Assembly (NCBI GenBank): GCA_905233215.1
Contig: CAJODC010000006.1
Location: 1-45,736 of the forward strand
DNA: 45,736 nucleotides
Source: an uncultured Synergistales bacterium
GTDB lineage: Bacteria > Synergistota > Synergistia > Synergistales > Aminobacteriaceae
Direction of reading: 5' to 3'
Shown: one piece after another, positions 1-45,736 of the stretch
How the letters are laid out: each line of letters starts with the position of its first letter
Position numbering within the stretch: position 1 is the stretch's first letter
The notes under the pieces: model-generated
What the model was told of the DNA's origin: nothing
The model's database searches: none
The model's input: the letters and a program-made list of their open reading frames with translations, nothing else
Position numbers and translations under genes: made by a program

Positions 1-174
1 TGCGGAACCGGCTCAACTGCCAGCGTCTTTGCCGGAGTCGTTGCCGGAAAACTCGACAGGGAAGTTACCGTTCACTTGAGGGGCGGAGACTTGGTGATTC
101 ATGTTGACGATGACGACACATGCTTTATGACCGGCCCGGCTGTTGAAGTCTTCAACGGAGAGTACGAAGAGTAA
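1..174 (+). CDS. dapF: Diaminopimelate epimerase, C-terminal fragment (5' end outside window)
   Basis: The window opens inside an open frame of 57 codons ending in TAA. It begins CGTGSTASVFAG, which matches the second catalytic-cysteine motif (ACGTG) of DapF, and continues with the family's GGDL-x-I segment and the C-terminal MTGPA..VFNGEY signature. DapF interconverts LL- and meso-diaminopimelate in the cytoplasm for lysine and peptidoglycan synthesis. The first catalytic cysteine and the N-terminal half lie upstream of the window. A terminator follows immediately. The identification rests on motifs only, but these are specific to the family. Confidence 0.9.
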   Translation, partial: CGTGSTASVFAGVVAGKLDREVTVHLRGGDLVIHVDDDDTCFMTGPAVEVFNGEYEE

Positions 175-178
175 CAAC

Positions 179-215
179 AAAAAGCCCTCCTGTGCGAGAG
201 GAAGGCTTTTTGCGT
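179..215. terminator. Bidirectional rho-independent terminator between dapF and gdhA
   Basis: A near-perfect inverted repeat (AAAAAGCCCTCCT ... AGAGGAAGGCTTTTT) lies between the convergent stops of dapF and glutamate dehydrogenase. The stem is flanked by A and T runs on opposite sides, so it can end transcripts from either direction. Confidence 0.8.
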
Positions 216-240
216 GTGAAATATCTTTTCGTGTTGTTGT

Positions 241-1533
241 CTACAGGTAAACGCCTCTGAGTTCTACAATGTCGGAGACTCTTTTGATTGCGGCCATGTA
301 AGCCGAGCGTCTCATTGTTACCTTTTTGGCCTCTGCAAAATCCCAGACCTTGCAGAAATTTTCCTTCATGAGCTTGACGAGTCTCTGATTGTATTCGTCT
401 TCTGTCCACGTAAAGCCCTGCAAGTTCTGCGCCCACTCAAAATACGAACCGATGACACCGCCAGCGTTTGCGAGGAAGTCAGGCACTAAGATAACGCCCT
501 TGTCGTTGAGTATCTGTTCGGCTTCCGGCGTAGTGGGACTGTTCGCGCCCTCGAAAACGTACTTGGCCTTGAGCTTCTCTGCTGTCTCCCAGTTGAGAAC
601 GCCCTGAGCTGCACAGGGTAGGAACATGTCGCAGTCAACACCGATGATGTCATCTCCCGGAATTTTCTCGCAGCCTTCTTTCTCGAACCCGGCAAGTTTT
701 CTGCCTCTCTGAGCCGGGTTAGTGTTCATGTACTCGAACGCTTTGGAGATGTTGATGCCGTTGGGGTTGTAATACGCTCCTGTCGTGTCGCTGATTGCCA
801 CAATCTTAACGCCTGCTTCGTTGAGGATTTTCGCTGCATAGCTTCCGACGTTTCCGAAACCCTGAACGGCTGCCTTAATCTTCGTTGGGTCAAGTCCCTT
901 AATCCTCATCATCTCGAACGCGCATGTTGCGAGTCCTCGTCCTGTAGCCTCAGTTCTTCCCGGTGCGCCCCAGTAATCTATCGGTTTACCCGTGAGCATT
1001 GCCGGTTCAAAGTGTCCGAGCATCTTGCAGATTGTGTCCATTATCCAGACCATTTCCTGACCGCCGGTGTACATGTCAGGTGCTGGAACGTCAGACCATC
1101 TTCCGATTATGGGAGCGATTCTAGCTCCGAAAGTCCTCGACATTCTCTCCTTCTCGCCTCTTGACATGTGAGTAGGGTCGCAGCATATTCCGCCCTTGCC
1201 TCCGCCGTAAGGAATCCCGGCGAGCGAACACTTCCACGTCATCAGCATAGCGAGTCCTTCGCATTCTTGGCCGCTAACGTCAAGAGCGTAACGGATACCG
1301 CCCTTTGACGGCCCCAACGCTGTCGAGTGCTGTACCCTGAAGCCCTGAAACACTTTCACGCTTCCGTCATCAAGTGTAACTGGTACGGAGACATCGACTC
1401 TTCTTTCGGGGTAACTGAGTATCTGTATCAGTCCCTCGTTGAGGTGCATTTCATCTGCTGCTGCGTAGAAATCTCTCAACGCTGTGTTGAGTATGAGATT
1501 GTTTGACTTTCTTCTTCCGTTTTCATCTACCAT
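241..1533 (-). CDS. gdhA: NAD(P)-dependent glutamate dehydrogenase (Glu/Leu/Phe/Val family)
   Basis: This enzyme oxidatively deaminates glutamate to 2-oxoglutarate and ammonium, a central step in amino-acid fermenters. Visible motifs include the substrate-binding stretch GPSKGGIRY, the catalytic-lysine region PYGGGKGGI, the segment APDMYTGG, and the Rossmann region VQGFGNVGS. The 430-residue length is normal for hexameric bacterial enzymes. I chose the ATG at 1533 rather than an in-frame start 26 codons upstream because AAGGTG sits about 6 bases before it and the family N-terminus begins near here. The gene is monocistronic: its own promoter lies upstream and a terminator downstream. It ends in TAG, which matters for the symporter at 6833-8209. 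NAD versus NADP preference cannot be read from sequence with confidence. Confidence 0.95.
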   Translation of the reverse strand: MVDENGRRKSNNLILNTALRDFYAAADEMHLNEGLIQILSYPERRVDVSVPVTLDDGSVKVFQGFRVQHSTALGPSKGGIRYALDVSGQECEGLAMLMTWKCSLAGIPYGGGKGGICCDPTHMSRGEKERMSRTFGARIAPIIGRWSDVPAPDMYTGGQEMVWIMDTICKMLGHFEPAMLTGKPIDYWGAPGRTEATGRGLATCAFEMMRIKGLDPTKIKAAVQGFGNVGSYAAKILNEAGVKIVAISDTTGAYYNPNGINISKAFEYMNTNPAQRGRKLAGFEKEGCEKIPGDDIIGVDCDMFLPCAAQGVLNWETAEKLKAKYVFEGANSPTTPEAEQILNDKGVILVPDFLANAGGVIGSYFEWAQNLQGFTWTEDEYNQRLVKLMKENFCKVWDFAEAKKVTMRRSAYMAAIKRVSDIVELRGVYL

Positions 1534-1582
1534 CGTAACACCTTCAAAATATTCTGTATATTTCAAATTTTTACGGGCGGAA

Positions 1583-1611
1583 ATTTTACAGGCAGTTTTC
1601 GATTTTGTCAA
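1583..1611 (-). promoter_or_regulatory. Sigma-70-type promoter of gdhA
   Basis: On the minus strand a perfect -35 box TTGACA (1606-1611) is separated by 17 bases from a near-consensus -10 box TAAAAT (1583-1588). Transcription would start near 1576, giving a leader of about 43 bases before the ATG at 1533. This is one of the best promoter matches in the window. Confidence 0.75.
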
Positions 1612-1620
1612 ATCAAGCTA

Positions 1621-1626
1621 TATAAT
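1621..1626 (+). promoter_or_regulatory. Possible -10 box for the thioesterase-ttcA-mutS operon
   Basis: A perfect TATAAT lies 34 bases before the start codon at 1660. The -35 position 17-18 bases upstream (TTTCGA) is weak. The element lies next to the divergent gdhA -35 box, so the two promoters are back to back. Confidence 0.4.
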
Positions 1627-1659
1627 ATACTCAAAAAGACAATCAGGGGAGCAGTTTAC

Positions 1660-2088
1660 ATGTCAGATGAAATAAAAATCAACCGTGAAGCGTTAGATAC
1701 ACTCAGGAAAGATGTAGAGTGCAAAACGGGTTTTCAGTTCGTCAAAGTCGAGGACGGCGTTGCAGTCAGTGAACTTGAACTTCAGGAATACCACTTCAAT
1801 CCTTACGGAATACCTTACGGGGGAGTCCTGTTTACGATGGCTGACGACACAGCAGGAGTCGCTTTCATCAGCGCAGGAGGTTACGGCGTAACGGTCAACG
1901 GACACGTGGATTACCTCAGAGGCTCACGAAACGCTCAGAAGCTAATCTGCACCGCTAAAGTCAGAAAAGCTGGACGAAGAATATTCTACATTGACGCTGA
2001 CATAGTGAATGAGAAAGGAGATGACCTTTGCAGATTCAAATTCGTATTCTTCAACATGGAGGACAGAGGCCCTGAAGCTGTTAAGTAA
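1660..2088 (+). CDS. PaaI-family hotdog-fold acyl-CoA thioesterase
   Basis: This is a 142-residue single hotdog-domain protein. The segment GIPYGGVLFTMADDTAGVA matches the PaaI/YbgC-type active-site helix (usually HGG..F.LAD), here with Tyr-Gly-Gly in place of His-Gly-Gly. VNGHVDYLR matches the conserved beta strand. Such enzymes hydrolyse aryl- or acyl-CoA thioesters in the cytoplasm; the substrate cannot be told from sequence. AGGGGAG lies upstream of the ATG. The gene ends 7 bases before the ttcA-family gene, so it is probably first in an operon with that gene and mutS. I see no functional link between the three. Confidence 0.85.
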   Translation: MSDEIKINREALDTLRKDVECKTGFQFVKVEDGVAVSELELQEYHFNPYGIPYGGVLFTMADDTAGVAFISAGGYGVTVNGHVDYLRGSRNAQKLICTAKVRKAGRRIFYIDADIVNEKGDDLCRFKFVFFNMEDRGPEAVK

Positions 2089-2095
2089 CGAGTGA

Positions 2096-2851
2096 GTGTA
2101 TAATGTGTCGAAAAAAATGCTCACACAAAATTTCAATCAGCCTTTATGCAAATCACTCAGGCGCAAAATCGGTAAAGCTCTCTCTCAATGGCACATGATA
2201 GACCCGGGCGATAATGTCCTTGTCGGCCTCTCTGGCGGAAAAGACAGCCTCATTCTTCTTCACGCCCTTCATGAATTTCAACGAAGAAGCCCCGTGAAAT
2301 TTTCACTTGCTGCCTTCACCGTGAAACTCTCAGGCCTCGACACTTCACCGCTCCAAGCCTATTGCGACTCTCTCGGTGTACCCTTCAGCGTCATCGAACA
2401 CGACATCATCGCCATCATAAACGCTAGGAACGAGAAATCGCCCTGTTCATTCTGCTCAAACATGAGACGGGGAATAATCAGCTCATGGGCAAGTCAGAAC
2501 GGTTACAAGAAACTCGCTCTCGGACACACTCTTGATGACGCTGTTGAAACTTTCTTCATGAACTTGATACACACAGGGCGTGCGAAAAGTTTTCAGCCGA
2601 AATTGTTGATGACAAGAACGGGCGTTACTGTGATTCGGCCTCTTGTACTGTCGACAGAAGCAGCGATAATTGACGAGGTGAAACGCTTGAGTCTTCCGGT
2701 CGTCAAAAGTCCCTGTCCTTTCGCTGGACACACGGAACGGCAGAGAATCCGGGAATACATTTCCGAACTTGGCAGGAACGTTCCAGATTTATACGGTAAA
2801 ATATTACACGCACTGCAAAATTTATCCGACTCCGAAAGCTGGCAATCATAA
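2096..2851 (+). CDS. TtcA-family tRNA thiolation ATPase (PP-loop)
   Basis: TtcA proteins make 2-thiocytidine at tRNA position 32 using an ATP-adenylating PP-loop and an iron-sulfur cluster. The PP-loop motif is clear (VGLSGGKDS, near residue 44). A CxxC pair follows (CSFCSNMRRG), then LGHTLDDAVETFFMN, typical of the family. A third cysteine lies in SPCPFAGHTERQR, where E. coli TtcA has PCNLCGSQ. At 251 residues it is shorter than the roughly 310-residue E. coli enzyme, so it may be a related subgroup rather than a strict orthologue. The start is uncertain: GTG at 2096 is used here, GTG at 2105 and ATG at 2117 are alternatives, and none has a strong ribosome site. The gene lies 2 bases before mutS. 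Confidence 0.8.
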   Translation: MYNVSKKMLTQNFNQPLCKSLRRKIGKALSQWHMIDPGDNVLVGLSGGKDSLILLHALHEFQRRSPVKFSLAAFTVKLSGLDTSPLQAYCDSLGVPFSVIEHDIIAIINARNEKSPCSFCSNMRRGIISSWASQNGYKKLALGHTLDDAVETFFMNLIHTGRAKSFQPKLLMTRTGVTVIRPLVLSTEAAIIDEVKRLSLPVVKSPCPFAGHTERQRIREYISELGRNVPDLYGKILHALQNLSDSESWQS

Positions 2852-2853
2852 AC

Positions 2854-5421
2854 ATGATACCTTCTGACATAAAAATCACTCCATGGCTTGAACAGTACAA
2901 GGCCTTCAAAGAAGAATACCCCGACGCAATTTTACTTTTCAGAATGGGCGACTTCTACGAAATGTTTTTTGACGATGCCAGAAATGCCGCCGACACTCTC
3001 AACATCGCATTGACCGCAAGAGACCCCGAAAAGAAAATCCCGATGGCCGGAATCCCTCATCACGCTCTAAATTCTTACTTGTCCCGCTTGATTCGAGCAG
3101 GCTACAGAGCCGCAATCTGTGAGCAAATCGGAGAGCCTAACCCGAAAGGAATCGTTGAACGCAGAGTCATCAGAGTCGTTACGCCCGGAACGTACCTTCC
3201 CGATGATCAGGCAGGCGAGTCGGCTCATCTCGCTTCAGTCTGGCCGATGAAGGGACGTATCGCTATGGCTCTGCTCTCGGTCAACACCGGACAGCTTGAG
3301 GCAGGGACATTGAGTCTTCGTGATGCTGAAGCTGTGATGTCGGCGTTCGCACCCGGCGAGGTACTTTACCCGTCAAACATAAAGACGCTCCCTGAATTTT
3401 TGCAGGGCTATAACTTACGAGCCGTTTCAGCCGAGACATTCAAACCCGAAAACGCTTCGAGAAGACTCATGTCGGCTCTTCACGCCTCAAGGCTTGAGGG
3501 CTTCGGGATTTCTGACAATGACCCATGCAGCGGATCAGCTTGGGCAGCTCTGGACTACCTGACCGCTACACAGTTCAGCTCGCTCGGTGATGTCCTGAAA
3601 CTTTCGCCACTAATCATCAAGGACAGAATGAGCCTCGATTCTTCAGCTCAGAGAAACCTCGAACTGATACCCGAAACATCAGGCGCAAGCGTTTCTCTCT
3701 TCTCATCAATCGACAAGTGCAGGACAAACGCTGGAAGACGTACCCTCAAGGATTGGCTGCTTCGTCCGTTGATGAACGTTAAAGAAATTTCGCGCCGTCA
3801 GGAATACATCAGGGTTCTTGTCTCATCGCCGGGCGAATGCGCACAGCTTCAGGACGCTCTTTCGGGTACACGAGATATTGAACGCTCATTGTCTCGTCTT
3901 GCACTAGGCACGGGCAACCCTATGGATTTGGGAGCGATAAGAGAGACATTGCGACTGATTCCGACGGTCAAGGCGATAAATTTTGGTGAACCTTTGAGGG
4001 CGTTACAGGATTCTTTGCCGAACACATCGAGGTTGAGCGAATACTTAGAGTCGGCACTTGAGGAGAATTTGCCGAGACAGCTCGGAATGTCGGCGGTGAT
4101 TCGTTCATCGTTTGCGCCGGAACTGTCAGAACTCCGGGACTTCTCGCAGAAGGGCGAACAATGGCTGTCGGAATATGTCGAACGTGAACGGATAGCGACA
4201 AGTACGCCGAAACTCAAGGCAGGTTACACGAACGCTTCAGGATATTATCTTGAGACCGGGAAAGCTGGACTGACGTTTCAGCCGGAGAATTTCAGACAGA
4301 CACAGACTCTCGTAAACTCTAAACGTTACGTTACGCAGGAGCTGAAGAATTTTGAGGCAAGAATGAAGAATGCTGAGGCTGAAATTTCACGCATCGAGTC
4401 TGAACTGTACAGGAAAGTTACCGCTCACGTTCTCGAAAACAGCAGAGACTTGCAGATGACCGCGAGACTTCTGGGAAAACTTGACTGCACAGCGTCATGT
4501 GCCGAGATTGCGAGAACAGGAAGTTATTGCTGTCCTGTCGTTGATGATTCTGACGTTATCGAAATCAAATCAGGCCGACACCCTGTAATTGAACGTGAAC
4601 TGAACGACTCAGTTTTTATCCCGAATGATGTCATCATCGACAGCAAGAGCCGTGTAATCATTCTGACAGGTCCCAACATGGCCGGTAAATCAACATGGCT
4701 GAGAATGACTGCACTAATTGCGATAATGTCTCAGGCTGGAATGTGGGTACCTGCCGAGTCTGCGAGAATAGGACTTGTCGACAGGGTGTTCACTCGAATC
4801 GGAGCAAGAGATGATTTAGTGAGAGGCTCAAGCACTTTCATGATTGAAATGTTGGAGACCGCTAATATTTTGAACAACGTAACGGACAGAAGTTTAATCA
4901 TTCTCGATGAAGTCGGCAGAGGTACGGCCACTTATGACGGAATGAGCATAGCATGGGCGGTGCTGGAATACTTGCAGGGAGCGTCAAGAGCGAGGGTGCT
5001 TTTTGCTACTCACTATCATGAGCTGACGTGCCTTGAGGAGAGACTGCCCGATGTTGTGAATTACTGCATGACGGTCTCAGAAGGCAAAGAGGGAATAATG
5101 TTCCTTCATCAGGTTGTGAGGGGCAAAGCTGGGAGGTCATACGGTCTTGAGGTTGCGAGGATTGCCGGACTTCCTGATGTTGTTCTGAGACGTGCGTTTG
5201 AGCTTCTGAATATTTTTGAGAATGACGGTATCGAAACGGCTGAAATACCTGCTCCGCTTCCACAGGTCGCATTGAAACGGCAAATAATGTTATTGTCGCC
5301 TGAGAATGACGCTATCGTTGAGGAACTTGCCGAGATTGACACGGACAACATAACGCCGAAAGAGGCATTGAAGATTCTTGACAGAATGAAAACGAAATGT
5401 CTTGAGGCTCGCGCTATGTGA
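2854..5421 (+). CDS. mutS: DNA mismatch repair protein MutS
   Basis: MutS recognises base mismatches and small loops and recruits MutL. The mismatch-reading motif GDFYEMF lies near residue 31. The C-terminal ATPase has Walker A GPNMAGKST (about residue 606), Walker B ILDEVGRGT (about 685) and the signature FATHYHEL. The length of 855 residues matches MutS1 proteins (E. coli 853). The gene starts 2 bases after the ttcA-family stop, so it is probably co-transcribed. mutL is not adjacent. Its stop overlaps by 8 bases the end of the convergent gene at 5414-5986. Confidence 0.97.
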   Translation: MIPSDIKITPWLEQYKAFKEEYPDAILLFRMGDFYEMFFDDARNAADTLNIALTARDPEKKIPMAGIPHHALNSYLSRLIRAGYRAAICEQIGEPNPKGIVERRVIRVVTPGTYLPDDQAGESAHLASVWPMKGRIAMALLSVNTGQLEAGTLSLRDAEAVMSAFAPGEVLYPSNIKTLPEFLQGYNLRAVSAETFKPENASRRLMSALHASRLEGFGISDNDPCSGSAWAALDYLTATQFSSLGDVLKLSPLIIKDRMSLDSSAQRNLELIPETSGASVSLFSSIDKCRTNAGRRTLKDWLLRPLMNVKEISRRQEYIRVLVSSPGECAQLQDALSGTRDIERSLSRLALGTGNPMDLGAIRETLRLIPTVKAINFGEPLRALQDSLPNTSRLSEYLESALEENLPRQLGMSAVIRSSFAPELSELRDFSQKGEQWLSEYVERERIATSTPKLKAGYTNASGYYLETGKAGLTFQPENFRQTQTLVNSKRYVTQELKNFEARMKNAEAEISRIESELYRKVTAHVLENSRDLQMTARLLGKLDCTASCAEIARTGSYCCPVVDDSDVIEIKSGRHPVIERELNDSVFIPNDVIIDSKSRVIILTGPNMAGKSTWLRMTALIAIMSQAGMWVPAESARIGLVDRVFTRIGARDDLVRGSSTFMIEMLETANILNNVTDRSLIILDEVGRGTATYDGMSIAWAVLEYLQGASRARVLFATHYHELTCLEERLPDVVNYCMTVSEGKEGIMFLHQVVRGKAGRSYGLEVARIAGLPDVVLRRAFELLNIFENDGIETAEIPAPLPQVALKRQIMLLSPENDAIVEELAEIDTDNITPKEALKILDRMKTKCLEARAM

Positions 5422-5986
5422 GAATTTCACGGACTTTTGACGCTATAGCCGGGAGGAGGTCAAATTCTGTTGACAGTTTCTCCGCTGTCATGGCCTTTGT
5501 CGAATCATTGACGGGAATATACGTTATGTCATTGTCGCCGTACTTCTTAGGGGCGTTTTTGACGACGAGAATCCAAGCGCAATGTCTCACGGCTTCATCA
5601 TGACTCATTTTTTTGACTGACTCGCGTTCTCTCAAAGTCTCTCTCACTTTCGAGACGACTCCCAAAATTCCGACAACAAAAGCAATCGGCCCAATCGCAC
5701 GGAAAACAGGCATGATATTTTTCACCGTCAGCAAAAGAGTCAAAACCGCTCCAATGATTCCAATCACCGCAAACGGCAAGCACTTCAACATAATTCTTTT
5801 TTTCGGGAAAAGAACAGCCTGCACCTCTCTTTCAGCGCAGGCCGTGCAGATTTCGTATTCCTTCGTTTCGCCAAGTGCCTGTACTATTCTTTCGCCGTCA
5901 AAATCCCTGATGTGCAGTGTGTGAACTTCTACCGCACGGAATCTCATTATGTCGGGCAAAAATTTGTTACAGACTAGGCATGACAT
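5414..5986 (-). CDS. Zinc-ribbon plus two-TM membrane protein of unknown function
   Basis: I do not recognise a named family. The predicted 190-residue protein starts MSCLVCNK and has a second CxxC (CTAC) about 45 residues later, so four cysteines could bind zinc or form a rubredoxin-like knuckle. Two hydrophobic segments follow (about residues 70-110: FAVIGIIGAVLTLLLTV and IGPIAFVVGILGVV). A charged cytoplasmic tail ends with DNDITYIPVNDST and a helical C-terminus. The ATG at 5986 was chosen because it makes the cysteine motif N-terminal and sits 2 bases after the stop of the solute-binding protein gene, suggesting translational coupling. It is the last gene of the malate operon and overlaps the mutS stop tail to tail. 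Confidence 0.7.
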   Translation of the reverse strand: MSCLVCNKFLPDIMRFRAVEVHTLHIRDFDGERIVQALGETKEYEICTACAEREVQAVLFPKKRIMLKCLPFAVIGIIGAVLTLLLTVKNIMPVFRAIGPIAFVVGILGVVSKVRETLRERESVKKMSHDEAVRHCAWILVVKNAPKKYGDNDITYIPVNDSTKAMTAEKLSTEFDLLPAIASKVREILT

Positions 5987-5988
5987 TG

Positions 5989-6822
5989 TTAATCTCTGGT
6001 GAAGTGCTTCAAGTGCATGAACATATCCCAATCGTAATACGGTACTGACAGCAATACACCTGAAGGCGCGTCAGGCTGTTTTTCTACGTTGTCCCACACC
6101 TGATACCAGAATACAGCGTCAGCTCGTCCCGACATTAACGCGCTTGTTCTCGCTCCTGATTCGATGTTGAGGAGCTTGATGTTCACGCCGAGACGTTTGC
6201 CGATTTCAGCGAGTACGGCCGTGTTGAAACCGACAGGAGTCCCGTCAGGCGCGATGAGGTCAAGCGGAGGAAGATCGCCCGTAACGGCAACTGTGATTGT
6301 CTCAGCTCCGGGAAATTCCGTGAACGCTTCGGCATGAGGAAGAGTTTTTCCGGGAACGCCGATGTATTTCGACTTGAGGATTCTCATTTTGTTATCGGCC
6401 GTCATTGATGCTAAAGCACCGTTCACCATGCTGCATAGCTTCTGGCCTTCCTCGTCATTCCTGAAACCCATAGCTATATGTGTCGTCCTTGAATGAAGCG
6501 CACAGCATATCTCAGACGAAGGACTGGTATTGGCTATGTATTCGGCGACAGGTTCAGGCAGTGCCGCTTCGTCAATCTTCCCTGAATGCAGAGCCATCAT
6601 CATAGCAGTAAGCGAGTCAAAATACGTGAATGAGTCATCAAAACTGTGAGGAGTGTTCATTATCTTCCAGCCAAAGAAGTTTATCTCCTGAGACTTAATG
6701 AACTCAGCGAACTCTTCGGGAGTCATGTTCTGCTGTGTCAGCGATCCCATTTTCAGCCCTGCACCGAACGCAGAAGCGGCAATGAGTCCCACAATCAGCA
6801 GTGAAAGCAATAATTTCTTCAT
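5989..6822 (-). CDS. Exported solute-binding (SBP_bac_3-like) protein, atypical domain order
   Basis: The N-terminus is a clear signal peptide (MKKLLLSLLIVGLIAASAFG, probably cleaved near AFG-AG). The last 100 residues look like the first half of an amino-acid-type binding protein: TGDLPPLDLIAPDGTPVGFN and GARTSALMSGRADAVFW. Residues 50-170 look like the second half of another such domain (SLTAMMMALHSGKIDEA, then a decoy-like AMGFRNDEEG). The protein therefore reads as two partial binding domains in tandem or a permuted domain. GGGGTG precedes the ATG. It lies 10 bases after the symporter gene, yet no ABC permease or ATPase is nearby. It may deliver substrate to another transporter or act as a sensor; function is unassigned. 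Confidence 0.75.
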   Translation of the reverse strand: MKKLLLSLLIVGLIAASAFGAGLKMGSLTQQNMTPEEFAEFIKSQEINFFGWKIMNTPHSFDDSFTYFDSLTAMMMALHSGKIDEAALPEPVAEYIANTSPSSEICCALHSRTTHIAMGFRNDEEGQKLCSMVNGALASMTADNKMRILKSKYIGVPGKTLPHAEAFTEFPGAETITVAVTGDLPPLDLIAPDGTPVGFNTAVLAEIGKRLGVNIKLLNIESGARTSALMSGRADAVFWYQVWDNVEKQPDAPSGVLLSVPYYDWDMFMHLKHFTRD

Positions 6823-6832
6823 GCTCTCACCC

Positions 6833-8209
6833 CTATAACATACTGCCGAGTGTTGACAGCATCAGAGAGCCTATGATGAGGATTATCGCACCGCCTAGAC
6901 GTGATGAGATCTGAGCGAAGGGCATAAGCTCCATTCTGTGAGCAGCCGACAAAACCGCAACGTCTCCAGTACCGCCCATGTTAGACATGCAGAGCCCGGC
7001 AGTGATTCCGGCCTCAACAGGATAGAAGCCTACAATCGCTCCGACAAGTGCAGCACCGATGAACGCTCCGATGCACGCAAGGAAGCACATCAAAAGATAC
7101 ATCATTGAGAAGCTGCTGATTACGACATCAAGACTCAAGTAGCAGAGACCGATACCGACCATCAGCATTGATGTGAGATTCTTCATGACGAACTGGAACC
7201 ACTGGTAACAGCATACCTCGATGAACTCAGGGAGAATGCCGAAGACTTTGCACAGTGCCACAGAAATAATCATCCATGCGTAGGCGTGAATGTTCACGGC
7301 AGGCACGAGCTTGATCCATATTCCGGCGATGATGTAGCCCCATGCGAAGAATGTTGTAGCGGCAAGAAGACCGATTCCGAGATTCGTAACGGTAACGTGG
7401 TCACGCTTCTTCTGCATTTCGGGCGAAATCTCGAACTCCGCAGGGTCATCATTCGCTCCAGTCTTCATCAATGAGCCTTGACCGTTGAAGAATTTTCCTG
7501 CCAGAACTTTCACGAGTATACCGGCAAGAACGATTGACGTTGCGTTACCGATAGCGACCGCAGGATTCATGATTGAGATAGCTTCCTCTGCTGTCATAGT
7601 TCCTGATGACTCGAAAATTTTGCTGAGAGGCACTGCGCCTGCTCCCATTCCACCGCCCATGATGGGAAGAGCGATGAGAAGCAAAGCCTTGACGACACCG
7701 AATCCGCTGAAGTGTCCTGCTAATGCGACAAGACCGAACGAAACAATCAACGCTCCGAAAATCGCCGGGAAGTAACGAGCCGCCGCCTTCACGAGGAGCT
7801 TTCTATTCATTCCGAGAATTGAGCCTGTGATTAACGCTGCAATGTAAAAGTCAAGGAATGCTCCGGCAGGTTTGAAGAACGTGTCAATATTCTGCATCAG
7901 AATAGCAGTGAAACCGCCCTTGCCGATTAAGCCGGAAATCATGTCGAACGCGCCAAAGAAATTCATGTAGCGCAAAAATCCCATTCCGAAAATTATTACG
8001 ACAGGCCCGCCCCCCAAGAACGTATTAACGATAGGGAGATTGTCGCCGATTTCCTAAAGTATCGCACCGCAGACAATCATGAACGCGAAACAACCGGCCA
8101 TACCGGCAGGAAGCACTCCGAGCATTGCAGCAAGAAGAACGACAACAGCAAAGGACGCGAAATATTTTGGCGGTAAGTTGAAAATCTTGAAGCCTCTGTA
8201 TTCTTCCAT
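6833..8209 (-). pseudogene. 2-hydroxycarboxylate (citrate/malate:Na+) symporter interrupted by an in-frame TAG
   Basis: The 2HCT family (CitS, MaeP, MleP) exchanges or co-transports malate, citrate or lactate across the inner membrane. Family hallmarks are present: the first GGxG loop (MGGGMGAGAVPLS) and the second (MSNMGGTGDVAVLSAA), then LMPFAQISSRLGGA and many hydrophobic helices. Reading from ATG 8209, the frame encodes MEEYRGFKIFNLPPKYFA and so on for 51 codons, meets TAG at 8054-8056, then continues in the same frame with EIGDNLPIVNTFLGGGPVV, which is normal family sequence. A full product would be 458 residues, the usual size. Restart inside (TTG at 8017) has no ribosome site and would lose the first helix. 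The gene's own stop is also TAG. It lies 3 bases after the malic enzyme gene. A nonsense mutation, suppression, or a base error are the options. Confidence 0.85.
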
Positions 8210-8212
8210 GAC

Positions 8213-9388
8213 TTATAACCTCGCTACACCTGATTTTCTTGCCGCTTCAGCGACTGCCTTTGACACTGCCGGTCCGACTCTGGGGTCAAACGCTGCCGGA
8301 ATGATGTAATCAGGGCCGAGCTTGTCGGGTTCGACCAAATCCGCAAGAGCGTGAGACGCGGCAACCTTCATGGCCTCGTTGATGTCGCTTGCTCTTACGT
8401 CAAAAGTGCCTCTGAAGATTCCCGGGAATGCGAGAACGTTGTTGATCTGATTCGGGAAGTCGCTTCTTCCTGTTGAGATTACAGCCGCTCCAGCCGCTTT
8501 AGCGTCATCGGGGAAAATTTCGGGCGTAGGGTTGGCGCAGGCGAAGATTATCGGGTCTTTTGCCATTGAGCGCACCATGTCCTGAGTCACGCTGTTGGGT
8601 GCTGACACTCCGATGAAGACATCTGCGCCCTTCATAGCATCGGAGAGCGAGCCTTTGAGTCCTTCGGGGTTAGTGATCTCGGCCATCTCGGACTTGATCC
8701 AGTTCATGCCCTTCTCTCGTCCTTTGTAGACGATGCCTGTGCGGTCGCAGAGTGTTACGTTCTTGAGTCCTGCTGAGATGAGTAATTTTGTGATTGCTAT
8801 TGCCGCTGCTCCTGCTCCATTGACGGCGACTTTGATGTTTCCGATGTCTTTGCCGACAACTTTGAGGGCATTGATGAGTCCGGCGAGAGTGATTACGGCT
8901 GTTCCGTGCTGGTCATCGTGGAATATCGGAATGTCGCAGCGTTCTTTCAGTTTGCGCTCAATCTCGAAACATCTCGGTGCTGCAATGTCCTCAAGGTTAA
9001 TTCCGCCGAAAGAGCCTGAAATGTTGTAGACGGTCTCAACGAATGCGTCAACATCTTGTGTCTTGACACAGAGAGGGAAAGCGTCAACGCCTCCGAACGC
9101 CTTGAACAGAACGCATTTTCCCTCCATGACGGGCATACCTGCTTCAGGGCCGATGTCGCCGAGTCCGAGTACCGCGCTTCCGTCAGTAACGACGAGACAG
9201 AGATTATGACGGCGTGTGAGGTCATAACTCTTGCTGACGTCCTTCTGAATCGCAAGGCAGGGTTCGGCTACACCGGGAGTGTAAGCGAGCGACAAGTCAT
9301 CTTTCGTTGCTACCGGGACTGTAGCAATGACTTCGATTTTCCCCTTCCACTGTTCGTGGAGCCTGAGTGATTCCTTTGCGTAATCCAT
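8213..9388 (-). CDS. Malic enzyme (oxaloacetate-decarboxylating malate dehydrogenase)
   Basis: This enzyme oxidatively decarboxylates malate to pyruvate and CO2 with NAD(P)+. The 391-residue length fits the short bacterial type without a phosphotransacetylase domain. Motifs seen: [10 protein letters not shown] at the N-terminus, the nucleotide and catalytic segment [24 protein letters not shown], the Rossmann NGAGAAAIA, and [10 protein letters not shown] strong AGGAGG lies 10 bases before the ATG. It is first in an operon with the 2HCT symporter and the solute-binding protein, which indicates malate (or citrate-derived malate) use. Cofactor preference is not decided by what I can see. Confidence 0.93.
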
Positions 9389-9419
9389 AAAATTTTATCC
9401 TCCTCAATATATTTTAATC

Positions 9420-9437
9420 ACGGCAACATTCAGCCGT
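9420..9437. repeat. Short inverted repeat in the malic enzyme leader
   Basis: ACGGC (9420-9424) and GCCGT (9433-9437) could form a small hairpin in the 110-base gap between ddl and the malic enzyme gene. It lacks a T run, so it is not a clear terminator. It may be incidental. Confidence 0.3.
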
Positions 9438-9498
9438 TGATTCCTAAAAGGGTAAAACTTCGTGAAAACTTTGTGATGAAATAATCATACAGACAATC

Positions 9499-10416
9499 TC
9501 AGACTTTGGCCATTGCCATTATTGCCGATACAAATTCCGACATGCTCACGCCCACAGCCCTTGCTGCTTTGGGAACGAGACTTGTTGCCGTCATTCCCGG
9601 AGCTGTGTTGACTTCGAGAATGTACGCCCGCCCGTCAGGTGTCAAACGAAAATCGCTCCTGCTGTAAGCCCTGCACCCTAACGCTTCATGAGCCTTCACG
9701 GCGTAATCTCCGATCATCTTCGCAATGTCGTCAGGAATTTCAGCAGGCACAATATATTCAGTCGCTCCCTTCGTGTACTTGTTCACATAATCGTAATAGC
9801 CTTCGTGAGGTTTGATCTCAATCACCGGCAGTGCTTCAGTCTTTCCGTTATTCTCCCAGACAGCGCATGTTATCTCACGCCCTGCAATGTACTCTTCGGC
9901 CATGACCGGGCCAGCGTAACTTTCACGGGCGAGCTCAAGAGCGGTATTAAGATTTTGTGGCGTAAGTTCGTCAATGATTGTTACTCCGACAGTTGAACCG
10001 CCTCCGCAGGGTTTGACGACAATATTTTTACCGAGTCTGCTTACAACTTCATCATAATTTTTGGGGATAAATATTGATTTTGGTACCGGGATTCCTGCTC
10101 GTTCAAAAAATCTCTGAGCCTCCCATTTGTCCATCGCCAATGCGCTGGCGTGAGGGCCTGAGCCCGTGTAAGGTATACCGAGTCCGCCTAACCTCGCCTG
10201 AAGCTGTCCTCCTTCGCCCCAATCGCCGTGCATCGCTATAAACGCTCCGTCAATCCCTAAGCCCTTGAGATTGTCAGCGTCCTCAAGCCTCGTTAGGTCA
10301 ACCGTGAACGCCTCCCAGCCTGCCTCGCAAAGAGCATCGGCGACAGCCTTACCGCTGCGAAGTGATACATCGCGTTCCCGGCCGTCTCCTCCGCATAAAA
10401 CCGCAACACGCTTCAT
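9499..10416 (-). CDS. ddl: D-alanine--D-alanine ligase
   Basis: Ddl joins two D-alanines with ATP to make the peptidoglycan dipeptide. The ATP-grasp protein of 305 residues shows VLCGGDGRERDVSLRSG at the N-terminus (usually GGxSxEREVSLxSG, here GGDGRERDVS), FIAMHGDWGEGG, VVKPCGGGSTVGV, the catalytic SRSDFRLTPDG and the C-terminal EVNTAPGMT. The Glu of the ERDVSL motif and the metal-binding EVN segment are intact. It is the last gene of the Kdo/envelope operon, 8 bases after the glycosyltransferase. The family has two sizes (about 305 and 360); this is the short DdlB-like form. Confidence 0.94.
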   Translation of the reverse strand: MKRVAVLCGGDGRERDVSLRSGKAVADALCEAGWEAFTVDLTRLEDADNLKGLGIDGAFIAMHGDWGEGGQLQARLGGLGIPYTGSGPHASALAMDKWEAQRFFERAGIPVPKSIFIPKNYDEVVSRLGKNIVVKPCGGGSTVGVTIIDELTPQNLNTALELARESYAGPVMAEEYIAGREITCAVWENNGKTEALPVIEIKPHEGYYDYVNKYTKGATEYIVPAEIPDDIAKMIGDYAVKAHEALGCRAYSRSDFRLTPDGRAYILEVNTAPGMTATSLVPKAARAVGVSMSEFVSAIMAMAKV

Positions 10417-10424
10417 TTTTGCGT

Positions 10425-11438
10425 TTACACTCCTTCTTTTATCTTTTCGTAATATTCTTCAATCTGAACGGCCATGTCATCGACAGTGATAATTTTCCCG
10501 GCACTGAATGGACTCGCTTCTCCAGTCAGAATGAATCTCTCAATCGCTTTCCGCCACTCATCGACATCAGCATCAGGAATTAAGCCTCCCAATGCAAAAT
10601 CCCTCAATGCCTCAAGGTCAGACGCAATCACGGGAAGTCCAACGCTCAACGCCTCAAGAACAACAAGCCCCATTCCTTCGCTGTGTGAAGGGAAGAGCAT
10701 ACATGAACTTTCAGCCATGAACTTTTCGACCTCTGTTCTGTCCATGTCGCCAAAAAATTTCACTCTCTCATTCAGTCCAAGCTCATTCGTCAAAGCCTCA
10801 AGCGATTCTCTTTCGTCCCCTTCGCCCAAAATATCAAGCGTCCATTCGTAACCCTTCAATCCCGACAACGCCCTCAAAGCGACATCAACGCCCTTCAACT
10901 GTGTCAAGCGTCCGACAATTATGAATCTCATTCTGTCATGAGGAAAATTTTTGTGACTTAGCTTCGGCGGTATTATTCCGTTCGGGATTATCACTGTGTC
11001 GTCAGGAAGATGAGCGGCTAAATGATTCCTCACTGCTTCGGAAACACATATAGCACCGTCAGCGTGTTTCAGGGGAATTATTCCCAAGTTCAGAGAGTAG
11101 AGAGCATGAGCGGTTACTATCCATTTGACTCCCGTCAACTTTGACGACAGCCACGCTATCCATGCCGGGACTCTTGAATGGGCGTGGATTATGTCCCAAT
11201 GAAATTTTTTTTGATGACTGTGAATTTTCAGCGCACAGAAAATTATTGTTACTGGATTCTTTTTCTCAGCAGGCATATGAAGCACACGCACGCATTCGGG
11301 CAATTCAGCCTCAAGTCTTCCGCCTGTTGACGCTAATGTTACCTCATGGCCTCGTTCGGTCATAGCACGAATCAGATTCAGGACGTGAACTTCAGCTCCG
11401 CCTTCGTCAAATCCGGGCAGTATGTATAATATTCTCAT
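10425..11438 (-). CDS. Family 4 glycosyltransferase (GT-B fold)
   Basis: A 337-residue GT4 retaining glycosyltransferase. The N-terminal domain has the donor-loop motif GGAEVHVLNLI. The C-terminal domain has PNGI, IIVGRLTQLKGVDVALRA, ILGEGDERESLEA and the nucleotide-sugar motif FPSHSEGMGLVVLEA (the E-x7-E type, ending E-A). It lies inside a Kdo operon, so it probably adds a sugar to the lipopolysaccharide core or a similar surface glycan at the inner face of the membrane. The exact donor and acceptor are not readable. It begins 2 bases after the ELM1-family stop. Confidence 0.9.
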   Translation of the reverse strand: MRILYILPGFDEGGAEVHVLNLIRAMTERGHEVTLASTGGRLEAELPECVRVLHMPAEKKNPVTIIFCALKIHSHQKKFHWDIIHAHSRVPAWIAWLSSKLTGVKWIVTAHALYSLNLGIIPLKHADGAICVSEAVRNHLAAHLPDDTVIIPNGIIPPKLSHKNFPHDRMRFIIVGRLTQLKGVDVALRALSGLKGYEWTLDILGEGDERESLEALTNELGLNERVKFFGDMDRTEVEKFMAESSCMLFPSHSEGMGLVVLEALSVGLPVIASDLEALRDFALGGLIPDADVDEWRKAIERFILTGEASPFSAGKIITVDDMAVQIEEYYEKIKEGV

Positions 11439-11440
11439 TT

Positions 11441-12462
11441 CTAGCCGTTATGAATTATCCATTCGGCAGCTCGTTTAGCCTCGTTGAAGCCTAAGCCGTG
11501 TTTTTGTTCGTAAGCCTCAAGGAATTTCGGAAAGTACAAATCATTGCCGAAGTCCTCAATCAATCCCCTTTCGGAAAATTCTTTGAACATGTCATCAAAT
11601 CTTCTTGCCCCGTAGCCAAGCATGTGCTTAATCTTTCCCGTAGTTCTCGGCAAACGTATCAATCCCACCTTGAACCCGGCTGTTACCGCCTCTGAGACCA
11701 TCGACACAGAATCTTCAGTAACAAGAACATGAGTAGCCGCTCCGAGTATGGCCGTGATTGAGTTCTGATTAGGCGTACGTGAATAAAGGAACATGTATTC
11801 AAGGTTAGGGCTTCCTGAGAAAATTTCTTCGACAGTCTCTTCAACGCTCTGTCCTGTCCGTCTTGATGTAGTGATGAGAAATTTAGCGTCCCTGATTTCC
11901 CTCAGAGGCGTTAAAACATTTCTTGCCCATCGTGAATTTATCCTGTAATTAGCATCGCTTCCGCCGATTAACAGAGCGATAATTTTCCGGCCTTCAAGAT
12001 TTCGTCCGTGGGCGCACCCAGAGTCGTTATGACGTTTCCTGCTTTCAGATTGGGCTTGTCGTGTTCGGGAACTATGGCGTAATTGAACGGTCTTGTTCCT
12101 AACACTGAAGGGGTCATTATGACGGCGCACTTGTTGTGTGTTGCTTTAGCGAGTGCCAGACAAAAAGGAGCTGCCCTGCTTCCTGCCGAGATGAAAAGCG
12201 TTGAGCCTTCCTCGTACTTGTTGTAACGAACGCCGAATGACTTGAGCCATTCACGTGAAAACGCTCCGCCGTGAGTTTCGAGACCTCTCACAAAAAGTTT
12301 CATCTTCAATATCCTGTCGAATATCGACATTTCTGGAATGTTGACAGTCTGAGCAATCTCTGTTCCTTCAAGACGTTCGAGCCACTCTGCGACTCCCTGC
12401 GACTGATGGAGATGTCCCCTTATACCGTCACTTATTATCACTGCCTTTGCGAATTTCGGCAT
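11441..12462 (-). pseudogene. ELM1-family (mitochondrial-fission ELM1-like) protein, frameshifted
   Basis: ELM1-like proteins are GT-B-type proteins found in Gram-negative envelope loci, thought to act in surface sugar assembly. Here the two halves are in different frames. The first (ATG 12462) reads ISDGIRGHLHQSQGVAEWL, LFISAGSRAAPFC and ends early after LGAPTDEILKAGKLSLC. The second continues normally as GRKIIALLIGGSDANY, then VTEDSVSMVSEAVTAG and a C-terminal EWIIHNG. The break is between about 11978 and 12000 and needs one inserted base (or a -1 shift) to restore the frame; joined, the product would be about 340 residues. A homopolymer AAAA is at the site, so a base error is possible. The start overlaps the kdsB end by 35 bases, with AGAGAG as ribosome site. 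Confidence 0.75.
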
Positions 12463-13177
12463 TCATTAAATCTCTCACTCTCTCTAAATCTTCGGGCGTA
12501 TCTACACCGATGTTATCACGCCTGCTTTTTGTTACGCTGATTCTTATCCTGTAACCGTGTTCGAGTATCTTCAACTGTTCGAGAGACTCGGCACTGCTCA
12601 AAGGAGTATCGGAAAGTCTGACATACTTTTTCAGAAAGTCAACGCTGTAACCGTAAATCCCGATGTGCTGGTAAACAGGAAGGTTTGACTCGTTTCGCTT
12701 GTAGGGAATGAGCGAGCGTGAAAAATATAGCGCGTAACCTTTCTGATTCATCACAACTTTGACGATGTTGGGATTGCTGAAATCATCATCAAGAGCCCGG
12801 CAAAGCGTTGAGCATTCGCAGTTGTCAAGAATTTCGGAGACCTCATCAATCATAATCGGGTCAAGCATCGGTTCATCGCCCTGAATGTTAATCACAGCGT
12901 CAAATTCACCGCCGAAAATCCTCAATGCCTGTTCACATCTTGCCGTGCCGTTGGGAAGATTCGAGTCGGTCATCACGGCTCTTGCTCCTGACGAAACTAC
13001 AGCGTCAAAAATTCTTTCGTCATCAGTGGCAATGATAACGTCATGAAGTGTTTTTGACATTTTCGCTCGTTCCAAGACGTGAATTATCATCGGCTTTCCG
13101 TGAATATCGGCCAGAGGTTTTCCCGGAAATCTTGACGAGGCGTAACGAGCCGGAATTATTCCGAGTATTTTTTTCAT
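12428..13177 (-). CDS. kdsB: 3-deoxy-manno-octulosonate cytidylyltransferase (CMP-Kdo synthetase)
   Basis: KdsB activates Kdo with CTP to CMP-Kdo, the donor for the lipopolysaccharide inner core. The 249-residue protein begins with the nucleotide-binding motif IIPARYASSRFPGKPL, then has IATDDERI, NGTARCEQAL, INIQGDEPMLDP, and YFSRSLIPYKR with HIGIYGY, all typical of KdsB. It overlaps kdsD by 4 bases at its start, indicating coupled translation. Neighbours kdsA and kdsD supply the earlier steps. Confidence 0.96.
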   Translation of the reverse strand: MKKILGIIPARYASSRFPGKPLADIHGKPMIIHVLERAKMSKTLHDVIIATDDERIFDAVVSSGARAVMTDSNLPNGTARCEQALRIFGGEFDAVINIQGDEPMLDPIMIDEVSEILDNCECSTLCRALDDDFSNPNIVKVVMNQKGYALYFSRSLIPYKRNESNLPVYQHIGIYGYSVDFLKKYVRLSDTPLSSAESLEQLKILEHGYRIRISVTKSRRDNIGVDTPEDLERVRDLMNAEIRKGSDNK

Positions 13178-14151
13178 GCTATACCAGCTTTCAATAATTC
13201 GTGAATGTGTACTATACCTACGGGGCGTTCATCTTCAACCGCTATAAGTACGCTGATCTCGTTTCGTTCCATGAGTCTGACGGCTTCGGCAGCAAGCGCA
13301 AGAGGACTGATAGTCTTCGGATTACGGGTCATAGCGTCCTCGATTCTTGTGACGAAAGCGTCATTGCCGGAACGTTCCATGAGTCTCCGTAAGTCTCCGT
13401 CAGTGAATATCCCTGTGAGTCTTCCGTCATCGTCAACAACACAGACAGCCCCGTAACCTTTACCGGTTATGACGAACAAGGCATCTTTGACCGTAACGCC
13501 TTCCGCTACAACGGGAAGATTATCACCTGTACCCATGACATCACGTACCTGTGTCAACAATTTTCGGCCTAAGCTCCCTCCCGGGTGGAACAAAGCGAAA
13601 TCCTCACGCTTCAACCCTCTCAGTGTCGTAACAATCACGGCAAGAGCATCGCCCAAGACAAGTTCAAGAGTTGTACTGCTCATCGGCGCAAGCTGCAAGG
13701 GGTCTCCTTCCGAGTCTACATGAGCGTTGATGACGATGTCGGCATTCTCGGCCAACGGTGATTTCATCGCTCCAGTAACGGCGATCATCTTCGCTCCCGT
13801 CCGCCTGAAGTGCGGAAGTAACGCTACAATCTCGGAACTTGCTCCGCTGTTGCTGATTAACAGTCCTATATCATCACGTGTTACCATGCCTAAATCGCCA
13901 TGAGCGGCTTCAGCGGCATGAAGGAAGAATGACGGTGTACCGAGCGAGGCTAGAGTCGCTGAAATTTTGCGCCCTACATGGCCGGACTTGCCTAAACCTA
14001 CAACGACAACACGACCCTTGCAGGCGTAAATTTCACGGGCAGCCCTGACGATTTCACAGCCGAGATTTTCCGCAGAACGTAAAATTTCATGAGCCTCAGT
14101 GAGCATTAAATCCTTTGCTGACTTCAAGAGCTGTCCGTCAGTATAGGTCAT
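13174..14151 (-). CDS. kdsD: D-arabinose 5-phosphate isomerase (SIS plus two CBS domains)
   Basis: This enzyme converts ribulose 5-phosphate to arabinose 5-phosphate, the first step to Kdo. The N-terminal SIS domain shows VVGLGKSGHVGRKISATLAS, FLHAAEAAHGDLGM and LLISNSGASSEI; residues from about 205 onward form two CBS repeats (VKDALFVITGKGYGAVCV; MERNEISVLIAVEDERPVGI). The 325-residue length matches KdsD/KpsF. Both ends overlap neighbours by 4 bases (lysC upstream, kdsB downstream), so it is tightly embedded in the operon. Confidence 0.95.
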   Translation of the reverse strand: MTYTDGQLLKSAKDLMLTEAHEILRSAENLGCEIVRAAREIYACKGRVVVVGLGKSGHVGRKISATLASLGTPSFFLHAAEAAHGDLGMVTRDDIGLLISNSGASSEIVALLPHFRRTGAKMIAVTGAMKSPLAENADIVINAHVDSEGDPLQLAPMSSTTLELVLGDALAVIVTTLRGLKREDFALFHPGGSLGRKLLTQVRDVMGTGDNLPVVAEGVTVKDALFVITGKGYGAVCVVDDDGRLTGIFTDGDLRRLMERSGNDAFVTRIEDAMTRNPKTISPLALAAEAVRLMERNEISVLIAVEDERPVGIVHIHELLKAGIA

Positions 14152-15485
14152 ATGATTACCTCATTGAGTACTACGGCTTTATACAGAGCTTTAACGGCGT
14201 TGGCGTAATCATTATCTGACACTCCGAGAATTATATTCAGACGGTCAGAGCCTTGATCTATCATTTTAACTTTAATGCTTGCGAGCGAGAGAGCAGTTAA
14301 TATTTTGCTGAAGATTCCTTTTACTGTTCCCATTCCCTCACCGACAACGGCTATCAACGACAAACCTCTTTCGACAGTTACCGAGTCGGGGTGAATTTCC
14401 CGCTTTATATCCGAAATTATTTCATCACGCCTAAGCTCAAACATTGGAGCTTTAAGCACCACAGACATTTGATGTATTCCGGAAAGGTAATGCTGACAGG
14501 CGATGCGGTGCTTTGCGAACAGTCCGAAAAGTTTTTGGCCGAAATCATATATTCTGTTGAGGCCGTATTTACGAATGTTGATTACGTTGAAACCTTTTCG
14601 CCCTGCCACGCAGACGGCAACATCACGCATTGAGTTTTCAGGGAGAACGGGACTGACATTCATTCCTTCATCGTCAGCGTTATTGATACTGGAAATCATC
14701 ATCGGTATTCCCATGTCTGAGAGCATGAATACAACGCTGTCAGTAACGATGTCCATACCGATATAATTCAGCTCCAACACTTCACCGTAAGTGATATTGC
14801 GTACCAGTTCAGCGTCAGGAACAACGGAAGGATCTGCGCTGTAAATTTTCGCTGTCTCGCTCCATTTCTCGAACAAGTCAGCTTTTACCGAACAGGCTAC
14901 AAGCGCACCGGCAGTATCGCAGTCGCCTCGAGGAAATGTCTTGATGCTTCCGTCGTAACTAGTGCCGTAAAAGCTGGGAATGACTGCACGTTCAAAGCCC
15001 TGAAGAATTTTTGAGGCTGTGCTGAAAGTTCTTTCTCTGTCAGGCTCTCCGTCTTTGCCGAAAAATAATATGTCTTTAGCGTCAACAAAAGGCCAGTCAA
15101 GATAATCAGCGAAAATCTTAGCCATTATGTATTCGCCTCTGCTGCCGATGTAATCGAGAGTTTTCCCGGTTTCAATGTCCTGTTTAAGCTCTAAAAGTTC
15201 AGCGTCAATGTTGAATTTTATTCCTAAACCGCTGACTATTTCGCTGTAACGTTCGTAAATTTTTTCGAGAATGCTGTCGTAATTTTCACTGCTGCTTCTC
15301 TGAGAATGACAGACATAAAGCAAATCAGTTATCCCTAATTTATCATGATCGGCACCGGGAGCGGAAACTATAACATAACGCCTGTCCGGGTTTGCTTTGA
15401 CGATTTCAGCGGCTTTTCGCACTTCAAGAGAACTTACAGCGGCATTTCCGCCGAATCTCGAAACTATCAGGCTGCTCACTGTCAT
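14148..15485 (-). CDS. Aspartate kinase-like protein with ACT domains, divergent active site
   Basis: Aspartate kinase phosphorylates aspartate for lysine, threonine, methionine and diaminopimelate synthesis. The fold is recognisable: an N-terminal kinase domain, GSRGEYIMAKI, a nucleotide segment FPRGDCDTAGALVA, IYSADPSVVPDA, and two C-terminal ACT domains (LSLIAVVGEGMGTVKGI onward). However, the first motif is VSRFGGNAA rather than the usual V-x-KFGGTS, replacing the catalytic lysine by arginine, and RGDCDT replaces GRGGSDT. Activity or substrate may therefore differ. ATG 15485 is preferred over an adjoining GTG at 15488. It sits between kdsA and kdsD, an odd place for lysine synthesis unless it feeds peptidoglycan. 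Calling it lysC is not secure. Confidence 0.8.
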   Translation of the reverse strand: MTVSSLIVSRFGGNAAVSSLEVRKAAEIVKANPDRRYVIVSAPGADHDKLGITDLLYVCHSQRSSSENYDSILEKIYERYSEIVSGLGIKFNIDAELLELKQDIETGKTLDYIGSRGEYIMAKIFADYLDWPFVDAKDILFFGKDGEPDRERTFSTASKILQGFERAVIPSFYGTSYDGSIKTFPRGDCDTAGALVACSVKADLFEKWSETAKIYSADPSVVPDAELVRNITYGEVLELNYIGMDIVTDSVVFMLSDMGIPMMISSINNADDEGMNVSPVLPENSMRDVAVCVAGRKGFNVINIRKYGLNRIYDFGQKLFGLFAKHRIACQHYLSGIHQMSVVLKAPMFELRRDEIISDIKREIHPDSVTVERGLSLIAVVGEGMGTVKGIFSKILTALSLASIKVKMIDQGSDRLNIILGVSDNDYANAVKALYKAVVLNEVII

Positions 15486-15503
15486 CACCTGCTCTTTCTT
15501 TGG

Positions 15504-16331
15504 TTAATTCATGCTGCTTTTGATTTTGTGTACCGCTAGAACTTCATCGAGGAATTTCGCCATCTGGTCAAGAGGAATCATGTTAGGCCCGTCGCTGAGA
15601 GCCTCTTTAGGGTTCGGGTGAGTCTCGGCGAATACGGCATCAATTCCGACAGCAGCAGCAGCCCTCGCCAATGGGAATGCCAGCCTGTAATCACCGCCGC
15701 TTGCGCCACCGAGTCCGCCGGGTCTCTGAACGCTGTGAGTAGCGTCAAAGACAACAGGGTAGCCGAAATCCCTCATTGTGACCAAGCCTGTCATGTCAAC
15801 AACAAGACGGTGATAGCCCATTGTCGTTCCACGTTCACAGAGCATAACGCTATCGTTTCCGGCCTCACGACATTTAGCGGCGGCGTAAATCATGTCTTCA
15901 GGGGCGAGGAATTGAGCTTTCTTGATGTTGATGATTTTGCCGGTTTTGGCCGCTGACACTAGCAGATCTGTCTGTCGGCACAAAAACGCCGGTATCTGCA
16001 ATACGTCAACGACTTCACCAGCCGGAGCGGCTTGAGAGCTTTCGTGAATGTCCGTAAGAACTGGTACGCCGACTATGCTTTTTATCTCGGCTAACTGTTC
16101 GAGACCTTTTTCGAGACCGGGACCGCGCCATGCGTGAACGCTTGTTCTGTTAGCCTTGTCGAAACTTGCCTTGAAGATGTAGAGCAGACCTCGTTCATCA
16201 CAAAGACGCTTCATGAATTTGGCGACCCTTAATCCGAGTTCAAGCGACTCAAGGGAGCAGGGGCCCGCAATTACAGCAAGGCTCCCGTCTCCGATAAATT
16301 TACCGTCAATGAAGTAACGTTTTTCGCTCAA
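15504..16331 (-). CDS. kdsA: 3-deoxy-8-phosphooctulonate synthase (Kdo-8-P synthase)
   Basis: KdsA condenses arabinose 5-phosphate with phosphoenolpyruvate. The 275-residue protein shows VIAGPCSLES at the N-terminus, YIFKASFDKANRTS, VPVLTDIHESSQA, LQIPAFLCRQTDLL, CERGTTMGYHRLVVDM, and FDATHSVQRPGG. A cysteine in IAGPCSLE is the position that separates metal-dependent from metal-independent types (Asn versus Cys at the motif start), but I cannot assign the type with certainty. The start codon is TTG at 16331, 8 bases after fba. It precedes the aspartate-kinase-like gene. Confidence 0.95.
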   Translation of the reverse strand: MSEKRYFIDGKFIGDGSLAVIAGPCSLESLELGLRVAKFMKRLCDERGLLYIFKASFDKANRTSVHAWRGPGLEKGLEQLAEIKSIVGVPVLTDIHESSQAAPAGEVVDVLQIPAFLCRQTDLLVSAAKTGKIINIKKAQFLAPEDMIYAAAKCREAGNDSVMLCERGTTMGYHRLVVDMTGLVTMRDFGYPVVFDATHSVQRPGGLGGASGGDYRLAFPLARAAAAVGIDAVFAETHPNPKEALSDGPNMIPLDQMAKFLDEVLAVHKIKSSMN

Positions 16332-16339
16332 TTTAAGAC

Positions 16340-17203
16340 TTACGCTTTCCCGTCTGAACCGAAGAGTCTGATTTTCTCGCGGATTGTCTCTTTGATTGCC
16401 TCAACGCCGGGCGCAAGAAGTTTTCTGGGGTCGTAGCCTTTGCCCTGATTGTCTTTGCCCTCTTCGATGTATTTGCGTGTTGCTGCTGCGAAGGAGAGCT
16501 GACACTCTGTGTTGACGTTGACTTTTGAGACACCGAGAGTGATTGCTTTCTTGACCATCTCGTCAGGGATTCCTGATCCGCCGTGAAGGACGAGGGGCAT
16601 TAAGCCGGTTTTCTCCTGAACTTTTGCGAGAGTCTCGAATGAGAGTCCCTTCCAGTTTGCCGGGTACTTTCCGTGAATGTTTCCGATACCGGCAGCGAGC
16701 ATGTCGACACCGAGATCAGCAATTCTCTTGCACTCGTCAGGGTCAGCGCATTCGCCCATTCCGACAACGCCGTCTTCTTCTCCGCCGATTGCGCCGACTT
16801 CAGCTTCAATCGTCATTCCGAGCATGTGAGCGGCGTGAGTGAGTTCGACAGTCTTCGCAACGTTCTCATCGATCGGGAAATGAGAGCCGTCAAACATGAT
16901 CGACGTGAATCCGGCTTTGATGCACTTGTACGCGCCTTCGTATGTTCCATGATCAAGGTGTGTGCAGACTGGGACGGTGATGCCGAACTCTTTGTCCATC
17001 GCTTCGACCATTGCCTGAACTGTGCGGAATCCGCCCATGTACTTTCCTGCGCCTTCGGAGACTCCGAGAATGACTGGAGCTTTGAGTTCTTCGGCAACCT
17101 GAAGGACTGCTTTTGTCCACTCAAGATTGTTGATGTTGAACTGACCGACCGCGTAATGTCCGGCTTTTGCTTTTGTGAGCATTTCTTTTGCGTTTACTAA
17201 CAT
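16340..17203 (-). CDS. fba: Class II fructose-1,6-bisphosphate aldolase
   Basis: Zinc-dependent aldolase splitting fructose 1,6-bisphosphate into dihydroxyacetone phosphate and glyceraldehyde 3-phosphate. Motifs: GHYAVGQFNINNLEW at the start, the metal-binding histidines in THLDHGTYEGAYK, IEAEVGAIGGEEDG, GIGNIHGKYP, and LHGGSGIPDEM with KVNVNTECQ. I chose ATG 17203 over an in-frame start 14 codons upstream because GGAGGG lies 11 bases before it and the family starts MLVN. It is first in the envelope operon, followed 8 bases later by kdsA. Coupling of glycolysis and Kdo supply is plausible but inferred. Length, 287 residues, is normal. Confidence 0.95.
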   Translation of the reverse strand: MLVNAKEMLTKAKAGHYAVGQFNINNLEWTKAVLQVAEELKAPVILGVSEGAGKYMGGFRTVQAMVEAMDKEFGITVPVCTHLDHGTYEGAYKCIKAGFTSIMFDGSHFPIDENVAKTVELTHAAHMLGMTIEAEVGAIGGEEDGVVGMGECADPDECKRIADLGVDMLAAGIGNIHGKYPANWKGLSFETLAKVQEKTGLMPLVLHGGSGIPDEMVKKAITLGVSKVNVNTECQLSFAAATRKYIEEGKDNQGKGYDPRKLLAPGVEAIKETIREKIRLFGSDGKA

Positions 17204-17247
17204 TTTGGATTTTACCCTCCTGATTTCAGAAAATTGTGAACGCAATA

Positions 17248-17273
17248 ATTATATAGCATTTCGTGAAAATCAA
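17248..17273 (-). promoter_or_regulatory. Weak candidate promoter for the fba-kds operon
   Basis: On the minus strand TTGATT (17268-17273) precedes a perfect TATAAT (17248-17253), but the spacer is only 14 bases. The -10 box is convincing; the -35 assignment is doubtful. Confidence 0.35.
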
Positions 17274-17345
17274 GGGTCAGCATAAAATATTTCTGTTCCT
17301 TGAAAAATACTATATACTTTGTACAAAACGAAAGGAGGATATATT

Positions 17346-17552
17346 ATGCCGTTTTCCACTATCATTGCACAGAACGCAGACCCTTTTTATTCGCCTGAGA
17401 ATCAAGCCTACGTTATGAAGTCGGTGCAGGAACTCAGAGAAGGAAAAGGACAGACACATGAGTTAATCGAAGAATACAAAAAAATCCCTCCAGACTCATC
17501 ATCAAGGAGGGGAAAAATTTTTGCTCACTCACAAACACCACAGCCGGAATGA
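17346..17552 (+). CDS. RelB/DinJ-type antitoxin C-terminal fragment, orphan
   Basis: The 68-residue protein begins MPFSTIIAQNADPFYSPENQ and has VMKSVQELREGKG then THELIEE. These are features of the toxin-binding C-terminal half of RelB/DinJ antitoxins (NDPFYS..N, then a repressor-binding helix with HDLIE). The N-terminal ribbon-helix-helix DNA-binding half is absent, and no remnant of it is visible upstream. AGGAGG precedes the ATG, so translation looks real. The last third (after about residue 47) reads through the dnaE terminator and overlaps the dnaE 3' end by 28 bases, so it is unlikely to be functional. No toxin is adjacent; a broken YafQ-type toxin lies 17 kb away. Confidence 0.6.
   Translation: MPFSTIIAQNADPFYSPENQAYVMKSVQELREGKGQTHELIEEYKKIPPDSSSRRGKIFAHSQTPQPE
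17478..17512 (-). terminator. Rho-independent terminator of dnaX-dnaE
   Basis: On the minus strand a CCCTCC/GGAGGG stem with a 14-base loop is followed by ATTTTTTTG. It lies just past the dnaE stop and also inside the tail of the antitoxin-like frame on the other strand. A T run also lies on the plus side (17518-17522), so it may act both ways. Confidence 0.75.
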
Positions 17553-20500
17553 ATCTCAAAACCTCCCGATGCTATGACTCCCTGAAGAGCAGAAGCAATC
17601 TTCTCAGGGTCTACACTGCTTCCCAAAAGTATTCGGCAGGTCTCCTCATCGCGTTTGGCCTCAAGTATCATTTTCGCGTTGCCCCGACAAGAATTAACAG
17701 CCCTCGCAAAATCCTTTATGTTCGCAATTTCTCCCGTCAAACTCAACGTAACATAGCGTTGTCCCTTTTCAGCAAGTTCGTCAGGGAATATCACTTTTTC
17801 CGCCAAAAACTGTCCTCTGTCGTCCGTCTTGCCCTCAAAAACACAGGCTGTACCGGTTGTTATTGACCCCTTCAAGTTTTCCCACAATGACGGGAATATC
17901 ACCGTGTCAATACTGCTCTCGGTGTCCTCAAGCTGAATGATACACATGGCATCGCCCCTCTTCGTTGTCTTCGGAGTCATTGAGGCGACTATTCCTCCGG
18001 CTATTGCTTTGACATTAACGCTCTTCCAGCCGGACAAGTCAGAGATCGTACAGTTCGTGTAATCCGAAAATTTTTCCTGATAAGCCTCGTAAGGGTGGCC
18101 GGAAATATAAAGCCCTGTAACTGCCTTCTCGTAATCAAGCCTCGTGTGTTCGTCAAAATCTTTCACTTCATGAATCTCTGGCGCAGCATTCACGGCTTCA
18201 TCTTCAGCATCATCAGCGAATAATTGAATTTGATTGGTCTTCTTCACTGCGTTCACTTTCTGTATCGCCTCAATGTAATCGGGCAACGCTCCGAGCAACA
18301 TGGCTCTGTTCTTCATGATCTCGTCAAATGCTCCGGCCTTGATGAGATTTTCTATTGATGACTTGTTCATCAGACTCATGTCAACCCTCTTTATGAAGTC
18401 CCATAATGATGTGAAATTTCCGTTGGTCTTGCGTTCATTCACAATCATTTCTATTGCGTTATGTCCCATTCTTGAGACTGCACCAAGTCCGAATCTGATG
18501 ACGTTCCCGACAGCCGTGAAATTTTCCGCTGACGAATTTATATCAGGCGGTAAAACTTGAATACCGCTCCTTCTCACTTCAATCACGTAATGACCGAGTA
18601 CTTCCTTTTTCGACTTCATCTGACTCGAAAGGTAAGCGGCCATAAACTCAACTGGGTAATGAGCCTTTAGCCATGCAGTATCGTATGAAATCAGTGCGTA
18701 GGCTGCGCTGTGGGATTTGTTGAAACCGTAACCGGCAAATTTCTCGATGTTGTCAAAAATTGATGACGCTGTGTTCGAGTCTATTCCCTTCTCTTTCGCT
18801 CCCTCAAGAAATTTCGCTCTCTGCTGCTGCATGACTTCGAGTTTCTTCTTGCCCATAGCCCTGCGAAGAAGGTCAGCCTCTCCCAGTGTGTAACCGGCCA
18901 AGACTGAAGCGCACTTCATGACCTGCTCTTGATACAGTATTACACCGTAAGTCTCTTTGAGGACAGGCTCAAGCAATGGGTGTGGATATTGAGGTTTAGA
19001 GCGTCCGTGCTTGCAGTCAATATACTGGTCAACCATTCCAGAATCCAACGGGCCCGGACGGTACATAGCAAGAGCCGCTACTAAGTCCTCAAATCTGTCT
19101 GTCCTCAACTTGCGTAACATCGCCCTTATTCCGTCAGACTCAAGCTGAAATACTCCCATTGTGTCAGCTTCCTGCAAAATCTTGAACGTTTCGGGGTCGT
19201 CCGTCTCATCGTTCACTTTGTTCATGTCAGGAAGTTTCTTGCCGTTGTTCTTGATGTTCGACAGAGCCTCCTCAATTATTGAGAGCGTTGAAAGCCCGAG
19301 AAAGTCCATTTTGACGAGGCCGAGCTTCTCTACAGGCTCCATCGTGAATTGTGTTACAACTTGGCCGGTGTCGCCGTCTTCTTTGCCTGTGCTGAGGCGT
19401 TTGACCGGCACAACGTCAGTTACAGGAACAGGCGAAATCACGACTCCTGCCGCGTGTTGTGATGTATGCCGGGCTAATCCCTCGATGTTTTTGGCCTTGT
19501 CGATGATGTTGTGCTTCACAGGGTCGGAATCGTATTCGGCTTTGAGGTCCGCTGTTTCCTCGATTGCGGTAGAAAGACTCTTGCACATCACCGGGATTAA
19601 CTTCGCTGTCTTGTCCATCAGAGCGTAATCGACACCCAAAGCCCGCCCGACATCTTTGACGGATTGACGGCCTTTCATGCGCCCGAACGTGATAATCTGC
19701 GCTACATGATCGCTCCCGTAATGGTCGGAAATATACTTCAGAAGCTCATCACGTCCCTTGTCTGAAACGTCTGTGTCAATATCGGGCATTGATATTCTTT
19801 CGGGATTCAGGAAACGTTCAAACAGCAAGTCATAGCGCAATGGGTCAAGCTCGGTTATCTTGAGACTCCAAGCAACGAGACTCCCTGCTGCTGAACCTCT
19901 GCCCGGCCCTATGGGAATGTTTCGGGATTTAGCAGCCTGAATTATTCCAGACACTATCAGGAAGTAAGCGCAGAAGCCCATCTGTGTTATCACTCCAAGT
20001 TCATACTCTAAACGTTCGCTGTACTTTTCGGGAATCTCCGTGCCTCTCGCCTCAAAACGTGCCTTCAATCCCTCTCTTGCTCTTGCTCGGAGTTCGTCTT
20101 CTTCGGTCATTCCTTCAGAGAGATTCAGGTTAGGCAGTAGATATTTCTTTTTGTCGGGCAATACTTTCACGTTACATCTTTCGGCGATTGAAACTGTGTT
20201 GTTCATGGCCTCTTCTACTGATTCTTCGGGTAACGTTCTCGTGAGCCTCTCGAAGATTTCATCAGGTGTCATCAGGTAAAATTCATTCCTGTCAAAACCG
20301 AAAGCATCATCGCCAGCGTCAGCATGTGTGTTAATCCGTAAAAGTATCTTGTGCCAGTCGTAATCCTCACTGTTCAGGTAATGTGAGTCGCATGTAGCGA
20401 TAATCGGAATGCCCGTTCTTTTCGAGATGTCAATTATCGCTTTGTTCACCGTTATCTGTTCATCGAGGCTGTTCGGCATTATCTCAAGGAAGAAATTTTC

Positions 20501-21004
20501 ATCGCCAAGAATACTGCGGTAATATTCAGCAGTCTTCACAGCTCCATCAACATTTCCAGTCAAAATCATCTGAGGAATCTCGCCCGCTAGACATGCAGAA
20601 CTCGCTATGATTCCCTCTCTGTAATTTTCGAGAATTGAGTGATCGATTCTGGGCTTGTAGTAAAATCCCTGAGTGTTTGCGATCGAAATTATCTTCATGA
20701 GATTGTGCCAGCCGGTATCATTTTCAGCAAGCAGAAGAAGATGATTGAAACGTTTTGAGACCCTCGATGAAATTCCGTTCGTGTCAACATAAGCCTCACA
20801 GCCCATGATAGGTTTCACGCCCTTCGCAAGACAGTTCTCGTAAAACTCAACAGAACCGTACAATACGCCGTGATCCGTCATGGCTGTAGCCTTCAACGAT
20901 GTGTCCCAGCCCGCTACTTTCTCGGCTAGTGCCTTCGTCCTTATCGCACCGTCAAGCAGGCTGTATTCAGTGTGAACATGAAGATGCACAAAATCTCTAC
21001 TCAT
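17525..21004 (-). CDS. dnaE: DNA polymerase III alpha subunit
   Basis: DnaE is the replicative polymerase, acting with the clamp and tau. The protein is about 1159 residues, matching DnaE1 (E. coli 1160). The N-terminal PHP domain begins HLHVHTEYSLLDGA. The polymerase core shows GPGRGSAAGSLVAW and PDIDTDVSDKGRDELL with the aspartates typical of the catalytic site, then GYGFNKSHSAAYA. A C-terminal OB-fold region follows (KSVNVKAIAGGIVASMTPK). No internal exonuclease insertion is seen, so it is not PolC. ATG 21004 (MSRDF) is chosen; a GTG at 21016 is possible. It overlaps the dnaX stop by 8 bases. A terminator follows. Confidence 0.97.
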   Translation of the reverse strand: MSRDFVHLHVHTEYSLLDGAIRTKALAEKVAGWDTSLKATAMTDHGVLYGSVEFYENCLAKGVKPIMGCEAYVDTNGISSRVSKRFNHLLLLAENDTGWHNLMKIISIANTQGFYYKPRIDHSILENYREGIIASSACLAGEIPQMILTGNVDGAVKTAEYYRSILGDENFFLEIMPNSLDEQITVNKAIIDISKRTGIPIIATCDSHYLNSEDYDWHKILLRINTHADAGDDAFGFDRNEFYLMTPDEIFERLTRTLPEESVEEAMNNTVSIAERCNVKVLPDKKKYLLPNLNLSEGMTEEDELRARAREGLKARFEARGTEIPEKYSERLEYELGVITQMGFCAYFLIVSGIIQAAKSRNIPIGPGRGSAAGSLVAWSLKITELDPLRYDLLFERFLNPERISMPDIDTDVSDKGRDELLKYISDHYGSDHVAQIITFGRMKGRQSVKDVGRALGVDYALMDKTAKLIPVMCKSLSTAIEETADLKAEYDSDPVKHNIIDKAKNIEGLARHTSQHAAGVVISPVPVTDVVPVKRLSTGKEDGDTGQVVTQFTMEPVEKLGLVKMDFLGLSTLSIIEEALSNIKNNGKKLPDMNKVNDETDDPETFKILQEADTMGVFQLESDGIRAMLRKLRTDRFEDLVAALAMYRPGPLDSGMVDQYIDCKHGRSKPQYPHPLLEPVLKETYGVILYQEQVMKCASVLAGYTLGEADLLRRAMGKKKLEVMQQQRAKFLEGAKEKGIDSNTASSIFDNIEKFAGYGFNKSHSAAYALISYDTAWLKAHYPVEFMAAYLSSQMKSKKEVLGHYVIEVRRSGIQVLPPDINSSAENFTAVGNVIRFGLGAVSRMGHNAIEMIVNERKTNGNFTSLWDFIKRVDMSLMNKSSIENLIKAGAFDEIMKNRAMLLGALPDYIEAIQKVNAVKKTNQIQLFADDAEDEAVNAAPEIHEVKDFDEHTRLDYEKAVTGLYISGHPYEAYQEKFSDYTNCTISDLSGWKSVNVKAIAGGIVASMTPKTTKRGDAMCIIQLEDTESSIDTVIFPSLWENLKGSITTGTACVFEGKTDDRGQFLAEKVIFPDELAEKGQRYVTLSLTGEIANIKDFARAVNSCRGNAKMILEAKRDEETCRILLGSSVDPEKIASALQGVIASGGFEIHSGCGVCE

Positions 21005-22670
21005 TATCGTTATCACTATCCTGTTCTGTGTCGTCTGATTCTGACTCGCTGTGTTTCAACAATATCATTTCCGGCCTGAGTCCTATAGCCTTCAATTTTT
21101 GCATCAAATCTCCGAATGCTGAATTGCTTTTTGCTTCGGGAGGCGGTGAGGGATTGTCCGGTTCAGTTGAAATAAGTTCGCCGATTATGTCCTTCGCTCT
21201 TTGCTGACGGGGCTTTTCTGTCTCCGTAAAATTTTCGGCAATGGGAGCAGTCTCGAACTTTACGCAAGTATATTCAGCCTCTCGGAACTTCAGCACTATG
21301 TCTCCGTAAACAGAAAAAATCTCGGCTATTTCGCCAGCGTTCCTGTCAACCCTCATGACCTCGAAGCAATACCTGTGTTCAAAGTCAAGTATTACGTCAT
21401 CGCCCCTTCTGTAAATCCTAGTGTCAAACATAGCATAGTAAATCATCTTGTTCTTCTCTGACGCTATGTTAATCAATTCAGCTTTCAGTCCCTCGTCTGT
21501 TTCAACGTGAACAGGAACTGCAACAGGTGCAGGAGTTTCAACGGCAGGAGCAATTTTTTTGATGACTGGCGGAGGCGGCTCTTGCTCTTGCTCTTTCTCC
21601 TCATCGTCAAGCATGAACACGAACGTTCCAAGAAGAATCTCTGTTCTTATTCCTGAACGTGCCTGTCTCAAAAGTTCCAGCAAAATTCCCAAAAGTTTAT
21701 GAAGTTCGGAAGGCTTCCAGTTTTTCGACTCGGTAACAAGAAAATTCCTGTCCTCTTCGGAAAGCGATAAAGCGTCCGTGATTGTCTTCCATTTTGAGAC
21801 AAGCCACAAATCCCTGATGAGCGTGAAAATTTCCTCAAACACTCTCAAGGCTGAAGCTCCTGTGTCAAACATAGCCTTCAATCCCCTGTAAGCACTCTCA
21901 GGGTTAGTCCTCAGTTCAACAAGCCAACGCTCAAACGATGAACGGCTCCCAGTCCCGAAGACTGACTCGACTCTCTGAAGCGTTACATCTCCTGAAGCCG
22001 CTGACTGTTCGAGAAGCGATAAAGCGTCCCTCAATGCCCCGTCAGACTGCCGGGCAATCTCTCGCAGTGCTTCGGCCTCAAACGCTATATTCTCGCACTG
22101 ACAGACGTATTCAAGCCTCGTGAAAATGTCATCAGGCGTTATGCTGTGAAACGGTATGTGCTGACATCGTGAGCGTATCGTTACCGGCACTTTGTGAGGC
22201 TCTGTCGTGGCCATGATGAAGATTACGTGTTCGGGAGGTTCTTCGAGGGTCTTCAAGAGTGCGTTGAATGCTCCTTGAGACAACATGTGAACTTCATCAA
22301 TGATGTATATTTTGTACTTTGAGTTGAACGGCGAGAGAGTTACATTTTCTTTGAGACCTCGTATATTTTCGACACCGTTGTTTGACGCTCCGTCTATTTC
22401 GATTACGTCAAGCGATTCCCCTGATGTTATGTCAAGACAGTTTCGGCATTTTCCGCAGGGTTCAAAGCCTTGACGGTCTAAACAGTTCAGGGACTTAGCG
22501 AAGATTCTGGCGATTGATGTTTTTCCGCAGCCTCTTGAGCCTGAGAACAAATAAGCGTGTCCAACCCTGCCGCGTTCAAGCGAATGTGTGAGAATTTCCA
22601 CTGCTGATTTTTGTCCGACGACTGAAGCGAAATTCTGAGGGCGGTATTTCCTGTATAATGACACGCTCAT
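20997..22670 (-). CDS. dnaX: DNA polymerase III tau/gamma subunit
   Basis: DnaX is the clamp-loader ATPase. The N-terminal AAA+ domain shows FSGSRGCGKTSIARIFAK (Walker A), a zinc module (CGKCRNC), IYIIDEVHMLS (Walker B) and IMATTEPHKVP (sensor 1). An acidic and proline-rich linker (EKEQEQEPPPP) separates it from the C-terminal domain. ATG 22670 is used rather than a start 6 codons upstream, because AAAGG lies 10 bases before it. The 557-residue full product is tau. A run of seven A at 21554-21560 could give a shorter gamma form by -1 slippage (see the next entry). It is co-transcribed with dnaE, whose start overlaps its stop. Confidence 0.95.
   Translation of the reverse strand: MSVSLYRKYRPQNFASVVGQKSAVEILTHSLERGRVGHAYLFSGSRGCGKTSIARIFAKSLNCLDRQGFEPCGKCRNCLDITSGESLDVIEIDGASNNGVENIRGLKENVTLSPFNSKYKIYIIDEVHMLSQGAFNALLKTLEEPPEHVIFIMATTEPHKVPVTIRSRCQHIPFHSITPDDIFTRLEYVCQCENIAFEAEALREIARQSDGALRDALSLLEQSAASGDVTLQRVESVFGTGSRSSFERWLVELRTNPESAYRGLKAMFDTGASALRVFEEIFTLIRDLWLVSKWKTITDALSLSEEDRNFLVTESKNWKPSELHKLLGILLELLRQARSGIRTEILLGTFVFMLDDEEKEQEQEPPPPVIKKIAPAVETPAPVAVPVHVETDEGLKAELINIASEKNKMIYYAMFDTRIYRRGDDVILDFEHRYCFEVMRVDRNAGEIAEIFSVYGDIVLKFREAEYTCVKFETAPIAENFTETEKPRQQRAKDIIGELISTEPDNPSPPPEAKSNSAFGDLMQKLKAIGLRPEMILLKHSESESDDTEQDSDNDNE
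21538..21560 (-). other. Candidate -1 slippage site in dnaX
   Basis: In the mRNA the frame reads ATC AAA AAA ATT GCT, that is seven A in a row at codons 371-373. A -1 shift after AAA AAA would give AAT TGC TCC TGC CGT and then TGA (21538-21540), so only five extra residues follow. The truncated protein would be 377 residues, ending at the end of the clamp-loader domains, as gamma does. No downstream stem or upstream Shine-Dalgarno-like stimulator is obvious. A 7-A tract could equally slip at transcription. Confidence 0.45.
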
Positions 22671-22704
22671 GAAGACATATCCTTTCAATTTAATATTATG
22701 AAGA

Positions 22705-22710
22705 ATTATA
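22705..22710 (-). promoter_or_regulatory. Candidate -10 box of dnaX
   Basis: TATAAT on the minus strand lies about 35 bases before ATG 22670. A TTTACA at a 20-base distance is a poor -35. It shares the intergenic region with the direct repeats described next. Confidence 0.35.
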
Positions 22711-22728
22711 GAACACTCTCGAATTTTA

Positions 22729-22760
22729 ATTGTAAACTCAAATTTTTTCGATTGTAAACT
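22729..22760. repeat. Paired direct repeat ATTGTAAACT in the dnaX / nucleoside kinase divergent region
   Basis: Identical 10-base copies occur at 22729-22738 and 22751-22760, their starts 22 bases apart, which puts them on the same DNA face about two helical turns apart. The downstream copy lies where a -35 would sit for the + gene (its -10, TATAAT, is at 22781-22786). They may be an operator or activator site. No known regulator is assigned. Confidence 0.4.
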
Positions 22761-22780
22761 GAGGCATTCAGCCTTTAGGG

Positions 22781-22786
22781 TATAAT
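22781..22786 (+). promoter_or_regulatory. Candidate -10 box of the nucleoside kinase gene
   Basis: TATAAT 29 bases before ATG 22816. A possible TTGTAA (-35) at 22752-22757 gives a 23-base spacer, which is too long for a normal sigma-70 promoter, so the -35 assignment is uncertain. Confidence 0.4.
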
Positions 22787-22815
22787 GTCAGAAATTTATG
22801 TAGAGGTGCAATTTA

Positions 22816-24495
22816 ATGGCATTTACAGTCTGCGTATTAACAGCAGCAGCAAAGAGAGATACATACATCGCCAGTTACATAGCCGGAGAAGCTCCAGTTA
22901 CCGGCCATGACGTTATGGAAGAAATGATAACCAAGCATGACATGCCTCACCGAAGAGTCATAGCGTGGTTTGTGAACAATTACACGAGGCCGCTTGACTG
23001 GATAGTTGATGAAGATGCAACAGTGGAGTTCATTACGTCGACATCACCGACAGGCCAGAGGATATATAAACGCACGTTAGGATTTGTGTTAATCATAGCG
23101 TGTGCCAGAGTTTTAGGACGAAAGGCAGTATTAAGGCACTCGATAGCCGACTCTCATTACTGGGAATTTGATGACGGCCCTGTATCACAGTCAGACGTTG
23201 ACAGAATCAAGGCCGAGATGAACGACATTATCCGCCGGGACTCAGCGATAACCCGTGAGATTCTAACGATCGACAAGGCACGCCGTGTCTTTCAGCGTCA
23301 GGGAGAGCCTGAGATAGCCGAGTTATTCGTCCGTGCCAATCTTGATCCAGTTGAGGTCTACAGATGCGGCGAACGTTACGGTTACTTCTGCGGAGGCCCT
23401 CTGGCATCGTCAACGGGCGCACTCAGAATGTTTGATGTAGTTCTGTACGAACAGGGAATGTTATTGCGCTTCCCAAGACCTGACGCTCCCGAACAGATGC
23501 CGGAATTGAGACTCGAGCCGTCAATGGGAAAAGTATTCTTCGACTACGCACACTGGCTTCAAGTTCTCGACCTGAACTATCTGAACAAGCTGCATCACAG
23601 AGTAACCGAAGGAAGAATACAGGAACTGATACTAATCGCTGAGGCGTTTCACTCACAGAAACTCGGCAACATCGCCGAAGACATTGCCTCGCGTCCCGTC
23701 AAAGTCGTAACGATAGCAGGGCCTTCAGCGTCAGGGAAGACGACATTTTCGGAGCGTCTGAAAGTTCAGTTGATGGTCTGCGGAAAAACTCCCGTAACTC
23801 TTCCGCTTGACAATTACTTCAAGGAACGTGAAGACTCTCCAAAAGACGAGACCGGCGAATATGATTACGAGAGACTTGACGCTCTTGATCTTGAGCTTCT
23901 TGAGGATAATTTGACCAGAATAGTAGGAGGCGAAGAGGTTGTTACGCCAGTTTACAATTTCATTTCGGGAAGGAAAGAGCCGGGAAAAGTCATCAAGCTG
24001 AAGCCGTCAGACGTTCTCATAATGGAGGGTATTCACGGACTGAACGACAGGATTCTTGACATGGTGCCGGAGACCGGGCGTTATGGTATTTTTGTCTCGC
24101 CTTTAACTGGAATCTGCATTGACCCTCACAACAGGACAAGCACGAGCGATAACAGACTTTTACGGCGGATAATCCGTGATTACAGGACAAGGGGGAAATC
24201 TGCGCAGGTAACGCTTGAAATTTACCCGAAAGTTATACGAGGAGCGAAGAAATACATTTTCCCCTACAGGAGCCGAGCCAACGCTATATTCAACTCGTCA
24301 TTACCGTATGAGCTTGGAGTCCTGAAGCCCTATGTTGAGCCGTTATTGCACACTGTTGACGAGAACTCAAGCGTCTTCAGCGAGGCTTTGAGGCTTCTGA
24401 ACATTCTGCGGTTTGTCCCTGCGTTGAACAATGACGGGATCCCGAACAACTCGGTAATTCGTGAGTTCATCGGCGGAAGCTGTCTTGACGTGTAA
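22816..24495 (+). CDS. Nucleoside (uridine-type) kinase with ThrRS-like N-terminal domains
   Basis: The 559-residue protein has two parts. Residues 1-290 resemble the TGS and editing-like (SAD) domains of threonyl-tRNA synthetase: YIAGEAPVTGHDVMEEM and then HSIADSHYWEFDDGPVS. Residues 295-520 are a phosphoribulokinase/uridine-kinase P-loop domain with Walker A AGPSASGKTTFSERL (about residues 301-312), LDNYFKERED, YDYERLDALD and MEGIHGLN. This fusion is known from Firmicutes, Thermotogae and relatives and is annotated as a nucleoside kinase; its substrate is probably uridine or another nucleoside. The stop is 12 bases before cbiB, so the two may be co-transcribed, but no functional link is evident. 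Confidence 0.88.
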   Translation: MAFTVCVLTAAAKRDTYIASYIAGEAPVTGHDVMEEMITKHDMPHRRVIAWFVNNYTRPLDWIVDEDATVEFITSTSPTGQRIYKRTLGFVLIIACARVLGRKAVLRHSIADSHYWEFDDGPVSQSDVDRIKAEMNDIIRRDSAITREILTIDKARRVFQRQGEPEIAELFVRANLDPVEVYRCGERYGYFCGGPLASSTGALRMFDVVLYEQGMLLRFPRPDAPEQMPELRLEPSMGKVFFDYAHWLQVLDLNYLNKLHHRVTEGRIQELILIAEAFHSQKLGNIAEDIASRPVKVVTIAGPSASGKTTFSERLKVQLMVCGKTPVTLPLDNYFKEREDSPKDETGEYDYERLDALDLELLEDNLTRIVGGEEVVTPVYNFISGRKEPGKVIKLKPSDVLIMEGIHGLNDRILDMVPETGRYGIFVSPLTGICIDPHNRTSTSDNRLLRRIIRDYRTRGKSAQVTLEIYPKVIRGAKKYIFPYRSRANAIFNSSLPYELGVLKPYVEPLLHTVDENSSVFSEALRLLNILRFVPALNNDGIPNNSVIREFIGGSCLDV

Positions 24496-24507
24496 TCTCA
24501 CTGAGCC

Positions 24508-25437
24508 TTGAAATTCGCGCTGGTACTGTGTCTTGCCGTAATCGCTGATGAAATTTTCGGCGACCCTGCAAGATTCCCTCACCCTGTGAGAATGATCGGA
24601 AGGGTGATAAATTTTTGGCACAGGATAATTTTTTCGGACACTGAGTCATTTTTTGACGGCCTCGCTGTTTCGCTTTTGACGATTTTTACGGCGGGGCTTT
24701 TTGCTGGATTGACAGCGGTTTTGGTTGACGGCAATGTGATTTTTCAGGTTTACGCTTTATACAGTGCCATTGCTTGGAGAGACTTGAAGGACGAGACAGC
24801 ACCAGTATTTTTCGCTCTCGTCAAAAAAGATTTTGACTCAGCGAGAAAATATTTGTCGTTCGTTGTCGGACGCGATACTGAAAATCTTGATGAGACTGAA
24901 ATCGCTCGTGCCGTGATTGAGACAGTCGCTGAAAATTCTGTTGACGGCGTGATTTCAGTGATGTTCTTCGCAGCAATCGGTTACGCTGTGAGTCCCGTCT
25001 GGGGAATGCCCGTCATCGTCTGGGCGTTCAAGGCTGCAAGCACTCTTGACTCGATGATAGGCTACGAAAGTTTCGGGCGTTATGGGACGGCTTCAGCGAG
25101 GATTGACGATGTTATGAACTTTTTGACGGCTAGAATCGGAGGATTGATGATAGTGTTGACTGGAGGAAATTTCCGGGAGGCTTTGAGGGTTTTCGCTTCT
25201 GACAGGACGAAGCACAAGAGTCCCAACAGCGCACACCCTGAAAGTGCTTTCGCTGGCGTATTGGGACTCAGGCTCGGAGGAGGAGCGTTCTACGGCGGAA
25301 AGTTCGAGGCTAGGCCGTTCCTGAATGAGGCCGGGAATGATCCTGTTACGGCTGACATAGTAAGGGCTTGGAAGGTGCTTGATGTGTCGTGCTTTGCGTT
25401 CACGGGAATTTTGGTGATTCTCTCATGCTTGAGTTGA
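24508..25437 (+). CDS. cbiB: Adenosylcobinamide-phosphate synthase CbiB
   Basis: CbiB attaches an aminopropanol phosphate arm to adenosylcobyric acid at the inner membrane. The 309-residue protein begins LAVIADEIFGDPARFPHPVRMIG, typical of the family, and has RDLKDETAPVF, VIETVAENSVDGVISV, the conserved AASTLDSMIGY and SARIDDVMNF, and NSAHPESAFAGVLGLRLGG. Several hydrophobic segments are present. The start appears to be TTG at 24508; no clear ribosome site is seen. It overlaps the next gene by 13 bases. Cobalamin genes in this window fall in two separate places. Confidence 0.93.
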   Translation: MKFALVLCLAVIADEIFGDPARFPHPVRMIGRVINFWHRIIFSDTESFFDGLAVSLLTIFTAGLFAGLTAVLVDGNVIFQVYALYSAIAWRDLKDETAPVFFALVKKDFDSARKYLSFVVGRDTENLDETEIARAVIETVAENSVDGVISVMFFAAIGYAVSPVWGMPVIVWAFKAASTLDSMIGYESFGRYGTASARIDDVMNFLTARIGGLMIVLTGGNFREALRVFASDRTKHKSPNSAHPESAFAGVLGLRLGGGAFYGGKFEARPFLNEAGNDPVTADIVRAWKVLDVSCFAFTGILVILSCLS

Positions 25438-26402
25438 TACACGGTGCCAATCCCGAAAATCTTTTCCGTGCTTTCGGTGTTCCTGTTCCCGAAAAGATTC
25501 TCGACTTCAGCACTAACACTAACGTCATCGCATGGCCGAAAATCACTCTTGACGTTGAGCGTATCGCCTCAAGTTATCCTGATCCCGAATGCAACCGCCT
25601 CCGTAAAATCATTTCGGAGCGTGAGAGAGTCCCGGTGTCAAAAATATTATTCACTAACGGAGCGAATCAGGCTATATTCCTTCTTGCCGGACTTTTCACC
25701 GAAAACACAGCAATATTACAGCCCTGTTACGGCGAATATTCGAGGGCGTTCAGGAATGCGGAGAGTATTTTTTCGCTTGACGGTGCAAAAAATTTCCGAC
25801 ACGTCATAATCTGCAATCCCAACAACCCTACAGGCCGTTTCATTCCTGACCTTTCAAGAACGTTAGCGTCAAATCCCGAAACGATATTCATCATTGACGA
25901 GTCGTATGTAGATTTTCTGACGTTCAAAAAGTCTGAAAGGCTCGTTGATTTTCACAACGCCGTGATATTGAGGTCATTGACAAAAATTTTTCACCTCAGC
26001 GGAGCGAGAATAGGTTATCTCATCGCTGATGAAAGCATCGTTGACGCTGTTAAAATGAATATGCCCTCATGGAGCGTGAACGCCTTTGCTCAAGAATTAG
26101 CGTTGAAATTTCTGAATGACGATGAATTTTTGAGGAGAACGAGAGATTTTTACCGTCTTAATACTCCATTGTTCATGAATGAGCTGAAATGTTTGGGACT
26201 TGAGGTGATTGAGTCTGATGTGAATTTCTTTCTGTTGAAGGCTGACGATGACAAGAGATTGATTCGTTTTTTGCTGACGAATGGAATCGCTGTCAGGCAC
26301 ACGAGGAATTTCGAGTCTCTTGACGGGAAGTATATCAGGGTTTCAGTCAGGAGGCCGGAAGAGAATGAAATTTTTGTTGAGGCTATGAGGGATTTTGTGT
26401 AG
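25425..26402 (+). CDS. cobD: L-threonine-O-3-phosphate decarboxylase (CobD-type PLP enzyme)
   Basis: This class I aminotransferase-fold enzyme makes aminopropanol phosphate, the substrate for CbiB. ATG 25425 gives MLELIHGANPENL, the usual N-terminus with GANP. The FTNGAN segment, NPNNPTGR (131-138), the IIDESYVDF motif with the PLP-contacting aspartate, and the SLTKIFHLSGARIGY motif with Lys197 as the PLP anchor are visible. The 325-residue length is near the 360-residue family average. It overlaps cbiB by 13 bases at the start and converges on cbiA with a 20-base overlap. Histidinol-phosphate aminotransferase is the main alternative, but the cobalamin context and the HGANP start favour CobD. 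Confidence 0.85.
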   Translation: MLELIHGANPENLFRAFGVPVPEKILDFSTNTNVIAWPKITLDVERIASSYPDPECNRLRKIISERERVPVSKILFTNGANQAIFLLAGLFTENTAILQPCYGEYSRAFRNAESIFSLDGAKNFRHVIICNPNNPTGRFIPDLSRTLASNPETIFIIDESYVDFLTFKKSERLVDFHNAVILRSLTKIFHLSGARIGYLIADESIVDAVKMNMPSWSVNAFAQELALKFLNDDEFLRRTRDFYRLNTPLFMNELKCLGLEVIESDVNFFLLKADDDKRLIRFLLTNGIAVRHTRNFESLDGKYIRVSVRRPEENEIFVEAMRDFV

Positions 26403-27690
26403 ACTTCAAGAAATTTTCGGCGACATCAGGATAACCCCAGAAATTCACATGAAGCCATGACGCTAACATTCTTTCACCGGCAAAACCTGTCAGTCCCAAA
26501 ACGCTTCCGTCCCTTCGAGTTACCTCAAACACAGGCCGTGACTCGCCGTCAACCCTTCCGTAGTGATACTCATGACCACGAAGCACACCGCCCTCACTGC
26601 ACAGCAAGTTATCCCTCAATGCCCTCGCCTCTCTGTAACCCATTACGGGACGTTCCGACATTTTTGCGTCAAAAGGAATCACTCCGGCCATGTCAAAATC
26701 GTTAATCTTTCGGCACAAATACATCATTCCACCGCATTCGGCCAAAATAGGCTTCTTGCCGGCGATTTTCCTCACACTGTCAATCATGGCCGTGTTTCCC
26801 GAAAGTTCATCAGCAAAAACTTCAGGATAACCGCCAACAAAAATATAACCGTCAGCATCAGGCAGAGAGTCATCACTAATCGGACTGAAACTCACAATCT
26901 CAGCTCCAAAACGTTCAAGCATCATCAAACTTTCAGGGTAACAGAACGTGAACGCTTTATCTTGAGCGACTCCGATTTTCACATTGTAAACTTTTTCCGG
27001 GTACGATTGTTTACTGTTCGGCCAAAAAAATTTTGACTCTTCCGCAACATTCAGCATCGAGTCAACGTCAACAGAACTCTCAAATTTCACTCTCAATCTT
27101 TCAGCGTCAAAGCCGTCATTCTCTTGTGAAGTGAGCAAACCTAAATGTCTTTCAGGAATCTTGAGGCCGTCATCACGTCTCAACGCTCCAAAAAATTTTA
27201 TGCCTTTCTCCTCAAGCGATGATGAAATTATTTTCTCGTGATATTCCGAGCCTGTGAAGTTCAATATTACCCCTGCTATTTTCACTCTGTCATATTCCCT
27301 CAAACCCAACGCAACAGCGGCGGCACTCTCACCCATTGAACGGGCGTTTATGACAAGAACAACGGGAGCGTCAATCATCTTAGCGATACTCGCAGTGCTG
27401 TTCACGCCTCCATCGTACAATCCCATTGCGCCCTCGATTAACGCTATGTCCTTCCCTGATGATGTCTGTGTGAAAAGTTCCAGCATTCTCTCATCACTCA
27501 TCAGCCAGTTGTCGAGGTTATAGCCCTCACATTTTCCGCATCGTCTAAGATATTCCGTGTCGATGTAATCCGGGCCGGTCTTGTACGCTATGACATTGAA
27601 GCCTCTTTGCCTCAATGTCGACAGCAAAGCACATGTTACAGTTGTCTTTCCTGAACGGCTTGAGGCTCCAGAAATTATTATTGTCTTCAA
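26383..27690 (-). CDS. cbiA: Cobyrinate a,c-diamide synthase
   Basis: CbiA amidates the a and c carboxylates of cobyrinic acid using glutamine and ATP. The 435-residue protein has a P-loop GASSRSGKTTVTC at residues 8-20, then YKTGPDYIDTEYL and the signature ALIEGAMGLYDG. The C-terminal glutamine amidotransferase domain carries the nucleophile in ILAECGGMMYL, and HEYHYGRVD with the catalytic histidine region. It ends 20 bases inside the convergent cobD gene, and its ATG is 2 bases after the thiT stop, so thiT and cbiA form a minus-strand operon. Confidence in the family is high. Confidence 0.93.
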   Translation of the reverse strand: MKTIIISGASSRSGKTTVTCALLSTLRQRGFNVIAYKTGPDYIDTEYLRRCGKCEGYNLDNWLMSDERMLELFTQTSSGKDIALIEGAMGLYDGGVNSTASIAKMIDAPVVLVINARSMGESAAAVALGLREYDRVKIAGVILNFTGSEYHEKIISSSLEEKGIKFFGALRRDDGLKIPERHLGLLTSQENDGFDAERLRVKFESSVDVDSMLNVAEESKFFWPNSKQSYPEKVYNVKIGVAQDKAFTFCYPESLMMLERFGAEIVSFSPISDDSLPDADGYIFVGGYPEVFADELSGNTAMIDSVRKIAGKKPILAECGGMMYLCRKINDFDMAGVIPFDAKMSERPVMGYREARALRDNLLCSEGGVLRGHEYHYGRVDGESRPVFEVTRRDGSVLGLTGFAGERMLASWLHVNFWGYPDVAENFLKSTQNPS

Positions 27691-27691
27691 A

Positions 27692-28207
27692 TCAGAAGGC
27701 TAATTCTCTTTCTAACAGCTTCCAGAGAATAAGAGCAGCTATCCCGGAGATGAGATACTTCGCGCCTAACACAGGAGCGTTATACATGAATGAGTAGACC
27801 CAAACGTTTTGCCCTTCCGGAGCGTATTGAGCGTAAAACAAAACGCCTGACACTACGCTTGAGGCAGTCATTCCAGCCCACGCTACGATCAGACCGAGCC
27901 AGAACGGGTGAAGGTCAGTCATTCCCACGAATGAATAAGCGATAACATAATCGAGCAGGCTTGGGAGTATATAATCCATTGTCGGCTCAAAACGCAGCAT
28001 GATATGCAATAAACCCTCAATGAACCCGGCAGTAACGCCCCACTTCCAGCCCCTTCTGTAAGTGAAAAGAATCAACGGCACAAGCTCGAAGTCAATCGAA
28101 CCTCCATTAGGCATAGTGAAGAGATTAACTCTTGACATTATGTATGACAGAGCGACACATAACGAGCATTCAGCCACAGTCATTTTTATGTTTTGCTTTG
28201 ATGTCAT
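27692..28207 (-). CDS. thiT: ECF transporter S component, ThiT-like thiamine uptake protein
   Basis: Small integral membrane protein (171 residues, about six hydrophobic segments) matching ThiT: SRVNLFTMPNGGSIDFELVP near residue 25 (ThiT has MPxGGSI), then RGWKWGVTAGFIEGLLHIM and YILPSLLDYVIAYSFVGM. ThiT pairs with the EcfAAT module to import thiamine; no ECF module is in this window. AGGAGG lies upstream of the ATG. I see no THI-box riboswitch in the short leader. A thiamine role is inferred from the motif, not from regulation; the cobalamin neighbour cbiA leaves another vitamin possible. Confidence 0.8.
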   Translation of the reverse strand: MTSKQNIKMTVAECSLCVALSYIMSRVNLFTMPNGGSIDFELVPLILFTYRRGWKWGVTAGFIEGLLHIMLRFEPTMDYILPSLLDYVIAYSFVGMTDLHPFWLGLIVAWAGMTASSVVSGVLFYAQYAPEGQNVWVYSFMYNAPVLGAKYLISGIAALILWKLLERELAF

Positions 28208-28264
28208 TGAATTATCCTCCTAATTAAATTTGTTACTGCGAACGCCGATATATTATACGCTTCA

Positions 28265-28273
28265 TGTTATACT
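28265..28273 (+). promoter_or_regulatory. Extended -10 promoter for the carbohydrate-binding protein gene
   Basis: TGTTATACT matches the extended -10 pattern TGnTATAnT. It lies about 37 bases before ATG 28310. No strong -35 is required for this class. The divergent thiT gene shares the region. Confidence 0.45.
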
Positions 28274-28309
28274 CATTTTAGTAAAAATTTTTTAGGAGAC
28301 AAAGATTTA

Positions 28310-30481
28310 ATGAAAAAGTTTTGCACAGCTCTCTATTTCGTACTGATGGCAGTGCTGACTCTTGCTACACTTCACTCAAGCTGTGGGAGCAATGGCGGAA
28401 GTGTCAGCGGAGACACCAGCACTAAGTCATCACAGGCCAAGAGAATGGCGATAACCTCATCGGCATTCAAGCGCAACGGCTCTTACAACATTTATCGAGG
28501 CAGCAATGTCAGTGTCATCGGAACATCGGCGAAGTACTACGTAACGCCGGAGAATCACGGCACTGAAAAGCTCACGATGAATCTTGAGTACCAGAGCGCA
28601 GTCAGCGAGGATCTTCCGATAGTGATAACTGACTCGGACGACAGCACCGTAATTTTCTCGTACATTCCGAGCAATTCCGGGACTGACACAACATCAACGG
28701 GCGTTCTCAGATTCGGAGGCACTGCGGACAAGATGAAGTACACGAGCCTTACGCTTTCCACAGCGTCAGTCAATGACTCGTCAGTTGTTTTTGACGATGA
28801 CGAGAACATAATCGACATTGTTCTGAACTCTGACGGCACAGCAACAGTCGGTAATACAGTCATCACAGCCAATGATTACGTTTGGCACGCTGACCCTCAG
28901 CACCCGGAACAGTATTGGACGAACGGCATCAACGGCTCTACCGTGTATTACGAGGACGCATACGAGAACAATATTGTCAGCACATTCAATTCCGCTGAAG
29001 GTGTTTACATTGCCCGAGATGTTCGCTACACTCCGAACACGTTGACATTCACGACAAGCCAGACGGCCACGAAGGACGAAGATACCGAGTATGTTGTGTA
29101 CTATGACTTGACGGCCTCAGCTCTTCAAGATGCCCTCACGGATTTGAGCAACGACTACGGAGCGGATTACGGGACAGCGAAGTATATTTTCGCTACTCTT
29201 CCGATGACCGTTGGAGGCGGTATGCCCGGTGATGGCGGTACACCTCCTGACGGCGGACAGGGCGGAACACCTCCCGATGGCGGACAAGGCGGTACACCTC
29301 CGAATGCACCCGGCGGCTTCAGTGCTTCAGCGACAGACACCAGCGCGATACCGTCATTCTCAACGATGACTCACTCGGCCTCAGATGCCTACAAGAATCC
29401 CGTTCTTCACATCACAGAGCCGGGAACTTACAGGCTTTCGGGCAAGTGGCACGGTCAGATATGGATTGAGGCAGGAGCAAATCAAGTCGGACTCATTCTC
29501 AACGGCGTTGAAGTGAGCTGTGATGTCGCCCCTGCGTTAGTGTTCTACGAAGTCTACAAGTGGGCTAAAAATAACGGCTACGACTCTCAGGAAACACTAA
29601 CAGCGAATGACACGTGGAAGACTCTTCATACGAAGATGCTCTCCAGCGATTACTACACGCTTGGAGCTGTCGTTGAGATTGCTGACGGAACGACTAACAC
29701 ATTAACCGGAGCGAACGTTTACAGGATTCTCGAACTTGCTCCGAAAACTGACGATGATACGGGCGAGTTGTACGCAGCCTCAAAGATCGGCAGCGATATT
29801 TCAGCGCAGAAGAAGATGTACAAACTTGACGGAGCTTTCCACTCAAGACGCTCAATCGTAATCGGCGGAGGCGATGAGGGTACAGGCAAGCTCAACATCA
29901 CGTCAACAACATGTGAGGGCCTTGACAGTGAAATGCACATGCTGATAAGCGGAGGCAATATCACGGTTAATGCGCCTGATGACGGTATCAACGTCAATGA
30001 AGATTACGTGTCAGTGTTCGAGATGGACGATGGCACTCTCAAGATCACGTCAACAGGCGGAGACGGCATAGACTCGAACGGCTGGGTATCGATTCAGGGC
30101 GGTACACTCGACATCACCGCAGGAAAAACAAGAATCACACAGGTTGAAGGCGGAATCGACTACAACAACGGCTACTACATCTATGATGACAGCGCGTACA
30201 CGTGGACGAAGGGCGGTACCAACGTTGACCCGAACAACGGCAGTCCCGAATCTAACACACCGACAGACAATGACACTGACAGCAACGAGACTGACAGCAA
30301 CACTACTACAACGCTTCCTGTAACTGAAACGACTGTAGAGATCGGAAGTTCTACATCATTCACGCTGTTCCCAGAGTCATTCGAGGCTGACACGGAAGGC
30401 GCAAGGAACATTCCGTCAACGGGCGAGACATTCCCGCTTGTACACAGAGTGAATGATTTTGCCGGAATAACTGCGAAATAG
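28310..30481 (+). CDS. Exported Cthe_2159-like carbohydrate-binding protein with flanking modules
   Basis: 723 residues with a signal sequence (MKKFCTALYFVLMAVLTLAT) and Cys25 in LHSSC, a weak lipobox. Four parts are visible. Residues 50-155 (YNIYRGS...TMNLEYQSAVSED) are the N-terminal module also found in the next gene. Residues 302-335 are a Gly/Pro repeat (TPPDGGQGG units). Residues 360-625 form a repetitive beta-helix of the Cthe_2159/DUF4353 type (IEAGANQVGLILNGVEV; ISGGNITVNAPDDGI; GGDGIDSNG), a family known to bind acidic polysaccharide with calcium. Residues 680-723 (IPSTGETFPLVHRVNDFAGI) again match the next gene. It probably sits at the outer membrane or surface. Ligand unknown. Confidence 0.7.
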   Translation: MKKFCTALYFVLMAVLTLATLHSSCGSNGGSVSGDTSTKSSQAKRMAITSSAFKRNGSYNIYRGSNVSVIGTSAKYYVTPENHGTEKLTMNLEYQSAVSEDLPIVITDSDDSTVIFSYIPSNSGTDTTSTGVLRFGGTADKMKYTSLTLSTASVNDSSVVFDDDENIIDIVLNSDGTATVGNTVITANDYVWHADPQHPEQYWTNGINGSTVYYEDAYENNIVSTFNSAEGVYIARDVRYTPNTLTFTTSQTATKDEDTEYVVYYDLTASALQDALTDLSNDYGADYGTAKYIFATLPMTVGGGMPGDGGTPPDGGQGGTPPDGGQGGTPPNAPGGFSASATDTSAIPSFSTMTHSASDAYKNPVLHITEPGTYRLSGKWHGQIWIEAGANQVGLILNGVEVSCDVAPALVFYEVYKWAKNNGYDSQETLTANDTWKTLHTKMLSSDYYTLGAVVEIADGTTNTLTGANVYRILELAPKTDDDTGELYAASKIGSDISAQKKMYKLDGAFHSRRSIVIGGGDEGTGKLNITSTTCEGLDSEMHMLISGGNITVNAPDDGINVNEDYVSVFEMDDGTLKITSTGGDGIDSNGWVSIQGGTLDITAGKTRITQVEGGIDYNNGYYIYDDSAYTWTKGGTNVDPNNGSPESNTPTDNDTDSNETDSNTTTTLPVTETTVEIGSSTSFTLFPESFEADTEGARNIPSTGETFPLVHRVNDFAGITAK

Positions 30482-30503
30482 TTTTTACTGTTGACTGAAC
30501 ACA

Positions 30504-30537
30504 GGGGGTACTCCTTTTGAGGGGTACTCTCTTTTTT
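30504..30537 (+). terminator. Rho-independent terminator after the carbohydrate-binding protein gene
   Basis: GGGGGTACTCC (30504-30514) pairs with GGGGTACTCTC (30521-30531) through an 11-bp stem with several G-U pairs, a 6-base loop, and then TTTTTT. It sits 23 bases after the stop. The next lipoprotein gene starts 40 bases downstream. Confidence 0.75.
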
Positions 30538-30576
30538 AGTGTAGAATAGCATTACACATATCACATGGAGGGTATC

Positions 30577-31263
30577 ATGAAGAAAATTCATTTTGCTGTT
30601 TACACAATTTTGATGGCACTTTCGATTTTTTTGCTTAACGGCTGCGGAGGCGGTTCATCGTCAACAGGCACTCCTCAAGACGGCATTGTAACCCCTGAAA
30701 TCAAACAGGTGATAATGCTTGACTCGCCAGCAATCGAACTCAATAAACGCTACAGCATCTACAAAGGCGTTAGACTGACGGGCATGAACGGAGCGAAATA
30801 CTTTGTCGCAAACACAGGAAGCGTTGCCGTTCAGTCAACAATGAATCTCGGTTTCAGCGAAATTGTCTCGCCTGATGAAGCGTTCATTGTCGTCAATGAC
30901 ACTCCCAGCGATGCGGCTCATAAAGGCTCTGTCGTTTTCGCTTACGATCCTTCGGGGGTGAGAGATGAAGTTTTGAGCGGTGCTAATCCGACATACTCAG
31001 GCGGAATGAGATTGACTTACAGGACTCTCAGCCTCACAGGCCCGGTGAACTCGTCAGCAGCTCCGACTGATGCCTATGTCTACAAGGAATATGTATCAGA
31101 CAGAGGCACAACGAAATTCGCCGCAGGTCTCGGAAGTAATCCCAGCTTCGTTCAGGTTGACACAGAGTCATACAACAAAAGGGACGTTCCTTTGACAGGT
31201 AATGTCTTGTGGATTGTCAGGAGGGTTAATACTTTTTCGGGCATAATGTCGGAAAGATGGTAA
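30577..31263 (+). CDS. Lipoprotein, short paralogue of the preceding exported protein
   Basis: The 228-residue protein starts MKKIHFAVYTILMALSIFLLNGC, a good lipobox (LNGC). I use ATG 30577 because GGAGGG precedes it; a start 4 codons earlier is possible. Residues 47-150 align with residues 58-155 of the gene upstream (YSIYKG...AKYFVANTGSVAVQ, TMNLGFSEIVS). The last 45 residues align with its C-terminus (VPLTGN...RRVNTFSGI). The central carbohydrate-binding part is absent. No family known to me covers the shared modules. Its terminator follows. The pair probably arose by duplication, with insertion or loss of the beta-helix. Confidence 0.7.
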   Translation: MKKIHFAVYTILMALSIFLLNGCGGGSSSTGTPQDGIVTPEIKQVIMLDSPAIELNKRYSIYKGVRLTGMNGAKYFVANTGSVAVQSTMNLGFSEIVSPDEAFIVVNDTPSDAAHKGSVVFAYDPSGVRDEVLSGANPTYSGGMRLTYRTLSLTGPVNSSAAPTDAYVYKEYVSDRGTTKFAAGLGSNPSFVQVDTESYNKRDVPLTGNVLWIVRRVNTFSGIMSERW

Positions 31264-31274
31264 AAAAGAATCAT

Positions 31275-31308
31275 GCAGGGGAGTTTTGATGAGCTTCCCT
31301 GTTTTTTT
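31275..31308 (+). terminator. Rho-independent terminator after the short lipoprotein gene
   Basis: A CAGGGGAG/CTTCCCTG stem with a 10-base loop is followed by TTTTTTT. It lies between the lipoprotein gene and the ArsR gene, showing these are separate transcription units. Confidence 0.75.
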
Positions 31309-31325
31309 GAAAGGAGTTGTAAATC

Positions 31326-31694
31326 TTGCTTCCTCATAATCACGATAAGAATCTTCAAAGTATTCTTGACAGAATGCCCGAAACCGGGAAATTTTCTGAG
31401 GCAGCAGAAATTTTTTCACAGCTCGGCGACACAACTAGGCTGAAAATTCTCTGGCTTCTCTGCCACACAAGAGAATGTGTCTCCGACATTGCAGCAGCGT
31501 TGGGAGTGAGCAAGGCTGTTGTCTCTCATCATCTCCAGCTCTTGAGGAGAAGCGGTCTTGTTACGGCTGAACGTGAAGGCCAAGAAATTCATTACTCTCT
31601 CAACGTTACGGACGAAGCAAAATTATTCCACAAAACAATCGAGGCCATGTTCAAAATCACCTGTCCTTCAAAAAATATTGACTCAAAAAACTAA
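31326..31694 (+). CDS. ArsR/SmtB-family metal-responsive repressor
   Basis: A 122-residue winged helix protein. ECVSDIAAALGVSKAVVSHHLQLLRRSGLV is the recognition helix region, in which DIAAALGVS and VVSHHLQLLR are family hallmarks. The N-terminal part has a histidine (LPHNHDKN) and the C-terminal helix has HKTIEAMF, either of which might contribute to metal sensing, but the classical CVC/alpha-5 metal set is not complete to my eye. AAAGGAG lies 9 bases before the TTG start. It is 63 bases before the P1B ATPase and probably represses it, releasing when zinc or cadmium binds. The dyad at 31725 supports this. Confidence 0.88.
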   Translation: MLPHNHDKNLQSILDRMPETGKFSEAAEIFSQLGDTTRLKILWLLCHTRECVSDIAAALGVSKAVVSHHLQLLRRSGLVTAEREGQEIHYSLNVTDEAKLFHKTIEAMFKITCPSKNIDSKN

Positions 31695-31699
31695 AGCAG

Positions 31700-31705
31700 T
31701 ATAAT
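31700..31705 (+). promoter_or_regulatory. Candidate -10 box of the P1B ATPase gene
   Basis: TATAAT lies just after the ArsR stop, about 53 bases before ATG 31758 and about 20 bases before the dyad at 31725. I see no convincing -35. Confidence 0.4.
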
Positions 31706-31724
31706 TCGCACAGCTTTCAAATAT

Positions 31725-31740
31725 TCAAACAATCATTTGA
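31725..31740. promoter_or_regulatory. Putative ArsR/SmtB operator
   Basis: TCAAA (31725-31729) and TTTGA (31736-31740) form a dyad with a 6-base spacer, in AT-rich DNA between the ArsR gene and the ATPase. The arms resemble SmtB/CzrA operator half-sites (TTGAA-type). It sits just downstream of the -10 candidate, a position that would block transcription. Confidence 0.45.
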
Positions 31741-31757
31741 TTGTAGGGGTAATAAAA

Positions 31758-33557
31758 ATGAATGAACACTTGAAGATTGTTGTGCGGGTTGTTACGGCCG
31801 GAGCGGTTCTATCAGCTTTGAATTTCTACGGTGTCGGCATTCCTGCTCTTTATCTTCTTCCGTATCTCATTGCCGGTTATGATGTTATCATCGAAGCTTT
31901 TCGCGGCATAAGGGAAGGCGAAATTTTCGGCGAATGCTTCCTGATGTCAATCGCAACAATCGGAGCGTTGATACTCGGTGAATACAATGAAGCCTGCGCT
32001 GTGATGATTTTCTATCAGGTCGGAGAATTTTTCGCTGATTACGCCTCAGACAGAACAAGAGAGAATATAACGGCGTTGATGGACTTGAGGCCGGATTACG
32101 CCAATCTCGAAAAATCAGACGGAACATCAACACAAGTTTCACCGTCATCAGTGAGCGAAGGCAGTATCATCGTCATCAAGCCCGGCGAGAAGATACCGAT
32201 TGACGGCGTTGTTGTTGAAGGTCATTCAGGCATCGACACAAGCAAGCTGACCGGAGAGAGTATGCCCCGTGATGTCATGGCCGGGAGCGAAGTTCTAAGC
32301 GGCTGCGTGAATCTTTCGGGAGTGCTGAGAGTGAGAACGACAAAAACATTCACACAGTCGGCAGCGTCAAAGATACTCGAACTGATCGAGTCGGCTGGAG
32401 CGTCAAAATCAAGTTCCGAGAAATTCATCACACGTTTTGCGAAAATCTACACTCCTTCCGTGTGTATTGCGGCTCTCTCGATAGCGTTAATCCCTCCATT
32501 GTTCGCCGGGAATTTCCGCGCTTGGGTCTACAGGGCTTTGACGTTCCTTGTTGTGAGCTGTCCTTGTGCATTGGTCGTCAGCGTTCCTTTAGCGTTCTTC
32601 TCTGCTGTCGGCACAATGGGAAGGCGTGGAGTTCTCGTCAAGGGCGGAATTTTCATCGAGAGGCTTGCTGAACTGTCAGCGGTAATTTTCGACAAGACCG
32701 GGACTTTAACACGAGGAGTTTTCGGTGTTACTGGAGTCTATCCTGTGTCGATTAGTGCTGACGAACTGTTACACCTTGCCGCCCATGCTGAGAGATTTTC
32801 ACATCACCCTGCAGCCGATGCCCTGAGACGTGCTTACCCGAACGAGGCTGACTCTTGTGCTGTTACCGACTCGGAAGAGACAGCCGGTTTCGGTGTCTGT
32901 ACGACTGTGAACGGTCATGTTGTAAGAGCAGGAAGAGCGGCGATGATGGAGGGAGTTCCGAAAGTTTCCGAGACAGGAACGGTCATTCATGTTTCTGTTG
33001 ACGGGGAATATTCCGGCCATGTCGTTATCAGCGACACTCTCAAGAATGACGCAAAGTCAGCCGTAGAAGCTCTGAAATCTCTCGGTGTCGAACGTGTCAT
33101 GATGCTCACTGGGGACGCTGAACAGTCAGCAAAAGAAGCGGCAATGTCAGCCGGAATAGATGAATATCACGCCGGGCTTCTTCCGTCCGACAAAGTAGAG
33201 ATCGTGAAGTCAGTGAAGGGCGTGAAGGCGTTTGCCGGAGACGGTATCAATGATGCGCCTGTACTCGCCTGCGCTGATGTCGGAATAGCGATGGGTGCGC
33301 TTGGGAGCGATGCTGCTGTTGAGGCTGCTGACGTTGTGATAATGGACGATGACCTGATGAAAATTCCTGAAGCCGTGAAGATTTCGAGACGCTGCATGAG
33401 AATTGTGAGACAGAATGTTTACGGTTCAATCGGCGTGAAGATGCTGTGTCTTGCGCTCGGAGCGTTGGGAATTGCTGGAATGAGGCTGGCTGTTTTCGCT
33501 GATGTCGGAGTGCTGATTCTTGCGGTGATAAACTCTATCAGGCCAGTGAGGCCTTGA
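31758..33557 (+). CDS. P1B-type Zn2+/Cd2+/Pb2+-transporting ATPase (ZntA/CadA type)
   Basis: The 599-residue protein exports heavy metal ions across the inner membrane. ATG 31758 is chosen for AGGGG 8 bases upstream. Motifs: actuator KLTGESMPRD, SCPCALV with CPC at residues 268-270 in the transmembrane metal site, DKTGTLTRG (phosphorylated Asp at 312), HP in SHHPAADAL, and GDGINDAPVL. The aspartate in the last helix pair (FADVGVLILAV) is typical of the P1B-2 group (Zn/Cd/Pb) rather than copper ATPases. There is no N-terminal heavy-metal-associated domain, so metal entry differs from ZntA. ArsR lies directly upstream. Converges on the LysR gene with a 20-base overlap. Confidence 0.92.
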   Translation: MNEHLKIVVRVVTAGAVLSALNFYGVGIPALYLLPYLIAGYDVIIEAFRGIREGEIFGECFLMSIATIGALILGEYNEACAVMIFYQVGEFFADYASDRTRENITALMDLRPDYANLEKSDGTSTQVSPSSVSEGSIIVIKPGEKIPIDGVVVEGHSGIDTSKLTGESMPRDVMAGSEVLSGCVNLSGVLRVRTTKTFTQSAASKILELIESAGASKSSSEKFITRFAKIYTPSVCIAALSIALIPPLFAGNFRAWVYRALTFLVVSCPCALVVSVPLAFFSAVGTMGRRGVLVKGGIFIERLAELSAVIFDKTGTLTRGVFGVTGVYPVSISADELLHLAAHAERFSHHPAADALRRAYPNEADSCAVTDSEETAGFGVCTTVNGHVVRAGRAAMMEGVPKVSETGTVIHVSVDGEYSGHVVISDTLKNDAKSAVEALKSLGVERVMMLTGDAEQSAKEAAMSAGIDEYHAGLLPSDKVEIVKSVKGVKAFAGDGINDAPVLACADVGIAMGALGSDAAVEAADVVIMDDDLMKIPEAVKISRRCMRIVRQNVYGSIGVKMLCLALGALGIAGMRLAVFADVGVLILAVINSIRPVRP

Positions 33558-34428
33558 AGTATTCGAGAAATTTCAGGGCAGCTTTTGAGAATACCGCTGA
33601 TTTTTTCCACGCCAAGACGAGTCCTGCTTTCAGTTCCGGCGTTAAGGGAATGAATTTCAATCCGCTTTCACCGCCTGTGCTGATGATGCCGTCAATCGTA
33701 ACGAGAATGCCGAGACCTTCACGGACCATGACGGAGGAGTTGTAAGCGAGATTGTAAGTTCCGATGATGTCGAGTTCGTCAAAACTGTAGCCGAGCCATT
33801 CGGAAAATTCGCCCTGAGTTTTTGCCTGATACGAGAAGAGAAGCTCTCTTCCCTTGAGGTCATCGGGCGTAACGCCTGCTTTGCCTGCGAGAGTGTCATC
33901 ACTCCTCACGACAACGCCCCAAACGTCAGAGTCAGACAGAGCGATATAGTTGTAACTTGAGCTGATATGTATGCCTGTTCTGCCGATGAACAGTCCGAAA
34001 TCGACGAGGCCCTTTTCGAGTTTGTCGGAAACATCTTCACTGTCTCCGCTGATCATTCTGTAACGAATGCCGTTGTGGTCTGTGCGTAATTTTTTCAGTA
34101 CACGGCTTATGTGTTTGATGCCTATAGTTTCGCCTGCTCCGATATAGACGGTGCCGATGATGTTTTCGTTGTTTGTGCCGGAAAGTTCGCTGAGTGTTTT
34201 TTCCTCAAGGCCGATGATTTCCTGAGCGCGTTTCTTGAGGAGTACGCCTTCTTCGGTGAGTCTGATGCCGAAGCGTTCACGTGTGAATAATTTTCGGCCT
34301 ACTTCGTGTTCTAGGTCAGCGATTTGGCGTGAGAGTGATGGCTGTGTGATGTGAAGACGCTGAGCGGCTCTTGTAATGTTGAGTTCGTTGGCTGCTTCGA
34401 GAAAATATTTCAGTAAACGCAGTTCCAT
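33538..34428 (-). CDS. LysR-family transcriptional regulator
   Basis: The 296-residue protein begins MELRLLKYFLEAANELNITRAAQRLHITQPSLSRQIADLE in the window (key residues FLEAA, AAQRLHITQPSLS), a canonical LysR winged helix, followed by a substrate-binding domain (VYIGAGETIGIK; FGLFIGRTG). ATG 34428 is chosen over an upstream in-frame start because AAGG precedes it and it aligns with the family N-terminus. The effector is unknown. The stop overlaps the P1B ATPase end by 20 bases; upstream lies a broken toxin gene and then the exported hydrolase gene in the opposite direction. It may control the hydrolase and reductase, but nothing in the sequence proves this. Confidence 0.9.
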   Translation of the reverse strand: MELRLLKYFLEAANELNITRAAQRLHITQPSLSRQIADLEHEVGRKLFTRERFGIRLTEEGVLLKKRAQEIIGLEEKTLSELSGTNNENIIGTVYIGAGETIGIKHISRVLKKLRTDHNGIRYRMISGDSEDVSDKLEKGLVDFGLFIGRTGIHISSSYNYIALSDSDVWGVVVRSDDTLAGKAGVTPDDLKGRELLFSYQAKTQGEFSEWLGYSFDELDIIGTYNLAYNSSVMVREGLGILVTIDGIISTGGESGLKFIPLTPELKAGLVLAWKKSAVFSKAALKFLEYFKASLA

Positions 34429-34433
34429 TGTGA

Positions 34434-34786
34434 TTACCTTCCGAAAATCTCTGAATGAGTGCATACCTTCACGAAAGTTATGAGTTCGATTTTTGAGCCT
34501 TTGGGTTTAATCTCGTACACAAGTGGCATTCCCTGTATTTACTGAGATTGCCTGTCAGTTGATGGTCTTTCCATTCAAGGGGCATAGGTTCATTGTTGAC
34601 AGCAAGGAGAGTCATTGCTTCCTTGACTCTGTTCATGTCGCACTTGCCGGAGGCTTCGAGCATGTCTTCACTTAGAGGCTTTTCATAGAAATCTCTCATC
34701 ATTCTGACTCTGATTTTGCGAACATCTTTCCTTGCTTTCTGAGTATGTTTTCTTGCCTTGTGAATATTATTCCTGACTCTCTGCAT
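34434..34786 (-). pseudogene. YafQ/RelE-type toxin remnant, frameshifted
   Basis: YafQ toxins cleave mRNA on the ribosome. The first frame reads a basic N-terminal stretch, then SEDMLEASGKCDMNRVKEAM, PLEWKDHQLTGNLSKY and RECHL, matching YafQ. It then reads LCTRLNPKAQKSNS and stops at 34478. A second frame two bases over continues LVYEIKPKGSKIELITFV and THSEIFGR, the normal YafQ C-terminus, ending TAA at 34434. About 5-6 residues (IEPDWL-like) are missing at the junction, so an out-of-frame deletion is likely. Catalytic residues in the C-terminal part cannot be made in one frame. No antitoxin is adjacent. ATG 34786 after GAGGTG is the better start. Confidence 0.7.
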
Positions 34787-34841
34787 GTCTTTCACCTCAT
34801 GATATTTTTTTCGCGTATGTCAAATATTTTAGCATAGGCAT

Positions 34842-34869
34842 TAGACATTTTATTTTTTGCGTGTAATAA
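34842..34869 (+). promoter_or_regulatory. Weak candidate promoter for the exported hydrolase gene
   Basis: TAGACA (34842-34847) and TAATAA (34864-34869), spacer 16, lie 33 bases before the ATG. Both hexamers are imperfect, so this is tentative. Confidence 0.3.
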
Positions 34870-34902
34870 TTCCAGCATCACAAAACAGGAGGCAAAAAAA
34901 TA

Positions 34903-35922
34903 ATGTTCAAGATTTTACTCTTCGCAATGGCAATACTCTGCACAGCGTCAACAGCGTTCGCTCTCGAAAATGATACCCGAGTGTTCAAGATTGATCCGGC
35001 AATAAAAGCCGAGAAAGTTCACTTCCACAACCGCTACGGAATCGATCTCACCGGCGATATGTACTTCCCCAAAGATTTCGACAAGTCAAAGAAGTACGCA
35101 GCAATCGCAGTCGCAGGACCTTTCGGAGCAGTCAAGGAACAGAGTTCAGGACTCTACGCTCAGGAGATGGCTAAAATGGGTTATGTTGCCGTAGCATTCG
35201 ATCCGTCATTCACGGGCGAGAGCGGCGGAAATGTCCGTTACGTCGCTGACCCGTCAATCAACACCGAAGATTTCTCAGCGGCTGTCGACTTCCTCAGCGT
35301 TCAGGATTATGTCGACCCTGAGAGAATCGGCATCATCGGAATCTGCGGCTGGGGCGGAATGGCTATCAGTGCAGCAGCTATGGACACAAGAATCAAAGCT
35401 ACCGTCTCATCAACAATGTACGACATGACCAGAGTAACCGCTAACGGCTATTTTGACGCTGATAACAACGAAGAAGCCCGTTACAAGAACAAGAAGGCCA
35501 TGAACGAACAGCGCACCAAAGACTACAAAGAAGGCAAATACGCACTCGCAGGAGGAGTTGTTGACCCTCTTCCTGAAGACGCTCCCCAGTTCGTGAAAGA
35601 CTACTACGCCTACTACAAGACACCGAGAGGCTACCACGCAAGAAGCCTCAACTCCAACTCTGGCTGGAACGTAACATCAGCTCTCTCATTCGTCAACATG
35701 CCCCTTCTGGCCTATGCCGGCGAAATCCGTAGCGCAGTCCTCATCGTTCACGGCGAGAAAGCTCACTCAAGGTACTTCAGCGAAGATGCCTTCAAGAAAC
35801 TCAAGGGCGACAACAAAGAACTGATGATTATTCCGGGAGCATCTCACGTTGATTTGTATGACAACATGGAGAAAATACCCTTCGAGAAAATCAAAGAGTT
35901 CTTCGGCAAGTATCTGAAATAA
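34903..35922 (+). CDS. Exported alpha/beta hydrolase (gut-type DLH-like)
   Basis: The 339-residue protein has a signal peptide (MFKILLFAMAILCTASTAFA, cleaved near AFA-LE). It matches a family of exported hydrolases common in gut bacteria. The nucleophile region reads GIIGICGWGGMAISAAAMD, with a cysteine in the expected elbow. TVSSTMYDMTRV and the aspartate/histidine region (IVHGEKAH, PGASHVDLYD) follow. A cysteine nucleophile is usual for dienelactone hydrolases. Substrate unknown; polysaccharide or xenobiotic esters are possible. AGGAGG precedes the ATG. A weak terminator-like hairpin separates it from the reductase lipoprotein 71 bases downstream. Confidence 0.8.
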   Translation: MFKILLFAMAILCTASTAFALENDTRVFKIDPAIKAEKVHFHNRYGIDLTGDMYFPKDFDKSKKYAAIAVAGPFGAVKEQSSGLYAQEMAKMGYVAVAFDPSFTGESGGNVRYVADPSINTEDFSAAVDFLSVQDYVDPERIGIIGICGWGGMAISAAAMDTRIKATVSSTMYDMTRVTANGYFDADNNEEARYKNKKAMNEQRTKDYKEGKYALAGGVVDPLPEDAPQFVKDYYAYYKTPRGYHARSLNSNSGWNVTSALSFVNMPLLAYAGEIRSAVLIVHGEKAHSRYFSEDAFKKLKGDNKELMIIPGASHVDLYDNMEKIPFEKIKEFFGKYLK

Positions 35923-35940
35923 TTTCGGAAAAGACATTCG

Positions 35941-35978
35941 CCCCGCAGGTGTCAAAAGCCTTGCGGGGTTGAATTTTA
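35941..35978 (+). terminator. GC-rich hairpin between hydrolase and aldo/keto reductase genes
   Basis: CCCCGCA (35941-35947) and TGCGGGG (35962-35968) form a 7-bp stem followed by TTGAATTTT. This is a weak terminator or attenuator, so read-through to the reductase is plausible. Confidence 0.5.
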
Positions 35979-35993
35979 ACAGGAGGCTAAAAC

Positions 35994-36902
35994 ATGAAGA
36001 ACATGATCATTTTCGCAATGCTCATCACGGCTTTAACGGCTGGCTGTTCGTCAGGAGGCTCGGCAGGTGAAAGCCCAGTGAATCATCAAGTCCCTCACGT
36101 TACTCTCAACAGCGGTTACACAATGCCAGTCTTGGGTCTAGGTACTTGGACTCTTGACGACAGTACAGCAGAATCAGCAGTGTACACGGCGATTGTTGAG
36201 GGTTACAGGCTTGTTGACACTGCTCAGTATTACGGCAACGAAGAAGGAGTCGGACGTGCCGTTCGTAAAGCAATCAGTGAAGGCATAATCACACGCAAAG
36301 ATATTTTCATCACAACAAAAATCATGCCCGGCAATTATTCAGACCCTGACTCTTCAATCGAAGCGTCATTGAAGCGATTGGGACTCGGATACATTGACCT
36401 CATGCTGATACATCAGCCCGGCTACAATGACGAAGGAGTCTACAAAGCTCTCGAAAGAGCAGTGAACGCAGGGAAAATACGCTCAATAGGAATCTCAAAC
36501 TACTACACGCCGGAAGAATTTGAACGCATCAACAAGAACGCTATCATAACTCCCGCTGTCGTTCAGAACGAGAATCACCCCTATTACCAGAACAATGACC
36601 TTCAGAAATATCTTGAGCGTTACGGAACTTTTGTTGAGTCTTGGTACCCTCTAGGCGGAAGAGGACATACTCAAACTCTTTTCGCTGACGAGAAGATAAC
36701 GGCAATCGCTGAGTCTCACAAAAAGACTCCGGCTCAAATTATTTTGCGATGGCACGTTCAAGCAGGCTACGTTACGATACCGGGTTCAAAAAATCCATCG
36801 CATATCCGGGAGAATATCAGCATATTTGATTTTACTCTCACAAATGACGAGATGAATATTATTTCTCAGCTTGACCGTCAAAAAAGATTCGAGGTTTGGT
36901 AA
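35994..36902 (+). CDS. Lipoprotein aldo/keto reductase
   Basis: Residues 1-18 are a lipoprotein signal (MIIFAMLITALTAGC, lipobox LTAGC). The rest is a complete AKR domain: MPVLGLGTWTLDD, VDTAQYYGNEEGVG (catalytic Asp/Tyr), FITTKIMP (Lys), LMLIHQPGY (His), and the cofactor loop IPGSKNPSHIRENI. AKRs use NAD(P)H and are normally cytoplasmic. A lipid-anchored one in a Gram-negative cell would sit in the periplasm, where NADPH is scarce, which is odd. ATG is 8 bases after AGGAGG. Its neighbour is an exported hydrolase. Alternative: the signal is atypical and the protein stays inside. Confidence 0.85.
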   Translation: MKNMIIFAMLITALTAGCSSGGSAGESPVNHQVPHVTLNSGYTMPVLGLGTWTLDDSTAESAVYTAIVEGYRLVDTAQYYGNEEGVGRAVRKAISEGIITRKDIFITTKIMPGNYSDPDSSIEASLKRLGLGYIDLMLIHQPGYNDEGVYKALERAVNAGKIRSIGISNYYTPEEFERINKNAIITPAVVQNENHPYYQNNDLQKYLERYGTFVESWYPLGGRGHTQTLFADEKITAIAESHKKTPAQIILRWHVQAGYVTIPGSKNPSHIRENISIFDFTLTNDEMNIISQLDRQKRFEVW

Positions 36903-36947
36903 CTTTCAGCCCGTAAACGAGTATAATTATCATTGAGGTGTTTATCA

Positions 36948-37544
36948 ATGGAAAAAATTTACATGCCCGATGATTTAGACTCAGGTGAAAAATTTGCCAA
37001 CACGGAAGAAATGACCCGCATCATTGGTATCAACTTGAAGCGCGCAAGACTTGAACGCGGTTTCTCACTCGATGAAGTGTCGTCAAGAAGCACTGTCAGC
37101 AAAAGTATGCTCAGTGATATTGAGCGCGGAAGGAAATGCCCTACAGTCGCAATACTCTACAAGATCTGCGAGGGTATTCATGTGTCGATGCCTTCACTGC
37201 TCAAGTCTCCCGAAAAGTTCGTTGAAGTCGTCAAAGCCAAGAAAATGGTCAAGCACGGCGGACTCGATCTTCAGTACTTGTTCAGGTACGACATCAACAC
37301 ATCAATGGAGATTCACAAGTTCAAGATCGCTCCCCACACAAGCGTACCGGCAGAGTCTCACGTTGAAAGAATCTGGGAATACATCATGGTCATTGACGGG
37401 ACTTTCACGCTAGTGCTTGACGATGACTCGTACTCGATCAAAAAGGGTGAAGCCATAAGATTTTTGGCGAACAGGAAACACACTTACGCCAACGAGACCG
37501 ATGATGATGTTTTGGCCTACAATATTGTCTATTACGGCGGTTAG
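36948..37544 (+). CDS. XRE-family regulator with cupin domain
   Basis: The 198-residue protein has an N-terminal helix-turn-helix (LKRARLERGFSLDEVSSRS, then SKSMLSDIERGRKCPTVAIL) and a C-terminal cupin barrel (IWEYIMVIDGTFTLVLDD, IKKGEAIRFLANRKHTY). This architecture is shared with regulators of sugar, amine or metabolite genes; the ligand is unknown. I start at ATG 36948 because GAGGTG lies 7 bases before it; an upstream in-frame TTG (36933) is less likely. The next gene begins directly after its stop. Confidence 0.88.
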   Translation: MEKIYMPDDLDSGEKFANTEEMTRIIGINLKRARLERGFSLDEVSSRSTVSKSMLSDIERGRKCPTVAILYKICEGIHVSMPSLLKSPEKFVEVVKAKKMVKHGGLDLQYLFRYDINTSMEIHKFKIAPHTSVPAESHVERIWEYIMVIDGTFTLVLDDDSYSIKKGEAIRFLANRKHTYANETDDDVLAYNIVYYGG

Positions 37545-37988
37545 ATGCTCTACACAGAACTCGTCAACAAGGCAATAGACCTAGCGTATTCCGTACACAA
37601 GGAACAGCGTGATAAAGCTGGCCGTCCGTACATTCTTCACCCTTTCACGGTAGCGATGAAGATGGACACGGAAGCTGAGACCTGCGCTGCTCTTCTTCAT
37701 GATGTTGTCGAGGATTCAGCGGTAACGATTGATGAATTGAGGGAGATTTTTCCGCCGGAAGTGGCTGAAGCCGTAGATGTCCTGACACACAAAAAGGGCG
37801 TAAGCTACGAGGACTATATACGGGAAATCAGAGACAATCCGATAGCACGAAAAGTGAAACTCGCTGACATTGAACACAATACTGACATAACGAGGCTGTC
37901 GGGAAATCCTGAACTTCTCAGAGGTTTTGAGAAGAGACGGGCAAAATATGAGCTTGCGCTGACAATATTAAGTAAAGAGAGGTTTTAA
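37545..37988 (+). CDS. Small HD-domain (p)ppGpp hydrolase-like protein
   Basis: The 147-residue protein is a stand-alone HD domain like MESH1/small alarmone hydrolases. It shows AYSVHKEQRDKAGRPYILHP, then AALLHDVVEDS with the metal-binding HD and ED residues, VDVLTHKKGVSYEDYI and VKLADIEHN. RelA/SpoT N-terminal domains have the same order. No synthetase or TGS/ACT domain is attached. The ATG follows the XRE gene stop directly, and the next gene starts 1 base after its stop, so the three form one operon. A role in tuning (p)ppGpp or another nucleotide is likely; enzymatic activity is unproven. Confidence 0.85.
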   Translation: MLYTELVNKAIDLAYSVHKEQRDKAGRPYILHPFTVAMKMDTEAETCAALLHDVVEDSAVTIDELREIFPPEVAEAVDVLTHKKGVSYEDYIREIRDNPIARKVKLADIEHNTDITRLSGNPELLRGFEKRRAKYELALTILSKERF

Positions 37989-37989
37989 T

Positions 37990-38463
37990 GTGGACGAAGA
38001 TTACTCGGAAGAAATTTTTGACATCATAAGGAATTTTCTTGTCAATGATGACTGGAAGTTTGAATTTGACGAGGAACAGAAATTGTTTCGCTTTTACGTG
38101 GCTGTAGACGGAAGGCTGAAGAATCTGAGATACATTATTCAGATCAGGAGCGATTCATATTCTGTCTACGCTTTCGCACCGATCAACGCTGACAGCAAAG
38201 ACGAGAATGTCATGAAGGAAATGGCTGAATTTTTTTGCAGGGTCAATTACGGTCTCAGGTGCGGAGGTTTCGATTTTGACATGAATGACGGCGAGATACG
38301 CTACAAGGTTTTTGTTGACTGCTTCGGAGTCATGCCGACTGACTCAATCATAAGACGAAGCATAACTATTCCTTCGCTTATGTTTGAGCGTTATTCACCC
38401 GGACTTCTTAATGTCATGTTCGCAGGTTCAACGGCTGTTGAAGCGATAGAAAAGTGTGAATAA
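37990..38463 (+). CDS. YbjN-like domain protein
   Basis: The 157-residue protein has features of the YbjN/sensory-transduction family: FDIIRNFLVNDDWKFEFDEEQ, then alternating strands (RYIIQIRSDSYSVYAF) and FFCRVNYGLRCGGFDFDMNDG, with RYKVFVDC. It has no signal peptide or transmembrane segment, so it is probably cytoplasmic. YbjN proteins are linked to stress and motility but have no known reaction. The start is GTG at 37990, one base after the alarmone hydrolase stop, with GAGAGG as ribosome site. Third gene of the operon. Confidence 0.65.
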   Translation: MDEDYSEEIFDIIRNFLVNDDWKFEFDEEQKLFRFYVAVDGRLKNLRYIIQIRSDSYSVYAFAPINADSKDENVMKEMAEFFCRVNYGLRCGGFDFDMNDGEIRYKVFVDCFGVMPTDSIIRRSITIPSLMFERYSPGLLNVMFAGSTAVEAIEKCE

Positions 38464-38502
38464 AAATTTTCCCTCCCGATTTTGAGTCAGGAGGGAATTT
38501 TT
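38462..38502. terminator. Bidirectional terminator between ybjN-like and glycosidase genes
   Basis: TTCCCTCC (38469-38476) and GGAGGGAA (38490-38497) form a stem with A and T runs on the outer flanks. It serves the + operon and the convergent glycosidase gene. Confidence 0.75.
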
Positions 38503-39971
38503 CATCTCGGCACCGCTCCGAGAGCGTAGCTTATTCTCCGTTCAAAGCCGTCTGACGGTATGTTATAGATTTTCCCATCAATCATGATTTCAGTTGAGCC
38601 TCCTCCGTCAAGGTTCAATGCGTACATCATTCCCTGTCCCATCATTATCTCGGTCAGTTCGCTTATTGTCGCCCCTGATGAGTGCATACCGTTGCGACCG
38701 TCTACGGCCATGAAGACCCATGAGCCTTGAGCGTTTAGGCCTACCGCTGAACGTGGGTGTCTCGCCGAAATCAAGCCGTTCGAGAAATTTTCCTCGTAAC
38801 CGGCAATAGCTCCGTCATCAATCATGATAGGCCCGGCCTGTATAACGTTGTTCATCTCAGGCCAGTAATTTGCCTCCTCAGTTGGCGAAGCGACAGAGAA
38901 CATCACTTCATCGTCATCGTTCCACGCCATGCAGCCCCTCATGTCATTAGGAAGAGTGAAATTTCTTCCGTCTACCCTGAGTGCGCCTATAGGGAAGCCC
39001 TTACCGCCTTTCAATATCCCGAAGAAACCGGCGTTAATGGCGGCCTGTACTTTGTTGTCGCCGTATATTGATGACAGCGTGCGTAGTTCCGTAGGGCCGT
39101 TGTATGAAGCGATGGGCGAAATTCTGAAGTAACTCGGATCAATCACAAGCATCACCCAGAAACGAGGAAGAATATTCGTGTTAGGGTTAGACATTGACGG
39201 AAGAGCCCGGAAGTTCAAGCCTCTTGCGTTTGCTATCGCCTCAAGTCTTCGGACATAGTGATAATCTTCGAGCTTCTGAGACTTTATGCCGTACAATCCG
39301 TTTACGCTCGCTATGCTGACTTCGATTCCTTCTTCGCCGAGTGAGGATTTGAAGTATTCCGCTGCTGCTCTAGTCTTGATACCTTCAGCGAAAAACCGCC
39401 ACGTAGGGATTCCTGTCGGCACTCCTTCACGGTGAATGTAAACCTGAAGGCCTTTAACGGGATTCCGAATCACGTCAAGAGTGAAATTCCTTGAGGCTGT
39501 TGAAAGTTTCTGCAATATATTTCTTGCTGACTGGACTGTCAGTTTCGTGTTGCCTGAAAATCTTTTGCCCTTGAAGTCTGACACCGAAATAATCGGGGGG
39601 TTCATGTGAGTCGCTACGACAAGACAGCCGCGTTCAAACGCTGAAAGAGTCGACTCATCGCTGAAGCCTGTCGGGTAATCCGTGAACAGTCCTGCCTCAA
39701 ACGTTAGTCCCAAGCTCTCAATACACCAACGAAGTGCCTCACGTCTTGTTACGTCAGCGTCAAGTTTGCCTACAGTGTCAGAAACGTAGCCGGTTCTCAG
39801 GAGGAAGCCAGCAGCGTCATTGTAGGGTTCTTCGGGCGAACCGCTCCAATCTATGCCCCTTGACGTGAAAATACCGGTGAGAAATTCATATCGTGTCAAC
39901 GCCTGTGAATTTCCCGAACTTATGACTATGATGATGAAGATTGTTGCGACTTGCTTTAATATTTTTGACAT
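38502..39971 (-). CDS. Exported phosphodiester glycosidase (NAGPA domain) protein
   Basis: The 489-residue protein has a signal peptide (MSKILKQVATIFIIIVISSG). Residues 25-150 contain helical repeats resembling an S-layer-homology (SLH)-like region (YEFLTGIFTSRGI, REALRWCIES). Residues about 165-255 are SPOR-like strands (LQVYIHREGVPTGIPTW). The C-terminal 230 residues are the NAGPA (phosphodiester glycosidase, DUF2233) domain: AINAGFFGI, HPRSAVGLNAQG, and the catalytic-region motif ALNLDGGGSTEM-like (NLDGGGSTEI here). Such domains remove GlcNAc-1-phosphate or act on phosphodiester-linked sugars. It is likely attached to or active at the cell envelope. Substrate in bacteria is unknown. GAGGTG lies 11 bases upstream. 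Confidence 0.82.
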   Translation of the reverse strand: MSKILKQVATIFIIIVISSGNSQALTRYEFLTGIFTSRGIDWSGSPEEPYNDAAGFLLRTGYVSDTVGKLDADVTRREALRWCIESLGLTFEAGLFTDYPTGFSDESTLSAFERGCLVVATHMNPPIISVSDFKGKRFSGNTKLTVQSARNILQKLSTASRNFTLDVIRNPVKGLQVYIHREGVPTGIPTWRFFAEGIKTRAAAEYFKSSLGEEGIEVSIASVNGLYGIKSQKLEDYHYVRRLEAIANARGLNFRALPSMSNPNTNILPRFWVMLVIDPSYFRISPIASYNGPTELRTLSSIYGDNKVQAAINAGFFGILKGGKGFPIGALRVDGRNFTLPNDMRGCMAWNDDDEVMFSVASPTEEANYWPEMNNVIQAGPIMIDDGAIAGYEENFSNGLISARHPRSAVGLNAQGSWVFMAVDGRNGMHSSGATISELTEIMMGQGMMYALNLDGGGSTEIMIDGKIYNIPSDGFERRISYALGAVPR

Positions 39972-40012
39972 TAAGATTTTTTCACCTCGACAAAATTTTT
40001 TCTGAAACCTGA

Positions 40013-40018
40013 TATAAT
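40013..40018 (+). promoter_or_regulatory. -10 box of the 40025-40160 small RNA
   Basis: A perfect TATAAT ends 6 bases before the 5' base of the RNA stem. A TCGACA-like -35 (39987-39992) is 20 bases upstream, longer than ideal. Confidence 0.5.
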
Positions 40019-40024
40019 TCTCAT

Positions 40025-40160
40025 GTGCCTCTGCGGATACACGTGATAATGATTACGTTCTGAGCCAACACTCGCTTCTGTTAGGCTGATGCCAAAGACT
40101 TTGTGTCTTACTTAGGGACGGGTCAGAACACTCTTTACACGGTTTCTGCGGAGGCATTTT
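40025..40160 (+). ncRNA. Structured small RNA, possibly 6S RNA
   Basis: No protein gene fits this gap. The sequence can form a 12-bp closing stem, TGCCTCTGCGGA (40026-40037) with TCTGCGGAGGCA (40045+100: 40145-40156), followed by TTTT. Inside is a large open loop (40038-40056 and 40130-40144), then a second stem, GTTCTGAGCC (40057-40066) with GGGTCAGAAC (40120-40129), one mismatch. A small hairpin GGC TGAT GCC lies at the tip. A closing stem, big central bubble and apical arm is the 6S RNA plan, which mimics an open promoter and sequesters RNA polymerase. The length, about 135 bases, is short for 6S (usually 160-200). Start and end are marked by TATAAT and a T run. A different RNA family is possible. 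Confidence 0.65.
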
Positions 40161-40161
40161 A

Positions 40162-40938
40162 TCACTCAATCAGCCCTAAATGTTCACACGCTTTCAATAT
40201 TCCGCCGTCATCAATATCTTCACACACATAATCAGCCGACTCTCTAGCCTCGACCGAACACGCTCCGACAGCAACGCCGATTTTCGCTCGCCTCAGCATT
40301 TCCGAATCGTTCGGGCCGTCCCCGAAAGTGATCACATCATCGAGGCTCTTGCCCAAGTGAGACATCATCATTTCGATTCCGCTCCATTTTGTTGACGACT
40401 CAATTCTCGCCTCAGTGAAGCCGTGCATAATCTCAAGCCTTACGCCCGAAGGAGGAGCGAAGAATATTCCGTGTCCTGCTGTAAGTTCGCTGTGAGGTCT
40501 CATGATGTAGCAGAGTGTAGCGTGTTCAAGTTCATTCATCGGCCTGAAACAGTCGTAGCCTGCCTGAGCGTTGAAATAATCCCTGAAGGGGTCAAAAGCT
40601 GAGTCAGCGTACAAAAATTTTCGGTCAACAGCAGCCGTTATATCAGGGAATTTTTTTGACACTTCACGGAAGTCATCGAGATATTCATCGGGAAAGTATG
40701 ACGTGTAAATTTCCCGGCCTTTCACGAAAAGTTCAGAGCCTCCAGCGCATACAAGGCAGTCAATCCCGAACTCACGAGCCGTCTTCATCGTCAGAAATCC
40801 CGCTCTCCCTGTAGCAATCGCCGGAACATGGCCGGACTCCCTCAGAAGTTTCACGGCCTTCATTGTTTCCGCCGGGACGTGAGGTCTTCCCTTGTGGCTG
40901 ACCAGCGTGTTGTCAATGTCGAAAAATATATATTTCAT
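40162..40938 (-). CDS. HAD-family (Cof-type) phosphatase
   Basis: The 258-residue protein starts KYIFFDIDNTLVSHKG, with the catalytic aspartate pair in FFDIDNTL. IATGRAG is motif 2, and a lysine region and GDGPNDSEMLRRAKIGVAVG are motifs 3 and 4. The cap is of the Cof/C2 type. Such enzymes dephosphorylate sugar or cofactor phosphates; the substrate cannot be predicted. It is one base from the CobU-like gene, so it is probably co-transcribed with cobU-cobS. It may remove a phosphate in cobalamin assembly (for example from alpha-ribazole phosphate), but that is only contextual inference. Confidence 0.88.
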   Translation of the reverse strand: MKYIFFDIDNTLVSHKGRPHVPAETMKAVKLLRESGHVPAIATGRAGFLTMKTAREFGIDCLVCAGGSELFVKGREIYTSYFPDEYLDDFREVSKKFPDITAAVDRKFLYADSAFDPFRDYFNAQAGYDCFRPMNELEHATLCYIMRPHSELTAGHGIFFAPPSGVRLEIMHGFTEARIESSTKWSGIEMMMSHLGKSLDDVITFGDGPNDSEMLRRAKIGVAVGACSVEARESADYVCEDIDDGGILKACEHLGLIE

Positions 40939-40939
40939 C

Positions 40940-41317
40940 TTACCCCTTCAATCTGAGCGGAAGTCCCGCAAAAATTCTGTCAACAATTTCAGATTCATCA
41001 GCCAAAAATTGATATAACCTTCCTGTCTCATCACGCCATTTCCTCGCAAACGCTTCAACAGGCACAACGCCTCCGCAGATTTCATCGCCGATAATGACGC
41101 TGTGTCTTAGAGTGTCGATTCTGTCAGCAAAAAATTTCAGGGGGTCAATATTACCCTCAAGAAGAATTTTAACGCCGTCATGAATGTTAATGATGAGACC
41201 TGATTTTATTTTTTCGGGCAACTCTGTTGAAAGGTCGGTAATATTCTCGAAGCTGCCGTAAATTTTCAGAGCGTAATTTTTTTTACCCATGTAACGTCCG
41301 CCGATTATCAAATGCAA
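40940..41317 (-). CDS. Short CobU-like protein (adenosylcobinamide kinase/guanylyltransferase family)
   Basis: CobU proteins phosphorylate adenosylcobinamide and add GMP. This 125-residue protein has the C-terminal CobU motif (IIGDEICGGVVPVEAFARKWRD, GRLYQFLADE, VDRIFAGLPLRLKG). It is far shorter than the normal 180 residues. The N-terminal P-loop is degenerate: LIIGGRYMGKKNYA in place of GGARSGKS. The middle region with the guanylate-binding histidine is missing. It may be a reduced kinase or a non-catalytic partner. It overlaps cobS by 10 bases, which supports a cobalamin role. Another guanylyltransferase (CobY) might supply the activity elsewhere. Confidence 0.75.
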   Translation of the reverse strand: MHLIIGGRYMGKKNYALKIYGSFENITDLSTELPEKIKSGLIINIHDGVKILLEGNIDPLKFFADRIDTLRHSVIIGDEICGGVVPVEAFARKWRDETGRLYQFLADESEIVDRIFAGLPLRLKG

Positions 41318-42051
41318 TTCTCTACCACCGTTCCAAAGAGCATAATTATTTCAGAGACTTCAACGAACGCTCCCAACAAATCGCCCGTTATGCCCCCGAA
41401 AATTTTAACGCATATTATCACGTGTATTATCATGCTCAAAGCGAACGAACAAGTAACCCAAAGCCCTCCCATGAATGAGAGTGTCATGAACATCAGAACG
41501 AACGCGAAATTATCGTGTTGATTTCGTGATGAGCCGAGAGTTACGGCAAGACCGTCATTCTTTGCGAATGTCATGTTGCAGAGAAGCAAGGCCATTCCGA
41601 GACGTGAAAAGACGGGAATCAGGGCGATGTGCGAAGATGTTGACAGTTCAGCGAATAGAAGAGTCTTCGACATCATTACCGCCACGCAGCCCATTACGGC
41701 GAAACTCCCGGCGTGCGTGTCGGATAGAATCTTGAGGCGTGTCTGCCGGTCACGGTGAGAGAATAGAGCGTCGCATGTGTCCATCAGTCCGTCAAGGTGC
41801 AATCCTCCCGTGAGTGCCAGCGTGAACATCATCATCATGAATCCACGAAGAGTCGGTGATACTGACGGCATCAACGAGAGAATCAACGACATCATGAGCC
41901 ACAGCATTCCGAGAATAACGCCTGTTACAGGGAGCATCAAGCAGAAGTAACGCAGGTTCTCACTGTCCCATGAGGGAATGAATCTTTTTGGGACCGGGAT
42001 TACCGTTATGAATGTCAACGATGTTATGAATGAACTGAAAATTTTACGCAT
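41308..42051 (-). CDS. cobS: Adenosylcobinamide-GDP ribazoletransferase (cobalamin synthase)
   Basis: CobS joins adenosylcobinamide-GDP with alpha-ribazole at the inner membrane. The 247-residue protein has several hydrophobic segments and the signature GGLHLDGLMDTCDALFSH, with the D-x-x-x-D type metal residues, then SDTHAGSFAVMG and a tail GGITGDLLGA. The start is set at ATG 42051 (MRKIFSS), not an in-frame start 22 codons upstream that lies in the divergent CDF gene. It overlaps the CobU-like gene by 10 bases. It precedes the HAD gene in the same transcript. Confidence 0.92.
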   Translation of the reverse strand: MRKIFSSFITSLTFITVIPVPKRFIPSWDSENLRYFCLMLPVTGVILGMLWLMMSLILSLMPSVSPTLRGFMMMMFTLALTGGLHLDGLMDTCDALFSHRDRQTRLKILSDTHAGSFAVMGCVAVMMSKTLLFAELSTSSHIALIPVFSRLGMALLLCNMTFAKNDGLAVTLGSSRNQHDNFAFVLMFMTLSFMGGLWVTCSFALSMIIHVIICVKIFGGITGDLLGAFVEVSEIIMLFGTVVENCI

Positions 42052-42053
42052 GA

Positions 42054-42062
42054 TGATATACT
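42054..42062 (+). promoter_or_regulatory. Extended -10 promoter of the CDF transporter gene
   Basis: TGATATACT matches TGnTATAnT and lies 34 bases before ATG 42097. The segment lies next to the divergent cobS start. Confidence 0.45.
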
Positions 42063-42096
42063 CTTTTCCCGAATATTTTACAAGGAGATTAACACA

Positions 42097-43206
42097 ATGG
42101 AACACAGGGAAAAACAAATTATCCGTGTCAGCATGATAGGAATAATCGCAAATATTATACTGGCAGGATTAAAATTCGCCGTAGGTTTCTTCGCTCATTC
42201 TGTCTCGATTATGATTGATGCCGTCAACAACACAAGCGATGTCATGTCCTCAGTCATAACAATACTCGGCACTAAACTCGCAGGCAGACCAGCCGACAAA
42301 TCACACCCCTACGGTCACGGGCGTGTCGAATACCTCACAGCCGCTATAATTTCGGCAATCGTTCTTTACGCAGGAGTTACAGCCCTCATTGAGGCCGTCA
42401 AGGAAATTTTCTCGCCAAAAGAACTCTCTCATTCACCTCTCACTCTCTCAATCATCGCTGCCGGTGTAATCGTCAAATTCTTTCTCGGACGCTACGTAAG
42501 TTCCGAAGGTCAGAAATTATCTTCCGACGCTCTCAAAAATTCCGGTCAAGATGCCATAATGGACTCGGCTGTCTCTTCGTCAACCTTAATCGGCGCAATA
42601 GTCTTCCTCGTCTTCGGGATAAGTATTGAAGGCTGGCTCGGCGTGTTCATCTCAATATTCATCATCAGGGCAGGGCTTGACATGTTCCTTGAGGCGACAA
42701 GCAAAATTCTCGGCGAACGCACTGAAAGTTCAATCGCTAAGGCCATCAAGGATACTGTCTGCGAAACTGAAGGAGTCTTAGGAGCTTATGACCTCATTCT
42801 CACTAACTACGGCCCTGACAGACTCATCGGTTCAATTCACATTGAAGTTCCCGATGAATGGACAGCAGGAAAGATTGACACGGTTACACGAAAAATCACT
42901 CACAAAGTCGCCGTGAAGCATCACATAATTCTCGCAGCAGTCGGCATATATTCCAAGAACACCGCAAGCCCTCAGGTTATGGAAATCAGAGACAGAATCA
43001 CTAAGGCTGTTATGTCCCTGAAATATATACTCGGTGTTCATGGCTTTTACTGTGAAGAGGACAAAAAGGAAATTCGCTTTGACGTTGTTGTTGACTTCTC
43101 AGCACCTAATACTGAAAGCGTCAAAAAGAAAGTTCATAAGACCGTCAGGAATCTTTACCCGGATTACAATGTAAACGTTCAGATTGATTCAGATTATTCG
43201 GACTAG
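42097..43206 (+). CDS. Cation diffusion facilitator metal exporter with extended C-terminus
   Basis: CDF proteins exchange protons for Zn2+, Fe2+, Mn2+ or similar. The 369-residue protein has six predicted transmembrane segments. TM2 carries HSVSIMIDAVNNTSD (metal-site aspartates; the usual pattern is DAxxSLSD). HPYGHGRVEYLTA follows in the loop. TM5 has NSGQDAIMDS, with two aspartates. The N-SD spacing and NNTSD are typical of the manganese/iron-type groups, but the metal cannot be fixed. The C-terminal cytoplasmic part is about 70 residues longer than in typical 300-residue CDFs and appears to contain a second ferredoxin-like repeat. AGGAG lies upstream. The ACT gene starts 17 bases after it. 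Confidence 0.88.
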   Translation: MEHREKQIIRVSMIGIIANIILAGLKFAVGFFAHSVSIMIDAVNNTSDVMSSVITILGTKLAGRPADKSHPYGHGRVEYLTAAIISAIVLYAGVTALIEAVKEIFSPKELSHSPLTLSIIAAGVIVKFFLGRYVSSEGQKLSSDALKNSGQDAIMDSAVSSSTLIGAIVFLVFGISIEGWLGVFISIFIIRAGLDMFLEATSKILGERTESSIAKAIKDTVCETEGVLGAYDLILTNYGPDRLIGSIHIEVPDEWTAGKIDTVTRKITHKVAVKHHIILAAVGIYSKNTASPQVMEIRDRITKAVMSLKYILGVHGFYCEEDKKEIRFDVVVDFSAPNTESVKKKVHKTVRNLYPDYNVNVQIDSDYSD

Positions 43207-43223
43207 GAGGAAATTTTTTCGTA

Positions 43224-43493
43224 ATGAAAGCCATTATGACTGTTACAGCACAGGACAGAGTCGGAATCATCGCCGGAGTCTGTTCGCTTCTTGCCGACAT
43301 GGGCGTGAACATTCTCGACATTTCACAGACAGTGATGCAGGGAATTTTCACTATGACTCTTCTTGTTGACACTTCGACTTCATCACACACTTTTGACGAG
43401 ATACATTCAGCGTTACTCAAGCGCGGTGAAACCGAACACCTCAATATTCATATTCAGAGGTCGGATATTTTCGAGGCCATGCACAGGGTGTAA
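43224..43493 (+). CDS. ACT-domain protein (UPF0237)
   Basis: The 89-residue protein is one ACT domain: TVTAQDRVGIIAGVCSLLAD, MGVNILDISQTVMQGIFTM. UPF0237 members regularly sit directly before a UPF0210 (PFL-family) gene, as here. ACT domains bind amino acids, so it may be a regulatory subunit. The stop is 3 bases before the next gene's GTG and 9 before its preferred ATG. AGGAGG precedes the start. The molecular role is unknown. Confidence 0.9.
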   Translation: MKAIMTVTAQDRVGIIAGVCSLLADMGVNILDISQTVMQGIFTMTLLVDTSTSSHTFDEIHSALLKRGETEHLNIHIQRSDIFEAMHRV

Positions 43494-43502
43494 GAGGTGG
43501 AA

Positions 43503-44861
43503 ATGTTAAACATCTCAGACGTAATGCAGACGGTCAACATGATTGATCATCAGCACTTGGACATTCGCACGATAACTCTCGGAATTTCCCTTTACGACTG
43601 CGCCGACTCGAACATCTCAAAATGCGCAAGGAAAATTTATGACAAGATATGCCGTAAAGCTGAACACTTAGTCGAAACAGGCAATCAAATCGAAATTGAG
43701 TACGGAATCCCGATCATCAACAAAAGAATCTCAGTAACCCCGATAGCTCAAGCCGCTGCAGCGTGTGAAAGCAATGATTACTCGTTGATAGGGCGAGCGA
43801 TGAATGATGCCGCGAAGGAATGCGGAGTGAATTTCATCGGCGGTTATTCAGCACTCGTTCACAAGGGCTTCACCGAGTCGGACAGGAAGTTAATCGCCTC
43901 GATTCCTGAGACGTTAGCAGGGACTGAACTTGTGTGTTCAAGCGTCAACGTAGCAACGACTAAGGCCGGTATCAACATGGACGCAGTAGCCTTAATGGGA
44001 ACGGTCATCAAACGGACAGCCAATCTCACCGCCGATAGAGACGGCTTAGGCTGTGCGAAACTTGTTGTGTTCGCCAATGCCGTTGAGGATAACCCGTTCA
44101 TGGCCGGAGCGTTTCACGGTTCTGGCGAGCCTGAGTGTGTGATCAACGTTGGAGTCTCAGGGCCGGGAGTCGTGTGGCGTGCGTTGCAGGAAGTGAAAGG
44201 GAAGAGCTTTGATGTTGTTGCCGAGACTGTGAAGCGTACGGCGTTCAGAATAACGAGAATGGGTCAGGTTGTCGCCAACGCAGCGTCCGAAAGGTTAGGG
44301 ATACCTTTTGGGATTGTTGACTTGTCGCTTGCGCCTACTCCGGCTAAGGGAGACTCTGTAGCTCGTATTCTTGAGGCGATGGGACTGGAAATCTGCGGAA
44401 CTCACGGAACGACCGCCGCTCTTGCCCTGCTCAACGATGCGGTGAAGAAAGGCGGTGTAATGGCATCGGGTCATGTCGGCGGTTTATCGGGGGCATTCAT
44501 TCCTGTGAGCGAAGACGAAGGAATGATTCACGCCGTCAAATCGGGAGTGCTTAACATCGAAAAGTTAGAGGCCATGACCTGCGTGTGTTCAGTAGGACTC
44601 GACATGATAGCCGTACCGGGCAACACAAGCGCGGAGACTATATCGGCGATAATTGCCGACGAGTCAGCGATAGGAGTCATCAACAACAAGACTACAGCGG
44701 TGAGAATCATTCCTGCACCGAACAAGAATGTCGGCGACTCTGTTGAGTTTGGCGGACTTTTGGGAAGCGCGCCGGTGATGAGGGTGAACAGTGCCGGAAG
44801 CGGTGAATTTATAGCGAGGGGCGGAAGGATACCTGCACCGATTCACAGCTTGAGAAATTAG
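43503..44861 (+). CDS. PFL-family (UPF0210) protein
   Basis: The 452-residue protein belongs to UPF0210 (DUF711), a family distantly related to pyruvate formate-lyase and with an unknown reaction. Conserved segments: [61 protein letters not shown], and [16 protein letters not shown] prefer ATG 43503, with AGAGGTGG just before it, over the GTG at 43497. It is coupled with the ACT gene. No transmembrane or signal sequence is seen, so it is probably cytoplasmic. The pair is conserved in many Firmicutes and Synergistota; function is not established. Confidence 0.92.
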
Positions 44862-44953
44862 GGCAATGACTAAAATGGGAATTTTATAGGCCGCAAGATG
44901 AAAGTTCACTAACCTATGCCTTCTCGTTATTTGCGGGAGGGTAAATTTGCAAC

Positions 44954-45160
44954 CTAATGCTGGTCTGTTATCTCGGAATTATTGACAGCATACTCAAGAA
45001 TGAAACTGACTAATTCATTTCGTGAACGGTTGCTTTTTGTCGCAAGCACTTCCAGAGCGTCAGCTACTTCACATCTTATTCTGACTGAGAAAGTTTTATA
45101 GCCGTCCTCGCCCTTTAGGTACTGTTTTCTAGGTATTTTTATTATTGCCTTATCCATCAT
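44954..45160 (-). CDS. Small ribbon-helix-helix (CopG/Arc-type) protein
   Basis: The 68-residue protein has a ribbon-helix-helix signature: TFSVRIRCEVADALEVLATKS and SRNELVSFILEYAV, matching a beta-strand with arginines followed by two helices. Arc, MetJ and antitoxin proteins share this fold and bind DNA as dimers. ATG 45160 is chosen because AAGGTG lies 6 bases upstream. No toxin gene lies next to it. The divergent membrane protein gene starts 33 bases away, and this protein may regulate it; that is inferred only from position. Confidence 0.75.
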   Translation of the reverse strand: MMDKAIIKIPRKQYLKGEDGYKTFSVRIRCEVADALEVLATKSNRSRNELVSFILEYAVNNSEITDQH

Positions 45161-45193
45161 ATTTTTCACCTTGTTTTATTTTAGGTTAATAAT

Positions 45194-45625
45194 ATGATTA
45201 ATGATATGTTAGCTGTTTTTATGTCAGGGAAAAAATGTTTGTCAGCTCTATATTTAACATCTGCTTTTGTTCTTCTTTTTGCTTCATCAGCACTTGCCGC
45301 AAAGAGAAGTGATTTCTTCTCTGTGGCTGGCGGTGATTTATTGGGATTTATAGCGGCGATAGACGGTATACTCATAGCTATAGCTGTTTTCAAAATTTAT
45401 CACCGTATCTTTTCAGTGTTCTACTTCAGCGTCAAAGCAATCTTGGTGGAACTTTTCTGGATAGCAATGATTGGCGGAGGTCTACTGATGGCTGTACCTT
45501 CACTTCTTGATACGTTGGGCTTGTGGAATGCTGTAACAGGCTACGCATACTTCATCGCAATCTTTCTGCTCATGACGGGGCTTGCAAAAAAATTCTGGAA
45601 TGCCAGAAAAGACAGTGAGTCGTAA
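45194..45625 (+). CDS. Small membrane protein of unknown function
   Basis: The 143-residue protein has a possible signal or first transmembrane segment (LYLTSAFVLLFASSALAA) and about three further hydrophobic segments (LLGFIAAIDGILIAIAVF, LVELFWIAMIGGGLLMA, AYFIAIFLLMTGLA), with a charged tail. I know no family for it. Start at ATG 45194 follows AGG with an 8-base spacing. It is divergent from the RHH gene with a 33-base gap and is followed by a strong terminator, so it is monocistronic. Confidence 0.65.
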   Translation: MINDMLAVFMSGKKCLSALYLTSAFVLLFASSALAAKRSDFFSVAGGDLLGFIAAIDGILIAIAVFKIYHRIFSVFYFSVKAILVELFWIAMIGGGLLMAVPSLLDTLGLWNAVTGYAYFIAIFLLMTGLAKKFWNARKDSES

Positions 45626-45638
45626 CAAAGTTTTCTGT

Positions 45639-45673
45639 CCTCCTCCCGTTATGACAGGAGGAGGTTATTTTTT
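45639..45673 (+). terminator. Rho-independent terminator after the membrane protein gene
   Basis: CCTCCTCC (45639-45646) and GGAGGAGG (45657-45664) form an 8-bp stem with a 10-base loop, then TTATTTTTTT. Confidence 0.85.
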
Positions 45674-45705
45674 TGCGTGATAGGGGTATGCTCGCAGAAA
45701 TAGTG

Positions 45706-45711
45706 TATAAT
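45706..45711 (+). promoter_or_regulatory. Possible -10 box at the window edge
   Basis: TATAAT lies 25 bases before the window end. The downstream gene is not in view and the -35 is not clear. Confidence 0.3.
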
Positions 45712-45736
45712 TGAACGAAAATTTTTACGTTTTAGG

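Follow-up and report, generated by a model that had tools for sequence, protein, structure and literature searches.

The 2HCT family (PF03390) includes the Na+/citrate symporter CitS, for which structures have been solved (PDB 5a1s and 5x9r). A GGxG hairpin motif is named as a feature of 2HCT carriers in PMC5451387, where transmembrane helices 1-4 of CitS are described as part of the dimerization domain. Malic enzyme genes next to putative malate transporter genes are described for the maePE malate operons of Lactobacillales (PMC5457438), and in Lactococcus lactis bv. diacetylactis a maeP-like pseudogene is reported to follow citM within the cit locus (PMC10798043). The titles listed by the literature searches included no report on the 2HCT gene in the genus considered here.

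The DNA analysed in this study (the window, 45,736 nucleotides) is contig C6 of the genome G000 of an uncultured Synergistales bacterium, a draft of 1.74 Mb in 80 contigs with a completeness of 97.3%. Among named entries, its closest relatives are assemblies from metagenomes that bear the names Synergistaceae, Synergistales or Fretibacterium sp.; many of them derive from the gut of goat or red deer. A short ORF at 34478-34795 of the window matches YafQ, a family of toxins from toxin-antitoxin pairs. On the minus strand, the genes follow each other in the order malic enzyme, 2HCT carrier, SBP-like gene and orfX, with the following features:

8213-9388, minus strand: intact malic enzyme gene, immediately 5' of the 2HCT gene (PF00390/PF03949; 6 bp gap between the matched stretches)
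6833-8209, minus strand: gene of a 2HCT-family carrier, 458 codons including read-through of the stop (PF03390 on both sides of the stop; best solved relatives are the CitS structures)
8057-8209, minus strand: short ORF 5' of the stop, 51 amino acids, comprising helix 1 and most of helix 2 (an intact relative was modelled with helices at 14-30 and 37-57)
8054-8056, minus strand: in-frame TAG at codon 52, which is CAG (Gln) in relatives (translation and codon alignment)
6833-8017, minus strand: longest ORF 3' of the stop, TTG start, 394 amino acids, without the first two helices (ORFs, profile and the relative's model)
5989-6822, minus strand: intact downstream gene of the operon, encoding a protein whose C-terminal part matches SBP_bac_3 (profile match and relatives)
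5414-6031, minus strand: orfX, a conserved 2HCT-linked protein, start probably over-extended by about 15 codons (relatives; no Pfam hit)

The pairing of malic enzyme and a transporter in one operon, as assumed in the earlier note, is supported, and the arrangement is conserved in relatives. In the SBP-like protein, an N-terminal part of about 170 residues lies outside the SBP_bac_3 match, and its gene was not found or was a remnant in several relatives. Scans against Pfam and NCBIfam gave no name for orfX, which encodes two Cys-x-x-Cys pairs and hydrophobic stretches and is located 3' of the 2HCT gene in assemblies of Synergistaceae, Oscillospiraceae, Treponema and Lachnospiraceae (window and L060-L093). 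One genome, G030, carries the region of malic enzyme, 2HCT, SBP, orfX and AEC permease genes twice, with equal match scores (L060 on contig C2, L061 on contig C10).

Translation of the 2HCT frame (8209 to 6833, minus strand, start ATG at 8209) yielded 458 residues with a single stop at position 52 (TAG, 8056-8054) and a terminal TAG. The part after the stop matched PF03390 with 375.2 bits (cut-off 26.2); the 51 amino acids before it scored below this cut-off (21.9 bits), in register with profile positions 1-43. The alignment to relatives is unbroken over residues 1-458, and two GGxG hairpin motifs are present (GGMG at 186, GGTG at 412). This long conserved frame with one stop is a real observation and not a product of chance, and the description in the earlier note of a 2HCT match on either side of a single TAG without a frame change holds. 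The 2HCT gene scored below the NCBIfam cut-offs for CitS and therefore no substrate was assigned.

At codon 52, each of the 25 other copies that were aligned by codon carries CAG (Gln), which answers the question of the earlier note as to the residue occupying this codon in homologues and shows the disabling change at a site where the orthologues are intact. Twenty-two of these copies came from the genus search and three from a search for related loci (one each from Fretibacterium sp., Oscillospiraceae and Treponema). Judged from these codons, the stop is one C-to-T step away from the glutamine codon. More distant homologues from outside the genus have N, G, A, D, S, F or Y at this site; therefore, the position tolerates change, and a special amino acid would not be expected there.

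The model of the intact relative has a mean pLDDT of 73 and starts with the helices 14-30 and 37-57. Codon 52 falls inside the helix 37-57, so that no uninterrupted frame with all helices is present, and the product would be cut off within this second helix of the model. A restart at codon 65 (TTG) or 76 (ATG) loses both first helices. The remainder of the gene showed neither a second lesion nor relaxed selection: the median pairwise dN/dS was 0.051 between the window copy and intact copies (15 pairs) and 0.064 among intact copies (82 pairs), pairs with a dS of 1.6 or more being excluded. The low ratio of about 0.05 fits a very young allele, but it is equally expected for a gene that still works or for a wrong base. 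Strong selection acted on the gene until very recently or does so still, or else the base is wrong.

With the 2HCT protein of an intact relative as query, 43 genomes of the genus were searched, and matches were obtained in 27 of them. In 26 of these the match is an orthologue of at least 72% identity, in the remaining one only a distant fragment. Five of the 26 genomes with an orthologue contained an in-frame stop in this gene, each at a different place:

G000 (window genome): codon 52
G008: codon 27
G064: codon 16
G018: codon 100
G025: codon 290, together with a frame break

Only one stop occurred in 162 copies of control genes (Fisher p 2e-4 against 5/26). Each copy stands for one gene matched in one genome (malic enzyme 38, Ddl 39, MutS 43, gdhA 42); fragments were counted, too, as was one distant, Ddl-like match in G036. 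The sole stop was a TAG in a contig-end fragment of MutS (G061), and no core stop was found in any control gene of the five genomes with a 2HCT stop. When the AEC permease and an ELM1-like gene were added, the control amounted to 2 stops in 236 copies, including a contig-end AEC fragment with one TAG (G007) and excluding a small AEC-like remnant with one TGA (G018). Frame breaks in controls (MutS in G062 and G027, gdhA in G033, malic enzyme in G027) were not scored as stops. As a class, 2HCT lesions exceed this background.

Some stop flags were discounted. The DNA of gdhA at 24 places gave stops in 12 alignments, all within the first 25 residues of an over-extended start and hence in DNA before the gene. 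The gdhA frame of the window (241-1611) itself begins at an over-extended TTG, and relatives have stops in these first 25 residues. The flags in distant 2HCT homologues (G047, G055, G004:C3) are absent inside the tblastn alignments.

The excess in the genus is carried by 2HCT copies located away from malic enzyme, four of seven of which contain a stop. Among the 18 copies adjacent to malic enzyme, the stop of the window is the only one (p 0.20 against the controls). Since the excess is concentrated in the non-adjacent copies and the adjacent ones do not differ from the controls, the genus pattern shows that the 2HCT gene is dispensable and does not alone prove the base in the window.

A second carrier candidate is a permease of the AEC family. 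The 2HCT gene is absent from 16 of the 43 genomes. Since 12 of these 16 keep malic enzyme, having the enzyme but no 2HCT is a common state in the genus. In eight genomes without 2HCT, an AEC permease gene lies 6-156 bp from the malic enzyme gene; four of these eight permeases were scanned and all four matched PF03547. A permease of 313 amino acids, of the AEC family where scanned, adjoins malic enzyme without 2HCT at L212, L213, L215, L219, L220 and L222. Both carriers occur in 25 genomes, and in 15 of these the two genes are at most 5 kb apart. The window genome possesses an intact AEC gene (G000:C35:3458-4396, 77% identity to the query), which adjoins the citrate lyase genes citD and citE and has a gene for a TRAP-type binding protein nearby.

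An AEC orthologue is kept in all five genomes with a 2HCT stop. This retention is permissive and not discriminating, because the AEC gene is kept in 25 of the 26 genomes that have a 2HCT orthologue. Stops were found in 5 of 10 genomes with unlinked and in none of 15 with linked carrier genes (p 0.005), a post hoc comparison affected by contig breaks and therefore given no weight. As one of its readings, the earlier note had proposed disabled uptake and the loss of the strain's transporter. Since the genome retains an intact AEC permease, a putative malate/citrate carrier whose gene directly adjoins that of malic enzyme in the eight genomes without 2HCT, neither suggestion is supported.

The codon-52 stop is probably a real and recent nonsense allele of the 2HCT gene, which the second carrier would make tolerable. 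A single C-to-T change would have turned the Gln-52 codon CAG into TAG in the only 2HCT carrier gene of the genome. If the base is real, translation would stop within the second transmembrane helix, at a length of 51 residues, and most likely neither a working carrier nor any functional protein would result. The allele would be young, because the rest of the gene is free of a second lesion and of signs of relaxed selection. The loss would be tolerable because 2HCT is one of two candidate carriers in the malate/citrate module of the genus, and the other, the AEC permease, is intact elsewhere in the genome and may carry the same substrate.

That UAG is reassigned to glutamine throughout the genome agrees with the glutamine codon of the relatives, but is hardly conceivable: the RF1 gene prfA is present (537.3 bits; cut-off 423.25), the 2HCT gene itself is terminated by TAG, and none of the 38 tRNA genes above the cut-off, all of which were given anticodons, has a CUA anticodon in this genome of about 97% completeness. 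A stop-neighbour codon-score scan of the window genes listed no other internal TAG, but it is weak and missed the known codon-52 stop as well. Three weaker tRNA hits were a tmRNA, a contig-edge tRNA fragment reading CUU, and one under the cut-off without an ARAGORN call. With regard to pyrrolysine, the tRNA search gave no CUA anticodon, and homologues outside the genus vary at this site. The view of the earlier note that a reassigned code is unlikely thus stands, and the amber suppressor tRNA it proposed did not appear in the search; about 3% of the genome is missing, so that such a suppressor remains conceivable, though improbable. UAG recoding was also rejected on account of the stops at different codons in different genomes. 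More generally, it seems rather improbable that the stop is tolerated in the sense that an unseen amber suppressor, natural read-through or a later restart still yields a working carrier. The unrelaxed remainder of the gene would fit this, as would the location of three of the five genus stops within the first 52 codons. RF1 and the tRNA result speak against it, as do the differing codons, which leave no conserved recoding site, and the loss of the first two helices upon restart at codon 65 or 76, TM1-4 of CitS being assigned to the dimerization domain (PMC5451387).

An error of consensus or assembly, or the base of a minority strain, in a draft that is seemingly metagenome-assembled would mean that the gene of the population is intact. 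False pseudogenes are known to arise from errors of assembly (PMC11017572), the window belongs to a draft of 80 contigs, and its stop stands alone among the malic-enzyme-adjacent copies. Moreover, a second lesion lies 4 kb away in the ELM1-like gene (PF06258; 11441-12462, minus strand), which is split into two frames with the break near 12008. This gene has a 49-bp deletion in comparison to relatives, in most of which the frame is open at about 356 codons, and this frame-breaking deletion may point to assembly trouble on the contig. On the other hand, the control rate, calculated from partly approximate lengths, is about one stop in 77,000 codons and leads to an expectation of about 0.006 stops in the 2HCT gene, and the genome shows a completeness of 97% and a contamination of 0.26%. 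An error of this kind is considered unlikely, if less so than a tolerated stop, and the nonsense allele is retained as the preferred explanation.

The stop at codon 52 is an ordinary event of a known kind and, taken alone, adds one more nonsense allele of a transporter; the carrier exchange around malic enzyme is more interesting and the wider pattern more useful. It is conceivable, though tentative, that the 2HCT gene of the malic-enzyme module is in continual turnover in this genus by recurrent nonsense alleles and losses of the whole gene, while malic enzyme stays, because the AEC permease can replace the carrier beside it; the window would then represent the first step of a carrier swap. 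Two unrelated carrier families swap places beside the same enzyme. Genomes that possess both carriers, only one of them or none exist side by side in the genus, and such natural pairs could be used to test which carrier matters for the use of malate or citrate in the gut. One broken carrier gene should not be read as lost uptake.

In comparison to CitS, the region 3' of the stop is homologous throughout (E 1.8e-65), and both GGxG hairpin motifs (residues 186 and 412 of the window gene) are shared; the codon-52 stop and the scores below the NCBIfam CitS cut-offs are not. With the maePE operons as described in PMC5457438, the locus shares a malic enzyme gene adjoining the gene of a putative malate transporter, whereas its gene order is reversed, the SBP-like gene and orfX are additional, and the carrier is broken. 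The cit locus of L. lactis, as presented in PMC10798043, likewise has an oxaloacetate-decarboxylase gene (mae/citM) followed immediately by the pseudogene of a carrier, with another carrier serving the pathway. There, a maeP-like gene is interrupted by several frameshifts, whereas in the window a 2HCT gene is interrupted by one nonsense codon and the AEC permease is the candidate for the remaining carrier.

Follow-up and report, generated by a model that had tools for sequence, protein, structure and literature searches.

A candidate circularly permuted, split domain flanks a Cthe_2159 beta-helix in tandem exported proteins of Synergistaceae

The window, a 45,736-nucleotide stretch of contig CAJODC010000006.1 from an uncultured Synergistales bacterium, carries two exported open reading frames in tandem, head to tail. 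Their coordinates were verified and are collected with those of their parts in Table 1. The two products, P0001 and P0002, are alike at both ends. BLASTP aligns their N regions (residues 1-158 and 5-165, signal peptide included) at 28% identity over 171 columns, E 2e-9, and their C regions (residues 688-723 and 193-230) at 39% identity over 38 columns, E 2e-5. In whole-genome searches each protein retrieves the other (E 5.4e-9 and 1.7e-10). A profile built from 54 N modules matches P0001 at E 3e-42 and P0002 at E 6e-42, both proteins being among its rows. An initial annotation, made from the letters alone, had claimed end modules common to both proteins and had proposed profile searches with them; these results bear it out. 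It had also suggested looking in the same genome for paralogues with different centres, and the whole-genome searches with each protein found none beyond P0001 and P0002.

By sequence and gene order, P0001 and P0002 evidently are tandem paralogues at a locus that is syntenic within one Synergistaceae genus. Many relatives share the order CbiA/ECF S component, P0001-type gene, P0002-type gene, ArsR, P-type ATPase, with names read from sequences. In the window, positions 24508-28207 directly 5' of P0001 hold cobalamin-type genes (CbiB-like, CobD-like aminotransferase and CbiA-like) and an ECF S-component-like gene, again with roles read from sequences. Positions 31326-33557 hold an ArsR-type regulator and, after it, a metal P-type ATPase, both of which are kept 3' of the gene pair in relatives. 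The hairpin stretch between P0001 and P0002 has a minimum free energy of -27.9 kcal/mol (z -3.85). Sites from the terminator pattern scan, which covers both hairpins at the locus, are no commoner than in shuffled DNA.

Table 1. Features of the P0001-P0002 gene pair (window positions)
Feature	Position	Strand	Remark
P0001, exported protein of 723 aa with N-terminal B-A, then mid, Cthe_2159 helix and C-terminal module	28310..30481	+	
P0001 signal peptide, degenerate lipobox LHSSC	28310..28384	+	orthologues mostly SGC
P0001 N module half B, residues 44-85 (SSAFKRNGSYNIYRG...KYYV)	28439..28564	+	half-profile 62.1 bits
P0001 N module half A, residues 87-122 (TMNLEY...IVITDSDDSTVIFSYIP)	28568..28675	+	half-profile 52.6 bits
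P0001 mid module, residues about 160-300, before helix	28787..29209	+	pLDDT mostly >90
P0001 Gly/Pro-rich linker, GGTPPDGGQ repeats, about residues 303-342	29216..29335	+	predicted disordered; pLDDT <50 at 304-342
P0001 Cthe_2159-type beta-helix, residues 343-640	29336..30229	+	PF14262 and Foldseek
P0001 Asp/Asn/Thr-rich linker	30230..30325	+	predicted disordered; pLDDT <50 at 638-670
P0001 C module, strands 674-678, 682-686, 708-710, 714-722; FPLVHRVNDFAGI	30326..30478	+	
Intergenic hairpin, intrinsic-terminator-like	30503..30532	+	13-pair stem and T run
P0002, exported putative lipoprotein of 232 aa with both ends, centre apparently lost	30565..31263	+	
P0002 half B, residues 48-87	30706..30825	+	60.7 bits
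P0002 half A, residues 90-131	30832..30957	+	58.5 bits
P0002 C module, residues 169-231, strands 172-178, 181-189, 221-229	31069..31257	+	modelled with high confidence alongside B-A
Terminator-like hairpin 3' of P0002	31275..31302	+	pattern scan

Both proteins begin with a signal peptide. Read by eye, a lipobox is present in P0002 (NGC) and in nearly all orthologues (mostly SGC) but is degenerate in P0001 (LHSSC), and lipidation of P0001 may have been lost in the species of the window. Neither P0001 nor P0002 has an NCBIfam match to the sorting signal Synergist-CTERM (TIGR04564); L095 alone gives one, below cut-off.

The centre of P0001 matches the Cthe_2159 family (PF14262) by profile and by fold. 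This is the sole Pfam match in the protein (E 2.3e-25; 89.8 bits against a curated cut-off of 25.8). The AlphaFold2 model (mean pLDDT 82, pTM 0.69) finds two Cthe_2159 structures with Foldseek, 4phb at E 8e-8 with a TM score by target of 0.65, and 4peu at E 2e-7. The Gly/Pro repeat and Cthe_2159-like helix described by the initial annotation are thus upheld. A third conserved module that it had missed, here called mid (YVWHADP...YIARDVRY...YIFATLP), travels with the helix. P0002 has neither a PF14262 match nor a helix in its model. Relative to the Cthe_2159 family as known, the helix of P0001 differs in following mid and in sitting between two sequence-separated parts of what appears to be a permuted domain.

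Those end parts lie outside the named families, as had been supposed. Pfam and NCBIfam families above cut-off cover neither end of either protein; P0002 has no Pfam match at all, and no NCBIfam match above cut-offs was returned for P0001 or P0002. The N module is narrowly distributed. Among 183 genomes of the order, profile search finds it in 37 of the 43 that belong to the same genus as the window and in 0 of the other 140; the genus loci come nearly all from metagenome-assembled genomes. Public records that match it bear the titles of metagenome-assembled genomes of Synergistaceae, Synergistales or Fretibacterium, and the gut of goat, sheep, deer or reindeer is the source of many. No relatives were found among viral contigs. 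A plasmid search gave two matches, in Paenibacillus (L200) and Pusillibacter (L199), the latter with no credible match to half A or half B, and a phage search also gave two.

The N module consists of two halves, and their order distinguishes the genus. In the aligned N modules half B precedes half A, ahead of mid and the helix, in place of A then B after the helix. Oscillospiraceae proteins retrieved with the mid profile (L165, L166 and L167) have every part of P0001 in common with it but run mid, helix, A, B, linker, C, with A-B after the helix where the studied genus has B-A at the N terminus. Halves A and B of this unnamed post-helix region of Cthe_2159 proteins are both present in the N module. 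The N-module profile matches Bacillota proteins twice with the halves reversed; in L165, profile positions 58-105 come before 16-60, at 32.6 and 18.2 bits. When the L165 segment is doubled, one continuous alignment scores 50.7 bits against 35.9 for the single copy, and the best of 200 shuffles reaches 12.8. The reverse test agrees. A profile of 7 native-order sequences gains more than 3 bits on doubled N modules in 53 of 54 cases, with a median of 24.8 bits doubled against 13.0 single and a maximum of 11.3 over 1080 shuffles.

The C module follows the same comparison. L165, L166 and L167 each contain a single copy of the motif F-x-[LMV]-x(1,4)-[VI]-[NSC]-x-F-[SGAY], close to the C terminus, where it takes the form F-x-[LM]-x3-V-x2-FS. 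It is present in 31 of 315 open reading frames, all of which are members of the family or fragments of them; shuffling those 315 frames leaves 1 with the motif. The C tail profile itself matches Bacillota weakly, at 9.2 bits. Native order was detected by profile in Lachnospiraceae and Oscillospiraceae. In Paenibacillus (L200) and in L169 and L170, from two further Synergistales genera, the half-B match is weak (8.8, 5.3 and 12.5 bits, respectively) and half A was read by eye. The Cthe_2159 proteins of other Synergistales share the window's taxonomic order and helix family, with A-B after the helix in L169 and L170 and mid plus helix in L177 and L179, but none carries the N-terminal B-A module of the studied genus. 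Taken together, the sequence comparisons identify the end unit as an apparent circularly permuted, split form of the post-helix A-B(-C) region of Bacillota and other Synergistales. Since native order is seen in Lachnospiraceae, Oscillospiraceae, Paenibacillus and two other Synergistales genera, the B-A order is most simply a derived state.

The model of P0002 (mean pLDDT 88, pTM 0.78) shows one beta unit, predicted with confidence, to which both ends contribute strands. These strands fall between residues 48 and 152 and then in the C module, mostly at pLDDT >90, with the C strands within blocks of about 91-97. The ends also co-vary. Among P0001-type proteins, N and C module distances correlate at r 0.75, and the partial r is still 0.66 with the helix held constant. 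N and helix distances given C have a partial r of -0.03, and mid distances follow the helix (0.44 given N). Because the P0002 model is confident across both ends and because N and C co-vary, we read the ends as one unit, and they are probably two pieces of one domain. For this domain no solved structure was found. The best Foldseek hits of P0002 are at E 0.075 (PDB) and 0.02 (BFVD), from a search that, as run, would be expected to miss permuted matches, and the best hit of a sequence profile search is at E 0.27.

Two other accounts of the ends can be set against a permuted, split domain. The initial annotation had described N and C as two modules of a scaffold with a swappable centre; on such a view they would be independent and act as separate spacers or anchors, with a centre plugged in between. 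The two are indeed widely separated in P0001, and each shows conservation by itself. Against this, P0002 is modelled with high confidence across N and C, the N-C correlation exceeds what the helix explains, and in native-order proteins the equivalents of N and C sit together after the helix. We consider independent modules unlikely. The structure predictions that the annotation had proposed did recover the P0001 helix and a P0002 beta unit, but that unit is compact and joins both ends. The annotation had further held that its reading would fall if both ends belonged to a known single domain; they do match one permuted region found together elsewhere, but neither Pfam nor NCBIfam has a name for it. 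Alternatively, the likeness between N module and post-helix region could be convergence on a simple beta-strand pattern, with no permutation. Each motif is short, at about 35-45 residues, and outside Oscillospirales the matches to half B are modest. Yet halves A and B match in the same proteins, the doubled alignments are continuous and above shuffles in both directions, and the same partners (mid, helix and C motif) are present. Convergence is therefore highly improbable in our judgement.

In the N-module tree, P0001-type and P0002-type rows form separate groups. Ten short rows fall inside the P0002-type group among full-length orthologues, and two changes suffice to explain them; nine of these, including P0002, form a clade with support 99/93. 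The tree is unrooted, and the change count leaves the direction unfixed. The two types stand side by side at the same locus, so their duplication is the natural root, and with that root the short form is a loss. P0002 thus appears to have lost its mid and helix from a full-length ancestor, and the tree reverses the earlier picture of the larger protein as the one with an insert.

The centre also seems to have been exchanged. The ends of L072 resemble those of L075; up to residue 160, L072 scores 56-72% to L075 and 32-48% to L062. Its centre is mostly L062-like, up to 92%, and the identity profile switches near residues 160 and 640. The N tree groups L072 with L075 at 99/99, a grouping that helix data reject (AU p 7.7e-5). 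It likewise groups L073, L079 and L080 at 98/94, which helix data reject at AU p 1e-47, and N data in turn reject the helix-based grouping (AU p 1e-4). The groups for these AU tests were chosen after the trees were seen, and in L073 the C-end switch in the identity profile is not clear. From these comparisons, L072 and L073 are best read as mosaics in which recombination replaced the centre and kept the ends. Exchange between the two paralogues themselves was suggested by the helix tree and is not significant (AU p 0.26).

The helix also occurs in other settings. In L066 (positions 1614-8846, plus strand, 2410 aa) and L104 (2-2434, plus strand, 810 aa, cut by the contig end), the helix tree places mid and helix within the P0001 group, and the protein has a C-terminal tail that resembles a Synergist-CTERM anchor. 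In L084 (1337-5950, minus strand, 1537 aa), a signal peptide is followed directly by mid and helix, after which come several domains of putative Ig type (He_PIG) as well as a PKD domain.

Loss and exchange of the centre each face a rival. The short form could be ancestral, with a centre inserted in P0001 and again in the P0002 line, and the change count on an unrooted tree is neutral as to direction. Short rows are, however, nested among long P0002-type orthologues at the same locus, genomes typically hold one gene of each type, all relatives of other order carry the helix, and insertion would have to be repeated at the same place. We regard a short ancestor as very unlikely. The mosaics, for their part, could be chimeric assemblies of metagenome-assembled genomes, although a near-identical donor is not seen for them. 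With loss and exchange preferred, the swappable centre of the initial annotation holds in a narrow form: the sequences indicate that the centre can be removed or exchanged while the ends stay together. What does not hold is its variety. Among about 60 places with an N module, no other kind of centre lies between the shared ends. All are Cthe_2159 or absent, and the different glycans that had been envisaged are not supported.

These observations can be joined in one explanation, which we favour with reasonable confidence: a permuted, split domain whose centre was lost in the P0002 line and exchanged in relatives. Its computed parts are the paralogy, the permuted A/B order, the centre loss, the co-variation of the ends and the mosaics. 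P0001 would be surface-exposed, probably as an outer-membrane lipoprotein. Its N-terminal B-A module and C-terminal module would jointly form a single beta domain, here called a clasp, that serves as a base and holds mid and beta-helix outward at the cell surface on flexible, predicted-disordered linkers. The clasp would have arisen by permutation and splitting of the A-B-C region found after the helix in other proteins. A tandem duplication would then have given two paralogues, a later deletion of mid and helix in the P0002 line would have left a bare clasp, and recombination would have swapped the centre in at least two relatives with the ends unchanged. Our literature search found no paper describing permuted ends around a Cthe_2159 domain.

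The Cthe_2159 protein of C. thermocellum is reported, as cited in PMC6712302, to bind cellulose and polygalacturonic acid. Anaerobic rumen fungi have also acquired the domain, with Clostridiales as the probable source (PMC6712302). A Dockerin-Cthe_2159-Cthe_2159 protein appears in the metaproteome of a rumen consortium (PMC7480376). By analogy, the mid and helix of P0001 would bind acidic or cellulosic plant-wall polysaccharide, and tethered binding of such polysaccharide is its likely role. P0002 may have an independent function; the bare clasp could be a separate adhesin, a ligand-free partner or a drifting remnant. We suggest only tentatively, with a slight lean against it, that the clasp evolved as a holder, in which a glycan-binding centre is exchanged between genes through recombination at fixed edges and the emptied P0002 persists as its own protein.

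If the clasp explanation is right, circular permutation, a nested domain and repeated centre exchange, which as a rule occur separately, would come together in a single family that offers dozens of species for comparison. Cthe_2159 proteins would contain a domain missing from every library searched here, and P0002, being small, would allow independent folding of the clasp to be tested directly. Plant-wall binding would then be indicated for rumen Synergistaceae, a family better known for amino-acid fermentation.
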